Virus record (IMG/VR): IMGVR_UViG_3300047510_003405
Span: 1 to 50,558 of that record
Direction: 5' to 3' (one strand)
Length of the DNA: 50,558 nucleotides
Source of the DNA: a virus
Of this stretch, positions 1 to 50,558 are shown in pieces (position 1 is the stretch's first letter; every line of letters starts with the position of its first letter). Position numbers and translations under genes: made by a program. The notes below the pieces were generated by a model that was given only the letters and a program-made list of their open reading frames with translations, did not search any database and was not told where the DNA came from.

Positions 1-301
1 CAGCGCTGGCAGAAGCAGCACGACGAGCCAGCTCTTGTTCTTTGGCGTATGTTTCACGGGCGATCCTTTCAGCTTCTAGAAGAGCGGCTTGTTCACGTAG
101 TCGAACTTGCTCCTGAGCGGCAACTGTGGCTTGGGCTACGTCAAGGCGATACTCGGCAAGCGTCTGTTCCGCCTTAGCCTGGTATCGCTCAGCCTGAACT
201 CGACCAGCGTAGTTGATGAAGGCGAGAGCTCCCGCCACCAGAGCGACTCCTAACCATAGTCGAGCTCCAAACCGTTCGACGAAGAGAGCAATCCAAGTCA
301 T
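1..301 (-). CDS. Rz-type inner-membrane spanin, C-terminus off the window
   Basis: Reading on the minus strand from the ATG at 299-301, the frame is open to the left edge (100 codons seen). It begins with a hydrophobic segment (about residues 10-30, with LWLGVALVAGALAF), followed by a long charged, Ala/Glu/Gln/Arg-rich helix. This is the layout of lambda Rz: an N-terminal anchor in the inner membrane and a periplasmic coiled coil that meets the outer-membrane spanin at the last step of lysis. The start overlaps the stop of the upstream transglycosylase gene (ATGA), as expected in a lysis cassette. The 3' end and any nested Rz1 gene lie outside the window. The family call rests on topology and position, not on a specific motif. 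Confidence 0.75.
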   Translation of the reverse strand, partial: MTWIALFVERFGARLWLGVALVAGALAFINYAGRVQAERYQAKAEQTLAEYRLDVAQATVAAQEQVRLREQAALLEAERIARETYAKEQELARRAASASA

Positions 302-996
302 ACCAGTCCTTTGTACTTTGACATCCGGACATTAAGGACGTCATGAACATGGTGCCGATTGATATCGCAAGCGCTTCGCGTCCCGTAAAGAGGCTTGCGA
401 GACTTCTGGCAGGTATGCTCAACATGCCCAAACCAAAGGTTCGGATCGCAACCCGCCTTTAATGCACAGGCTCGCCGTTCGTCCAACAAGCCTCCAAGCC
501 CTCCGTTGTAGGCTGCGTCAGCCATCGCCAGACGAGGTTCATCTTGCGGCACAAGCGACTTGAGACGATTCCAGGTGTGACGCGACATCAGGACAATCAC
601 CCGAATCTGAAGATCGGCTCGCTGATATACAGTCTCCCACCGCAGCTCGTTTAAGCCTCGAGGATCGAGCCTGCGAGCTTCTGCAAGAGCGTCGAACCGA
701 ATGCTGCCGTCTTGTCGGTATGCCCGAGTCAATTGACCCAGACCGGCACCCTCCTCTCTATGCGTCTTCAACTGTGAAGTTGGCGACCAGCAGCGTGAGT
801 GTGTGAGGCTAAGACAGGACTCGTGTTCAATCAGCGCGGGTATGTAGTTGGGCGCAAAGAAATCTGGCCAGAGTTCCTGAATCTGCGCGCGAACAGCCGG
901 CAGATGTTCGTGAGCTCGAGCCGGAATGTAGGTCGAGCGATCCTGAGCAAACACGCTCGTCGCAAAGACCAGCAGTGCGACGAGAAGGGCCTTCAC
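298..996 (-). CDS. Exported lytic transglycosylase-like endolysin
   Basis: This 232-residue protein probably cuts peptidoglycan at the end of infection. I chose the GTG at 994-996 because it overlaps the stop of the upstream holin gene (GTGA) and gives a clean signal peptide (MKALLVALLVFATSVFA) with a likely cut after residue 17. An upstream in-frame start at 1056 would bury this signal inside a longer arginine-rich leader. The body has the SLT-like pattern: ALIEHES with a candidate catalytic Glu59, GAGLGQL near 83-89, and AAYNGG further on. Several cysteines (RRACALKAGC, HTCQKS, SACD) could form disulfides in the periplasm. It sits between holin and spanin genes. An alternative is a lysozyme-like muramidase; the SLT pattern makes that less likely. 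Confidence 0.78.
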   Translation of the reverse strand: MKALLVALLVFATSVFAQDRSTYIPARAHEHLPAVRAQIQELWPDFFAPNYIPALIEHESCLSLTHSRCWSPTSQLKTHREEGAGLGQLTRAYRQDGSIRFDALAEARRLDPRGLNELRWETVYQRADLQIRVIVLMSRHTWNRLKSLVPQDEPRLAMADAAYNGGLGGLLDERRACALKAGCDPNLWFGHVEHTCQKSRKPLYGTRSACDINRHHVHDVLNVRMSKYKGLV

Positions 997-1319
997 CGCT
1001 GTACGAGAGCGAAGAACAGGAGCAGAGACATCAGCACGATGCCTCGAAGCAGACACACGCCAAGGTAGGCAACACCTGCTGCTTTGACGCCGATAACAGC
1101 CTGGTCGTAGAGTTCTTCACTGGAGGCGCTACCCAGCATTGCCTTTGCAATGAGATAGGACATACCCGTCACAAGCAGTGCCTGAGCCCAGAGCTGCACG
1201 CGCAGCATGGTGTCGGCGCCCTGCGAAGGGTCGGTCCAGACGAACCAGCCCAGAATTGCCAGCGGCAGCAGGAAGAACTGAAGCCACCGAGAGCTGAGAA
1301 ATGTAACGAACTTACTCAT
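993..1319 (-). CDS. Holin-like membrane protein
   Basis: A 108-residue protein with three predicted membrane helices (about residues 12-28, 42-60 and 82-104) and a short charged tail. Its size, topology and place directly upstream of the endolysin and spanin point to a holin or pinholin, which would permeabilise or depolarise the inner membrane to start lysis. The start chosen is the ATG at 1317-1319, preceded by a good ribosome site (GGAGAAAAG). An in-frame codon 24 bases upstream would add MKVSCGEK but has no such site. Holins share little sequence, so the call rests on topology and context. The gene is the first of the lysis operon and follows the terminator at 1369-1397. Confidence 0.65.
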   Translation of the reverse strand: MSKFVTFLSSRWLQFFLLPLAILGWFVWTDPSQGADTMLRVQLWAQALLVTGMSYLIAKAMLGSASSEELYDQAVIGVKAAGVAYLGVCLLRGIVLMSLLLFFALVQR

Positions 1320-1342
1320 CTTTTCTCCGCAAGATACCTTCA

Positions 1343-1356
1343 TCAGTCGTGACTGA
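1343..1356. promoter_or_regulatory. Dispersed operator-like palindrome, copy at the lysis operon
   Basis: TCAGTCGTGACTGA is one of about ten near-identical copies in gaps between genes. The outer six bases on each side form an inverted repeat. It lies 24 bases upstream of the holin start and just after a hairpin terminator, so it is placed to act at the lysis promoter. I could not find convincing -35 and -10 boxes around this copy, unlike most of the others. Confidence 0.55.
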
Positions 1357-1368
1357 TCGAAATGAACA

Positions 1369-1397
1369 AAAGGTGGCCGATTGCTCGGGCCACCTTT
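1369..1397 (-). terminator. Hairpin terminator between tail and lysis genes
   Basis: A perfect 10-base-pair stem (AAAGGTGGCC at 1369-1378 with its complement at 1388-1397) around a nine-base loop. Reading on the minus strand the stem is followed by TGTTCATTT. The T-run is short, so strength is uncertain, but the position after the tail gene stop at 1481 fits. The rest of 1357-1480 holds nothing else recognisable. Confidence 0.6.
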
Positions 1398-1480
1398 ACT
1401 TCAGCGTTTGCCTCGTTTCCAGACAGTTGGATTCAAGACCGGGGTGCGAACAGGGTTTCGAATAGGGCTTCTAACCATGA

Positions 1481-2596
1481 TCAAGCCGCAGTAAAGCTGG
1501 AGTTAATCATGAAAGCCCCTTGCAACGTAGCGCCGTTAACATATACAGCACGGTAGTAGCGGGTCACAACCGGCACAGAGAGAATTCCAACTGCGTTTGC
1601 TGCCACAGCAGTGTCAGCTGTAGCTCGACGCCATGTTGTATTGTCGTTTGACATCTCGATACGCAACGTGCCCGCTTGATCTGCGAATGCAGAGACGTTA
1701 AAAGCTGCATAGGGCTGAACTGTAGCCGCCGCAAGACCGACATCCCTGGAGGTTCCAGTAAAGGTCGCACTAGCCGCAAGTGCCGTAGTAGATTCGTTAT
1801 AGAAGATGTTGCTTCGACTCGTCACAAGCCACGGCGTAGTGTTCGCAGTGTTACCCGGCTGCACCGTCCAGGTGCCAGACTGAGACGCGGGTACCGTCGC
1901 TGAGGACATCACCTGCACCGGAGCGGCGCTAGCCAAAGAAGCCGTACCATCTCCACGAATGATGTCAACCTTGAGCCCTGTCAGGTCTTGAAGGGCGACA
2001 CTGTCAATTTGGACGTTGGTGTTGGACGCAGGGGCCGTACCACCATTCACTACCCTAACCTGGATGAAGTAATCTTCGTCAGGGTCAAGAATCAAGCGAT
2101 CAAATGCTGCAACACCAGACTTTATGGCGTTACTGTTAGAAGCAACGGACGAGAAGATTACATCGTAGGTGTCGGCGTAGATGTCGAAAGTGCCGTAAGT
2201 TGCGGTTGTAGGGCAAGTAACAGTAACGGCAGTGTTGGCCGTGCTGTTGTTCACCGTTACGCACTGGACGCTAGTAGCAGTTGTGCCGTTGAAGTCATAC
2301 CGAGCGTAGGTCGTTCCAGCGTTGTTCGTAACTTCCAGATAGACGTTCTGGTTGGCAATTCGCTGACTGAGTTGAAGAACAAAGCGAGCGTATGACTTAA
2401 TCCTGAACGGAATAGTACAGCGAATGGTTGTTGCCGCACTGGCAGTGGTGCCAGCGGCAATCGTTAGTACGGAGCTGGCGACAGATACGGTTTGGCCTGA
2501 GCCTTGTTGAACAATGTTCCAATCTGTAGGTAGAGTGGAACCATTGAACTCGTATCGCGCCAGCTCGGTAGTGTTGTCAACGGTTACTTGAGCCAT
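1481..2596 (-). CDS. Putative virion (tail or receptor-side) structural protein
   Basis: A 371-residue protein rich in Thr, Ser, Ala, Val and Asn and predicted to be all-beta, with no signal peptide or membrane helix. The middle holds ASQSGTWTVQPGNTANTTPW (near residue 240), a phrase that recurs in beta-rich phage structural proteins. The N-terminal half resembles a jelly-roll or carbohydrate-binding fold (RYEFNGSTLPTDWNIV and a repeated ARYDFNGTT phrase). It lies downstream of J and two other tail-associated genes and upstream of lysis, where phages often keep fibre or tip decoration proteins. The start has GAGGA upstream. I infer an exposed virion role; the exact job is unknown. Confidence 0.55.
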   Translation of the reverse strand: MAQVTVDNTTELARYEFNGSTLPTDWNIVQQGSGQTVSVASSVLTIAAGTTASAATTIRCTIPFRIKSYARFVLQLSQRIANQNVYLEVTNNAGTTYARYDFNGTTATSVQCVTVNNSTANTAVTVTCPTTATYGTFDIYADTYDVIFSSVASNSNAIKSGVAAFDRLILDPDEDYFIQVRVVNGGTAPASNTNVQIDSVALQDLTGLKVDIIRGDGTASLASAAPVQVMSSATVPASQSGTWTVQPGNTANTTPWLVTSRSNIFYNESTTALAASATFTGTSRDVGLAAATVQPYAAFNVSAFADQAGTLRIEMSNDNTTWRRATADTAVAANAVGILSVPVVTRYYRAVYVNGATLQGAFMINSSFTAA

Positions 2597-2617
2597 TGCG
2601 TGATCCTCTATTTAAGA

Positions 2618-3451
2618 TTAGACGATCCGCTTGAACGTCGCCGTTCCGCGAGTCACCGAAGCGTTCACAGCAGGTGAGCCGCTATTGAGAGCAGTCGTAT
2701 CGGAGGCGCCTGCCGTCGTGCAGAGGTACTCCTCGGTCGATGCAGCGCTGGGCTTGACGGTTGCGCCTAGCTCGTACTGAGTCAAGAAGGCGTAGGTCAG
2801 GAAGTTCACCAACGAGGTGTAGGTCACCGTGCCATCTACCAGAGTTGCCCCAGCAGTATCGGCGTTAGTCCAGGTCGGAGCAGAGGCGGCTGTTGTGCCG
2901 GCCGTTGTCACTAGAAACTCTCGCATGGAGGTAGCCGAAGGTCGCGTAATCACTCCGACTGCTCGGGCCGTAGAAGCTGCCCAGTTCGTCAGCGTCGGAA
3001 ACTTCGGGATACAGCGGAAGGTAACCGTGCCGTCCGAGGTGGTGCCGCCATCAGTGGTGCCCCAGTTGGGCTCAGTTGCGACGTTCTGGGTTGTTCCAGC
3101 AACGGTGACCACGTACAACTTACCAAGAGCGGCTTCATAGGTGGCGGGCGGTTTGATCGACGCCACTCGAGTACCGACCGTCAGGGCCGTGTTCTGAGGG
3201 CGAGTGATGTACGGCTCAATGTTGGAACTTGTGCCAGTAACGGACCAGTTGCCACGAGTGATGGTGCCGCTGTTGGCTAGAGTAGAACCGGAAAGCAGCT
3301 CACCAATGGCCAGAGTGCCAGTTGTGCCTGCCGCACCACCCAGCAAAGTCAGCATGTTCGCATCAGTCTCCTCAGGACGCCCCGGCGTATCGATGAAGGT
3401 CGTGAAGGTGACGGTCCGAGTTACGGACACGCGACGGGTATTCTTAGGCAT
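2618..3451 (-). CDS. Tail-fibre-like protein with repeated CTTAGTTA...DGTV modules
   Basis: A 277-residue protein whose C-terminal two thirds hold three imperfect copies of a module common in phage tail fibres: a Tyr or Phe strand, a TTAGTTA- or TTAGASD-like turn, a P-x-W step, then DGTVTF or DGTVTY. Copies lie near residues 100-150, 155-215 and 222-275; the last is degenerate (CTTAGASDTTA and GTATFKRIV). The N-terminal 95 residues may attach it to the tail. No signal peptide. It sits 22 bases upstream of the 371-residue structural gene, probably co-transcribed. The module family is familiar from fibres; adsorption is inferred. Confidence 0.55.
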   Translation of the reverse strand: MPKNTRRVSVTRTVTFTTFIDTPGRPEETDANMLTLLGGAAGTTGTLAIGELLSGSTLANSGTITRGNWSVTGTSSNIEPYITRPQNTALTVGTRVASIKPPATYEAALGKLYVVTVAGTTQNVATEPNWGTTDGGTTSDGTVTFRCIPKFPTLTNWAASTARAVGVITRPSATSMREFLVTTAGTTAASAPTWTNADTAGATLVDGTVTYTSLVNFLTYAFLTQYELGATVKPSAASTEEYLCTTAGASDTTALNSGSPAVNASVTRGTATFKRIV

Positions 3452-3468
3452 TTCTCAAACTCCTTGGT

Positions 3469-3630
3469 TCAGTTAACGCTGGAACATGTTTCGCAGGATG
3501 CTTTTCCATCTGCGAAAACTTGGGCTGTGGCGAGCTCGTTCCAGTCGCCACCTTCTTCACTCACCACTTGCCAAGACCTTTCACAAGTCTGGCAAGTGAT
3601 GTGTGCAATCGATTCAACAATGTCTTCCAT
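3469..3630 (-). CDS. Small two-CxxC zinc-ribbon-like protein
   Basis: A 53-residue frame reading MEDIVESIAHITCQTCERSW at its start and ending CETCSSVN. The two CxxC pairs (Cys13/Cys16 and Cys46/Cys49) are spaced as in a small zinc ribbon. AGGA lies very close to the ATG (about 2 bases), so initiation may be weak. It has a well-formed promoter 30 bases upstream carrying the dispersed operator, which supports it being a real gene. It ends just before the fibre-like gene at 3451. No family is recognised; zinc binding is inferred from the cysteines. Confidence 0.55.
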   Translation of the reverse strand: MEDIVESIAHITCQTCERSWQVVSEEGGDWNELATAQVFADGKASCETCSSVN

Positions 3631-3659
3631 ATTCCTGTTGGAAGTTCAGTTTGGACGCC

Positions 3660-3687
3660 ATTATAGTCAGTTGTGACTGATATGCAA
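3660..3687 (-). promoter_or_regulatory. Sigma70-type promoter with operator palindrome in its spacer
   Basis: On the minus strand: TTGCAT (3682-3687), 16 bases, TATAAT (3660-3665). The spacer is almost entirely filled by TCAGTCACAACTGA (3667-3680), a copy of the dispersed palindrome. A protein bound there would block RNA polymerase. The promoter would serve the zinc-ribbon gene and the two tail genes downstream. Confidence 0.72.
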
Positions 3688-3697
3688 GTATCGAAAC

Positions 3698-4063
3698 TTA
3701 CGGAGTTTCAGCTGGCGGCTCTGTCGGTTGTTCAGGCATCGGCGGCATCTGGGGCGGCTTGAAGGTGAATTGAGGCACTGCGCCGGGGTCATCATCTGCA
3801 TCACCCTCGAACAACGGACTGTCATCGTAGTCCGTCAGCAGCTTGTAGAAGGTTGCTCTGGGGTCTTCACCCATTCGCCAAAACGGAACAATCATTCGCT
3901 CAACGTACAGTGGATTGCTTGCCGTCTCACGCGCTTCGGCGCTTGGGTATACCTCTACGTGGAGATAAATCTCACTCATATTGGCATCTACCTCAACTCG
4001 CCGAAGCCGATGGTACTGAGCGTTGATGCCGAACTGGGTCGGGCGGTCCTTAATGATGGCCAT
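3698..4063 (-). CDS. Hypothetical protein with proline-rich C-terminus
   Basis: A 121-residue protein with no family I recognise. Residues 1-95 look like a compact alpha/beta domain (KDRPTQFGINAQYHRLRRVE near the start, RMIVPFWRMGEDPRATFYKL later). The last 25 residues are Pro/Glu/Gln-rich (PPQMPPMPEQPTEPPAE) and probably disordered. A clear ribosome site (AAAGGA) precedes the ATG. It follows the desaturase gene by 10 bases and so shares its transcript. No transmembrane segment or signal peptide is seen. Confidence 0.6.
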   Translation of the reverse strand: MAIIKDRPTQFGINAQYHRLRRVEVDANMSEIYLHVEVYPSAEARETASNPLYVERMIVPFWRMGEDPRATFYKLLTDYDDSPLFEGDADDDPGAVPQFTFKPPQMPPMPEQPTEPPAETP

Positions 4064-4073
4064 GACGGTCCTT

Positions 4074-4802
4074 TCAGTTGGTACGGATCAGTTTAATAAA
4101 AGCAGCGCCTAGGTCTAGGTGCCACCAGCGGGTTTTGAACTTGCTGCGCCCAGGGTGGTCGTGGTGAGTTCCGTGATGCCATTCACCAGCTGCAGGTAGA
4201 ACGAACTCAAGCGCCGGAAGGTCGCGCGGTCTGCCGCCCCAGTGGCCGATGACCTGGTGAATAGCGCCAGCAATGTGCGAACTTCCCATAGGCATCAGAT
4301 AGAGAAACAAGAAGGCTACCGGCGAAATAAGCAAGCCGACTATTGCGAAGCCAATCCAAAGCCCAGCACCATTGCGATGAACAAAGTCCGTCACAGGATC
4401 GCCAACCATGCAGCGCAGACGCTCTTTAACCATTGGCACATTGCGAAACCCCTTGTAGAACAGGTAAGTCCAGTTGGTGTAGTGAGGGTCGCGGTCAGTA
4501 TCGGAGCGGGCATGATGGGTGGTGTGCATCGTTGCCCATGCGTAGGGCGATCCGTACAGCAGTGGCACACTATAGAAAGCCATGACTCGGTGCCAGAGCG
4601 GGGTGGTCTTGAACGCACCGTGAGAGAAGTAGCGATGCAGGCCGACCGACACCATCAGGGTATGCCAGAGGTGCATGAGAAACCAACCAAGCAGCCACCA
4701 AGCGCTTGCTTGTCCGGTAGTCAGCAGCCAGACGCCACACGCCACGCTTACACAGCCAACAATGTGTGCGACTGAGATAGTCCAAGATGGAAACTTAAGC
4801 AC
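4074..4802 (-). CDS. Membrane-bound fatty acid desaturase (acyl-CoA/acyl-lipid type)
   Basis: Di-iron desaturases put a double bond into membrane acyl chains. All three histidine boxes are present (residues from the GTG start): HRYFSH at 56-61, HTTHH at 93-97 and GEWHHGTHH ending near 214, plus an extra HQVIGH. The spacing between boxes one and two and four hydrophobic stretches match delta-9-type enzymes; at 242 residues it is slightly compact. I chose GTG at 4800-4802 because GGAG sits 6 bases upstream; a TTG at 4814 is in frame but has a poorer site. The start overlaps the upstream stop by 8 bases and the next gene follows by 10, so it is transcribed with tail genes. It probably alters host membrane lipids during infection; substrate and electron donor are not visible. 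Confidence 0.9.
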   Translation of the reverse strand: MLKFPSWTISVAHIVGCVSVACGVWLLTTGQASAWWLLGWFLMHLWHTLMVSVGLHRYFSHGAFKTTPLWHRVMAFYSVPLLYGSPYAWATMHTTHHARSDTDRDPHYTNWTYLFYKGFRNVPMVKERLRCMVGDPVTDFVHRNGAGLWIGFAIVGLLISPVAFLFLYLMPMGSSHIAGAIHQVIGHWGGRPRDLPALEFVLPAAGEWHHGTHHDHPGRSKFKTRWWHLDLGAAFIKLIRTN

Positions 4803-5334
4803 GAGAGTCTCCAATCAAGAACCCGTAGGTCGGAGCGGTGACGCTCATAGACGTTCCGTCGGCGGTGAATGATTCACCCGCAGAAAAGTTTCCAACTTTC
4901 CCAAGACAAACAAGAACTCGCTGGCCGCTTGGAAAGATGACGTTCTCATCTTCGGTAATTCTAAGGGCTTCCACTTGGGGAAGCGCTCCTCGATTTGCTG
5001 TCCAGTTGAAGCACCAAAACTCTAATTCACTATCTGCCAAAGTAGTAACGGCACCCTTAGGTACATCTGTTCGCTCTGGTGAAAAAAGCCCAGGAACTCT
5101 GTCTGGATAAACGGTTCCATCTTCACCTCTAACAGTACCTCTACCACGAACCGTAAGTGTGATATTGGGCGCCTTTGCGCGCTCTATGACCTTAGAGGAA
5201 GTGGTAATTAACTTCGTTCCAGAAGGCATAACATGCCGATAGACGAGCCAGTTGAACGCATAGATTGGAAATATTTGAATTGTCCCCTGCCCCGCTGGGT
5301 ATGAACCACTCCATTCGCGCCTTGAGACCGTCAT
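4795..5334 (-). CDS. Hypothetical beta-rich tail-region protein, possibly cupin-like
   Basis: A 179-residue protein, probably beta-rich, with RGRGTVRGEDGTVYPDRVPG and VFPSGQ-like turns that loosely recall a double-stranded beta-helix (cupin) core. No metal-binding His set is obvious, so an enzymatic role is not supported. GGAG lies just upstream of the ATG, 3 bases after the previous stop. Its 3' end overlaps the desaturase start, so the two are translationally coupled. It could be a small tail or fibre-associated protein or a partner of the desaturase; the sequence does not say which. Confidence 0.55.
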   Translation of the reverse strand: MTVSRREWSGSYPAGQGTIQIFPIYAFNWLVYRHVMPSGTKLITTSSKVIERAKAPNITLTVRGRGTVRGEDGTVYPDRVPGLFSPERTDVPKGAVTTLADSELEFWCFNWTANRGALPQVEALRITEDENVIFPSGQRVLVCLGKVGNFSAGESFTADGTSMSVTAPTYGFLIGDSRA

Positions 5335-5337
5335 GCT

Positions 5338-5724
5338 TTACTCCGTCGTGTAGATGATTACAGAGCCAGGCACAACTGAATTGTCCTTTGGGTAGGCATC
5401 TTTAACGACCTTCAGTCGCGTGTAAAACGGCTCAACACGAGGCAGCGCGTTGTCATCCATTGCGTGCCAAAGCATGTCCATCTGCTCTCGTACTGACGGA
5501 TATGCGTCCAGACGAGCTTTGCGGTAATCCATATCAATTACCTGAACGCGCCCGCCAGCAAGAATCTGACCCGTCTGCGGATCAATCGCGTCGGTTTCGG
5601 GGTTAGCTTCGCCCTCAACTACAAACTCTCCAGGCTCGATAGCTTGGAGATTAAGAGCTTCATCTTGGCAGATGCCGGCTCGGATGATCTCTCCGGCCGA
5701 ATTATGAACAACAAAGTGCTTCAT
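5338..5724 (-). CDS. Small tail-fibre-associated protein of the YPSVREQMDMLWHA type
   Basis: A 128-residue protein. Its C-terminal half has a pattern often seen next to phage tail fibre genes: R-x-x-AYPSVREQMDMLWHAMDD, then FYTRLKVVKDAYPKDN. The N-terminal half (HFVVHNSAGEIIRAGICQ) resembles a small beta domain seen at the start of such proteins. The role of the family is not well defined; fibre assembly or a chaperone function is usually suggested. Its start overlaps the J stop (ATGA), so translation is coupled to J. Confidence 0.6.
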   Translation of the reverse strand: MKHFVVHNSAGEIIRAGICQDEALNLQAIEPGEFVVEGEANPETDAIDPQTGQILAGGRVQVIDMDYRKARLDAYPSVREQMDMLWHAMDDNALPRVEPFYTRLKVVKDAYPKDNSVVPGSVIIYTTE

Positions 5725-8700
5725 CTCTTCAACAACAGTACGTTGAGCCTCATGGTTCCGGCGTAATTTGCGCGCGTCAGGGAGATTGTGTGACTCCCCT
5801 CTGACGGGGTGATGATAATGCTTCCAGTTGCGACGCCATCATATGTAAAGCTGGCAATGGTAGGACCATAGACATCCGCTCCATACTTTCCGCCAGATAC
5901 AAAGGTTGGCGGGCCAAGATAGTATGTCACAAAGATTGCTGATGCGCCACTTGGCACCGTAATTGTTATAGAAGCTGTAGCGCCTGTACTTGTGGCCGTT
6001 GTCGCCTCAGAGGTTGCGCCTCCAATAATCGAGTTTGTGTTGATGACATTGGCCGAAACTGTGCCGCTAAAGGTAGCTGTACCGTTGACAATGGAAAAGC
6101 CAGGTGCATAGACGTTGCCGCTAGCTTCGACTTGAAAGTATCTCCCGTCATTAGCATTGCCCAGCAGCAAACCACTTGGCCCTAAATGGAAGCCGTTATT
6201 TCCTGAGGCGGGCCAGGCATACGCCGTGTACGCACCGCCGTTAATTGCTCCACGCAGCGCTACCTCGTTGAACGTCGCCGTCCCGCCCTTGTTGATCTGC
6301 CATCCAGCCGACGAGCTGTAGTTCGTCGACTGAATCGTGTTGGCAATCTGCGCATCACCAATGGCGGTATTGGCGATATACGTCGAGACATTCGTCGAGC
6401 TGATTTGGTTTCGTCCGCTGGGGGAACCCATTGCAAGCAACGCAGCCAAAGACGGCTCAGTACCGTCACATAGCTCTACGCGAGGATCAAAGAAGTCCTG
6501 ATAAGTGTTGGCTGCGTTCGTGTAATACTGATACGAGCGGTGAACAGAGGACCCCTGTCCAGAGACCCAGCGGTAGTCCGTTCCCGCAAGAATACGAACC
6601 CCGGTCGAGCCTCGGTATATGCCACTCATATTTTGCTGGCCGCCGGTATAGGTCGACGGCAAGACATACCCTACGAACAAATACCACTCACTTGCAATAA
6701 AATTTGCACGCCCTTCGGCGTTGAAGTAAGGGTTGGTATTTACACCACCGCCAATATTGTTAACCGTACTTCCGCCAACGCCAAGATACGCAGAGCCGGT
6801 TGTGCCGCCAAAGCAGCGAATCCACACCGTGAATCGGTACATCTTGGTGTGATCAATAGGGAAAGAGTTAGTGTCCCAACCACCTTCGGCGCTCGTTCCT
6901 GCCGCGCTACCACTTCTGGCACGCCAATGTATTCCACGGCTACCATCCGGAAGCGTGTCATAGGCGATGTAGTTTTCTCCGCCTGAAGAAGGAGCATTTT
7001 GCGGAAAACCAGTTTGACCTCCGCTGGAACCAAAAACCCACTTGCCGGGGTCCAGCAGATTCTTACCAAGGCGAGTTAAACTCCCGCCGCCACCCGTGAG
7101 GTTGCCAGTGGCGTCAATCCCGATCCGGTAGTTAGCAACAGTCGTACTGTCGCCTGAACCAATACCAGTTAATTGACCCGCAGCGGTAATAGTGATGTTG
7201 CTGTTCGAGACGGATGTGCCGCCACCTGACGAGACGCCCTGGATCAAACCACTGCCGTCAATATAGGTGTTGTTAGCGTAATTTGCGGGTCTGCCTGTTC
7301 CCACAACCTTTGTCCAATCAGCTGCGGGATATGTGTCCGTTACAGCGGCGCTGTACTGATTAGTTCCAGTACCGGACGTTATCTGCGTTGTATCAAATGA
7401 GAGCGTCCAGCCAGTTGACCACAGTGAGGCAGTAACACTTTGGTATCCGGCAAAGAAGTCTCTCACCCTTGCCTGCGGGTAAGCCCATGTCTCGTTGTAA
7501 TTTCCGATCCAAATACAGCACTTTGTACCGTCATGGCCAAAGTAAACTGGATACTCGACGTTACTTCCGCCAATAACTCGAGCGGACACGTTATACCAAC
7601 TCGCAGCGGGCGCGTAGTTATATCCACCAATTTCAATCGTACACATCAAGCCGGCCGAGTATTCATATATCTCAACCGTGAAGCGCATCATGGTGCCTGT
7701 CCATGATTGCGGAAGTCGAATCTTCAGCGCACCAGTCTTAGTGGAGTCGCTTGTTGTGTATAGGGCGCCTGCAGGCGCCCGAACAATAGAGTCTTGATTG
7801 TTGGCAACAGATACGCCAGCTCCAGTACCAATACCTTGAATGTTTCCACTCGAATCAACGGATATATTTGAGTTCAACCACCCTGAAGCCGGTGTGATAT
7901 TGCTGGAGGTAAGCGGAGTACCGGCAGCCAGAATGACGTTACCAATGGCGTCTTTAATGCTCAGGCCGCGAGTGTCAATCTGAGTGGCGGTAATTGAGCC
8001 ATCAACGATCAGGTCCGCACCGTTGATATATTGATCAAGGCGCAGGTCTTGACACGCCTGCAGAGCTACAGTTGTGCCATTGCCGCTGTAGTTGAACCAG
8101 CAACCAATTTTGCAGTACCGGACGTTGGCAGGGATTGGTCTACCTGTGTCGGGTCCAAAAGAACCGCCTAGACGCTGGAACACAAGAGCGGTCGTTGGTA
8201 CTCCGCCATACGTATATCCAGAACGACTACCTCCCCAACCCGTGCTTGCCCCGTCAACATACCCATATGAACTGTCGTAGAACTCTACGAACAGGTACAT
8301 ATTCCTATCTGCAGCAGCGGCTCTATAAAGCAGAGCCGTCAACTTGTAGGTCTGCGTCGGATCGATTTCGTAGTAACGATTCGACATAATGGTCTCATTT
8401 TGACCAGTGTCGGAACTTACATACGTAGTACCCTTTGCTCCGCTGGCGGAAGTGCCGCTCTGGTAGAGAACATTAACGGAGCTTCTATCCCAATATGTAT
8501 TGTCAAGAAATGTTGGGTCATCACTCAGAATCGTCAGACCGCCAGTGCTGGTAACCTTGATCTTGTTGGCTGTGATGCTGTTGGCACCAAGACGGTCAGT
8601 GCTGAGTGTGCCCGCAGTGATCGTGCCGGCATCGACGCTTCCGATCTTCGCGCTCGTGATCGTTGCGTTCGCAATGTAGGCGGTGTCAATGTAGGCACCT

Positions 8701-11700
8701 GCCGGAACTGAGACTCCGTTGATCGTCGTCGTCGTATTAGAGACAACAAATGGAAGAGCTTGCGGCGTCGTAGACCAGGCAGAGCCGGTGTAATACTTGG
8801 TGACGGGCGTGCTGCTTGTGTCAATCCAGACGTAGCCCTTGTACAGGTTAGCAGTCGGTGCAGTCGCCTGGGAAACGGAGGGTCCAGCAATCCAGAACTT
8901 GTCGGCGCGAATGCCGAACTCGCTGGTCGGAGTTGCGTCGTTAGCTGTCGAAATCAGGCCAAAACCTGACACATGCCCTGCAACATCAACCTTGATGCCA
9001 TACTTTGCAAAGATATCGCCCGTTTGAGTGGCGCGAGTTGTGATCTCCTGTTGAATGGCAGCACTGTAGGTTTGCGGAGCTGTGCGCCCAATCGTGACCC
9101 AGTCAATCTGAAATACATCTGCAGCCGCAAGTGTTGCACCCAAATCCAGTCGGATTTGGGTGATAGTATTTGTCGTCCAATCCGTTCCGCCAGCTTGTTG
9201 CGTGGACATATCCCATTCCAGCACCACCCACTCATTCAGAATCGTAGTATCGGGAATTACTTTGTAATAAAGGGCACTAAAAGTATGGCCCGCAGTGACA
9301 TAAAAAAGAGTTCCGTCCCACCCACTACCCGCTGTACGCTTCACTCGAGCCCGAACCAGATAGTTTTTGGAACCATCAATCGTAAGTCCGGAAGGCGAAA
9401 AGAAGATTGGATCGCCGCCGCCAGTTGAGGTTAGTGTGACAACGCTATTGGCGGCAGATGCGCTTGCGCTTGTGGCCGTCCACCCTTCAACTCCGCTGTC
9501 GAAATTCCACGCAATACCGGCATCAAAAGCTGTTGCGACCGCCTGAACCTGGCGAATTTCGCTGGCCATCGCACTGTCGGCATTGGCTCGAGCAGTCTGT
9601 TCCGTAGTGATCGCGGCAGTGTTGGCGCTCGTGGATGCACTGAGTGTGTTGACTTGGGTTGAGAGCGACGAGGTCTCGTTGGACCGAGCTGTCTGCTCTG
9701 CGACGATGCTTGCGGAGTTGGCTCCAGCAGATGTGACCAGGGCCGAGAGTTGCTGTACTTCGGCAGAGTTGGCGGTGGCTCGCGCTTGAGCCTCTGCAAC
9801 AAGGCCGGCTGTTGCCGAAGCTGTGTTCGCCGTCAGAATTGAAGACTGTGCGGCCAGCGCTGAGTCGGCAGTGGAGCTTGTTTGTGCTTGTGTTTGCAGT
9901 GCAGCGGCGTTTGCGCCTACAGCCGATGAAAGTGTTGTAGTTTGAGAAGAGGACGCTGTGTCAGCATCTGCGCGAGTCTGTTGCTCCACTACAAGAGCGG
10001 CGGCATTGGTCCCAAAAGCCGAAGCTAGGGATGTCGTCTGCTGAGCGGAGGAAGAGTCGGCATTACTGCGAACTTGCTGCTCTGTGATGATGGCAGAACG
10101 AGCATCACCAACAGAAGCTGTCAGCGCATCGATGCGCCCACTAGCGGCAGAGTCAGCAGTGGCTCGAGTTGTGGCCTCAGTTGTGATCGCCGCAGAGTTT
10201 GTAGAGTCTCCCGAAGTGACGGTGGCTTCTAGCTGCACTCTCAGCGCAGCCTCGGCGGAATCGGCATTTGCGCGAGTGGTGGCCTCTTGCTGAATTGCCG
10301 CAGTATTTGACGCTACCGAAGAAGTCAGCGTCTCAGTCGTCTGCGTTAAAGCCTCAGTTTCCGAAGCTCGAACGATTTGTTCGATCTCCAAGTCCGCACG
10401 AATATCGGCTACATCAGTTGTCTGCGCTGCCGTCAAAGCCGCGATCTGTGATGCCTGTGCAGTAACTTCGCCGTCGAGTGTTTGGACGTCTACCGTCAGA
10501 GCGTTCAAGGCTGAAGCACTCGCCTTATCACCAAGCGCCGTGTTCAGGCTTGTAATTTGACTTGCGAGAGCGGACGTCTCGCTAGACCGTGTAGTGATCT
10601 CAGACGAAAGAGCAGCCGCGTTATTTCCCGTGGCCGCAGCCAGCGCAGTGAGCTGCTGGGCCGATGCCGAGTCGGCCTGTGCGCGAACGGTTTGCTCGAC
10701 GATCAAACCGGCGGCGCTGGCTCCAACATTGGCAGTCAACGCAGAGACTTGCGAGGACAGTGAGGAGTTTTGATCTGCGCGAACTTGCTGTTCCGCCACA
10801 AGACCTGCGGACGTATTGCTTGTCGATGCCGCAAGAGTGACAACTTGCAAACTGGAGGCAGAGTCTGCGTCAGCACGAGTCTGCTGCTCCGTCTGAAGTG
10901 CTGCTCCAGTAGCTGCTGTGTTGGCGGCCAGCGTTGTTACTTGCGACGATGCAGCGCTGTCGGCGTCAGCCCGAGTCTGCTGTTCAGTGACGAGCGTTGC
11001 GGCTGTATTGGCGGTAGATGACGCCAGTGTTGCAATCTGACTCGACGTTGCGCCGTCAGCATCGGCTCGGGTCTGCTGCTCTGTGATGATCGCCGCAGCG
11101 TTTGATCCTACCGACGAGACCAGAGTTGTAAGCTGTCCACTTGTAGCGGAATCAGCATCGGCGCGAGTCGTCTGCTCCACCGACAGCGCTGCCGAGTTGG
11201 TGCTATCGCCCGTTGCGACGGTTGCAGCCAAAGCTACTCGAAGTGCAGCTTCAGCCGAGTCAGCGTCAGCTCGTGCAATTGCTTCCTGTGCGATCGCTGC
11301 GGCGTTTGATGCGAACGAGGCTGTCAACGTCTCTGTCGTTTGTGTCAGAGCTTCTGTCTCGGACGCTCGAACAATCTGCTCAATTTCCAAGTCGGCGCGA
11401 ATGTCCGCAACATCCGTCGTCTGAGCGGCGGTCAGCGCGGCAATTTGCGATGCTTGGGCTGTCACCTCGCCGTCGAGAGTTTGGACATCAACGGTCAGTG
11501 CATTCAGAGCGGAAGCGCTGGCCTTTTCGCCCAGCGTCACCGTCATGGAGCTGATCTGGCTTGCAAGAGCCGAAGTCTCGCTGGAGCGAACACTGACCTC
11601 GTTCAGGATTGCAGCTGCATTGCTTCCTGTCGAAGCCGTCAAGGCTGTAATCTGAGAAGCGGCCGAAGAGTCAGCGTCAGCGCGAGCCTGTTGCTCTACC

Positions 11701-14700
11701 AGGAGCGCCGAAGCGTTCTGTCCAGTAGCGGCCGTCAGACCGTTGATCGTGCTGGAGACACTGCTATCGGCATCAGCTCGCACCTGCTGCTCGGCAAGAA
11801 GACCGGCGCTTGTGCTTGCTGTTTGCGCTGCCAGCGTGGTGACTTGGCTGGCTGACGCCGAGTCCGCATCAGCCCGAGTCTGCTGTTCGAACTGAAGTGC
11901 GGCGTTCGATGAGCTGAATCCTGCAGACAGGCTCGTGACCTGAGAAGACAGGCTGATGTCTTGATCTGCACGAGTCCGCTGCTCTACAACAAGAGCGGCA
12001 CTATCTGCCCCTACTGCTGCCGCCAGCGATGTGACCTGAGCCGATGTGGCGCTATCCGCATCAGCACGAACTTGTTGCTCAACCGTTAGCGCGGAGGAAA
12101 CGATCGTATCGCCTGTGGCAACAGACGCTGCGAGAGAGGTGACTTGAGAGGCAACTGCTGAATCCGCGTCCGCACGGGCTTGCTGTTCGACGGTCAGAGC
12201 CGCAGTGCTTGCGCCAACTGTTGCGGTCAGTCCGGTGATCTGTGAAGACAGAGCGGAGCCTTGGTCAGTCCGTGTCTGCTGCTCTGCTACCAATCCCGCC
12301 GTGTTGCTGGCTGTCGAGCTGGCTAGAGTTGCGACTTGCAGGCTAGAAGCCGAGTCGGCGTCAGCACGAGTCTGCTGCTCTGTTTGAATGGCAGCAGTGT
12401 TACTTCCGGTTGATGAGCCGAGTGTTGCAATCTGTGAGGCTGACGAAGCATCGGCATCTGCACGAGTTTGCTGCTCAACCGTAATGGAAGAAGCGGCTGC
12501 GCCAACAGCACTTGTCAGCGATGTCAGTTGAGACGATGTTGAAGAATCAGCATCGGCACGAACTTGTTGCTCGACCTGGAGCGCTGCAGCGTTGCCTGCG
12601 CTGGTTGCGCTCAGTGATGTGACCTGACCAGATAGAGCTCCATCTGCATCGGCGCGAGTAGTTTGCTCGACGCTGAGAGCCGCTTGACTGGCAGCAATGT
12701 CGCCTTCAGTAGCCGTGACTCGGGCGGCAAGAATGAGCCGCTGAGCCGCTTCAGCTGAATCGCCGTCAGCTCGAGCAGTTGCCTCTTGTTGGATTGCGGC
12801 AGCGTTTGAGTTAAAGGAAGCTGTCAGAGTCTCCGTCGTCTGGACAAGAGCCTCGGTTTCTGCCGCTCGAACGAGCGTCTCGACCTCGATTGCAGCTTCC
12901 AGCGCCGCGACATCAGTTGTCTGCTCGGCAAGAAGCTGGCTAATCTGCTGTCCTTGCGCAACGACGACACCATCAATCGTCTGTACTTGGACATCCAGAG
13001 CGTTCAGCGCCGTTACCGAAGCCTTATCATCGAGCGCTACCGTAATACTTGTGATTTGAGAGGCAAGCGCGGCTGTTTCGTCAGAGCGAACAGTCTGCTC
13101 GGACAGAATCGCAGCGGTGTTGCTTCCTGTTGTCGCATTGAGCGCAACTATTTGAGATGCTGTCGAGGAGTCTGCATCGGCGCGAACTTGTTGCTCCGCC
13201 AGAATGTTTGCATTCGCCTGGCCAAGCGCCGCTGTCAGACCCGCTGTTGTGGCTGAGAGCGCCAGGTCAGAAGTAGCCCTTACCTCTTGCTCGGACAACA
13301 GACCTGCCGTTGTTTGTGCTGTAGCGGCAGCAAGAGTCGTAACTTGTTGAGCAGAGGCAAGATCGGCATCGGTTCGAACCTGCTGCTCCACTTGCAAGGC
13401 AGCATTGTTGCTGGCGCTGCTAGCGGCCAGAGATGTCACCTGTGAAGACAGAGAGGAGTTTTGATCAGCCCGAGTCTGCTGCTCGATGGTCAACGCTGCA
13501 GCATTGGCTCCGGTAGAAGCCGCAAGACCCGCCACCTGAGACGAGAAAGCACTGTCCGCATCCGAACGGACTTGCTGTTCTGTGACCAGACCCGCCGAGG
13601 TCTGTCCTGCCTGGGCGCTCAGCGTTGTGATTTGATTCGCAACCGCCGAATCGGTGTCAACTCGAGCCTGTTGCTCTTGAACGATAGCCGCTGAGTTGAT
13701 CTGAAAGCCCGTATCTGCCGATACCTGCAGACCCGTGATCAGAGAGGCTTGAGCTGCATCTGCCGTAGCGCGAGCGTTCTGCTCTTGGAGAATGCCTGCG
13801 GTTGCATCCCCAACCTGAGCGGCCAGGATACTGGTTTGTTGGCTAAGAGCACTTGTTTGATCGGCACGAACTTGTTGCTCGACCTGGAGCGCTGCCGCAT
13901 TTGTAGCATTAGTAGCTGCAAGGTTCAGGAGCTGCCCTGCGGTCGCACTATCGGCGTCAGCACGAGCCTGTTGCTCCGCTGTGATTTCTGCTGCGGTATT
14001 GGCAGTGGCGGCCGCAAGTGTTGTGATTTGAGTCGCAACGCTTGAATCAGCGTCCGCACGCGCTTGCTGCTCGACGGTGAGGGCTGCTGCGTTGGCACTG
14101 TCTCCCAGGTCAACACGAGCACTCAGGGTTGTCAGTTGGGATGATGTTGCAGCATCTGCATCAGCGCGAGCTTGCTGCTCCGCGCTCAATCCGGCGCTGG
14201 TTGCTCCAGTAGCGGCAACCAGACTCGTCAGCTGTCCGGAGAAGCTCGAATCCGAGTCGGCCCGAACTTGCTGCTCTGCGGTAAGTCCAGCGACGTTTGT
14301 TCCGACAGCCGCTGACAAGCCAGTGATCTGGCCCGCAGTTGCAAGATCGGCATCGGTACGAGCTTGTTGTTCGACAAGGAGTGCAGCGGCATTGCTGCCA
14401 AAGCCTGATGCCAGGTTTGTGACTTGGCTGGCTGTAGCACTATCGGCATCTGCACGAGCGTTCTGCTCAACAAGAATCGCGGCAGCATTTTCTTCCGACG
14501 TTGCGGCAAGTGAAGTCAGTTGTGACGAAATCGCACTGTCCGACTCAGCCCTGACTTGTTGCTCAACTGCCAGTGCGGCTGATACGAGTGTGTCGCCCTG
14601 AGCAACAGATGCCGACAAAGCTGTGACTTGTGATGCAACAGCGGCGTCGGAATCAACTCGAGCCTGCTGCTCGACAGCCAAAGCAGCGTTGTTTGCACCA

Positions 14701-17700
14701 ACATTGGCGACAAGACCAACGATCTGGGACGAGAGAGCGGAATCCTCATCGGCTCTTGCAAGTTGTTCAGCGACCAAGCCCGCAGAGGCTGCGGCAGTCG
14801 CAGCAGCCAATGTGGTCGATTGCTGAGCAAAAGCAGAATCTGCATCGGCACGAGCCAGTTGTTCCGCTTGAATGCCAGCGCTGTTGTCGCCCAAACTGGC
14901 GGCAAGGCTTGACACCTGAGAAGCGCTTGCAGCGTCGGCCGAAGCTCGGACATCTTGCTCGGCACTCAAAGCTGCGGCAGAAGTCGCTGTGCTAGCCGCA
15001 AGAGAAAGAACCTGAGAGGCGGCAGCGCTGTCAGCATCAGCGCGAGCTTGTTGCTCAACGAGGATTGCAGCGGCGCTACTCTGGTCACCAATCGTGACTT
15101 GAGCGCTCAGGCTGGTAACTTGCGAAGAGAGAGCTGAAGTCTCGTCAGCCCGCGCCTGTTGTTCTGTTGCCAGCGCTGAACTATTGGCCGCCGCTGTTGC
15201 TCCGAGACTGTTGATCTGCAGAGATGCCGCGCTATCGGAGTCCGCACGGACTTGCTGCTCAGAAACAAGACCTGCAACTGTATTGGCACTCTGCGCAGCC
15301 AAAGTTGCCACTTGCGTGCTTGCGGCACTATCTGCGTCCGCTCGAGCCTGCTGCTCGATCTGAATCGCCGCCGCGTTAGAGCTGGCCGACGCCGTAAGAA
15401 CTCCGACTTGGGTCGAAAGAGCACTGTCGGAGTCCGCACGAGTCTGCTGCTCGACGATCAGCGCAGCAGCATTTGTGCTATCGCCTGCGGCTACCGAAGA
15501 AGCGAGTGAAGTAACCTGACTTGCCGTAGCACTATCAGCGTCGGTACGAGCCTGTTGCTCAACGAGCAATGCAGCCGAGTTTGCCGCAGTTGTTGCCGCA
15601 AGAGCACTGGTCTGCGCAGCAGATGCCGCGTCGGCGTCTGCTCTTGCCTGCTGTTCAACTTGAACCGAAGCTGCATTTGCCTGAGTTGCCGCATACAGTC
15701 CGGAAAGTTGGGATGCGGTAGCAGAATCAGCGTCAGCTCGGGTCTGTTGTTCTGTTTGAATTGCCGCAGTGTTAGCTGCGTCCGTCGCACTCAGTTGCGA
15801 TAGCTGGCTAGCAACTGCGCCATCAGCATCCGAACGGGTCTGTTGCTCCGTTTGGATTGCAGCAAAGCTAGCTGCTGTTACTGCACTCAATTGAGATACT
15901 TGAGCGGCTGCAGAACTATCCGCATCTGCACGGACTTGTTGCTCTGTTACCAGAGCGGCGGCGTTAGATGCGATGCCCAGCTCCGCAGAATCAACCCGAG
16001 CACTGAGGATCACTCGTTGAGCAGCTTCTGCGGAATCAGCAGTAGCTCGAGCAAGCGCCTCATTTTGGATTGCAGCGGCATTTTCGCTCGTCTGAGCCTG
16101 CAGAAGAGTAGTTGTGCTAGTCAGTGCCTCTGTTTCGGAAGCTCGAACGAGTTGCTCGATCTCTAGAGCCGCCTGAAGCTCCTCTGTTCCAGTATTGATC
16201 GATGCCGAGAGTGCGGCAATCTGCTGACCCTGGGCTGTAAGCTCTCCGTCAATTGTTTGGATATCCAAAGCAAGGCTGTTTACCGAGCTAACGCTAGCTT
16301 TGTCGTCCAGAGCAACGCCGATGGCCGTTACTTGGGATGCAAGCGCTCCGGTCTCGCCCGCACGAACCGCAACTTCACTCTGGATTGCTGCAGTATTGGC
16401 ACCTACTGCGGCTGCCAATGAGGTTGACGCGGTCGCTGCGGCAGAGTCCGAATCGCTTCGGACCTGCTGTTCAACGATGAGTGCGGCGGCGTTCTGACCA
16501 ACTGCCGCACCTAGAGACACCGTCGCGGTAGCGTTTGCAGAATCCGCATCGGCCCGAACACCTTGTTCAACGGTCAGCGCTGCTGCGGATGCAGCAGAGG
16601 CAGCGGCAAGAGTTGCCGAGACTCCGGCAGAAGCCGAGTCTGCGTCAGCGCGAGCTTGCTGTTCTGTATGAATTGCAGCGGCGTTGCCTGCTTGGGCGGC
16701 GATCAGCCCCGAGGAAATAGCCGCAATGGCGCTATCAGCTGTTGTTCTCTGATCCACCTCGGAAAACACTGCCGCAACTGCCTGACCGGCCGTCGCGTCA
16801 ACAGCATTCAGAGCCGCTTGAATGGTGCTATCAGCGGTCGCTCTTGTCGCAATCTCGGCTACAACCGAGTTGGCGATTTCGGCCGACCGCACTTCGAACA
16901 CATCTGCCCTAGCCGCATTCAGGGAATCCGCGAGCGCTCGCGCATCGATCTCCGTCTGAAGCGATGCCGAGATGGTCGCCGCACGAATATCGGTCGCAGC
17001 ATCTGCCGCTGCGAAAATCGTATCCGCAACTTCGCGAGCGTTCTTCTCTTGAAGGACGGCAGCCGCAGCATCTTGCGCGCGAATCTCTGTTGCTTGGGTA
17101 GCAGCAGCAATCGTGCTGTCCGCTTGCGCTCTTGCGCTCTGCTCCGCCAGCAGAGAGTTCGCCGCGTCCTGTACCTGCGTGCCAAGCGTCGCAGTTACTG
17201 CACTGATCGTCGAATCCGCAAGGGTGCGAGCATTGAGCTCATCGGCAAGAGCTGCGCTTGTAGCCTGTGCTTGTGCTGTTGTGGCGGCGTTAGCGGCAGA
17301 AAGGAGTGCGTCCGTCGCTTCTCTGCTCGCCTGCTCGGCGATGAGATTCGTCGCTGCTTCCGCAATAGCCGCACTGAGAGCTCCCGAGGTTGCACTCAGG
17401 GTCGCATCTGCAACCGTCCTGGCGTTTTGCTCCTGAAGAAGCGCGATTGCGGCGTCTTGGACTTGAGTTCCAATTACCGTCGATGTTGCCGCAAGAACTG
17501 CATCGGATGCCGCTCGCGCACCAGCCTCCGCGTCAATCGAAGACGTAGCATTAAGAAGCTGCGTACCCAGTGCCGAGGCAACAGATGTCAGCGAAGAGTC
17601 TGCTGCAAGCCGATCTCTGGTCTCTGCAATGAGAGAGGCGGCTGCATTTTGTACAGCTGCCGCAGTAGAGTTATTCGCCGCCGAGATTACAGAATCGGCA

Positions 17701-20700
17701 ACAGAACGTGCATTCTGCTCCTGAAGAAGCGCGTTCGCGGCATCTTGAATCTGGGTGCCGATGACGGCATTTGTGGCGGACAGAATTGCATCACTACTCA
17801 GCCTAGCATCTGTCTCGCTTGCCAGAGCAGAAGCGGTACTCGCGAGTTGAGCGGCAAAACTTGCGTCTGTAGCTGCAAGCGCAGCCTCCGCAAGGCTTCT
17901 GGCATTCTGCTCTTGAACCAGAGATGCTGCGGTTGCCTGCGTGGAGCTGGCACCCGCTGCTGCAGCGGCAGTAAGAATGCTGTCTGCGGCTGCTCGTGCA
18001 TTGATTTCGGTAGAGAGAGATTGATTTGTGGAAGACGCAGCGGAACTGAGTGCAGAGTCAACCTGTGCGAATATCGCGTCTGCTGTGGAGCGCGCATCAA
18101 TCTCTTGAGCCAACGCTAGTGCGCTATTTGCCGCTTCTAAAGCAACTCGTGCGTTGACCGAGCCGGCACCATTGCCGTCGATCAGGTCGAGTCGGTCGTT
18201 CAGACCCTGGTACAGCTCGCCCTCTGTGATAGCTCCACTGAGCAGATCGAGCAAGAAAGCAGGATCGGCTACAGGCGTGCCCACAACACCATTCACGCCC
18301 TGGTACGGACCAGCAATGTCCGACACACTGAGGAAGCGGACCCAGTAGTAGTAGGTGCCGGTGTTACCTACATAGTCGATGTAGGAGTTCGATGCCGTGA
18401 CGTCGATGAGAAGCGCTTCGCCCAAAATATTCGACGTCGCACGCCAGATTTCTGCAACTTGGTGGTTGGAGTAAGTTGGCGCATCCCAGCTGACAACCAC
18501 ACCGCCAACAATCGACTTTGTTGTGACATTGGTTGGCGCTGGAGGGGGCGTTGGATCGTATGTGCCTTCGGGAAGGTCAAGCGCCGACCCATTGACAGGG
18601 CCTACATAGCTGGTCGTGTTGCCGTAGACATCAAACGCACGAATCCAGTAGAAGCGTTCACCGTCAGCCGCATCCACCGTCATGTCGGTGTAGGTAGACG
18701 AGGCTGTTGTGTCGATGTGCTGTGCGCTTCCGATTGCGTTCGACGCATTGCGCCAGATTTCGACACCAGAGAAGTCCTTGTTGCCTGCGTTTGTCCAGGT
18801 CAGCGCAATACCGCTAAAGATGGGACGAATCGTCAGGTCTGTCGGCAGATCACTGTTGGCAACTTTGCCAACAACGATGTGGTTGATTCGAGCCGTCTTT
18901 GAACGCCTGCCCAGAGGGTTGATTGCGGTGATGGCAATCTCGTACTCGCCCAAACTAGGATTGACGATCTCAAAGAAGTTCTGGTTCTCAATCGTGAGTT
19001 GAGTCCAGTTAGAGCCTCTATCGACACTGACGTTTCGATAGGCAATTTCATGCCGACCGGCATTGCTGTACCACGAAATCGAAAGGCGAATTTCGGGCTG
19101 ACCGAGGTCATTCAGAAGCTGTCGCTCAACGGTCAGAAGGCTTTCCGGCGTATCAACAAACTTCGGATCGATGATGGAGGTTGTCTGCGTCTGCAGAGCA
19201 AGCCCCAGCTCAATGGCTCCAAACTTCGATGGATTGTGCTCAACCGCCGAAATCTCGAATGTGTTGTCCTCGCCCTGAGCGATTCCAATGACTCGCGCCA
19301 ACATCGGCGACAGCGTGCCCTGGGACGCCATCCATACAGCGTCCGCGACCGGCAGTTGCGTCAGTGCCTGCGCCCAGGTGACGTTAAGGAAGGTTCCGTT
19401 GGTTTGGTCAAGAGTGCGCTCGACAAATGTGCCATCCGGCATCATCAGAGAGATGACGGTTGTTCCAGCGGTCAGCTCGATGGCAGAGTCGAGAGTAGCG
19501 CCCGTTGTAGTGCAAGAAACCAGCCTGCCGCCGAAGCGCTTGCCTGACTTGTCGCGGTCGTGAATCTTGATGATTTCGCCTGGCGACAAGAATGCAGAAT
19601 CGACGCCAACTTTGAACTGAATGACATCAGATTCGTAGCGCTCGGTATAGAGAATCCACTTACCGACACGAGCGGCTTGACCACGCGATGTACAGCCAAA
19701 AGCCAGCGTATCGGTACGGCGAATACCGAAGCGCTGGATAAGTTCAGGGTCTTCGACGTACTCAACCTTGCGCTTATAGTTGTCCGACGGGTCGTTCCAT
19801 GTCACATGAACGACGCTATGCCGATCTTTTCTCGCACTTCCGGTGTACGAGAACATGCCATCCACTACGTTGGCATTGGTGTAGAGCATTGAGGGGTCTG
19901 CAGGCGAATCCTGCATGAGACCCACAACTCCACCATCCCAAAAAGCCATACCTCGGAATGCCGAGGTGATGTCCATGATCACCTTGTAGGCGTCGGCAGC
20001 ATTCTGAATGACTGTGTTGATTGTGAAGCGAGGCTCTGTCCCGCCTTGCCCATCTGGTACAAGCTCGTCGCAATACTTGCCGATTGTGTAGAGGGCCGCC
20101 TTGTCTACCTGCGATGGCGTCAGGTAATTTCCAAGACCATAACGGTTGTTCGTTAGAACGTCATACAGTACCCAGGCCGGGTTGTTGCTGTACGCTGTCT
20201 GAAAGGTACCGTTCCAAACTCCCGTATAGACTCGAGTGACAGGGTTGTAGTTGGACGGCACCTGAATCTTCAGGCCGTCAACCAGATACGCCCGTGACGG
20301 GATTGAGTTGAACTGCTGAGCATCGATTCGAACGCCAACGAGTGCGGAATTCGGGTAGTTGATGTTCAGCGAAGTGATCTCAGTGAACGATTCAATCCAT
20401 GTCTCGTTTACCGTGAGCGAATCTGCCGCATCGGCTGTAAGGCGAGTGACGCGAATTTGAGCGCTTGTGCGCGGCGTCGGCAAGCTCAGAATGTGGCTTC
20501 GCTGGTACTTCGAGCGAGTCTTGCCACTGATCGTGACTGTAGGACTGCGCTTCCAGTACGATGCGTTACCCTGAGCCGGACTGATCGAGGTTCCAGAGTC
20601 AAGTCGAACCGAAACTGGCACAAATCGAATCGTGCTGTAGACGCTCTCAACAGGCATCGACAAAGATGCGCGAGTCTTGAATGCGGGAGCCTCGCTATAG

Positions 20701-21356
20701 CTGTTCTCCCAGGCGCCGATAACCTCAACCGTCTTTGTCTCGCCCAGATTTACCCAGGAGGTGCCGTTGAACTCTTGCGGCTGAAAGACGATTTGGCCAA
20801 CACCGTTGCCTGTGCTGGTTGCGGTAATTGAGGCTGTTAGTTTCGAAGAGCCAGCAGGTGCGGTAACTTGCCAGTAACCGCCGACTTGGGACCATGTGAC
20901 ATCATCTACATATGCCGCATCGACGGCGACATCCTGAAATGGGCCGCCATCTGTTGAAAGTTGAAATTTGTATTCAACGGTCGTGCCGTTAATATCGCCG
21001 TTTTCCGAATTGGTCTTCGAAAGTCCAGGGATATTGATAATGACCCGCGCCAAGTCGGCTGCGGAGTTGGTGACTGCAAACGTATAAGGAGTGAGAAAGC
21101 TCAGCTTGACGCCAATGTTGTAAGGCGTCTCGACCGAGTTGCCAAAACCCGTCAGTGGTGACTGATTATTTGTTCCGTAGGTACCGGCAGTCGTGACGCC
21201 TTTGAAGTTGTAGGTGCCGTCAGCGTTTCGAAGCGGGGTCTCGTTAAAGAAGATCGACCGATCGCCATTTACAAGACCTGCAATCTCGCCTTCACCCAAA
21301 AGGTCAAGAATGGACAGCAGCGCTCGCGACTGTAGGGAGTCTTTAACTTCGTTCAT
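5721..21356 (-). CDS. J: Giant J-type tail tip / host-specificity protein, 5,211 residues
   Basis: This is the central tail tip protein, several times longer than lambda J (about 1,130 residues), and would contact the host surface and trigger DNA release. Residues 1-800 are J-like (start: MNEVKDSLQSRALLSILDLL). Residues about 825-1030 hold two fibronectin-III-like domains. Residues about 1065-3930 are a long array of 32-residue repeats, probably coiled coil. The C-terminus resumes with a sugar-binding-like beta domain (about 3950-4080), a DUF1983-like phrase (KYGIKVDVAGHVSGFGL, about 4115), a lambda-J-like ITSAKIGSVDAGTITAGTLS segment (about 4240), further beta domains, and a compact domain ending near 5211. 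It follows the gpI-like gene, as in lambda. The frame is intact over 15.6 kb. Confidence 0.9.
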   Translation of the reverse strand: MNEVKDSLQSRALLSILDLLGEGEIAGLVNGDRSIFFNETPLRNADGTYNFKGVTTAGTYGTNNQSPLTGFGNSVETPYNIGVKLSFLTPYTFAVTNSAADLARVIINIPGLSKTNSENGDINGTTVEYKFQLSTDGGPFQDVAVDAAYVDDVTWSQVGGYWQVTAPAGSSKLTASITATSTGNGVGQIVFQPQEFNGTSWVNLGETKTVEVIGAWENSYSEAPAFKTRASLSMPVESVYSTIRFVPVSVRLDSGTSISPAQGNASYWKRSPTVTISGKTRSKYQRSHILSLPTPRTSAQIRVTRLTADAADSLTVNETWIESFTEITSLNINYPNSALVGVRIDAQQFNSIPSRAYLVDGLKIQVPSNYNPVTRVYTGVWNGTFQTAYSNNPAWVLYDVLTNNRYGLGNYLTPSQVDKAALYTIGKYCDELVPDGQGGTEPRFTINTVIQNAADAYKVIMDITSAFRGMAFWDGGVVGLMQDSPADPSMLYTNANVVDGMFSYTGSARKDRHSVVHVTWNDPSDNYKRKVEYVEDPELIQRFGIRRTDTLAFGCTSRGQAARVGKWILYTERYESDVIQFKVGVDSAFLSPGEIIKIHDRDKSGKRFGGRLVSCTTTGATLDSAIELTAGTTVISLMMPDGTFVERTLDQTNGTFLNVTWAQALTQLPVADAVWMASQGTLSPMLARVIGIAQGEDNTFEISAVEHNPSKFGAIELGLALQTQTTSIIDPKFVDTPESLLTVERQLLNDLGQPEIRLSISWYSNAGRHEIAYRNVSVDRGSNWTQLTIENQNFFEIVNPSLGEYEIAITAINPLGRRSKTARINHIVVGKVANSDLPTDLTIRPIFSGIALTWTNAGNKDFSGVEIWRNASNAIGSAQHIDTTASSTYTDMTVDAADGERFYWIRAFDVYGNTTSYVGPVNGSALDLPEGTYDPTPPPAPTNVTTKSIVGGVVVSWDAPTYSNHQVAEIWRATSNILGEALLIDVTASNSYIDYVGNTGTYYYWVRFLSVSDIAGPYQGVNGVVGTPVADPAFLLDLLSGAITEGELYQGLNDRLDLIDGNGAGSVNARVALEAANSALALAQEIDARSTADAIFAQVDSALSSAASSTNQSLSTEINARAAADSILTAAAAAGASSTQATAASLVQEQNARSLAEAALAATDASFAAQLASTASALASETDARLSSDAILSATNAVIGTQIQDAANALLQEQNARSVADSVISAANNSTAAAVQNAAASLIAETRDRLAADSSLTSVASALGTQLLNATSSIDAEAGARAASDAVLAATSTVIGTQVQDAAIALLQEQNARTVADATLSATSGALSAAIAEAATNLIAEQASREATDALLSAANAATTAQAQATSAALADELNARTLADSTISAVTATLGTQVQDAANSLLAEQSARAQADSTIAAATQATEIRAQDAAAAVLQEKNAREVADTIFAAADAATDIRAATISASLQTEIDARALADSLNAARADVFEVRSAEIANSVVAEIATRATADSTIQAALNAVDATAGQAVAAVFSEVDQRTTADSAIAAISSGLIAAQAGNAAAIHTEQQARADADSASAGVSATLAAASAASAAALTVEQGVRADADSANATATVSLGAAVGQNAAALIVEQQVRSDSDSAAATASTSLAAAVGANTAAIQSEVAVRAGETGALASQVTAIGVALDDKASVSSVNSLALDIQTIDGELTAQGQQIAALSASINTGTEELQAALEIEQLVRASETEALTSTTTLLQAQTSENAAAIQNEALARATADSAEAAQRVILSARVDSAELGIASNAAALVTEQQVRADADSSAAAQVSQLSAVTAASFAAIQTEQQTRSDADGAVASQLSQLSATDAANTAAIQTEQQTRADADSATASQLSGLYAATQANAASVQVEQQARADADAASAAQTSALAATTAANSAALLVEQQARTDADSATASQVTSLASSVAAGDSTNAAALIVEQQTRADSDSALSTQVGVLTASASSNAAAIQIEQQARADADSAASTQVATLAAQSANTVAGLVSEQQVRADSDSAASLQINSLGATAAANSSALATEQQARADETSALSSQVTSLSAQVTIGDQSSAAAILVEQQARADADSAAASQVLSLAASTATSAAALSAEQDVRASADAASASQVSSLAASLGDNSAGIQAEQLARADADSAFAQQSTTLAAATAAASAGLVAEQLARADEDSALSSQIVGLVANVGANNAALAVEQQARVDSDAAVASQVTALSASVAQGDTLVSAALAVEQQVRAESDSAISSQLTSLAATSEENAAAILVEQNARADADSATASQVTNLASGFGSNAAALLVEQQARTDADLATAGQITGLSAAVGTNVAGLTAEQQVRADSDSSFSGQLTSLVAATGATSAGLSAEQQARADADAATSSQLTTLSARVDLGDSANAAALTVEQQARADADSSVATQITTLAAATANTAAEITAEQQARADADSATAGQLLNLAATNATNAAALQVEQQVRADQTSALSQQTSILAAQVGDATAGILQEQNARATADAAQASLITGLQVSADTGFQINSAAIVQEQQARVDTDSAVANQITTLSAQAGQTSAGLVTEQQVRSDADSAFSSQVAGLAASTGANAAALTIEQQTRADQNSSLSSQVTSLAASSASNNAALQVEQQVRTDADLASAQQVTTLAAATAQTTAGLLSEQEVRATSDLALSATTAGLTAALGQANANILAEQQVRADADSSTASQIVALNATTGSNTAAILSEQTVRSDETAALASQITSITVALDDKASVTALNALDVQVQTIDGVVVAQGQQISQLLAEQTTDVAALEAAIEVETLVRAAETEALVQTTETLTASFNSNAAAIQQEATARADGDSAEAAQRLILAARVTATEGDIAASQAALSVEQTTRADADGALSGQVTSLSATSAGNAAALQVEQQVRADADSSTSSQLTSLTSAVGAAASSITVEQQTRADADASSASQIATLGSSTGSNTAAIQTEQQTRADADSASSLQVATLASSTASNTAGLVAEQQTRTDQGSALSSQITGLTATVGASTAALTVEQQARADADSAVASQVTSLAASVATGDTIVSSALTVEQQVRADADSATSAQVTSLAAAVGADSAALVVEQRTRADQDISLSSQVTSLSAGFSSSNAALQFEQQTRADADSASASQVTTLAAQTASTSAGLLAEQQVRADADSSVSSTINGLTAATGQNASALLVEQQARADADSSAASQITALTASTGSNAAAILNEVSVRSSETSALASQISSMTVTLGEKASASALNALTVDVQTLDGEVTAQASQIAALTAAQTTDVADIRADLEIEQIVRASETEALTQTTETLTASFASNAAAIAQEAIARADADSAEAALRVALAATVATGDSTNSAALSVEQTTRADADSATSGQLTTLVSSVGSNAAAIITEQQTRADADGATSSQIATLASSTANTAATLVTEQQTRADADSAASSQVTTLAANTAATGAALQTEQQTRADADSASSLQVVTLAASTSNTSAGLVAEQQVRADQNSSLSSQVSALTANVGASAAGLIVEQTVRAQADSASAQQLTALAAATGNNAAALSSEITTRSSETSALASQITSLNTALGDKASASALNALTVDVQTLDGEVTAQASQIAALTAAQTTDVADIRADLEIEQIVRASETEALTQTTETLTSSVASNTAAIQQEATTRANADSAEAALRVQLEATVTSGDSTNSAAITTEATTRATADSAASGRIDALTASVGDARSAIITEQQVRSNADSSSAQQTTSLASAFGTNAAALVVEQQTRADADTASSSQTTTLSSAVGANAAALQTQAQTSSTADSALAAQSSILTANTASATAGLVAEAQARATANSAEVQQLSALVTSAGANSASIVAEQTARSNETSSLSTQVNTLSASTSANTAAITTEQTARANADSAMASEIRQVQAVATAFDAGIAWNFDSGVEGWTATSASASAANSVVTLTSTGGGDPIFFSPSGLTIDGSKNYLVRARVKRTAGSGWDGTLFYVTAGHTFSALYYKVIPDTTILNEWVVLEWDMSTQQAGGTDWTTNTITQIRLDLGATLAAADVFQIDWVTIGRTAPQTYSAAIQQEITTRATQTGDIFAKYGIKVDVAGHVSGFGLISTANDATPTSEFGIRADKFWIAGPSVSQATAPTANLYKGYVWIDTSSTPVTKYYTGSAWSTTPQALPFVVSNTTTTINGVSVPAGAYIDTAYIANATITSAKIGSVDAGTITAGTLSTDRLGANSITANKIKVTSTGGLTILSDDPTFLDNTYWDRSSVNVLYQSGTSASGAKGTTYVSSDTGQNETIMSNRYYEIDPTQTYKLTALLYRAAAADRNMYLFVEFYDSSYGYVDGASTGWGGSRSGYTYGGVPTTALVFQRLGGSFGPDTGRPIPANVRYCKIGCWFNYSGNGTTVALQACQDLRLDQYINGADLIVDGSITATQIDTRGLSIKDAIGNVILAAGTPLTSSNITPASGWLNSNISVDSSGNIQGIGTGAGVSVANNQDSIVRAPAGALYTTSDSTKTGALKIRLPQSWTGTMMRFTVEIYEYSAGLMCTIEIGGYNYAPAASWYNVSARVIGGSNVEYPVYFGHDGTKCCIWIGNYNETWAYPQARVRDFFAGYQSVTASLWSTGWTLSFDTTQITSGTGTNQYSAAVTDTYPAADWTKVVGTGRPANYANNTYIDGSGLIQGVSSGGGTSVSNSNITITAAGQLTGIGSGDSTTVANYRIGIDATGNLTGGGGSLTRLGKNLLDPGKWVFGSSGGQTGFPQNAPSSGGENYIAYDTLPDGSRGIHWRARSGSAAGTSAEGGWDTNSFPIDHTKMYRFTVWIRCFGGTTGSAYLGVGGSTVNNIGGGVNTNPYFNAEGRANFIASEWYLFVGYVLPSTYTGGQQNMSGIYRGSTGVRILAGTDYRWVSGQGSSVHRSYQYYTNAANTYQDFFDPRVELCDGTEPSLAALLAMGSPSGRNQISSTNVSTYIANTAIGDAQIANTIQSTNYSSSAGWQINKGGTATFNEVALRGAINGGAYTAYAWPASGNNGFHLGPSGLLLGNANDGRYFQVEASGNVYAPGFSIVNGTATFSGTVSANVINTNSIIGGATSEATTATSTGATASITITVPSGASAIFVTYYLGPPTFVSGGKYGADVYGPTIASFTYDGVATGSIIITPSEGSHTISLTRANYAGTMRLNVLLLKR
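9570..18150 (-). repeat. Coding array of about 90 degenerate 96-bp (32-residue) repeats within J
   Basis: The protein repeat is roughly A-A-L-x-V-E-Q-Q-x-R-A-D-A-D-S-A-x-A-S-Q-V, then a linker of about 11 residues, every 32 residues (34 where a GDS or similar is inserted). Towards the N-terminal end of the array the units are more diverged (EQNARSVADS and AEIATRATADS forms). Four longer spacer modules (DDKASV...DVQTLDGEV...EIEQLVRASETEAL, about 82 residues) interrupt it at 16117-16360, 12838-13085, 11336-11582 and 10330-10583. Heptad-like hydrophobic spacing suggests a trimeric coiled-coil stalk. DNA-level identity between repeats is much lower than protein identity. Confidence 0.9.
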
Positions 21357-21364
21357 TAGAATAC

Positions 21365-22012
21365 TCAGGGACCGTCAATATAGCCATTGGACTCACCAAC
21401 CCAGACATCTGTGCCTGGAGCTTCAGGCTTGACTGCGGGAATGGACAGTTCGTCAATGGAAATGGAGGCAGAAATTGCCTGAGAACCCGTCATTACACGA
21501 CCATAAATGAGCGGCACGGGCCGACCTTGTTGTTCGGTGTTCAGAGGTCCGTCGAAGTAGTAGGAGTTGAGCTCAGTGCCATCCTGGTTCTTGGTCTTGG
21601 GTCGCGGACTGAGTAGCTCCACAACTCCCCCAAGTATCATGGCAGCGCCAATCTTGTAGAGATATGGACTCCAGGGGCCTGGTACAAAGTAAGCTATCGC
21701 CACCATGATGGCGCCCACAATAACTTTGGCCACACCTGATGCGCCCTTGATTAACGGCGCAAATCGAATCGTTTTCGCCTTACAGTGAGTGGCAAATTCA
21801 TTGCTATCAAGGTCAGCCTTACGACCGTCCTCATACTCCACAGTAACTCGGTACTCTTGGTACTTTTTGGCGTTATCGGCAATCCATTTACGAAAGCCCG
21901 TAACATTGGCGTCGATCAAACGCAGAGCTTCGGCCGGACCGGAGACGTCGAGCTCCCAGTTCCTTCCAAATTTCTTGCCGAGGGGACCGCTAAGGATTAC
22001 TTTGGTGAGCAT
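21365..22012 (-). CDS. I: Lambda gpI-like tail tip assembly protein
   Basis: A 215-residue protein. The C-terminal part holds the I-family phrase (YYFDGPLNTEQQGRPVPLIY, then GRVMTGSQ). A hydrophobic centre (VGAIMVAIAYFVPG and AAMILGGVVELL, about residues 95-135) matches the two hydrophobic helices of this family. In lambda, gpI is needed to build the tail tip with J, K and L. It overlaps the K-like gene end by 23 bases and ends 8 bases before J, the lambda order. No separate evidence of virion presence. Confidence 0.85.
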   Translation of the reverse strand: MLTKVILSGPLGKKFGRNWELDVSGPAEALRLIDANVTGFRKWIADNAKKYQEYRVTVEYEDGRKADLDSNEFATHCKAKTIRFAPLIKGASGVAKVIVGAIMVAIAYFVPGPWSPYLYKIGAAMILGGVVELLSPRPKTKNQDGTELNSYYFDGPLNTEQQGRPVPLIYGRVMTGSQAISASISIDELSIPAVKPEAPGTDVWVGESNGYIDGP

Positions 22013-22742
22013 CTTTATGTCGGACGCAACGAACGACCTTCTCCGACCAGTAGGGTGAACACTCCTCTCTTCGAGAGAGGCGGTTTACAACATGATGAAG
22101 AATTATACCGGCACCAAGGTAGATTGCAACGTGATTTGGAATGTCAGAGCCAACACCAAACATCACCACATCTCCACGTTTCCACTCTCCTTCAACATCT
22201 TGAAAGCCCTGTTCCTTGTACAAGTTTCCAAAGTAGTCGGTACCGTTTTTCCACCAGAAGTCGATTCGACGATCTTTGAATGGCGGAAGGACGATGCCGA
22301 ACTCGCGCTTATAGAAGTCCACCGTCAATGAGTAGCAGTCGATCTGGCCAAAGACGTAGGGTCGCCCAACATACTCAAGGGGTTCGCCTAGAGGTGTGAT
22401 GGTCGTCATCGGACCATGCTTGAACTCTTCATTCTCCTGCCAGATCGAGGAGATGATCCAGGGCACTTCCATCGCTTCACAGCAGGCAATGTCAATCTCA
22501 GAGGGGCTTGAGTTCGTGTTTGTGTGAGAGTGCCACAAACCGATGATGTCACCCGCGCTTTCAGCGGCGATGTAATCGTCAGGATGAATCAGGAATTGCG
22601 ATGTCGGGTCGGTAGAGATGTTGCGACAAGCAAAGAACTTTGATCGCTTTCCTACTCCAACAAGCAGAGCGCAGGCTTCGTTGGGATAGCTTTGCTCGGC
22701 AAGAGCTCGAGCCTTTTCATTGAAGTCATCCGCTAGTTCCAC
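21990..22742 (-). CDS. K: Lambda gpK-like JAB/NlpC-P60 tail tip peptidase
   Basis: Two hydrolase domains. The N-terminal JAB/MPN metalloprotease has Glu22, His71-x-His73 and Asp84 (LWHSHTN then SEID), the zinc ligand set. The C-terminal NlpC/P60 domain has the catalytic pair Cys136 (FGQIDCYSL) and His204 (NHVAIYLG). Together they match lambda gpK, which sits in the tail tip and may help the tail through peptidoglycan. I chose the GTG at 22740-22742 with GGAG 6 bases upstream. A TTG at 22787 is in frame but lies far inside the preceding gene. Coupled by short overlaps to L before it and I after it. Confidence 0.88.
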   Translation of the reverse strand: MELADDFNEKARALAEQSYPNEACALLVGVGKRSKFFACRNISTDPTSQFLIHPDDYIAAESAGDIIGLWHSHTNTNSSPSEIDIACCEAMEVPWIISSIWQENEEFKHGPMTTITPLGEPLEYVGRPYVFGQIDCYSLTVDFYKREFGIVLPPFKDRRIDFWWKNGTDYFGNLYKEQGFQDVEGEWKRGDVVMFGVGSDIPNHVAIYLGAGIILHHVVNRLSRREECSPYWSEKVVRCVRHKDAHQSNP

Positions 22743-23424
22743 GCACTGCTCCTGGAAACCCGCCAAACCGAATGACGCTAGTTCCAAACCGAGTGCGGCA
22801 GGCTGTCAGCGTTTTGTTGCACACATCGGTGGCGGAGTTGGCCGTCGTGGGCAAGTTATCCTTCGTGTAGCCGGTACCTGTATAGCCGCAAACCGTGCCT
22901 CGATATGGCCAAGGGCAGGAGTTTTGAATGATTTGGCGATTGGGCAGTTGGACGCCCATCAAGTCAAACGCCGATGAGAGTTCGAATTCAACCACCTTCT
23001 TATCTTCCATTACCTTGCGCTCGACGTACCAGATGTCGTCAGGCAGGTATTGGTTGGGGTCGGCAGTTGCATTGACGCCACCGGGGAAATTGACCGCATC
23101 TAGGTACTTTGCAAAAGTGCGCTTTCGAATGACGCGAGCGCCGATCAGATCGTCCATATCAGCCAGTTCGGCCGAGACGAAACCACCCACGTTGGCCACC
23201 ACCATCTTTGGGCGCGGCAAAGCTCCCTTTGCACTGACGTCAAATCCATCTGCTTGAATGGGCAGAGGCGTGTATGTCTGACCTTGCCAAACAACAGGCT
23301 GACTCAACTGGTTTGTTCCAGCATGAAACCGAAGGATTGATCCGCCAGGAAGATTGGTGGAATCCAGTACGAAAAGTTGAACGAGAGCCGATTGCTCCAG
23401 CTTTTGAATCTCTGTGCGAATCAT
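22726..23424 (-). CDS. L: Lambda gpL-like minor tail protein with Cys cluster
   Basis: A 232-residue protein matching the L family: an N-terminal beta domain (LVQLFVLDSTNLPGGSILRF) and a C-terminal cysteine set (NSCPWPYRGTVCGYTG, then CNKTLTACRTRF). In lambda gpL the equivalent cysteines bind an iron-sulfur cluster in the tail tip; all four are kept here. The start overlaps the M-like gene stop (ATGA) and the end overlaps the K-like gene. In tail assembly it links the tube end to J. Confidence 0.88.
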   Translation of the reverse strand: MIRTEIQKLEQSALVQLFVLDSTNLPGGSILRFHAGTNQLSQPVVWQGQTYTPLPIQADGFDVSAKGALPRPKMVVANVGGFVSAELADMDDLIGARVIRKRTFAKYLDAVNFPGGVNATADPNQYLPDDIWYVERKVMEDKKVVEFELSSAFDLMGVQLPNRQIIQNSCPWPYRGTVCGYTGTGYTKDNLPTTANSATDVCNKTLTACRTRFGTSVIRFGGFPGAVRGTSG

Positions 23425-23759
23425 GTTGCGGCTTCAAAGACCTGTTCGAATGTCATGCTGAGGACATTGTATCCACGCTCCCTACCAAATGTCCATTTTG
23501 AGCACTTGTACAACTTAGTCACTTCAAATGGATTCTTCCACCAGAAAGCCTCGACGCCATTTCGTTGCTGTAGAAAGGCAAGAGCTTGTGAAGCGTTAGC
23601 TGTTCCCATCGTGAACTGAAGAGTCCACTTTTCGGGGTTATTGTTGATTCCGTCAGGGGAGCGGATTTCGTAACCGTCACCGAACTTCGTGGTGAGTACG
23701 CGGGGCTCTTGTTCGAGCTTGCTGCCCCACTCAGGTACGTAGTTGAATGTTAGCGCCAT
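23421..23759 (-). CDS. M: Lambda gpM-like minor tail protein
   Basis: A 112-residue tail protein with the family N-terminus (YVPEWGSKLEQEPRVLTTKF then GDGYE) and the middle WTLQFTMGTANASQALAFL. In lambda, gpM is part of the tail tip and helps join tape measure, L and tube. It starts 15 bases after the tape measure stop and is coupled to L by a 4-base overlap. Length and place match the family. Confidence 0.85.
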   Translation of the reverse strand: MALTFNYVPEWGSKLEQEPRVLTTKFGDGYEIRSPDGINNNPEKWTLQFTMGTANASQALAFLQQRNGVEAFWWKNPFEVTKLYKCSKWTFGRERGYNVLSMTFEQVFEAAT

Positions 23760-23774
23760 TGTGTCACCCGTGAC

Positions 23775-26700
23775 TTATTTGTACAAGACGCCGCCAGGGC
23801 GCTGTTGCTTAACAAGCTCTTCCATCACAACACCCTTCACACGACTTGCCATCACTTTCCATGTCTCTGCATCGCCAGACCCCGAAGTTTCTTGATCTTG
23901 TCCGTTTTCATCGACGTTGATAGTGATGTAGACGGCGGTACCGCCGTTATTTGTCACTGGTGCAGCCGACATCGAAACGGGGATTGAACGTCCGTCAGGT
24001 AGTGGGACATACGCTTCGGGCGTTGAGCCTTCTCCAAACATAGCAAGTTGTGGACTCTTAGCAATCCCGCCCATTGCATATCGCTTGAGAGGCATGGGGC
24101 CTGAACCTGTCATCACCCCACCCTTTGCAAAACCAAAGAAGGACATGATTGTCGCCAACATATCGCCGCCACCACCACCGCTTCCAAAGAAGCTCGACAG
24201 ACCCTCTGTGATCCAACTCATTCCATCTTTGAGCCAGCCCATAACGCTATCAAAGCCGCTTTTAAGGCTGTCCCAAACATTACTCAATCCGCTTTTGAGT
24301 TGTTCCCAAGTATCTGTGAGCTTATCCTTAACGGTCTTAAATATCCCCTCTTCGCTTGCCGCCTTACCCACGCCGCTTGAAACATCCTGAACGTACATGG
24401 GTTGATCGGGTGACTGACCTCGTGTTGATGTTGCTTCTGGTACCAAACCAAGAGACTGTCCGATCTTTTGACCAATACCTCCAAACATTTTTACGACCGC
24501 CCCACCAAGCTCTTTCTTGATCAGCATACCCAGCAGATCACGAGCCATGCCGGCAACGAATTCTTTCCACTTGAAGCTGCCGCCAGTGATGACATTGATG
24601 AACCGATCCATGAAGGAGTTGGCCCAATTTGCCGTGGCCTGGTTCATCGCGTTCACAGAGTTTTGCCACTCATCCCTCAGTTTCGCGACTGCGGACTTTG
24701 AGTTTTCAAACCAGCGAGCCATTGCTTCGGTTCTATATGCCTCACCGGCAGCTGTGATGCGACTCTTCTCGCTTTCGAAAAATTGCCACGAAATTGAACC
24801 ATTCAGCATGCGAGCTGTAAGCTCGGCCTGCTGTTTATCTTCCTTCTCTTGGAAAAGTCTTAGCTCTTCTTCGTATTGAGCTCGAGCAAGCTGCCGAAAG
24901 TCCATTGATGCCTTGCTTCTGGCAAGGCGACTTTCTTCCACACCCTTCTTAACATCTTGGATGTACTTATTGTTTGCCTCCTTCAGCTCAGCGGTAACCT
25001 TGATCTCTCGAGCAGCCGTAGCATCGCCGACGGCCTTATCGCGAATACGCTGGAACTCTTCATAGCCCTTGCCAGAAGCGCGAACCTTAGCCTCCAACTT
25101 GTTGAACTGCTCGATTACGGCATTGAGTGCTGCGCTCTCTCTGCTCAGGCCATTGTCTGCAACGTCGATTGAGGCGTTCTTGAGATCATTCGCAGCCCCA
25201 ATTCCAATCTGACGCGCTTGCTCAATAGCTTGAGTGCCTTCGGTGTATTGCCGAAGGATGAACAAGTCGTTGATACGCTTGAGGATGGCTTCCTTGTCCT
25301 TAAGGTTGTCGAGAGTTGCGATAAATTCCTCAACGCCTCCTTTGTTAAGTTCGAGAAAGCCAATGAAGTTTTGCGCGTATAGTTTCCGTGCATCCTTACC
25401 GCCCATAAAATTGGGCACCATTTCACCGTCGGCGTTTTGCTCCTTGCTATCAAACTTGCCCTCAGCCATATCTCCGAAGACTTCAACGGCAACTTGATTC
25501 TTCAACGCTTTGAGGGTTCGCCCTTCGTCCAGAACGTCTTCGTACTTGATTCTGGCGGCAATAACGGCTGCTTCAAGGTCTGCAGCCATGCGCACCAGCG
25601 GGTCTTCGCGCAGCTTAGGTTTGGGGTCTTTAACAGCCGTATTGGTTTTGCCTAAATTGACCGTACCGACAATTCGCTCGCGAGCCGCCTGAATCTGCTG
25701 AGCAACAAAGTCGCGCTGAGCCTTCAAAACTTCGAGCTTCTTCGGGTCACTCTCGACCGCAATCATGCTTTGGAGAGTCTTATCCTTCTCCAGTGCATAA
25801 GTCAGACGATATTGAGCCTCCTGTTGAACTATTGCATTGCGAGCATCGATGTAGCGCTTGCGAAGCGCTTCTTCTTCGCCTTGGGTCAGCTTTCTTCCCT
25901 TGGCGGCAGCAGCATCCCGAGCCTTCTTTAGAGCCTCTTGCTCTTCTTGAGTAAGTCTGGTTACCCCTTCCTGAAAGGTGCGCAACTGAGCCATTACACC
26001 GCGCTCATACTCGCGCTGGTACTGTGAGCTTTCCGTGGCAATTGCCTCTTCACGAATCAGGCGCTTCTGCTCGGCAAGGCCATTTTGCGCCTCTGTATAG
26101 ATCGCAATCTGCTTATTCAGCCCCTCTTGAAGCCTTCTTCGATATTCCCCAGCATCACCCTCTTGGCGACCTTGTGCGTTGGGCTTTGTTCGACTACCCA
26201 TTGAAAAGGCGAAAGCCCTTTGCTGGTCAGTAGAAAGAGCGTCAAAGTCTTTAAGGGCTCTGCTTAGCGCTTCAATTTCACCCTTGGACTCTTCAGCATT
26301 TTTCTTAAACCGTTCCATATCTTCCGCAGAAGACATGCCTCTCTTAGTTCGATCTACTGCCTTGCGAAACTCCTCCCAGCGATTCATGTACTCATAGAGT
26401 TTTGAGCCGAGCGTTACCAGTACGCCGATTGCTACACCTACCCAACCGCCAAAAGCGTTGAATACGACGCCCAGGCCCGACATTGCTCGGCCAAAGAGCG
26501 TCACGCCTGATGCTGCTGCGGTAGCTGCGCCCGCTTGAACTTGAAGCAAACGAGCCATTTCTCGAGCATGGGCGGCTGCGGCTGCGGCTGATGCCGCCTG
26601 TTGCGAATTGGCAACGGTAGACATTCTTGCGGCATCAATCTGTCGCAGAAGAGCAATGCGCTGAGCCTCAAGGGCGGCGGAGTGTTCTCTAGCTTTGGCA

Positions 26701-28190
26701 ACTTCAGCGCCGATCAATGCGGCGTTGCCGCCAAGACGATTAGCCTCTGCCGTATAAGCTCTAGCTTGAGCCGCCGAGCCGGCCTTCTTTTGACGCATTG
26801 CCGCTTCGGCAGCCAATTCCGCAGCCATCTTCTGCATCAAGTGCTGCTGATGGAGCTGATTGAGTGTCTGATAGTGCTTAAAAGCCTCCGCTCGTTCCTT
26901 TTGCAGAGCAGTCAACTTCTGCTTCGCGGCTTTTTCTTGGTCATACGCTTGGTTGGCATGCGCATTCAGTTCGGCATCCCTGATTGCGGCAATGGTTGCT
27001 ACCTTTTGCGCGTAGCGCTGTCTTTCAGCGGCAATTTCCTGATTCGCTGCATTCAACTTGTCAGCCAATGCGGCGCGCTGAGCTGCAACATCTGTCTGGT
27101 ACAGGCCAACCTTGGCCATAAATACGCCACGAAGGGCGTTGAACATTGCCTGGACCTTCGTGATCGCGAAATAGGCAAGGAATGCCTGGCCGGCGAGCTT
27201 GATGACGCCCCACCACTCCACAACCGTCTCGATGACGGATCGAAGAGCGCGAACGATCTGAGCAAGGCTTTCGCCAAGGTCGTTCGCAAAGGCCTTGGCT
27301 TGCGGTTGCCCGAAGAGGTCGATGATGTCCTGGAGCTGCTTCTTCGACTCCTCGAAGAATGCGTTGTCACCGACCTCCTTCTTGAAGAGTTCGAACTTGG
27401 TGGAGAGAAGCGCCAGCATGCCGGTCCACGACTGCATCATTGCGGCGGCAGCGCCGTCGTTCTGGAACTTCATGATGGCAAACATGTTGTTCAGCGAGGT
27501 CGATGCCTCCACCGTGCCCGTCGAGACGAGCTTGGTGAACTTGGCCATCGACATGCCTGCACCATCAGCCATCATGTTGATGGCGTTGGGCACAGCTTCA
27601 CCCAACTGCTGTCGCAGTTCTTCCATCGAGATGACGCCCTTGCCCGCCATCTGCTGAATCGCGATCGAGGCTCGCTTTAGCGCCTCGGAAGTGCCACCGA
27701 AGCGTGCCACCGAGTCCACAAGGGCCTGCAAGCTGCCGTTGGTGGGATCAAGCCCTGCAGACTTGAACTTGACGAAGGAGTCGGTAAGCGCCTTGACGTC
27801 GAAGGGGTTCTTCTGCGCCATGTCGAACACGAACTTGACGTTCGACAGAGCCTCCGCTCGCTTAGCCGCCGAGTCGGTCTGCTTGCTCAAGCCCTCCATA
27901 AGGAGAGTCATGCGCTCAATTTCACCCGACGACTTGAGAATGGCCCCAGGTAGAGCCGCAAAGACATCATGGATGTCGTGCAGGGCATACCGCAGCAGCG
28001 ATGCGGTCTTCACCAAGTCCTGAAAACGGCCGTAGAGACCCGTGAAGCGTTGCTCGAGAACTTTGGTAGAGCGAGCAGTGTCCTCAAGGGTACGCTTGAG
28101 CTCCTTGATTACCTGGCCAGACTTCTGAGTTTGAATCGTGAATTGCCCGTTATCCAGGGTCATCACGACTTTAATTTCACCACCGAGCAT
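23775..28190 (-). CDS. H: Tape measure protein, 1,471 residues
   Basis: This sets tail length and is ejected into the host. The N-terminal 350 residues carry a tape-measure domain (start MLGGEIKVVMTLDNGQFTIQ; then SGEIERMTLLMEGLSKQ and QQLGEAVPNAINMMADGAGM). Residues about 350-560 are helical coiled coil. A hydrophobic pair near 565-600 (GWVGVAIGVLVTLGSKLYEY) could insert in the inner membrane. Residues about 1190-1260 fit the lambda tape-measure C-terminal domain (WANSFMDRFINVITGGSFKW). At 1,471 residues the tail would be longer than lambda's (gpH 853). It lies downstream of the frameshifted chaperone pair, as in lambda. Its first 300 codons look richer in C/G than the rest, a possible mosaic join. 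Confidence 0.92.
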   Translation of the reverse strand: MLGGEIKVVMTLDNGQFTIQTQKSGQVIKELKRTLEDTARSTKVLEQRFTGLYGRFQDLVKTASLLRYALHDIHDVFAALPGAILKSSGEIERMTLLMEGLSKQTDSAAKRAEALSNVKFVFDMAQKNPFDVKALTDSFVKFKSAGLDPTNGSLQALVDSVARFGGTSEALKRASIAIQQMAGKGVISMEELRQQLGEAVPNAINMMADGAGMSMAKFTKLVSTGTVEASTSLNNMFAIMKFQNDGAAAAMMQSWTGMLALLSTKFELFKKEVGDNAFFEESKKQLQDIIDLFGQPQAKAFANDLGESLAQIVRALRSVIETVVEWWGVIKLAGQAFLAYFAITKVQAMFNALRGVFMAKVGLYQTDVAAQRAALADKLNAANQEIAAERQRYAQKVATIAAIRDAELNAHANQAYDQEKAAKQKLTALQKERAEAFKHYQTLNQLHQQHLMQKMAAELAAEAAMRQKKAGSAAQARAYTAEANRLGGNAALIGAEVAKAREHSAALEAQRIALLRQIDAARMSTVANSQQAASAAAAAAHAREMARLLQVQAGAATAAASGVTLFGRAMSGLGVVFNAFGGWVGVAIGVLVTLGSKLYEYMNRWEEFRKAVDRTKRGMSSAEDMERFKKNAEESKGEIEALSRALKDFDALSTDQQRAFAFSMGSRTKPNAQGRQEGDAGEYRRRLQEGLNKQIAIYTEAQNGLAEQKRLIREEAIATESSQYQREYERGVMAQLRTFQEGVTRLTQEEQEALKKARDAAAAKGRKLTQGEEEALRKRYIDARNAIVQQEAQYRLTYALEKDKTLQSMIAVESDPKKLEVLKAQRDFVAQQIQAARERIVGTVNLGKTNTAVKDPKPKLREDPLVRMAADLEAAVIAARIKYEDVLDEGRTLKALKNQVAVEVFGDMAEGKFDSKEQNADGEMVPNFMGGKDARKLYAQNFIGFLELNKGGVEEFIATLDNLKDKEAILKRINDLFILRQYTEGTQAIEQARQIGIGAANDLKNASIDVADNGLSRESAALNAVIEQFNKLEAKVRASGKGYEEFQRIRDKAVGDATAAREIKVTAELKEANNKYIQDVKKGVEESRLARSKASMDFRQLARAQYEEELRLFQEKEDKQQAELTARMLNGSISWQFFESEKSRITAAGEAYRTEAMARWFENSKSAVAKLRDEWQNSVNAMNQATANWANSFMDRFINVITGGSFKWKEFVAGMARDLLGMLIKKELGGAVVKMFGGIGQKIGQSLGLVPEATSTRGQSPDQPMYVQDVSSGVGKAASEEGIFKTVKDKLTDTWEQLKSGLSNVWDSLKSGFDSVMGWLKDGMSWITEGLSSFFGSGGGGGDMLATIMSFFGFAKGGVMTGSGPMPLKRYAMGGIAKSPQLAMFGEGSTPEAYVPLPDGRSIPVSMSAAPVTNNGGTAVYITINVDENGQDQETSGSGDAETWKVMASRVKGVVMEELVKQQRPGGVLYK

Positions 28191-28201
28191 TTTCCGCTTC
28201 C

Positions 28202-28851
28202 TTACATTGCTGCTGCCATCGCTCTCAGTTCTGCAAACCCTGCTTCGTCACGCTCGACTACGGTTGGCGGCTCGTTAATCACAGTACCGATTTCCAAAAC
28301 CAGTCTTTCTCTGATCTCCTCTATTCCATCCGCACTCTGAGCTGCCGCTGCGACCGTCAGCGATCGAACATCCGAGTACGCTCTAACTCTCTTCACATTG
28401 CCGCTCATGAGCCAGAACGCTCTGATCGGCATCTCCAACACCTCTCGATAAGACATCGAGTAGAAGTGGCTTACTTCGCAGAAGAGAAACCCAAAGTCGA
28501 TCTCTCTTTGCGGTAAGCCCTTTAAGCGTTTCCCTGCTCGACCTCTTCCTTAGGCTTGATCAGCTCTTCGGGACTTGCGCCTCGAATGAATGCTGTCAGA
28601 GCCTGCAGTTGCTCCAAAGACAGGTTCAGAAGGATCGTCTCGTCAATCTCCGGAATAGAGCGCTTGACCAGAGTGATTGTTGCCGTCAGTTGCTTGGCAT
28701 ATGAAGTCTCACTCTCCATTGCTTCAGCAACTTTTGTCGTCTCGATGAAATCTTCGACGGACATTTCTTTCAAAGAATAGGTCTTGTCTCCAATTTGAAC
28801 TTCCCGAACTTCCTTCGGGCTCAATTGGTTCAGATTGAGTAGTTTCGTCAT
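28202..28851 (-). CDS. Tail assembly chaperone fusion (lambda G-GT type) via -1 frameshift
   Basis: The longer product of the chaperone gene: read from 28851 to the slippery site at 28528-28534, slip back one base, and continue to 28202. After the slip the -1 frame runs without a stop through KRLKGLPQREIDFGFLF, then into SMSYREVLEMPIRAFWLMSG. The T-like part (WLMSGNVKRVRAYSDVRSL) matches the expected C-terminal domain. In lambda this fusion, made in a minority of translations, binds both tape measure and tube protein. Nothing else in the gap gives the T part its own good start; ATG at 28454-28456 has no clear ribosome site. Confidence 0.82.
28522..28851 (-). CDS. G: Tail assembly chaperone, short form (lambda gpG type)
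   Basis: A 109-residue product that ends at the TAA at 28522-28524, just after the slippery heptamer. The start is the ATG at 28849-28851 with a strong AAGGAG site 4 bases upstream; a longer in-frame start at 28890 would run through the terminator hairpin region and is unlikely. Motifs: EVREVQIGDKTYSLKEM and an acidic tail (EELIKPKEEVEQGNA). It coats the tape measure before tube polymerisation and is not expected in the virion. Confidence 0.82.
   Translation of the reverse strand: MTKLLNLNQLSPKEVREVQIGDKTYSLKEMSVEDFIETTKVAEAMESETSYAKQLTATITLVKRSIPEIDETILLNLSLEQLQALTAFIRGASPEELIKPKEEVEQGNA
28528..28534 (-). other. Slippery heptamer GGGAAAC for -1 frameshifting
   Basis: On the minus strand GGGAAAC is set in the gpG frame as CAG-GGA-AAC, the X-XXY-YYZ pattern needed for tandem -1 slippage. 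Lambda uses GGGAAAG at the same place. The zero frame stops one codon after AAC-GCT at TAA, and the -1 frame is open into the T part. No strong downstream stem was examined in detail. Confidence 0.85.
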
Positions 28852-28871
28852 GTGACTCCTTGTAGCTCCAG

Positions 28872-28902
28872 AAATGAAAAAGCCTCGCACTAGGCGAGGC
28901 TT
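28872..28902 (-). terminator. Intrinsic terminator after the tail tube gene
   Basis: An 8-base-pair stem (AGCCTCGC at 28881-28888 with GCGAGGCT at 28894-28901) around a 5-base loop, followed on the minus strand by TTTTTC. It stops transcripts leaving the tube gene. The promoter at 28903-28930 directly abuts its stem. Confidence 0.82.
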
Positions 28903-28930
28903 ATTCTACAGCAGGTGAGTCAGTTGTGAA
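28903..28930 (-). promoter_or_regulatory. Promoter abutting the terminator, with operator half overlapping the -35
   Basis: On the minus strand: TTCACA (28925-28930), 16 bases, TAGAAT (28903-28908). GAGTCAGTTGTGAACTA (28917-28933), a variant of the dispersed operator, covers the -35. A start about 7 bases beyond the -10 (near 28896) falls inside the 5' arm of the terminator stem, so new transcripts would lack most of that arm and escape termination. It would drive the chaperone, tape measure and downstream tail genes. Confidence 0.65.
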
Positions 28931-28935
28931 CTACT

Positions 28936-29802
28936 TTATGCACCCACTGTAAAGAGCTTGCCGGTGGAGTCCGGATAACCCATGAAGTCCACGTTGTAAA
29001 TACGCTCGTTCTCCAGCTTGTAAGCGAAGGTCAGAGCGCCAGCAGTGGCCGCCAGGGGAATCGCGAAGTCGTCAGACTTGTCGGTCGAAGCCTTGGTAGT
29101 CGGATGGAAGCGCAGTTCCTTGGCAACGGCCAGCAGGTCGGTACCGATGCCGGTGCTCACAGCCACAGACACAGAGGTGGGCTCAACGCCGCCAGTCAAT
29201 GTCGCGCCAGACACGGTCACGTTGGTGCCGCTCTTTGCCAGCGTGAAGCTGTTGCCTTCAGTACCTTGCTTGCCGGTCGTACCGTACTGGAGCTCAGAGC
29301 CGTACTTGACGGTGATCACAGCGCCAGCCAGTGTGTAAGAAGCAATGGCAACCTTGGGATCGGTCGAAGCCTGCAGCACGGCAGCCAGGTTCTGAGCGGA
29401 GGCTGTGAACGAGGCGCCAGGAGCGAACTCGTATGCTGTCGCGGGAACGGCCTTGCAGGTAAACACTACGCCATTGACGGTCACAGTGTCATTGGCCACA
29501 GAAGCGGAGGTCGCGAAAGTGATCGTACCGGAAGCGGCGGTGCCACCCGACTGAGTCAGCGTAGCGCCAGGCATGATCGCAACCATGTTCTCCAGCGTGG
29601 TCTCGGCCATCGGCACCTTGGCCATGACTTCACGACCCAGAATGTATTCGTTGATCGTGCTCTTGCCGAATTGATCGACATTGACCTTGTGGGTCTCAGT
29701 AGACACGGTGACCTCGACGCCACCTTGGGTGTATCCCAGGTCTACGCCGTCGAAGAAGACTTGGCAGACGCCAAGTTTCACATTTTTGGTGCTGGAAGGC
29801 AT
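28936..29802 (-). CDS. V: Major tail tube protein with an inserted domain
   Basis: A 288-residue protein. Tube-like sequence is seen at both ends (KLGVCQVFFDGVDLGYTQGG; LENERIYNVDFMGYPD). About residues 85-205 look like an inserted, alanine/threonine-rich beta domain (GTITFATSASVANDTVTVNG, then GTEGNSFTLAKSGTNVTVSG), perhaps displayed on the outside of the tube as the extra C-terminal Ig-like domain of lambda gpV is. AAAGGAG precedes the ATG. It sits between head-tail joining genes and the tail chaperones, the usual place. Confidence 0.85.
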   Translation of the reverse strand: MPSSTKNVKLGVCQVFFDGVDLGYTQGGVEVTVSTETHKVNVDQFGKSTINEYILGREVMAKVPMAETTLENMVAIMPGATLTQSGGTAASGTITFATSASVANDTVTVNGVVFTCKAVPATAYEFAPGASFTASAQNLAAVLQASTDPKVAIASYTLAGAVITVKYGSELQYGTTGKQGTEGNSFTLAKSGTNVTVSGATLTGGVEPTSVSVAVSTGIGTDLLAVAKELRFHPTTKASTDKSDDFAIPLAATAGALTFAYKLENERIYNVDFMGYPDSTGKLFTVGA

Positions 29803-29826
29803 TCGGAACTCCTTTGCAAAGGGGTG

Positions 29827-29848
29827 GAAGTCAGTCGTGTTTGACTTC
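29827..29848. promoter_or_regulatory. Operator variant downstream of the tail tube promoter
   Basis: A 7-base-pair inverted repeat (GAAGTCA at 29827-29833, TGACTTC at 29842-29848) around GTCGTGTT. It contains the shared GTCAGTCGTG half of the dispersed operator but the second half differs. It lies between the predicted start point and the ribosome site of the tube gene, where a bound protein would block early elongation. Confidence 0.55.
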
Positions 29849-29861
29849 AGCGGTAGGGCGC

Positions 29862-29890
29862 ACTATAGCACAAACTTTGTGCAAAGTCCA
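29862..29890 (-). promoter_or_regulatory. Tail tube promoter with a second kind of palindrome in its spacer
   Basis: On the minus strand: TGGACT (29885-29890), 17 bases, TATAGT (29862-29867). The spacer holds the 15-base palindrome GCACAAACTTTGTGC (29868-29882), with perfect 7-base arms and not related to the AGTCA-type operator. The tube gene, among the most strongly expressed late genes, may therefore answer to two regulators. Confidence 0.62.
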
Positions 29891-29894
29891 GAGA

Positions 29895-30362
29895 TTAGTA
29901 AAGCTCTCTTCGCGTGACTTCGATCAATCGATTCATGATGCCATCTGAAACTTCGGCTGCCGCACGTTCCAGGTAGCGTCCCCCAACCATCTCAGACTGG
30001 CCAGACTGCTTCTCACGCGATCTCTTGCCGAGCTTGTAACTTCCATAAGGGGCGAGATGCTCGTGCATGATGTAGGCGTACTCGCCGACGAAAGCACCAT
30101 GAGAGCCGTAGGCGTCGGTGTCCACATAGACCGTGTAACTCACGCGAGCAAATCTGCCTCGACTATCGCGCCCGCCACCTTCTTCCTTGACTTCGATAGC
30201 TTCCTCGAGCGGGCCTTCATCGATAGGAGCAAACTTGCGTGCAAGGTCTCGCATCCGATACGCCTCAAAGCGCATCTGGCGCGTGACGGCTCTTTCGGCG
30301 CGTGGGCCTATTTGCCGAATATTAGCCTGTAGCTCCTCAAAGCCACCAAACTCAATGCCCAT
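29895..30362 (-). CDS. HK97 gp10-like head-tail/tail completion protein
   Basis: A 155-residue protein with the HK97-gp10 pattern: FGGFEELQANIRQIGPRAER at the start, a helix (MRFEAYRMRDLARKFAPID), then beta strands and a C-terminal helix ending RLIEVTRRELY. The family sits at the neck and closes or joins the tail. It overlaps the preceding gene by 11 bases and ends just before the tube promoter. Confidence 0.75.
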   Translation of the reverse strand: MGIEFGGFEELQANIRQIGPRAERAVTRQMRFEAYRMRDLARKFAPIDEGPLEEAIEVKEEGGGRDSRGRFARVSYTVYVDTDAYGSHGAFVGEYAYIMHEHLAPYGSYKLGKRSREKQSGQSEMVGGRYLERAAAEVSDGIMNRLIEVTRRELY

Positions 30363-30744
30363 AGGTTGCGCCTACGTAGACCACCTCAAAGACAACCATT
30401 ACCTCGTAGTAGTTGCCATCAGAGACTGGAAAAGCCACAGGTAGTTTCTTGGGGCGCAAGTAGTGGATATACAGATCATCAAGCATCTGTTCGGCAAGGC
30501 ACAGTGTCGTCATCGCCTCTTGCGCCAAAGCTCCAGCATTGGTGAATTGATGTGACCTGACAATCAGCGAAAACTCGGTCTTGTAGTACCCCGGAAGCTC
30601 ATGATCGACATTTGTGCCCGCCAATGGGCTACGAAGCAAAATTCCCTCTTTGCATTCCATTGGCATGAAATTGACGAACAACGTCTTGCCAGGTACGCCC
30701 AAACCTTCATATTCCAGCTTATTTGCGATCGGCATCAAGTCCAT
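30352..30744 (-). CDS. Tail terminator-like protein
   Basis: A 130-residue protein at the place of the tail terminator, between head-tail joining and gp10-like genes. It has strand-helix-strand content of this fold (YYKTEFSLIVRSHQF, then ALAQEAMTTLCLAEQMLDDL). The family caps the tube and meets the connector. Sequence is divergent, so the call leans on order and length. Start 3 bases after the upstream stop. Confidence 0.62.
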   Translation of the reverse strand: MDLMPIANKLEYEGLGVPGKTLFVNFMPMECKEGILLRSPLAGTNVDHELPGYYKTEFSLIVRSHQFTNAGALAQEAMTTLCLAEQMLDDLYIHYLRPKKLPVAFPVSDGNYYEVMVVFEVVYVGATYGH

Positions 30745-30746
30745 GT

Positions 30747-31091
30747 TTAGCTCCAGGTAATTGCGCCAATCTCGTAGTGATCCAGCTTTCCATTCACTGA
30801 ATATCGCGGGTGCTTGGAAATAACTCGCAGCTTGGCTCCTTCGATCTCAATCACATCGTCAATATTGGCAACAGTGTTGCGAGACAGCAACAACAAAGCG
30901 TCCGTAACCAGCTCCATTGCATTACCTCGGGAAGCAGAGCTGTCGGTACGAACCGATGTCTTTATATTGTTTAGTTGCAACCGCACAACAGCACAGCCTT
31001 CTGACACCTTTCGCCCTGGAAGAGGTTGGCCATAGACATCCGTTTTGCCGGAAGCTACGCTGATGATGCAGGTTTTGTTAGGAAAGAACAT
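30747..31091 (-). CDS. Head-tail joining / head completion protein
   Basis: A 114-residue small beta-rich protein: NKTCIISVASGKTDVYGQPL at the start and KLRVISKHPRYSVNGKLDHY near the end, the strand pattern of head-closure stoppers. Context agrees: it follows head genes and precedes the tail terminator-like gene. The start overlaps the previous gene by 14 bases. It would close the portal channel after packaging. Confidence 0.6.
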   Translation of the reverse strand: MFFPNKTCIISVASGKTDVYGQPLPGRKVSEGCAVVRLQLNNIKTSVRTDSSASRGNAMELVTDALLLLSRNTVANIDDVIEIEGAKLRVISKHPRYSVNGKLDHYEIGAITWS

Positions 31092-31752
31092 GGGGCTTCA
31101 CCATTGCGGTGGCGTTGTAATGGAAGACTTGGTCTTTGATCTCGGCGAAAGAAGGGAAGCGAGAATCTTGGCCTGAGATTGAGAAGACGCGACCATTGCC
31201 TTCGTGTTCCGGAGAGGTATAAGCCACCTCGGCCAAATCACTCTGCTGCGAGATTATTTGCAGGTTTGCTTCCAGCCAAACTCGATAGGCGAAGTCGCGA
31301 GCCTCGGCCTCCATTAACGGGCTTGCCTTGTAGCGACGACCACTTGCCGTGGTTATCTCGTATTGAGGCTCCGTTAGCTTTGCCTGAAGAAGGCGACCTA
31401 CGGCACCATGCGCATTACCTAACAAGCTGAGCTCCGATCGATCTCTTCCCTTCATCTTCAACACCAAGCTGGCGATATTTTCCATGGTGAAGCGAGCAAT
31501 CTTTGCCTGCCATTCACTTGCCAGCGCTTGAGCTTTTTCAGATGGGTAGGCTCGAACGTAATCCTCAATAGAGAGCTTGCTACTCTGAAGGTAGGACTGG
31601 CGTAGCGCCATTCCAGAGTTTTTCAACTGGTTGATCGAGAATGGAGTTGGAGATACTCCAGGAGCAACTAGAGCCAAATATCGGCCAGTCAACGCAAATA
31701 TGAACAGGTCATACTCGCGCCGAGCATCGATGCCGAATTGATCGTAAGTCAT
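31078..31752 (-). CDS. Hypothetical head/neck protein
   Basis: A 224-residue mostly helical protein. I took the ATG at 31750-31752, which overlaps the upstream stop (ATGA) and gives MTYDQFGIDARREYDLFIFA; a longer frame from 31818 lies wholly inside the previous gene. No domain recognised. A KMKGRDRSELSLLGNAHGAV stretch near residue 120 and a later GRRYKASPLMEAEARDF are the most distinct. Place in the head-tail joining block suggests a neck or minor capsid role. Confidence 0.55.
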   Translation of the reverse strand: MTYDQFGIDARREYDLFIFALTGRYLALVAPGVSPTPFSINQLKNSGMALRQSYLQSSKLSIEDYVRAYPSEKAQALASEWQAKIARFTMENIASLVLKMKGRDRSELSLLGNAHGAVGRLLQAKLTEPQYEITTASGRRYKASPLMEAEARDFAYRVWLEANLQIISQQSDLAEVAYTSPEHEGNGRVFSISGQDSRFPSFAEIKDQVFHYNATAMVKPHVLS

Positions 31753-32600
31753 CCCGCACGACCGATACGCTTGGCAAAGGTGACGTAGCCACTCAAGTAG
31801 CCGAGAGCTCGACGGCATACCGGCAGCTGCAGCGGTTTTGAGTCTCGATACTTCTGGCGCGATTCGCCAATTTCATCTTCAATGATGCCGCTTTGACGGC
31901 GCGATTCATTGCTGTCGCCACCCAGAATCGCATTTGCCTCAGCAACCTGAGCCTGACGCAACGCCTTCTTGAAACGGTCTGGCAATGCGGCGTACTGAGT
32001 TTCATTCAGAATGCCCAGATCGCCGTTGAAGATGAACAGGCTGTTTTGCGCCACGTAAGAGGACTGGTATTGCCCTTCCGGAACGTATGCGAGCTGGTCC
32101 TGGCCAAAGTTTGCGTTGGAGTTCAACAGGTTGAAGTTCAGCTGGCAGATGTGCTCACGAGCGTCGATGAGCGCCCGAACCTTGCTTTGCTCTGATGCGC
32201 TCTCCCAACCGTCGAGGTTGGGCATATCCATCGCTGTAAGCTCAGCCATCGGAAAAGTCTGAAAGCTGTTGGCGCCCGTGACTAGGGGCGCAAGAGTCTC
32301 CAGCCCGTAAGTCTTCGCAAAGCCGATCGTCCCACTTTCGGTGTCGCAGATTAGCTCGACGCTTCTGATCTCACGGGTGTTGCCCAGCGCCATTTGATTG
32401 ACGCTGGCTGCCACAATTACAGTCGCTTGCGGGTCGCCAGCGGTAAACGTGGTGAGGTTGGTTTGGGCAACCTTTACTACGCCATCTTGATCGACGACTC
32501 GATAGGCTACCGAATCTACAGTCAGCGCATTGCCTGCGTCATCGACCAGATCGATGGCGAGCGTGACTTCGGTGTTGACTAGAAAGACGTCGAGCGCCAT
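31749..32600 (-). CDS. Putative head-tail adaptor protein
   Basis: A 283-residue protein. Residues 1-110 are beta-rich (MALDVFLVNTEVTLAIDLVD), and residues about 130-283 are helical with SEQSKVRALIDAREHICQLN, then ALRQAQVAEANAILGGD and ESRRQSGIIEDEIGES. The helical half resembles connector proteins that dock on the portal ring. It follows the small head proteins and is coupled to the next gene by ATGA. The adaptor role is inferred from order and helical content. Confidence 0.55.
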   Translation of the reverse strand: MALDVFLVNTEVTLAIDLVDDAGNALTVDSVAYRVVDQDGVVKVAQTNLTTFTAGDPQATVIVAASVNQMALGNTREIRSVELICDTESGTIGFAKTYGLETLAPLVTGANSFQTFPMAELTAMDMPNLDGWESASEQSKVRALIDAREHICQLNFNLLNSNANFGQDQLAYVPEGQYQSSYVAQNSLFIFNGDLGILNETQYAALPDRFKKALRQAQVAEANAILGGDSNESRRQSGIIEDEIGESRQKYRDSKPLQLPVCRRALGYLSGYVTFAKRIGRAG

Positions 32601-32606
32601 ATGCCG

Positions 32607-33062
32607 TTACTCCGCTTTAGGCTGAGATGCCTGAGCTTTGAGGATTGCGGCAATCAGACCGACAATGGAAGTTCCCTTGACTCCCAACTTGTCGCCCACT
32701 TCCCGCACGCCGCCAATGCCCTTCTCGTCGGCAATCTTGGCCAGCATTTCCTCGGTGTAGGTGACGAGACCGCCGTCGGGCTCTCCCAGCGCTTGCTTTA
32801 CGGTCTCGACAGGCGCCACGGGTTCGGGTGCCTTTGCCTGGTTGTCTGCCATGCCGACGAACGCAGGTACCTCCATGTTGTTGAGGTACATCTGACCTAC
32901 GTTTGCGGCTGACCCGTCATCCCATACCGCTCCAAGAGCCGCCGAGATACGAATGCCGTCAATTGGCAGAACATCGGTTGTGGATAGGCCGTTCTCGAAC
33001 CACACCACGCCCATCTGGCCGGTGTAGTTCTCGAACCCTGCTTGAGTCAGGCGCAACTTCAT
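32607..33062 (-). CDS. Small head protein with C-terminal SAP/HeH-like domain
   Basis: A 151-residue protein. The first 45 residues (MKLRLTQAGFENYTGQMGVV) match those of the next upstream gene, so the two are paralogous. The last 45 residues (EKGIGGVREVGDKLGVKGTS) look like a helix-extended-loop-helix nucleic-acid-binding domain. The middle is Pro/Ala/Glu-rich. It could contact DNA in the capsid or decorate it; the role is not known. Coupled to its neighbour by ATGA. Confidence 0.55.
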   Translation of the reverse strand: MKLRLTQAGFENYTGQMGVVWFENGLSTTDVLPIDGIRISAALGAVWDDGSAANVGQMYLNNMEVPAFVGMADNQAKAPEPVAPVETVKQALGEPDGGLVTYTEEMLAKIADEKGIGGVREVGDKLGVKGTSIVGLIAAILKAQASQPKAE

Positions 33063-33304
33063 TCGCTTTCCTCTGTTTCAACTTCGGGTTCGCCAACAAC
33101 TGCACTGGCTGCTCCTGCGAGCTCGACGACAGCGCCAGCAACTTCCGAATCTTCACCATTCATGATTTCACCCACATAGATGCTCAGAAGAGCAGCCACT
33201 TGTGCGGCGCTAAGTTCTGTGCTCGACACGCCGTCTTGAAAGACGACATCCCCCAGCAGACCGCTGTATGTCTCCATTCCAGCTTGAGTAAGTTTGACTT
33301 TCAT
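33059..33304 (-). CDS. Small head protein, shorter paralogue
   Basis: An 81-residue protein sharing its N-terminus with the gene downstream: MKVKLTQAGMETYSGLLG here against MKLRLTQAGFENYTGQMG there. The C-terminus is Ala/Val/Glu-rich and acidic. AGGAGA precedes the ATG at 33302-33304. It is the first gene after the capsid gene and its terminator, with its own promoter. A decoration or head-stabilising role is possible but unproven. Confidence 0.55.
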   Translation of the reverse strand: MKVKLTQAGMETYSGLLGDVVFQDGVSSTELSAAQVAALLSIYVGEIMNGEDSEVAGAVVELAGAASAVVGEPEVETEESE

Positions 33305-33325
33305 GCGTTATCTCTCCTGCAAATG

Positions 33326-33354
33326 AAAAGGGCGGGTCTTTTGAACCCGCCCTA
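33326..33354 (-). terminator. Intrinsic terminator after the major capsid gene
   Basis: An 8-base-pair G/C-rich stem (GGGCGGGT at 33330-33337 with ACCCGCCC at 33345-33352) and, on the minus strand, TTTTCATTT after it. It would end the very abundant capsid transcript. The next promoter abuts its stem on the upstream side. Confidence 0.85.
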
Positions 33355-33382
33355 TTTTATGTCAGTCGTGACTGATGCACAA
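33354..33382 (-). promoter_or_regulatory. Promoter with operator spacer, abutting a terminator
   Basis: On the minus strand: TTGTGC (33377-33382), 17 bases, TAAAAT (33354-33359). The spacer holds TCAGTCACGACTGA (33362-33375). A start near 33347 lies inside the terminator's first arm, so these transcripts cannot form the hairpin. Same geometry as the site at 28903-28930. Confidence 0.72.
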
Positions 33383-33383
33383 C

Positions 33384-34295
33384 TTACACGTTGGTCACAC
33401 CCTTCAGGCGACCGATAGAGCGGGTGCTCTTCAGGGCCAGGCCGGTGTACCACTTCATACGCAGACGGGTTGCGTCCTTGTTTTGCACCGTGCCGATGTT
33501 CTCGACCACGATACCAGCGCTACCGCCACCGTACAGACCATGCAGACCGTCCAGCTCGTTCAGACGCAGGGCGTACACCGAGCAAGTAGCGCTCGAGGAA
33601 CCTTGAGTCTCGTCAGAAGCCAGCCACTCATTCATGATGATGGGGATGCCGTTGTGGGTCAGCATCGGGCGACCGAAGTTCTCCAGCTGCTGCATCACGG
33701 CGTCAGTGCCGTAAGTGGCGCGCAACAGAGCACGGAACGCACGGATGGTGCCACGACGCATCACGATGACGTCCGGGCCGTTCGGCACAGCGTCAACCAG
33801 CTCGTCCAGCATCGTCAGGGTCAGCGCAGCGCCGTTCGCACCAGCAGTCACGGTCTGGGTGCCACCAGCGGCCACAGCCAGCTGAGGCAGACCGTCGAAC
33901 TCCTTGGCGTTCGTAGTCGCATTGCCCTTGGCGAGCGTCTGATGGAAGGCACGGGCAACGCCCTTGGCCTTTTGTGCGATCTGAATGGCCATCTGGTCAT
34001 TCGTGTCGCCCATCGTAGACTGCAGGAACTTGTCCACATCAACGTCACCAGCCAGGATACGCAGCTTTGCCACGACCTCAGTGAACGTCGAGGCGCTCTC
34101 GTTGATCGCCTCGTTGGGGTCCAGCCAGTCAGCGCCAGCCAGAGTGTTCTCGCGGTTGTACACATATGCCTTGCCATTCACTTGCGAGAAGGGCAGCACG
34201 GCGAACAGGTCGTCACGGTCGATGATCTGCTCGATCACGCCAGCGACGAGCTGGTTATTCGACAGCTTTTCAGCTTCGGCTTTCAGAAGAGCCAT
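33384..34295 (-). CDS. Major capsid protein (HK97-fold type)
   Basis: A 303-residue protein with the layout of an HK97-fold capsid protein without a large N-terminal delta domain: start MALLKAEAEKLSNNQLVAGV, an E-loop-like stretch (NGKAYVYNRENTLAGADWL), spine helix (DDVDKFLQS-like region; MAIQIAQKAKGVARAFHQTL) and a C-terminal strand set ending TRSIGRLKGV. Codons are more strongly biased and richer in GC than neighbours, as expected for an abundant product. It is preceded by the scaffold gene and has its own promoter. No protease gene is seen next to it, so maturation may not need cleavage. Confidence 0.85.
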   Translation of the reverse strand: MALLKAEAEKLSNNQLVAGVIEQIIDRDDLFAVLPFSQVNGKAYVYNRENTLAGADWLDPNEAINESASTFTEVVAKLRILAGDVDVDKFLQSTMGDTNDQMAIQIAQKAKGVARAFHQTLAKGNATTNAKEFDGLPQLAVAAGGTQTVTAGANGAALTLTMLDELVDAVPNGPDVIVMRRGTIRAFRALLRATYGTDAVMQQLENFGRPMLTHNGIPIIMNEWLASDETQGSSSATCSVYALRLNELDGLHGLYGGGSAGIVVENIGTVQNKDATRLRMKWYTGLALKSTRSIGRLKGVTNV

Positions 34296-34345
34296 TTCAT
34301 TTCCTTTCAGAGGTTGAATTCAATGTCTCGGCTCTTACGTCGCTC

Positions 34346-34408
34346 TAAGTCACCGATGATGCAGAACTATAACACATATTGCCAAGAAAGGCAAGTCATT
34401 CGTGACTT
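34346..34408 (-). promoter_or_regulatory. Major capsid promoter flanked by two operators
   Basis: On the minus strand: TTGCCT (34389-34394), 17 bases, TATAGT (34366-34371). One operator, with AAGTCA/TGACTT arms (34393-34408), overlaps the -35; a second, weaker copy (TCATCGGTGACTTA on the minus strand, 34346-34359) lies at the start of the transcript. Two sites 33 bases or so apart could let one regulator hold both sides of the polymerase. Confidence 0.7.
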
Positions 34409-34422
34409 ACCTCTCTTTGCAA

Positions 34423-35313
34423 TCAAAATACCTTCAAACCTTTCAAGCCTGAGGCAATCTTTGAGATTCCATCAGTAGGAATTTCCGTCTTTACAGCACC
34501 GCTGGGTTTCTTGCTATCCGAACCCGCACCCGGCTTCATCTTGCTCTTCAGCAGATGATCTTTCTCGGGATCGGCTTCGACAATCTTCTTCAGCGCATCT
34601 TCAAAGCCAACGGCGTTTCCATACTGATCAACAATTGCTGTTCGGTTCTGTGCGCCACGCGGCTTGTCATAGCCAACGATTTTGCCGTCTTCCACATCAA
34701 AGTGATCTCCATAGATCACTCGAGCTTTGGCTGCCGTCAGTGTCAACTCGTCAGAGATGAACTTCGATTGAGAGAACTGAGTGCCAATACTCAAGTCCTT
34801 GATGGTGCCCTTCGTCTTGCCGAGCTCCTCTGTCAATTGCTTGATCTGATCTTGCAGCGTAGTGATCTCTTTGCCGTGCTCTTCAGCCATGCGCGTCTTC
34901 AGACGATCCCAGTCGCCTTTGGCTTCTAGCGCCTTATCTTCGGCCGACTTCTGATCGGCCAACATTTTCCGCACGGCATCAGCATCGATGCCGTCGAACT
35001 TCTTGAGCGCCTCTTGAGCAGCCTTGAGGTCGGCATTTGCCTTGTCAAGAGCTTCTTTGCGCTTCATGCTCTCCTTGAGCAACCGAGCCTCCTCATCGGT
35101 GGGCTTCTTGTTGCCGGCTGCGGCGGCAGCGTCATCAGCTGCCTTTTTGGCTGCCGCTTCGTCAGCTGCCTTCTTTGCGGCTTCTTCTGCAGCTTTTGCG
35201 GCGGCTGCGGCGTCACCGCCGTCTCCAGAACCACCGCCACCACCAGAACCACCTTCACCCCCGTTTTCGGGAGCTTGGTACTTCATGGCCACATTTCGTG
35301 TTAGATGAAACAT
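34423..35313 (-). CDS. Scaffold-like protein
   Basis: A 296-residue highly charged helical protein. Residues about 15-40 are Gly-rich and 30-65 Ala/Lys/Asp-rich (AAAAKAAEEAAKKAADEAAA), followed by a long coiled coil (about 75-180: RKEALDKANADLKAAQEAL; ITTLQDQIKQLTEELGKTKG). A small C-terminal domain (KIVGYDKPRGAQNRTAIVDQ) may bind the capsid protein. Position between portal and capsid genes fits an internal scaffold. The ATG at 35313 has AAAGG upstream; the ATG at 35284-35286 (MKYQAPENGG) is also possible. Confidence 0.75.
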   Translation of the reverse strand: MFHLTRNVAMKYQAPENGGEGGSGGGGGSGDGGDAAAAAKAAEEAAKKAADEAAAKKAADDAAAAAGNKKPTDEEARLLKESMKRKEALDKANADLKAAQEALKKFDGIDADAVRKMLADQKSAEDKALEAKGDWDRLKTRMAEEHGKEITTLQDQIKQLTEELGKTKGTIKDLSIGTQFSQSKFISDELTLTAAKARVIYGDHFDVEDGKIVGYDKPRGAQNRTAIVDQYGNAVGFEDALKKIVEADPEKDHLLKSKMKPGAGSDSKKPSGAVKTEIPTDGISKIASGLKGLKVF

Positions 35314-35352
35314 CGTCTAGAACCTTTCCGACCGTTCGCTTGGTCATGGAGT

Positions 35353-35378
35353 TAAAAATACCGACAGTCTCTTGTCGG
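35353..35378 (-). terminator. Hairpin terminator after the portal gene
   Basis: A 6-base-pair stem (CCGACA at 35361-35366 with TGTCGG at 35373-35378), followed on the minus strand by TATTTTTAA. It lies 8 bases past the portal stop and 40 bases before the scaffold start; partial read-through would be needed to express the scaffold, since I see no separate promoter here. Confidence 0.68.
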
Positions 35379-35385
35379 CCGGAGA

Positions 35386-36990
35386 TTACTCTCCGTTCTC
35401 AGGGCCGACTGCCCCTTGATTCGTTTTGGGCTTCACTGCGCTTTTGGGTCCATCTGGACTTTGCGTCAGTTCTGCCGGATCGGGCGGCCACTTTTTCAGC
35501 TCCGCTTCCATTTTTGCCCGCAAGTCTTTAGCAAGTTGCGGGAACAATTTGTCCAACACCGATTTCATCTGCTCCTGACGAATCGGATCAGGTGCTCCAA
35601 TCAACATCAGTCGAGCCGCAATGTCAAACTCGTCGTACAGCCCACGGGTGTCGAAATCGTCAGGGTAAGTCACCAGATCGGAGTCGATACTCCCGTCTTC
35701 GCCACTCCATCGAGCCACAATGGCCGTGATCTTGTTCTCGATAACTTCCAGCGAATCCGCCTTGGCTGCCAGAAGCGCGTTGACTCGTTCGAAGTCGTAT
35801 GCCTTGGCCACACCGGATGAGTTGTCGATACCTACGGCGTTGTCTTGCTTGGTGCGCTCGCCTGCCAGTCCGACCGTGTGGTAAATCTCCGAGATGATCT
35901 TGTTGATCACCGCCAGGATCATCTGTGCCTGTTTTGGATCGGGAGACAGGTAGAAGGGTTGAGCCCCGCCCTCCCCGTCATACAGAAAGATGCGCTTGGT
36001 GCCCATCTCGGTGAGCTTGGTGTAGTTGTCTTCACCCGGCAGCACGTTCTGCGCCGGCATGGCCAGCTGCGAGAAAGTCTGATCCTGAATGATGGCGTCC
36101 AAGTTCGAGAGGTAATTGGCAACGGCTCGATCCAGGTACGCAATTTCGTCAATCAGCGACTGCGCGCAGTATTCTTCGTCGGAGATGATGTTGTCGGCCA
36201 GCACAACCGGCACGATACCCAGTCCGTGAACGCCGCTTGCGACTTCAACAACGACCTTCTTTCGACCCTGCTTGACCTCTTCAAACAGTCGCCACTCAGT
36301 CTTGGTCCAGAGCCTGAAGCGCTCTTTCTCGTCGCCTGACGAATTCATGGGATCGATGGCGTCACGCACGTTCTCGAGGATCAAAATCCACTCCAGAGCG
36401 CCCTGTTCGTCAAAAGCGTAGTCCAGCAACTGTTCCGGCCCTACCGTGTAAGCATAGACCGATACGCCAGACCGCTTTTCGTCAGCCTTTGTTATTACAA
36501 GTTCGCCGTTTTGGCCGTTGTTGGTATCAATCACGATACCAATGCGGCCATAGATTGACGCTTTTTTGGAAATCTGACGCGAAAAGTCTTTGATCCCCAG
36601 ACCGTTGCGAGTTGCCTTTTTCCAGAAGCGGCGAACCGATTCGGGCGCATCTGTCTCGTTGCGCTGGATGTTTTGCTTGAACAGGTACTTGTTCAGCAAG
36701 TCCACCACTTCGCGAGAGTGGTTGAATCGGTAGGCTCGAGTCAGCCTGTCTGCAAACTCAGTGTCACCTTCCTTGATGTAGCGGAAGATGTTGTCGGTAA
36801 ACCACTCTCGTCCACCTTCATAGGTGTCTTCAAGAAAGTCCCAATGTGCTACTTTTTCCGCGTAGTCGGGGTGTCGGCGCTCAATCAAGCGTCGAAGTAG
36901 CTTCTGATCGTCCGTCATCGGCGCAATTGAGCCTCCAGCAGATGCCGGGTCAATGACGAAGGATTCGCCTGGTTTCAGTACAGTTGCCAT
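35386..36990 (-). CDS. Portal protein
   Basis: A 534-residue protein with a portal arrangement: an N-terminal helical clip and wing (LLRRLIERRHPDYAEKVAHW; FNHSREVVDLLNKYLFKQNI), a conserved hub, and a long C-terminal helix with an acidic tail (AVGIDNSSGVAKAYDFERVN; QMKSVLDKLFPQLAKDLRAK). Length is normal for siphovirus portals. It follows terminase and has a promoter just upstream. The dodecamer ring would dock the terminase and later the neck. Confidence 0.88.
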   Translation of the reverse strand: MATVLKPGESFVIDPASAGGSIAPMTDDQKLLRRLIERRHPDYAEKVAHWDFLEDTYEGGREWFTDNIFRYIKEGDTEFADRLTRAYRFNHSREVVDLLNKYLFKQNIQRNETDAPESVRRFWKKATRNGLGIKDFSRQISKKASIYGRIGIVIDTNNGQNGELVITKADEKRSGVSVYAYTVGPEQLLDYAFDEQGALEWILILENVRDAIDPMNSSGDEKERFRLWTKTEWRLFEEVKQGRKKVVVEVASGVHGLGIVPVVLADNIISDEEYCAQSLIDEIAYLDRAVANYLSNLDAIIQDQTFSQLAMPAQNVLPGEDNYTKLTEMGTKRIFLYDGEGGAQPFYLSPDPKQAQMILAVINKIISEIYHTVGLAGERTKQDNAVGIDNSSGVAKAYDFERVNALLAAKADSLEVIENKITAIVARWSGEDGSIDSDLVTYPDDFDTRGLYDEFDIAARLMLIGAPDPIRQEQMKSVLDKLFPQLAKDLRAKMEAELKKWPPDPAELTQSPDGPKSAVKPKTNQGAVGPENGE

Positions 36991-37004
36991 GTTTTGAGGC
37001 TCCT

Positions 37005-37033
37005 ATCTTATACGTCACTACTGAGTTAGTCAA
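37005..37033 (-). promoter_or_regulatory. Portal promoter with operator in the spacer
   Basis: On the minus strand: TTGACT (37028-37033), 17 bases, TAAGAT (37005-37010); TATAAG two bases earlier is an alternative -10 with a short spacer. The spacer holds CTCAGTAGTGACG, a less regular copy of the dispersed operator. Confidence 0.62.
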
Positions 37034-37037
37034 CGCC

Positions 37038-38285
37038 TTATATTGACAACCCGCCAATTTCCACCTTACGAACTGGGAACTCAAGCTCGATGCAGTAACC
37101 GCCGGCGTCCGCCGAGTGCTCTAGTCCCAACGTCTTATCAACCTCTCGCGTGCCACGCTTGTAGATTGTCTGTTCCAGCGCATTGATAAAGTGCTTGCAT
37201 TTTGGATCAATTTTGAGTCGAATCTTTCCAGTTGCATCACGTAGCATGCGATTGACTGCATTTACCCGGTCTGCCACCATTGGGTGTTTGCGACGGTACT
37301 TGATCCGCTTGAAGCCCTTTTCCCGCAAGATGTCCATATCGGTTTCACCGCGAGCATGCTGGCGCTGACCGCCGGCAGGGTCTGGGTACATCACAATGAG
37401 CCCCTGGTTGCGCCAATAGCGCTTCTCGAGCTCCTCACATACCTCTTCGGTATTGGAACCAAATAGAACGATCTCATCGACTGCCCAGAGCTCCTCACGA
37501 TTGTTTTGAGGCTGAAAGATGACTGTTGACATCGGGTCGATGTTGAAGTCCATGCCAACCCAAATGGGCAGCTTTGGATTGAACTCCAACTTTTGAACGT
37601 GAGTGCTTCGCTCGAACGGGTAGTACACCCTTCCGGACATTGTCTCGAACGAGGCTTCAAACTCCTGCTTGAAGCTCTTCTCATCCATGTCCTGTCGAGC
37701 GGCTTCGATTTCGCTGAGCGGAATGAATGGAGAGGTAATGGTCGGAAACTGCCAAGACTCCCACAGGTTGCTGGCAACCATCTTGGGATTCTGACCGTTT
37801 TTGTACAGCTCATACAGGTAGTTGTAAGCCTTTGGAGTGCCGATAAAGATCGCATCTCCTCCGGTGTCTGCGAGCGTCGGTCGCAGAACTAGGGTCCAAA
37901 CCTCTTCAGCCATGTCCTGAAACTCATCGAGCACCAGGAAATGAATACCCACGCCTCGAAGTGAATCAGGCTTGTCTGCGCCTTTTAGTTCGATTCGCGT
38001 GTTGTTGATCAACGTAATGGACAAAGATGTCTCGTTGATCTTTCGAATCCATTTGCGTGGAATCGCATCTAGCAGGTCAAGCCACATAATCTGCTTGGCC
38101 ATCTTGTACGTAGGCGCCACATACCAGATTTTCTGCTTAGGCTTTTGCGCCTTTTTGATGATGAGCACCCGCGAAAGCGCGGTCTTGCCCCAGCGTCGTC
38201 CGGCCACGACTACTCGGTACCGCGCCTTTGAGCGGTACACCTCCATCTGCTTCGGATGCAGGGTGAGGTTGGCTCGAAGTGTCAT
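37038..38285 (-). CDS. terL: Terminase large subunit
   Basis: The ATPase-nuclease that packages DNA. Walker A GRRWGKT at 29-35, Walker B FLVLDEFQD at 116-124, and an RNase-H-like nuclease motif GMDFNID at 244-250 with a further acidic site (HSADAGGYCIELEF) at the end. At 415 residues it is on the small side but complete. The start overlaps the small-subunit stop by one base (TAATG), so the two are coupled. It stops just before the portal promoter. Confidence 0.93.
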   Translation of the reverse strand: MTLRANLTLHPKQMEVYRSKARYRVVVAGRRWGKTALSRVLIIKKAQKPKQKIWYVAPTYKMAKQIMWLDLLDAIPRKWIRKINETSLSITLINNTRIELKGADKPDSLRGVGIHFLVLDEFQDMAEEVWTLVLRPTLADTGGDAIFIGTPKAYNYLYELYKNGQNPKMVASNLWESWQFPTITSPFIPLSEIEAARQDMDEKSFKQEFEASFETMSGRVYYPFERSTHVQKLEFNPKLPIWVGMDFNIDPMSTVIFQPQNNREELWAVDEIVLFGSNTEEVCEELEKRYWRNQGLIVMYPDPAGGQRQHARGETDMDILREKGFKRIKYRRKHPMVADRVNAVNRMLRDATGKIRLKIDPKCKHFINALEQTIYKRGTREVDKTLGLEHSADAGGYCIELEFPVRKVEIGGLSI

Positions 38286-38950
38286 TACGACTCCTCAACC
38301 ACCTCATCGTCATCATCGTCAGCAGAAGCATCCTGAGAGCCATCAATGTCGCCGACTTCCATGCCGTCGAGCGCTGATAGCTCGCGGAAGTTACGCTTTC
38401 GAAGGTTCTCGATCTGCTCAGCCGTCAGTTCCGAGATTACGAGTTGTGGTACGTCGTCCTCATCCACTGCGTCTGCACGATCCAGCCCAAGCACGGCGTA
38501 GCGATCTTCTCGAGTCCTGCGCAGGACACTTGATGCAGCATCCAGAGTCTTGATGTTGTTGAGAATGGCCGATAGCGGAACTCCGTCCTGCTTGGCTTTA
38601 AGAATTTCAGCCCAAGTGAGCTTGGCCAGACCGCTGGCCATTTTGTAGTGCTCTTCCTTGGTTTCCCGAATCCGAGCCGCTATCAGCTCTGCATCCTTAA
38701 TAGCCTTACGCTCTACGGCGTTTTCTACCGCCTTGGTAGTGAGGTGAGCTCTGTCGCCCTTCTTGATACCTCGGCGTCCGAAGTATTTGGCGAAGGATTG
38801 TGGATGTCGGTCAAACTGCTTGCCGAGCTCCTCTAGTGTTACTTCTCCGGCTCGCCACAAAGCAGTCGCCCGAGCCCATTCGCTTGGCGTAAGTCGCTTT
38901 CCGTGTGGATTTACCGCTTTTTCCGATGCGGCGACCTTGTCTTCTTTCAC
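38285..38950 (-). CDS. terS: Terminase small subunit
   Basis: A 221-residue protein with an N-terminal helix-turn-helix (SEWARATALWRAGEVTLEEL then GKQFDRHPQSFAKYFGRRG, about residues 23-62) for DNA recognition, a coiled-coil middle and an acidic tail (ADDDDDEVVEES). The start is GTG at 38948-38950 with GAGG 5 bases upstream. It would bind the packaging site and hand DNA to the large subunit. A terminator-like hairpin lies in its leader. Confidence 0.8.
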   Translation of the reverse strand: MKEDKVAASEKAVNPHGKRLTPSEWARATALWRAGEVTLEELGKQFDRHPQSFAKYFGRRGIKKGDRAHLTTKAVENAVERKAIKDAELIAARIRETKEEHYKMASGLAKLTWAEILKAKQDGVPLSAILNNIKTLDAASSVLRRTREDRYAVLGLDRADAVDEDDVPQLVISELTAEQIENLRKRNFRELSALDGMEVGDIDGSQDASADDDDDEVVEES

Positions 38951-38966
38951 AGGCGCCTCTTTCAGT

Positions 38967-38996
38967 CAAAAAAAATGGGCGTGGAGATAACGCCCA
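38967..38996 (-). terminator. Hairpin with T-run inside the terminase leader
   Basis: A 6-base-pair stem (TGGGCG at 38976-38981 with CGCCCA at 38991-38996) followed on the minus strand by eight Ts. It lies about 20 bases downstream of the predicted transcription start and 17 bases before the TerS start, so it works either on read-through from the upstream operon or as an attenuator of the new transcript. Confidence 0.8.
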
Positions 38997-39022
38997 TAGG
39001 AGATAGAACAAGTCTCGGGCGG

Positions 39023-39066
39023 AATGTAGCAAAAAAGCGACACATTGTCAAGTCAGTCATGACTTA
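39023..39066 (-). promoter_or_regulatory. Strong terminase-operon promoter with operator over the -35
   Basis: On the minus strand: TTGACA (39046-39051), a perfect -35; 17 bases; TACATT (39023-39028). The operator, with AAGTCA/TGACTT arms (39050-39066), ends on the -35 and overlaps the last codons and stop of the preceding gene. Confidence 0.75.
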
Positions 39067-39472
39067 CGTCGTTTTCCGTGCGGAAGATGTACAGGGTGGA
39101 CATCAGTGCAATGGCTTGTGCCATCTCGAGACAGTACGTCTTTGAGCCGTCCAGCTTGAACCCGCCGTGATTGGGGAACGTCACTCTGACGAAATGCTCG
39201 CCGTCGGTTTCGAGGGCTTCTGTCTCCACCTTGAGGGCCTCAAACAAGTCCTGGCAGGCGACAACACTTTGTGTAAACCGAGGTCCGGTCAGCCAGTTTG
39301 TGTCGTCAGGGATTTCGATTTCCCGAGGCCAGACTTTGATGATGTCGTCCGCGACTTCAAACCGCAGATTCAACATCTGCATGATTGCGGCATCAACCAT
39401 CAAAGCCTCTTCCCGGCGGGTCTCTTCCGTGCCGGTACTTTCCCGCAATTCTTTATCTGTTGAATCTGTCAT
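39053..39472 (-). CDS. Hypothetical protein
   Basis: A 139-residue protein with no recognised domain. The N-terminal 25 residues are charged and probably disordered; the rest has a compact alpha/beta pattern (MQMLNLRFEVADDIIKVWPR; HFVRVTFPNHGGFKLDGSKT). No ribosome site is obvious before the ATG, which follows a run of TATA steps. It is the last gene before the terminase promoter. Confidence 0.6.
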   Translation of the reverse strand: MTDSTDKELRESTGTEETRREEALMVDAAIMQMLNLRFEVADDIIKVWPREIEIPDDTNWLTGPRFTQSVVACQDLFEALKVETEALETDGEHFVRVTFPNHGGFKLDGSKTYCLEMAQAIALMSTLYIFRTENDVSHD

Positions 39473-39526
39473 ATCTATATATCTATATACGAAGTGATGC
39501 CGGTTTCCCAGATTTCCCAGGTCGGC
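39473..39526 (-). promoter_or_regulatory. TATA-rich gap sharing a 13-base word with the right-hand region
   Basis: This 54-base gap contains TATATACGAAGTG (39484-39496), also found exactly at 49705-49717. On the minus strand it reads CACTTCGTATATA, then alternating TA steps up to the ATG of the 139-residue gene. A -10-like element is possible; no convincing -35 is seen. Confidence 0.35.
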
Positions 39527-39859
39527 TCAGACTTCTTCAAAGGCCTCGCTAAGTTCCTGAAGAAGAGCGTCGGTTTGTTCGTCCACAGCGATCGGCTCAG
39601 ACTTTGACTTCAGTCCCGCTACATGCTCACCGGCTCGGGTCAGAACGATGAGGCATCGCATGCGGCCCCGTCGCTTCTCAGAGGGTGCCTTTTCAATCAG
39701 ACCGTGGGCTACCAGCGCTCGGATCGAAAATTGCAGCGATTGCTTGCTCGGCTTGTAGGGTAGCCCTTCAGAAATCTGGTCCAGGTCAAGTGCTGACCCG
39801 TCGGGGTTGCGCTTGGCCAGGAGGTTGATCAGGGCGAGTTGTTTGTTTGTCAGAGGCAT
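39527..39859 (-). CDS. MarR-like winged-helix protein
   Basis: A 110-residue protein with a winged-helix layout: helices in residues 1-40 (TNKQLALINLLAKRNPDGSA), a recognition helix near 36-52 (KPSKQSLQFSIRALVAHGLI), and a wing (GRMRCLIVLTRAGE). The C-terminal tail may be for dimerisation. Such proteins bind palindromic operators as dimers, so it is one candidate for the dispersed operator. It directly follows the acyltransferase gene. Confidence 0.65.
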   Translation of the reverse strand: MPLTNKQLALINLLAKRNPDGSALDLDQISEGLPYKPSKQSLQFSIRALVAHGLIEKAPSEKRRGRMRCLIVLTRAGEHVAGLKSKSEPIAVDEQTDALLQELSEAFEEV

Positions 39860-39863
39860 GGCA

Positions 39864-40763
39864 TCACACGTACTTAGCCGGCAGCCTGGAAATGTCCAGC
39901 GGTTGATCCGGCGGTTGGTTGTCGAAAGCGATGATTGGAACGCGGGGAGGCAGTTTTGAGACTCCCTTTTGCGGGCTGGCGTCGGGATTGATGTATGCGC
40001 CGTACAGAGGTGAAGCCAACGTCAGCTGCTGAAGTGACTTGAGCAGATAGCTGACTTCCATGTTGTCGCGCCGATCTTCTCCTCGAAAACGCGCATTTCC
40101 TGTCTTCTCGAGTGCCGAACAGGCGTAATAAAACTTACGCATCTCGGCTTCGCATTTACTTCGCACCGCCGGCTTCATCTCGTTGATTTCCGTCATGATT
40201 CCCATGTAGTCCGACGGATTGGATATGAACCATCGTTGGAAGAACATGACGCCGCGCTCGTAGTTGGCGCTGCGCTTCGGTCTGGTAAAGCGAATGCCCG
40301 CCTTTTGAGCGAAGGGGTTGAACTTGCTCATCGACGACTGAAATTCAATCACCTGGCAGCCAGTCATTCGCATCATGATGTTCTGCATTCGGTAGGCGAT
40401 GCCGGCGCCTCGGTACATGGTGTCCAGCACCAGCCGCGAGTTGGTACAGGCGTGATCGTTGATCCAGTACGCTCGGTGTCGATTGATCAACCTTGAGTCC
40501 ATACCTCCGGTGTTGGGCTTCAGATGTCTGAAGACTTCATTCCGTCCGGACAGCAGAATCTTGGGCACCGTCATGACACCCACGCCGATTGTTTGTCCGT
40601 TGAGTACGCAGCGGTAGATGCGAGGACCGATACCTAGCGACTCCGCCTTGTAGTGGAGTTCGTGGAGCAGATTCCAGTCCTCGATAGTGCCGCGCTCAAC
40701 GTATACGTTCGGCAAAAGCGAGAGCGTATGGTTGCTCGGCACTGGCCGGCGAATGACTTCCAT
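39864..40763 (-). CDS. GNAT-type acyltransferase, COG2401/Mom-like
   Basis: A 299-residue protein from the ATG at 40761-40763, four bases after the thioredoxin stop. The GNAT core is clear: a strand (TIGVGVMTVPKILLSG), then the acetyl-CoA loop region RLVLDTMYRGAGIAY (110-124) with the R-G-x-G-I-A signature, then SMSKFNPFAQKAGI (144-157). That last phrase resembles the M-A-R-Y-N-P-F-F-x-K-A-G-M signature I associate with acyltransferases fused to COG2401 ABC ATPases. The C-terminal 140 residues are extra. A matching ATPase is encoded three genes upstream. Known relatives include Mu Mom, which modifies adenine in DNA; DNA modification here is an inference from the family and neighbours. Confidence 0.72.
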   Translation of the reverse strand: MEVIRRPVPSNHTLSLLPNVYVERGTIEDWNLLHELHYKAESLGIGPRIYRCVLNGQTIGVGVMTVPKILLSGRNEVFRHLKPNTGGMDSRLINRHRAYWINDHACTNSRLVLDTMYRGAGIAYRMQNIMMRMTGCQVIEFQSSMSKFNPFAQKAGIRFTRPKRSANYERGVMFFQRWFISNPSDYMGIMTEINEMKPAVRSKCEAEMRKFYYACSALEKTGNARFRGEDRRDNMEVSYLLKSLQQLTLASPLYGAYINPDASPQKGVSKLPPRVPIIAFDNQPPDQPLDISRLPAKYV

Positions 40764-40767
40764 GTCT

Positions 40768-41082
40768 TCAGTCACGAAGAAACGCCTCGAGCTTTTGCCG
40801 ACTTGTCTCGCCAACTATGCGCGCCACTTCTTGACCCCGCTCAAAGCGAATCAGCGTTGGCACTGATCTGACCTTGGTCTGAGAGGCGGCTGCGACTGCG
40901 TGGTACACGTTGACGAACCCTACAATCTTTCCCAGATCATCCTCTAGCGACTCAATGGTGGCTTTTATGCGCCTGCATGGAGCGCAATCGGGTGAGCTGA
41001 ACAGTACGAACGATTTGGCGCCTGCCTCCTCATTCCAGGATCGCAGAACCATCTGCTCAAAAGTTTCCTTGTCTTCGGTCAT
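40768..41082 (-). CDS. Thioredoxin-like protein
   Basis: A 104-residue protein with the redox motif PDCAPCRRI (Cys33-x-x-Cys36) and the later cis-proline SVPTLIRF. Length and order match thioredoxin; the motif CAPC differs from the usual CGPC. It sits between the Gp49-like gene and the acyltransferase. It could supply electrons to a reductase or modification enzyme of the same operon or act on host proteins. Confidence 0.82.
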   Translation of the reverse strand: MTEDKETFEQMVLRSWNEEAGAKSFVLFSSPDCAPCRRIKATIESLEDDLGKIVGFVNVYHAVAAASQTKVRSVPTLIRFERGQEVARIVGETSRQKLEAFLRD

Positions 41083-41084
41083 CT

Positions 41085-41420
41085 TTATTGAGCCAGGCGA
41101 GTTCGCAGCTCATATCCCATCAGCGGCCAAATCTTGGCCACTGCGTTCTGTCGGGCCACCTTGCGTCCGATCTCGGCGTCGAAGTTCTCCGGGCTGGCGC
41201 AGGCCGACTCACCAGTCACCATGAAGCCGTTGCGCAGAACCAGGACGCAGAAGGTCAGCAGTTCGCACTCGTCGGGGATTTCGGCGGCCTTGTCAGAACC
41301 GTCGATGCCGTCTGCGGCGGTGAAGTAATGCTCGCTGACGATGTTGGCCTCGATGTCCGCCGGCGTAATGCGCGGCGCGGTCAGCTTCTTTTCTTGAATT
41401 TCCTGCTCAATGTCATTCAT
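41085..41420 (-). CDS. N4 Gp49 / Sf6 gene 66-family protein
   Basis: A 111-residue protein matching the phage Gp49-like family: APRITPADIEANIVSEHYFT, then LTFCVLVLRNGFMVTGESAC and AEIGRKVARQNAVAKIWPLM, almost the full family pattern. Its function is not firmly known. It overlaps the ATPase stop by 4 bases (ATGA) and is part of the coupled operon. Confidence 0.85.
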   Translation of the reverse strand: MNDIEQEIQEKKLTAPRITPADIEANIVSEHYFTAADGIDGSDKAAEIPDECELLTFCVLVLRNGFMVTGESACASPENFDAEIGRKVARQNAVAKIWPLMGYELRTRLAQ

Positions 41421-42079
41421 GGGTTCTCCTTGTAGCCTTCCGGGGACCGAACGATTTCGATCTTTTCTCGGTAGCGTTTGTTGATGTAAAGGTTTGGCGC
41501 CAGGTCGGCAACCATGTCGGTATGGGTTGTAGCTACCATCAAAGTAGCCTTCATCTTGCGAGCCACCTTTTGCAAGTTGAATGCAATGACCTTGGCCGTG
41601 GTTCGATCCAATACCGCCAAGAACTCATCGCAGACCCAGACGTTTGCGCCAGACTCAATGATCTTAGCCAGGCGAAAGCGGTAGCGCTGACCATCGGAGA
41701 GTTCTTGCGGCTTGCGAACGAAAAGGTAGGCGTCGTTCAGTCCGGCGATTGATAGAAGCGTGAGCGCCTCGGCTGTATTGCTTCCAATTTGATCGATCAA
41801 GGGGCGCGTTAAATCGAGCGTTACCTCGTCAATGTCCGATATATGGTGCCCCGCTTCGGACATCTGCTTCTTCAACTCGCGCAGGGCCAGTGACTTTCCT
41901 GAGCCCGACTGCCCTGTGATGTAAACGACATCGCCTTGCTCAATCTCGACAGCCTGCTTGTCAAAGACGACAAATTCCTTGTCATCCAGGCCCAAACCGA
42001 AGGCCTCAGCGATCTCCAGCACTCGATCAGAACGATCGACTTTGCAGACGAAGCGCTTGTCCAGTACGTACTGTGTCAT
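41417..42079 (-). CDS. Stand-alone ABC ATPase, COG2401-like
   Basis: A 220-residue soluble ABC-type ATPase. Walker A GQSGSGKS at 56-63, signature LSDGQRYR at 127-134 (where transporters have LSGGQ), Walker B VWVCDEF at 147-153, and H-loop His186. The phrase RLAKIIESGANVWVCDEFLA is close to what I recall of COG2401 ATPases, which are usually fused to a GNAT domain; here the GNAT is a separate gene three positions downstream. No transmembrane partner is present, so transport is unlikely. Coupled by ATGA at both ends. Confidence 0.75.
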   Translation of the reverse strand: MTQYVLDKRFVCKVDRSDRVLEIAEAFGLGLDDKEFVVFDKQAVEIEQGDVVYITGQSGSGKSLALRELKKQMSEAGHHISDIDEVTLDLTRPLIDQIGSNTAEALTLLSIAGLNDAYLFVRKPQELSDGQRYRFRLAKIIESGANVWVCDEFLAVLDRTTAKVIAFNLQKVARKMKATLMVATTHTDMVADLAPNLYINKRYREKIEIVRSPEGYKENP

Positions 42080-42222
42080 TGACGCCTCCGAGCTCGACGC
42101 CAGTCATCGATAAAAATGCAGGCGCCTTCCCAGAGCATCAGCAGTATCAGCAGGGTAATAGCAATGCCGGGAATGGCGGACATGGCAAGCAGCCACATCC
42201 AGATTGTCGATATGCAGGTCAC
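42076..42222 (-). CDS. Small single-span membrane protein
   Basis: A 48-residue frame from the GTG at 42220-42222, overlapping the zincin stop (GTGA), with AGGAGGAG just upstream. It ends in TGA overlapping the ATPase start (ATGA), so it is coupled on both sides. A hydrophobic stretch (WMWLLAMSAIPGIAITLLIL) is followed by an Arg-rich end (WRRARRRQ), giving N-out or C-in topology. Function unknown; the perfect coupling argues it is real. Confidence 0.7.
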   Translation of the reverse strand: MTCISTIWMWLLAMSAIPGIAITLLILLMLWEGACIFIDDWRRARRRQ

Positions 42223-42590
42223 TCAGTCTCCTCCTGCGCGTTTTCGCGCTTCAGCGTTCGCAAACTCTTGGCAAACCAGCCGAATACCTTTGGATTGCTT
42301 ACCCATAGCTCGATCAGTCCATTTGTGTGTTGCGTTGTGATGTGCTCTTCTTCTGAGCCATCAGTGACGCCGTACACCCAGTTGATTGCGTGAGTCAGTT
42401 CGTGCTGAACGACGTTAATGGCACGCTGTCGGTGCAGCTTGTCGCCAAGGTAGATGCGGAACTGACCAAAATCGGTCACGCCGTCATTTCCTTCGAGTAC
42501 GGGGTACTTCTCTTCCGAACCGACAGTGACGCGAAACGTGTATTGGCCAACTCTGATCTTTCTTGGTAAGCCTATGTATACGTCACTCAT
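42219..42590 (-). CDS. Zincin-like metalloprotease
   Basis: A 123-residue protein with the zinc motif HELTH (His63, Glu64, His67) and a likely third ligand in the GSEEEH stretch (Glu81 or Glu82). The layout resembles small SprT-like or phage ImmA-like zincins. It could cut a host or phage protein. It overlaps ParB-like gene 2 by 4 bases. A copy of the dispersed operator sequence falls over its start codon. Confidence 0.7.
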   Translation of the reverse strand: MSDVYIGLPRKIRVGQYTFRVTVGSEEKYPVLEGNDGVTDFGQFRIYLGDKLHRQRAINVVQHELTHAINWVYGVTDGSEEEHITTQHTNGLIELWVSNPKVFGWFAKSLRTLKRENAQEETE

Positions 42591-43255
42591 GACTGATCCT
42601 CGTCCAGCAATTTTTGGATGAAGTCAACGAAGGCGTCTGCACCCTCGAGCCCAGTTTCTTCTTCGATTTGGGCCATAAAAGCAGCCACATGGCGCTCCTG
42701 GCTGCCTTTGATCATCTTAAAACCCAGAGCTTTGTCGATTGGAACATCTTTCGACTTCGCACTCTCGACAGTCTTTTGAGTCTCTTCTGTTTGGCGCCCT
42801 ACTTCGACCTCAATGTCATCGACAAAAGCGTTTGCATTGAATTCTCCTAAATTTTCCTCTAGGAAGGTAAGTTCCTTCTCATCAAATATGCCTTTCAAGT
42901 CATATTCGAGACCTTCGAGTTCCTTCTGCAGAATGCTGCTGTCGATGTCGCTGACTGCAACTCGGTTGTCTGCCAGGCGAGAGGCTCGAACCTGCTCGGG
43001 AGTCAGGTCGTCGCGTACCCAGACCGGAATGCGCGTCAGACCCAGCTTTAGAGCGGCCAGGCGACGGCCATGACCTTTGATGATGGTTCCGGTTGCATCG
43101 ACGACAATCGGCTGATCCCAACCGAACTCCGAGATCGATTTGGCAATCCGTTCGACCTGCTTCGAGTCGTGAATCTTGGCGTTGAGTTCGTAGGGCTTGA
43201 CCTTGTCAATGTCCCAGACGGTGATCTGGCCAGGAATGTCAGTCTTCTTTTTCAT
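42587..43255 (-). CDS. ParB-like nuclease-domain protein 2
   Basis: A 222-residue protein. The ParB N-terminal domain is clear: VWDIDKVKPYELNAKIHDSK, then GWDQPIVVDATGTIIKGHGR (box GHGRRLAALKLG) and SRLADNRVAVSDIDSS. ParB domains of this kind are often fused to DNA methyltransferases in phages; here a 90-residue acidic helical C-terminus follows instead. It could bind or nick DNA or regulate. Coupled to both neighbours by ATGA. Confidence 0.75.
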   Translation of the reverse strand: MKKKTDIPGQITVWDIDKVKPYELNAKIHDSKQVERIAKSISEFGWDQPIVVDATGTIIKGHGRRLAALKLGLTRIPVWVRDDLTPEQVRASRLADNRVAVSDIDSSILQKELEGLEYDLKGIFDEKELTFLEENLGEFNANAFVDDIEVEVGRQTEETQKTVESAKSKDVPIDKALGFKMIKGSQERHVAAFMAQIEEETGLEGADAFVDFIQKLLDEDQS

Positions 43256-43428
43256 CGTCCATTCCTCCAGAAATCTTTGAATTCCGAGATGGTCATTGAC
43301 TCCGCAGTGTCTTCTGGCTCATATTCCTCATCGTAAGGCTCAAAGTTGCAAGCATCCTCGCAGGATTCGCATTGAAAAGGGTCAAACTCTTTGTTGATGC
43401 ACTCGGCGCACTCAGGAAACTTGTCCAT
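43252..43428 (-). CDS. Small Cys-rich protein
   Basis: A 58-residue protein from the ATG at 43426-43428 (AAAGGTGATG upstream). Five cysteines occur in CAECINKEFDPFQCESCEDAC, a likely zinc or metal site, followed by an acidic stretch (EPYDEEYEPEDTAES). A longer frame starting at 43503 would overlap the ParB-like gene 1 and has no better site. Function unknown; it lies between the two ParB-like genes. Confidence 0.6.
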   Translation of the reverse strand: MDKFPECAECINKEFDPFQCESCEDACNFEPYDEEYEPEDTAESMTISEFKDFWRNGR

Positions 43429-43438
43429 GTCATCACCT

Positions 43439-44089
43439 TTAGTCGTAGAGTCCTGACAGGAGGTGAACCAGAGCATTTCCGGCATTAGAAAGTGAGTCTT
43501 CATCCGTAAACCTCTGCTCCTTCATGGTCCGCTCGATCATCTCTGTGATTTTGGCAACATCGTCTACCGGAACCTTGAAGCGCATGATTTGATGAGTCTG
43601 AACGGCTTTTGTAGCCGGCGTCTTGGGAATTTCAGCATCATCAGGTAGATCAAGGTCATCCAGCGATATGCTTACAGATGAAAAAATTGATGCGATGTCG
43701 GTTTCGGAAAACGGCATAAAGCTGGCAAGCTCTTCGGTGGAAACACCGATGTCTTCCAGCAGGCCTGCCAGCTGTAGGGTGTCGTCTGCTCCGTACCGAC
43801 CGTTGTCAACAAGCCCAATCTCTTTTGCCTTTTTGTCGTTCAGTACGCCAAGATTGACAACTGGAACCTCTTTCAACCCCAGTGACTTTGCCGCTTCCCA
43901 ACGATGCTGACCGCCAATGATCTGAAGAGTCTCATCAGGCATTTGCCGAACCACGATCGGTTTGAACATGCCAAAGCGTTTGACCGAGGCTTCGAGCTTG
44001 GCCTGGTTTTCCGGCGACACCACATTGGTGTTCCAGGGATTTGGCCGCAACTGACTCGGCGGTAGAGTTTCAACTTTGATCTTGGTCAC
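43439..44089 (-). CDS. ParB-like nuclease-domain protein 1
   Basis: First gene of the minus-strand early operon. The ParB domain reads KVETLPPSQLRPNPWNTNVV, then RFGMFKPIVVRQMPDETLQI and the box GGQHRWEAAKSLGL. The C-terminal half is helical. Two starts are plausible: GTG at 44087-44089 (no ribosome site) or GTG at 44105-44107, which would begin almost at the predicted transcription start (leaderless). I list the shorter; upstream in-frame codons to 44161 are improbable because they read through the promoter. Confidence 0.72.
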   Translation of the reverse strand: MTKIKVETLPPSQLRPNPWNTNVVSPENQAKLEASVKRFGMFKPIVVRQMPDETLQIIGGQHRWEAAKSLGLKEVPVVNLGVLNDKKAKEIGLVDNGRYGADDTLQLAGLLEDIGVSTEELASFMPFSETDIASIFSSVSISLDDLDLPDDAEIPKTPATKAVQTHQIMRFKVPVDDVAKITEMIERTMKEQRFTDEDSLSNAGNALVHLLSGLYD

Positions 44090-44099
44090 GGTATTTGTA

Positions 44100-44146
44100 T
44101 AAGTCACGACTGAGGCAACTATAATCCTTATATAAGAACTTGGCAA
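44100..44146 (-). promoter_or_regulatory. Divergent promoter region with operator
   Basis: On the minus strand: TTGCCA (44141-44146), 17 bases, TATAGT (44118-44123), a strong promoter for the ParB operon. The operator TCAGTCGTGACTTA (minus strand, 44100-44113) covers the start point. On the plus strand TATAAT (44120-44125) is the likely -10 for the helicase; the same operator lies in its -35 region, where no good -35 is seen. Confidence 0.72.
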
Positions 44147-44152
44147 CAGCCA

Positions 44153-45724
44153 ATGGAACACTCAAATCACGAGCCGGTTACGCTGGCATACAACGCCACG
44201 GTTGCAAAGCTGCATGAATCCTCAAGAGAGGTAAAGCTGCGGGTGCAATCTCTATTATCCTACAAGGTTGAAGGTGCCGAGCACACTGCCGCTTTCAAAG
44301 GCGGCAGCTGGGATGGTCGATCCAGCTTCTTTGACTTTCGGGCTGCGACTTTCCCTGCGGGCTTCGTCAACTACGTAGCGGCGCACCTGACTCGTCTAGG
44401 TCATCGAGTCAACCGCGTTCGAAAACCGCTTCCGTTGCCCCAGGGGCCAGAAAAGCCTCGAGTTGACTCGTTTCCCGACGACCCTCGCTATGACTATCAG
44501 ATGGAGACAGTCGATAGGCTGGTGAAGTACGGCTCCATGATTGCTCAGGTCGCAACGGGTGGTGGAAAGAGTCGCATCGCTCGTCTTGCCTTCATGCGCA
44601 TCAACCGCCCGACGTTGTTTCTGACGACCCGGTCGATCCTGATGTACCAGATGAAGGAAACTTTTGAGCAAGACCTTGGCATCGCTTGCTCGGTACTGGG
44701 AGACGGTCAGTTCGGCTACACTGACGCCGAAGGTCGCCAGTTTGTAAAGAAGATGAGCGTCGGCATGGTGCAAACTCTTGTCTCACGACTGGCCGAGCCT
44801 GATCCAGACGACTCCGTTGAAGAGCAGAATCGCCAGACTGCGATTCGCAACCAGACGATCAGCTTGTTGTCCAAGTTCGAGTTTGTGATCGGTGAGGAAG
44901 CCCACGAGGCGTCCGGCAATAGCTACTACGAGATTCTTCGCCACTGCAAGAACGCCCACTACCGCCTGGCCATCACCGCCACGCCCTTCATGAAGGAAGA
45001 CGAAGAGTCGAACATGCGCCTGATGGCGGCGTTCGGCTCCATCGGCATCAAGGTCACCGAGAAGATGCTGATCGATCGAGGCATTCTTGCCCGACCCATC
45101 TTCAAGATTGCCAAACTGTCTTCCAAGCCCAAGAACCTGCTGCGAGGCACACCCTGGCAAGCTGCGTACCGTCTGGGAATCGTCGAAAACGAAGAGCGAA
45201 ACAGCCTGATTGTCGCCGAGTGTCTACGAGCAGCTCGTCACCGCCTGTCGACGATGGTGCTCATCCAGCAGAAAGCCCACGGTCACAAGCTGCTTGAGCT
45301 TCTGAAAGCTAAAGGTGTTCGCGCCGCGTTCATCTACGGTGAGAACGACCAAGACGAGCGCAAGAAAGCGCTCTCTAAGCTCGCCAATGGTGAAATTCAG
45401 GTACTGATTGGTTCTACGATTCTGGACGTCGGTGTTGACGTTCCCGCTGTGGGGATGGTGATTCTTGCCGGCGGTGGTAAGGCCGAAGTCGCTCTTCGTC
45501 AAAGGGTCGGTCGCGGTCTTCGGGCCAAAAAATCCGGTCCCAACATTGCTCTGATTGTGGATTTCTTCGATGAGCACAACCGCTACCTGAAGGATCATTC
45601 GCTGCAGCGCCTGAGCATCATCAAAGGTACTGAAGGCTTTGCCGAGAACCTTCTTGCAGATGGAAGTGACTTCGACTTCGAAAAACTGGGACTTGCCAAA
45701 CAGGGGCGTGCTACAGTTGCGTAA
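44153..45724 (+). CDS. SF2 DEAD/DEAH-box helicase (UvsW-like)
   Basis: A 523-residue superfamily-2 helicase. Motif I ATGGGKS at 134-140, motif II GEEAH at 247-251 (variant of DEAH), motif III TATP at 275-278, motif VI QRVGRGLR at 450-457. The N-terminal 100 residues resemble the T4 UvsW-type DNA-binding domain (FKGGSWDGRSSFFDFRAATF). UvsW-like helicases unwind branched DNA and R-loops in phage replication and repair. No ribosome site is seen before the ATG, which lies close to the predicted transcript start. Confidence 0.85.
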   Translation: MEHSNHEPVTLAYNATVAKLHESSREVKLRVQSLLSYKVEGAEHTAAFKGGSWDGRSSFFDFRAATFPAGFVNYVAAHLTRLGHRVNRVRKPLPLPQGPEKPRVDSFPDDPRYDYQMETVDRLVKYGSMIAQVATGGGKSRIARLAFMRINRPTLFLTTRSILMYQMKETFEQDLGIACSVLGDGQFGYTDAEGRQFVKKMSVGMVQTLVSRLAEPDPDDSVEEQNRQTAIRNQTISLLSKFEFVIGEEAHEASGNSYYEILRHCKNAHYRLAITATPFMKEDEESNMRLMAAFGSIGIKVTEKMLIDRGILARPIFKIAKLSSKPKNLLRGTPWQAAYRLGIVENEERNSLIVAECLRAARHRLSTMVLIQQKAHGHKLLELLKAKGVRAAFIYGENDQDERKKALSKLANGEIQVLIGSTILDVGVDVPAVGMVILAGGGKAEVALRQRVGRGLRAKKSGPNIALIVDFFDEHNRYLKDHSLQRLSIIKGTEGFAENLLADGSDFDFEKLGLAKQGRATVA

Positions 45725-45747
45725 AAGCCACAGAAAGGTGCCGCAAC

Positions 45748-45951
45748 ATGAACCACGCTCTCGCTCTCAATGTCGGAATTCTTGCCGTTGTACTCATTGC
45801 ACTGTTTGCAACGTCCAACCCGCTGGTGCTTCTGGGAATTGCCTTTCTGAAGGACATGCCGTATGGTCTTCTGGACCAGAGTCAAGCCGAACCTGAAGAG
45901 GAAGAAGAGCCAACTGGTCGTCCCATTGGGTTCATTCGGGGAGAAGAGTAA
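45748..45951 (+). CDS. Small single-span membrane protein with acidic tail
   Basis: A 67-residue protein: a hydrophobic helix at residues 8-35 (LNVGILAVVLIALFATSNPL) followed by an acidic, Pro-containing tail (QAEPEEEEEPTGRPIGF). AAAGGTG lies upstream at a rather long distance. It follows the helicase stop by 23 bases and is probably co-transcribed. Function unknown. Confidence 0.62.
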   Translation: MNHALALNVGILAVVLIALFATSNPLVLLGIAFLKDMPYGLLDQSQAEPEEEEEPTGRPIGFIRGEE

Positions 45952-45968
45952 TAGCCTAAATTTCACTG

Positions 45969-46019
45969 TTGCTTATAACATGCAAGAGACTATACTCTTG
46001 CAATGATGCAATTTTGCAT
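45969..46019 (+). promoter_or_regulatory. Promoter with TGCAA palindromes for the small DNA-binding gene
   Basis: TTGCTT (45969-45974), 16 bases, TATACT (45991-45996). A perfect inverted repeat with arms TGCAAGAG/CTCTTGCA spans 45981-46002 and covers the -10; a second palindrome (ATGCAATTTTGCAT, 46006-46019) lies just downstream. This is the layout of an autoregulated gene. Confidence 0.7.
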
Positions 46020-46039
46020 TTGTATAACTGGAGAAAGTC

Positions 46040-46330
46040 ATGAGTGAGTCTGTCACCAACCAACCCAAGCGCTCCGCCATCGTTCTCGAAACCGAGATAC
46101 AGGAGCGAATCGCCAAACTTGCTCGCCAGAACAAGCTCTCTCAAGGGCACATCATTCTGGCGCTGCTCGAGGTCTGCGAGGGCAAGCCCGAGTTCGAAGC
46201 CGCGATCAAGGCTAAGCAAGATGCCAAGACCTCAAACAAGGTTGGCAAGACCTCCGTGCTCAAGGAACTGTCAAAGTTCTCAGCCGAAGACCTCGATCTG
46301 CTCTTGAAGGCGCTCAAAGAGCGTCAGTGA
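46040..46330 (+). CDS. Small ribbon-helix-helix/CopG-like DNA-binding protein
   Basis: A 96-residue protein. An N-terminal strand then two helices (KRSAIVLETEIQERIAKLAR, NKLSQGHIILALLEVCEG) fit a ribbon-helix-helix dimer; a Lys/Ala linker and a C-terminal helix (VLKELSKFSAEDLDLLLKAL) follow. A strong GGAG site lies 6 bases before the ATG. The TGCAA palindromes over its promoter are its probable operators. Other TGCAA palindromes to the right suggest it controls those genes too. Confidence 0.6.
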   Translation: MSESVTNQPKRSAIVLETEIQERIAKLARQNKLSQGHIILALLEVCEGKPEFEAAIKAKQDAKTSNKVGKTSVLKELSKFSAEDLDLLLKALKERQ

Positions 46331-46500
46331 GCTCTTGCCGGTGTAAGGACGCCCGCATCAAGGTCGGGCTCGGCTCTACAAAGACGCTATTCTGCACTCT
46401 GAGCTTGGCTCTATAAGGATGGTCTTTGGAGACTCGGGCCTGGCCGTATAAGGGGGTCTGGGAGAGGGTCGGAACGAGGAAGGGAGCGCTCCCGCACCGA
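46331..46500. repeat. Non-coding repeats of the (C)TCTATAAGG/TATAAGG type
   Basis: No gene is seen. The stretch contains three related words about 40 bases apart: CTCGGCTCTACAAAGACG, CTTGGCTCTATAAGGATGG and CTGGCCGTATAAGGGGG. They resemble the CTTATAGGAG repeats at 47.4 and 49.5 kb read on the other strand (CTCCTATAAG). With the AT-rich stretch that follows, this could be an iteron-like replication or control region. Confidence 0.45.
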
Positions 46501-46502
46501 TA

Positions 46503-46529
46503 GAGAAAACCTAAGACTTTGGTTTTCTC
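46503..46529. terminator. Hairpin terminator between convergent genes
   Basis: A 9-base-pair stem (GAGAAAACC at 46503-46511, GGTTTTCTC at 46521-46529), rich in T on the 3' side when read on either strand. It lies between the plus-strand DNA-binding gene and the minus-strand paralogue and may stop transcripts from both. Confidence 0.5.
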
Positions 46530-46707
46530 GATAGTATATTATCTCTTCAGGTATTTATTATATTCTCTTCGAATATATATATTCTCACAGATAAAGAATA
46601 TACCGCAGAGAATCAGAATCGCACCGATTATATATACCATGATATTACCTTTCGAATGTGGTTTATATTAGGTGCGGTATATTATATTATATACCGCACC
46701 TTATTAT
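46530..46707. other. AT-rich non-coding stretch with a 12-bp hairpin
   Basis: Markedly AT-rich compared with the rest of the window, with many ATATTC/GAATAT steps. A perfect 12-base-pair inverted repeat (AGGTGCGGTATA at 46670-46681, complement at 46690-46701) lies just after the stop of the paralogue gene and is probably its terminator. The AT-rich part could be a DNA-unwinding element; nothing proves it. Confidence 0.5.
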
Positions 46708-47286
46708 TTATACCTGATAATATGCGATTACTTGTTTTGCAATATCAGAATCGATGAAAGTAAATTCATCTTGATTCTTGCGCTTGGTAACGTTGGCGAT
46801 ATTCAAAACACGCAGCATTTGACGGGTGGATGATGCTTGAGTGGATGCGGTAGATACTGCAACAGATATTGTGCGCTTAATATCTTGCACCTTATCGAAT
46901 TCGGTATATTCGACCGATTTAGATAATGCAACAAGTGCAGACTTATTAGTAATTTCAGAATTCAATTTGACCATATTGAAGATAATCGAATTAGAATAAC
47001 CGTCAATATATGATTTAGTATTATTCGCAAGCGAATAAATCATTTTACGAATTTTCTGCAAAGCATATACTGCGATAAAATCAGAATTAGACTTTTCAGA
47101 TATTGCAATCTGCTTTGCGAGTTTATTAATATCGATTATGTGAGATACTTTGTCGATAATAATACCGGCGTTAGTATCTGAAAAGAATCTATATTCTGCG
47201 GACAGATTCTCGGCTTGGTTCGCATTGGGCGCGGAATCGATGCGGGTCTGGAGGGCGGCGAGGAGGGCTTTTTGAACCTTGTTCAT
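46708..47286 (-). CDS. Unknown protein, AT-rich paralogue A
   Basis: A 192-residue helical protein from the ATG at 47284-47286 (AAAGG upstream). It is a clear paralogue of the gene at 48599-49240: shared words include NQAE-x-LSAE, VYALQK-x-RK, FNM, EYTE and TASTQASSTR followed by ML. The last 60 residues (about 130-190) could be a winged helix (SSTRQMLRVLNIANVTKRKN, then FTFIDSD). No family is recognised. Its codons are strongly AT-rich while the paralogue's are GC-rich. Its upstream region has several TGCAA inverted repeats. Confidence 0.65.
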   Translation of the reverse strand: MNKVQKALLAALQTRIDSAPNANQAENLSAEYRFFSDTNAGIIIDKVSHIIDINKLAKQIAISEKSNSDFIAVYALQKIRKMIYSLANNTKSYIDGYSNSIIFNMVKLNSEITNKSALVALSKSVEYTEFDKVQDIKRTISVAVSTASTQASSTRQMLRVLNIANVTKRKNQDEFTFIDSDIAKQVIAYYQV

Positions 47287-47445
47287 GATGAACCTTTCAG
47301 AATCGAACACTGCAACATCGCAGTGATGCAATCATAACATGGTGGCGCATGCTGCAACCGCTTTTTTGCAGCATGTTGCAACGGCGCGACGATGAAATTT
47401 TACAATGGGGCCGATGATGTAATGGAGGGCCTCTATGGCGTGGGT
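47287..47445 (-). promoter_or_regulatory. Promoter region with TGCAA inverted repeats
   Basis: Three inverted repeats: CACTGCAACATCGCAGTG (47308-47325), CATGCTGCAA with its exact complement (47348-47357 and 47366-47375), and GTTGCAAC (47375-47382). A -10-like TATGAT on the minus strand lies between the first two. CTGCAACATCGCAG recurs exactly at 48181-48194 upstream of the next gene, so one protein probably controls both. Confidence 0.6.
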
Positions 47446-47510
47446 CTTGGGTCTTATAGGAGACCCGGGTCTTGGGTCTTATAGGAGACATCTTGGGTCT
47501 TATAGGAGAC
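47446..47510. repeat. Three exact 19-base repeats CTTGGGTCTTATAGGAGAC
   Basis: Copies at 47446-47464, 47471-47489 and 47492-47510 (spacings 25 and 21 bases). Each holds GTCTTATAGGAGAC, whose ends are inverted repeats. They are not in any gene and are related to the repeats at 49459-49534. They could bind a dimeric protein. Confidence 0.8.
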
Positions 47511-47824
47511 CCAGGATAGGGAGCCGCTATGGAAACGGCGTGGCGGTAGGGCCAGGCTATCGATAGCAGGCCGCTATGGCGGCGACGGGCCGATAGGCGG
47601 CCGCTATGGCCGCCAGGCGGGCTGGCCCGCGAGGGCGCTAGCCCTAGGAAGGCCCTCTTCGCCCTAGCCGTACTCCGAGACCGCCGTACTCCGAAAGACC
47701 CTCTTCGACCCTGCCGTACCCAAACTTCCCGAAGTCCTCTTCGGCTCAGCCGTACCCCTGGGCATCCCTAGGAAGCGAACAGCTCCAAAAGAAGCCGACT
47801 CCTGGTCGGCTTCTCATCTACCCA
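47511..47824. other. Gene-free GC-rich stretch packed with short inverted repeats
   Basis: No gene is supported on either strand. CCGCTATGG recurs three times (near 47523, 47569 and 47602); one copy lies in an inverted repeat with GGCGGCC/GGCCGCC arms at 47597-47615. GCCGTAC words and two CCTAGG sites (47643, 47767) follow. A hairpin in AGAAGCCGACTCCTGGTCGG near 47790-47812 (AAGCCGAC/GTCGGCTT) precedes the end of the next gene and is its probable terminator. Confidence 0.55.
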
Positions 47825-48160
47825 TCAAGCCGCCAAGCGAAGCCAACCAACAGGTAGGCAAAGAAACTTGGAACCGTCCACATCCACGATGTCACCTGAG
47901 GACACGCTGCGGTGACGTCCATACAGCAGCTCACGCTCCTCTTCACGACTTGGATTGTTGGTCAAGTCGAACACCTCCTCAGCAGCATCCTTGCGAAACA
48001 GACTTTCCACAATGATGCTGCCCTTGACGTACTGGTACCCACCTGCCTGTAACGTTTCCAGCGCCATGATTTCACGCTCGGCGTCAGACTTGGCGAAGTA
48101 AAACTTCCCCATGTCGTCGGTATTCAGGAGCAAAACAGAAACTCGCGAGACTTGGACCAT
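47825..48160 (-). CDS. YodL-like domain protein
   Basis: A 111-residue protein. Its C-terminal half, ELLYGRHRSVSSGDIVDVDG then FLCLPVGWLRLA, resembles the small YodL-like domain (G-R-S-L-S-V-x-D-V-V-x-x-D-G) found in plasmid and phage accessory proteins. Good GGAG and GAGG before the ATG at 48160. Unknown function; the domain often occurs with mobile-element genes. Controlled by the TGCAACATCGCA operator upstream. Confidence 0.6.
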   Translation of the reverse strand: MVQVSRVSVLLLNTDDMGKFYFAKSDAEREIMALETLQAGGYQYVKGSIIVESLFRKDAAEEVFDLTNNPSREEERELLYGRHRSVSSGDIVDVDGSKFLCLPVGWLRLAA

Positions 48161-48598
48161 ACACCTCTCCGAAAGAACCGCTGCAACATCGCAGCAAACT
48201 CATTACAGCAAGCCATCTTTGGGTTTTGATGGTGGGGGTGCATGTCTCCTGCAAAGCTCCCTGTGAGAGGTTTGCAGGGCAATTTGCAACGGCCCTACGT
48301 TTTCTCCTTGGCGTTTCTCAGATGTTCTGGAGTCGGCCTATTGCCCTGAGAATGCCTGCGGTGGCCTGAAGTCCTTCGGCGGCCTAGGCTGGCCTAGGAA
48401 AGGCCTACCTCCTGCAGTGGCCTGCAATCCCCTACCGTGGCCTGCTAAGGCCTAGGAATACCGGCCTACTTCGGTACAGCCGTACTCCTACTCACCCGTA
48501 CAGCTGTCCAGCCGTACCCTGATCCTGATCTCGCCTAGGGCTCAGCCGTACCCGTAAAAGGGAGCTGACGCTCCCTGGGCTGCCTTGCAGCCCCCTGA
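48161..48598. other. Gene-free stretch with TGCAA operators, CCTAGG and GCCGTAC words
   Basis: Next to the gene on the left are CTGCAACATCGCAG (48181-48194) and an inverted repeat with CTGCAAA/TTTGCAG arms near 48258-48285. The rest is dense in GGCCT and CCTAGG words (four CCTAGG sites at 48383, 48393, 48451 and 48534) and in GCCGTACCC-type words near 48470-48560. GGGAGCTGACGCTCCC near 48561-48576 is a hairpin that may end the downstream paralogue's transcript. No gene is supported. Confidence 0.5.
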
Positions 48599-49240
48599 TT
48601 ACGCCTTCGTCGCGTACATCGCCAAGATGCCCTGCGCGGCCTTGCTCTCGGTGAAGGAGATCGAGTCACCGGCCTTACGCTTGACGACGTTGGCGACACC
48701 CAAAGCCCGCAGCATCATCCGAGTGCTGCTGGCCTGTGTCGAAGCCGTACCCTCCGAGCAGTTCAGCAGCCTACGAATGGCCTGCACTTGCTCCAGCTCC
48801 GTGTACTCGATGGCCTTGCACAGGCTCATCCTGGCCTCCTTGTTGTTGATGGCCTGCAGGTTCGCCATGTTGAAGAGGATGGAGTTCGTGTACCCATCGA
48901 AGAAGCTCCGAAGGTCGTTGGCCAGGGCATAGAGTGCCTTGCGCACCTTCTGGAGGGCGTAGACCGCAAGGAAGCGATCCTTGTCCTCGTTGCTGAGCAC
49001 GGCCACCTGAGCAGCGAGGGCTCCGATGTCGAGCTCGTACTTGGCAGCAGCTGCGCTCAGGATACGAGCCCCCGAAGCACCCTCGAAGAACTTGAACTCG
49101 GCCGAGAGCTTCTCCGCCTGGTTGTCGTTGGGCGCGTTGTCAATGCGGCGCTTGATGGACGCGAGTAAAGCGGCCTGAGCGGCCTCGATTGCGTCAACAG
49201 AAGAAGCGGAAGGGGCGGAAGAGACGGACTTTTTTGCCAT
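48599..49240 (-). CDS. Unknown protein, GC-rich paralogue B
   Basis: A 213-residue paralogue of the 192-residue protein, with an extra N-terminal 25 residues (Ser/Ala-rich). I used the ATG at 49238-49240, with GGAGG 6 bases upstream; a longer frame to 49360 has no such site. Shared words as in paralogue A. The C-terminus (ASSTRMMLRALGVANVVKRK then ISFTES) again suggests a winged helix. Codons end mostly in G or C. Its role is unknown; copy number and surrounding repeats suggest a DNA-binding or replication role, which is inference. Confidence 0.68.
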   Translation of the reverse strand: MAKKSVSSAPSASSVDAIEAAQAALLASIKRRIDNAPNDNQAEKLSAEFKFFEGASGARILSAAAAKYELDIGALAAQVAVLSNEDKDRFLAVYALQKVRKALYALANDLRSFFDGYTNSILFNMANLQAINNKEARMSLCKAIEYTELEQVQAIRRLLNCSEGTASTQASSTRMMLRALGVANVVKRKAGDSISFTESKAAQGILAMYATKA

Positions 49241-49458
49241 GATGGCCTCCAAAATGGATTGAAAGAGCACCGGGAGCAGAATCACTACCCAGTGACTGTA
49301 TTGTGATGTGCCACTTTTGGAGGTGCAACAGCTTTCCCAGGAGACATTGCAAGTTCCCAACCTTACACATGGGAACCGGAACGGCCTGGCAAATCCATGC
49401 TTTTTCCCTAGGGAGATACTTTTTGGACCGTAACCTTATAGGGCGATCCTTACACTTC
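49241..49458. promoter_or_regulatory. Upstream region of paralogue B
   Basis: Contains TCACTACCCAGTGA (49286-49299), a perfect 5-base-arm palindrome, then ATTGTGAT and GGTGCAACAGC and GACATTGCAAG words of the TGCAA type, and one CCTAGG site at 49407. No confident -35/-10 pair was found. No gene. Confidence 0.4.
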
Positions 49459-49534
49459 GCCTTGGAACCTTATAGGAGCTTGGAGCCATCCTTATACGGC
49501 GCCCTAGGCTTGCCTTGGAACCTTATAGGAGCTT
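49459..49534. repeat. Exact 23-base direct repeat containing CCTTATAGGAGC
   Basis: Copies at 49459-49481 and 49512-49534, 53 bases apart (about five helical turns). Related single copies lie at 49432-49442 (CCTTATAGGGC) and 49490-49498 (CCTTATACG). The core CTTATAGGAG matches the 19-base repeats at 47446-47510. CCTAGG sites at 49503, 49545, 49555 and 49645 lie around them. Confidence 0.75.
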
Positions 49535-49771
49535 CCAACCTCGGCCTAGGCAGGCCTAGGAACCTTTGACGGCGATTGGCCACTCGGGGCTTCCCGTACC
49601 TCGTTGCCGAGCTCCTATCGTCCTTACAGGAGCCGTGCCGTACCCCTAGGAGCCGGCAACTTCCCGCAAACATTCTTTCCTTTCTTCTTTCCTTTACATA
49701 TACATATATACGAAGTGTCGGGATTTGCCGGTCTTTCCCGGTTCATCCCGACACTCGGTTCCTGGCTTTTC
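49535..49771. other. Gene-free stretch with a long stem-loop
   Basis: A 10-base-pair stem (GTGTCGGGAT at 49715-49724 with ATCCCGACAC at 49745-49754) encloses a smaller CCGG/CCGG stem. It follows the small membrane gene in the minus direction and could be its terminator, though no T-run follows. TATATACGAAGTG (49705-49717), shared with 39484-39496, overlaps one arm. The rest has GCCGTAC and CCTAGG words. Confidence 0.5.
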
Positions 49772-49936
49772 CTACTCCCGAGAACATTGGGAAAGCAGCA
49801 TTCCCAGGACAGCTACGGCTCCCAGAGAAGCCAAAAGCCAGATCATTTCCCGTGTCTCAAGGAGCTTTCCAACCGCTTCGGAAAGCCCAAAAGTCGCGAA
49901 AGTCATGGCTAAACCTAGAAGAAGGTAGCGAATCAT
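49772..49936 (-). CDS. Small two-span membrane protein
   Basis: A 54-residue frame, MIRYLLLGLAMTFATFGLSE at the start and MIWLLASLGAVAVLGMLL later, so two short hydrophobic helices around a charged turn (GKLLETRE). The ATG at 49934-49936 overlaps the stop of the preceding gene (ATGA), which supports it. Such size and topology suit a phage membrane effector (for example a superinfection or holin-type protein), but no family is recognised. Confidence 0.62.
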   Translation of the reverse strand: MIRYLLLGLAMTFATFGLSEAVGKLLETREMIWLLASLGAVAVLGMLLSQCSRE

Positions 49937-50070
49937 CGGAAATCTTGCCAATCTTGTTGCTCCTCAAAGCGCTCGACCAGGCGCTCGAAGCACTCCTGAT
50001 CTTCCAGGTTGTCGGTCAGGTAGGCAAAATCCCTCTCAGAATCGGCCAGCAAAAACTGCATCTCATCCAT
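49933..50070 (-). CDS. Small acidic protein
   Basis: A 45-residue acidic helical protein (MDEMQFLLADSERDFAYLTD, then EDQECFERLVERFEEQQDW). GAGGAG 6 bases before the ATG at 50068-50070 makes this a better start than the TTG at 50133, whose extra 21 residues have no ribosome site. It is coupled to the small membrane gene by ATGA, so the two may act together. Function unknown. Confidence 0.58.
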   Translation of the reverse strand: MDEMQFLLADSERDFAYLTDNLEDQECFERLVERFEEQQDWQDFR

Positions 50071-50181
50071 GTTGAACTCCTCGTTGTGCACCTTGCACGA
50101 TTCAATTGTGATGACGGGAGGTAGGGTGTGCAATGCAGTTTGTTGGGAACCTTGTAGGGGAATTCGTTGCCAAGGCCAGTT

Positions 50182-50558
50182 TTATGGCATGTGGAAAAGT
50201 GAAGGGACAACTGCCGCCCCATTTTTGTTCCCATTTTTGTTTCTCTTCTTGTTGCCCTTTGCCTGTTCTCCTTTATTCTTCTTTTGCCTGTTTTTCTCCT
50301 CTTCTTCCTCTGTATCTTCCTTGACATACTTGTCTTCTTTGCCTGTGTTCTTGTTCTTGGCCTGATCTTTGTCTTTGTCCTTGTTGGCCTCGTTCTTGTC
50401 TTTGTCCTGTTTGTTCCTGTTGTCCGTATTGTTCTTCTTAGGCTTCGGTTCGTTTATTGACGTTTTGAGCGATTTCCTGTGCTTGGTGTTGGTCGGTGTA
50501 CTCTTTGCTTTTCCGGCTTCGTTGTGAGCTCTGGCCTGTGTCTTCCCTGATGTTGGAA
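50182..50558 (-). CDS. Lys/Asn/Glu-rich protein, N-terminus off the window
   Basis: An open frame from the right edge to TAA at 50182-50184 (125 codons seen). It is strongly basic and low in complexity: runs of DKDKNEANKDKDKDQAKNKN and a later ETEEEEKNRQKKNKGEQAKG-like part, ending AAVVPSLFHMP. The minus strand is almost all purine here. The visible part starts PTSGKTQARAHNEAGKAK. It is probably the disordered tail of a larger protein; no domain can be named. The gap 50071-50181 upstream of the next gene holds nothing clear. Confidence 0.5.
   Translation of the reverse strand, partial: PTSGKTQARAHNEAGKAKSTPTNTKHRKSLKTSINEPKPKKNNTDNRNKQDKDKNEANKDKDKDQAKNKNTGKEDKYVKEDTEEEEEKNRQKKNKGEQAKGNKKRNKNGNKNGAAVVPSLFHMP

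Follow-up and report, generated by a model that had tools for sequence, protein, structure and literature searches.

The desaturase gene of the window, by which we mean the whole 50,558-nucleotide stretch of viral DNA analysed (IMG/VR record IMGVR_UViG_3300047510_003405), is half of a two-gene module. The other half is an overlapping gene for a protein with an EFWC motif, hereafter the EFWC protein, and it is a near-constant partner of the desaturase. The genes of the module and its flanks are:

4074..4814, minus strand: membrane desaturase, predicted to be a di-iron acyl desaturase (SCD/DesA type), 246 aa, TTG start
4795..5334, minus strand: EFWC protein, an undescribed, tentatively cupin-like, all-beta partner of 179 aa that overlaps the desaturase start and carries an invariant Cys108
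5338..5724, minus strand: small tail-fibre-associated protein, phrog_1787 family
5721..21356, minus strand: central tail fibre J / host-specificity protein, 5211 aa, upstream of the EFWC-desaturase module
3698..4063, minus strand: unknown 121-aa protein, the next gene downstream of the desaturase, weak phrog_5084

The two-gene module and its setting

An earlier note on this DNA had placed the desaturase at 4074-4802. The gene itself is real, but 4802 is an in-frame GTG four codons after the TTG at 4814, which is the conserved start and is replaced by ATG at the same position in several relatives. The overlap with the upstream gene that the note described is present from either codon (20 bp from the TTG and 8 bp from the GTG), and 10 bp separate the desaturase from the next gene at 4063, as it had also stated. 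That reader overlooked the upstream overlapping gene as a near-constant partner. The downstream gene at 3698..4063 is common to the closest relatives only, and a phrog_1787-type gene is the usual upstream neighbour of the pair in lambda-type relatives.

The placement of the desaturase inside a tail operon is confirmed by a PHROG match to the central tail fibre J (E 2.6e-276) and by lambda-like tail genes; the desaturase lies three genes downstream of the J-type tail-tip gene. The lambda-type tail module of the window comprises a tape measure, minor tail proteins and a tail assembly protein, and is followed by the J gene, the phrog_1787-type gene, EFWC, the desaturase, unknown genes, and holin-like and endolysin-like genes. 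We infer from the overlapping gene order in this operon that the desaturase and the EFWC protein are expressed late. A near-identical 72.5-kb contig extends the window record and adds genes for a class II ribonucleotide reductase, ThyX and an RNA ligase. The window portal is closest (about 55%) to those of SSU5-type and other phages. No integrase was found in the window record or in its longer counterpart; one is present in five related contigs. A tyrosine integrase gene directly follows the EFWC-desaturase pair in L128 and L137, which puts the pair near a likely attachment site in some temperate relatives. Separately, the J protein contains 32/36-residue repeats from about residue 1400 to 3800 with a motif of about E-Q-x-x-R-A-D. 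These repeats look old, since no tandem array is seen in the DNA of the J gene.

Two EFWC profile scans of IMG/VR recovered 20 and 22 contigs, and the desaturase is adjacent in all 42; the profiles were built from desaturase neighbours and reach only similar EFWC proteins, so that free-standing distant relatives could escape them. From the opposite direction, a desaturase profile scan of IMG/VR found 113 relatives, of which 79 loci were kept. Together with L013, L014 and the Pelagibacter phage Mosig, these loci form 49 desaturase clusters at 90% identity, and EFWC adjoins the desaturase in 41 of them. A fixed rule detected 38 of the adjacent cases; the other three (L013, L014 and L140) escaped it on account of ORF calling or of an additional desaturase. 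L179 has its EFWC gene two ORFs away, L194 has it downstream of the desaturase, and none was detected in seven desaturase clusters. Divergence in one protein is correlated with that in the other (Mantel r 0.87, 0/999 permutations).

In lambda-type, podovirus-like and larger contigs alike, the pair comes after tail-fibre or host-specificity genes and a gene for a small protein, and its adjacency holds across these phage types while the phage background changes. Clear cases of differing backgrounds are L014, a prophage of Hydrogenophaga intermedia, and L013, a contig of 108 kb. At the L013 locus (5890-8374), an EFWC-type protein is followed by two desaturases, tandem and overlapping, and then by a protein of 314-330 aa with an HxxxDG motif that appears acyltransferase-like by eye and has no Pfam or PHROG match; lysis-type genes, also identified by eye, come after it. 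Enzyme genes usually follow the pair in another group of relatives (L171, L174, L178, L181-L184, L187, L188, L163, L164 and L167). They encode GNAT acetyltransferases, a PP-loop (SGGIDST) ATPase-like protein and several proteins resembling oxygenases, and only the GNATs among these neighbours exceeded the Pfam cut-off. It is possible that this neighbourhood is a phage tailoring cluster.

The EFWC gene encodes about 180 aa and overlaps the desaturase start in the first set of relatives. Its product has no Pfam family, no PHROG match and no match among 50,697 isolate phage records. The structural model is confident and all-beta (pLDDT 92.4), and its PDB matches are to cupin and double-cupin folds, weakly (TM up to about 0.5), so that the protein may be called cupin-like with caution. 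The best match among viral structures is an unnamed phage protein (TM 0.78). The metal-binding His/Glu set of cupins is absent, as no His is invariant in the EFWC alignments; some cupins carry no metal, and the lack of this set is thus compatible with a cupin fold. The invariant residues are Gly and Cys108, the latter kept in 42 of 42 diverse members. The L013 protein is a remote member of the family (88% probability; E 0.03 with an HMM built without L013). Two further candidates were not counted: a 221-aa protein after the tail fibres of cyanophage P-HM2, which came from the EFWC fold search and is unrelated in sequence, and a protein upstream of the L170 desaturase that looks EFWC-like by eye (EFHC) and gained no support from hhalign.

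The desaturase and its origin

Sequence, fold and selection all bear out the earlier description of a complete membrane desaturase with three intact histidine boxes. The boxes are H60RYFSH65, H97TTHH101 and H214GTHH218, and H191 lies outside them. All 51 viral sequences compared have the patterns HxxxxH, HxxHH and HxxHH, and each of H60, H65, H97, H100, H101, H191, H214, H217 and H218 is invariant among them. These nine residues align with the di-iron metal-site histidines of SCD1, and their metal role is assigned by this comparison. The note had described the box spacing as delta-9-like; boxes 1 and 2 give a gap-free alignment with human SCD1. At the position of SCD1 Asn265, most viral members have Gln, Thr or Asn.

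The window protein matches stearoyl-CoA desaturase in phmmer (1.6e-7), and a profile of 20 viral sequences matches SCD1 more strongly (3.3e-16, residues 37-242). The AlphaFold2 model (pLDDT 94.5, pTM 0.90) contains the helical membrane fold of SCD1, and SCD1 entries are its only PDB matches below E 1e-3 (TM 0.74-0.78). The likeness to SCD1 (PDB 4ZYO, 4YMK, 6WF2) extends to the fold, the three boxes, the gap-free box 1-2 region and the nine histidines. Identity is about 20%, however, and the window protein has 246 aa against 318-339 in the solved SCD1 chains, with a shorter N-terminus, shorter cytosolic parts and Gln187 at the SCD1 Asn position.

The window protein does not match PF00487 at E 0.01, and its homologues in L013, L014 and Mosig exceed the gathering cut-off of that family. 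The C-terminal box region matches the DesA equivalog NF049918 (3e-8), at 33.1 bits against a cut-off of 400 bits. By this score, the protein is a superfamily relative of DesA and not DesA proper; it shares the C-terminal box region with the bacterial DesA type (NF049918, PF00487) and differs in belonging to a separate, deep viral clade. Relatives exist at 55-87% identity, and the desaturase is under purifying selection (pairwise dN/dS 0.03-0.21 for those pairs where dS is estimable). The ORF is not a chance one, because it has such relatives, low dN/dS, a profile match to SCD1 and a fold match to SCD alone. By analogy, the reaction type, acyl desaturation with O2 at a di-iron centre, is well supported.

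Desaturases had been called rare in phages, which is true of isolates (1 of 50,697 records matches) and does not extend to metagenomic viruses, given the 113 relatives in IMG/VR. The single isolate match is the FA_desaturase of Pelagibacter phage Mosig EXVC030M (MT647606; 27.7% identity), which has no EFWC gene and a very long branch in the tree. It is surrounded by genes for an Asp/Arg hydroxylase-domain protein, an aminotransferase, a dioxygenase and a methylase.

The earlier note had proposed a phylogeny to see whether the gene came from the host. When 50 viral and 24 cellular desaturases were placed in a maximum-likelihood tree, a single branch (support 100/100) divided the viral from the cellular set; the claim is limited to the sampled lineages, because the cellular sequences were collected with viral patterns and long branches occur among the viral ones. 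Because of this separation, recent capture from a sampled host lineage appears unlikely. Among 399 genomes of the phylum of Hydrogenophaga, the Hydrogenophaga prophage gives the sole strong desaturase match (345 bits, against 107 for the next best), and EFWC occurs in this prophage only. One Hydrogenophaga prophage likewise stands out when the desaturase is sought in 401 genomes of the family, and a plasmid search with the desaturase yielded distant desaturases whose identity over most of their length is about 29% or less. The near-constant pairing with EFWC behind the tail-fibre genes of dozens of very different viruses suggests an old, virus-owned tool for remodelling host membranes, not a recent host gene.

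Viral desaturases are already known as a kind of enzyme. They have been published for cyanophages (Roitman 2018, as cited in PMC7300359) and for sea-ice and cryopeg brine viruses (PMC7300359). These desaturases share intact His motifs with the window family, and two cryopeg clades, A and C, are likewise without a microbial sequence. The passages of PMC7300359 considered here mention neither an EFWC partner nor a fixed tail-fibre position. Two sea-ice/cryopeg viruses with desaturases were reported active (PMC10405475), and Lake Baikal viruses of Nitrospirota carry an acyl-CoA desaturase (PMC7678222). A literature search for a desaturase with a cupin in viral contigs returned nothing. Within the literature covered, the EFWC partner, the fixed position and the deep virus-only clade appear to be new.

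Proposed function and its rivals

The gene probably encodes a di-iron acyl desaturase of the membrane, compact and owned by the virus, which works with the EFWC protein in late remodelling of the host membrane. Both proteins would be made late in infection. The desaturase would reside in the inner membrane, with redox proteins of the host as its electron source, and use O2 to introduce a delta-9-like double bond into saturated acyl chains, either those of host lipids or those of acyl-CoA/ACP. The EFWC protein could be a soluble partner that presents or gates the substrate, replacing cytosolic parts that the short desaturase lacks, and the outcome would be an altered, more fluid envelope around virion assembly and lysis. 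A search of nine viral records for a Fer2 ferredoxin gave none, so the electron donor may be a host protein or a protein of another type. The evidence would accommodate any of the three roles suggested in the earlier note, namely a more fluid membrane for lysis, help with DNA entry, and superinfection exclusion. Points against this explanation are that hydroxylases have the same fold and metal site as desaturases, that the window protein lacks a PF00487 match, and that the residue at the SCD1 Asn265 position varies among viral members. Annotated genes for an acyl carrier protein and a phosphopantetheinyl transferase in cyanophage P-HM2 (L120:18917-19411 and 41648-42106) hint at acyl chemistry in another phage.

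Several phage types carry the pair directly behind tail-tip or host-specificity genes, a position that would also fit an envelope-modifying moron that alters the outer surface of the host, for example the acyl chains of lipid A or lipoproteins, and blocks superinfection or the re-adsorption of progeny to debris. In lambdoid phages the lom or cor genes adjoin J, and several relatives of the window are temperate, with the integrase of L128 and L137 placed directly after the desaturase. Accessory-gene hot spots occur at tail-fibre ends in general, however, and the pair gave no promoter or terminator signal of its own above chance; we regard this explanation as unlikely. A similarly low probability attaches to a di-iron enzyme that hydroxylates or desaturates some other acyl, amino-lipid or peptide substrate within a tailoring cluster. 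Such a role would suit the group with PP-loop ATPase-like, GNAT and oxygenase-like genes after the pair, as well as the enzyme-rich surroundings of the Mosig desaturase, but no such extra enzymes lie near the pair in the window and in many relatives, GNATs alone exceeded the Pfam cut-off, and the fold match is to SCD alone. An ornithine-lipid-type pathway, drawn from GNAT and hydroxylase-like neighbours, was kept only within this alternative after generic GNAT domains alone had been confirmed.

It is quite doubtful that the pair is instead a dedicated two-component enzyme of the virus. In that case the invariant Cys of the EFWC protein would serve to carry or present the acyl substrate, and the unsaturated product would go into a tail or receptor step, through a change to the virion tail or to the receptor layer of the host, and not into bulk fluidity. 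In L013, a further desaturase and the HxxxDG protein come after the pair. We consider it very unlikely that the gene is an ordinary, recently host-derived auxiliary metabolic gene for membrane fluidity in the cold, with EFWC merely an unrelated structural tail gene that precedes it. This is the model published for viral desaturases of sea-ice and cryopeg brine (PMC7300359), but 50 of 50 viral sequences fall on one side of the 100/100 branch from the 24 cellular ones, and the adjacency of EFWC persists through changes of phage background. Late inner-membrane remodelling by a desaturase-EFWC unit is favoured over the superinfection/adsorption and tailoring explanations.

Earlier work interpreted viral desaturases as host genes that help against cold or salt stress. 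The lineage described here is virus-only and, in unrelated phage types, retains both its undescribed partner and its place where the tail-fibre cassette ends, which speaks for a viral function tied to assembly, exit or adsorption. The pairing offers a function-linked handle on an unannotated family of phage proteins, and it provides a two-gene system for testing lipid remodelling by phages, including a prophage in a named bacterium, Hydrogenophaga intermedia.
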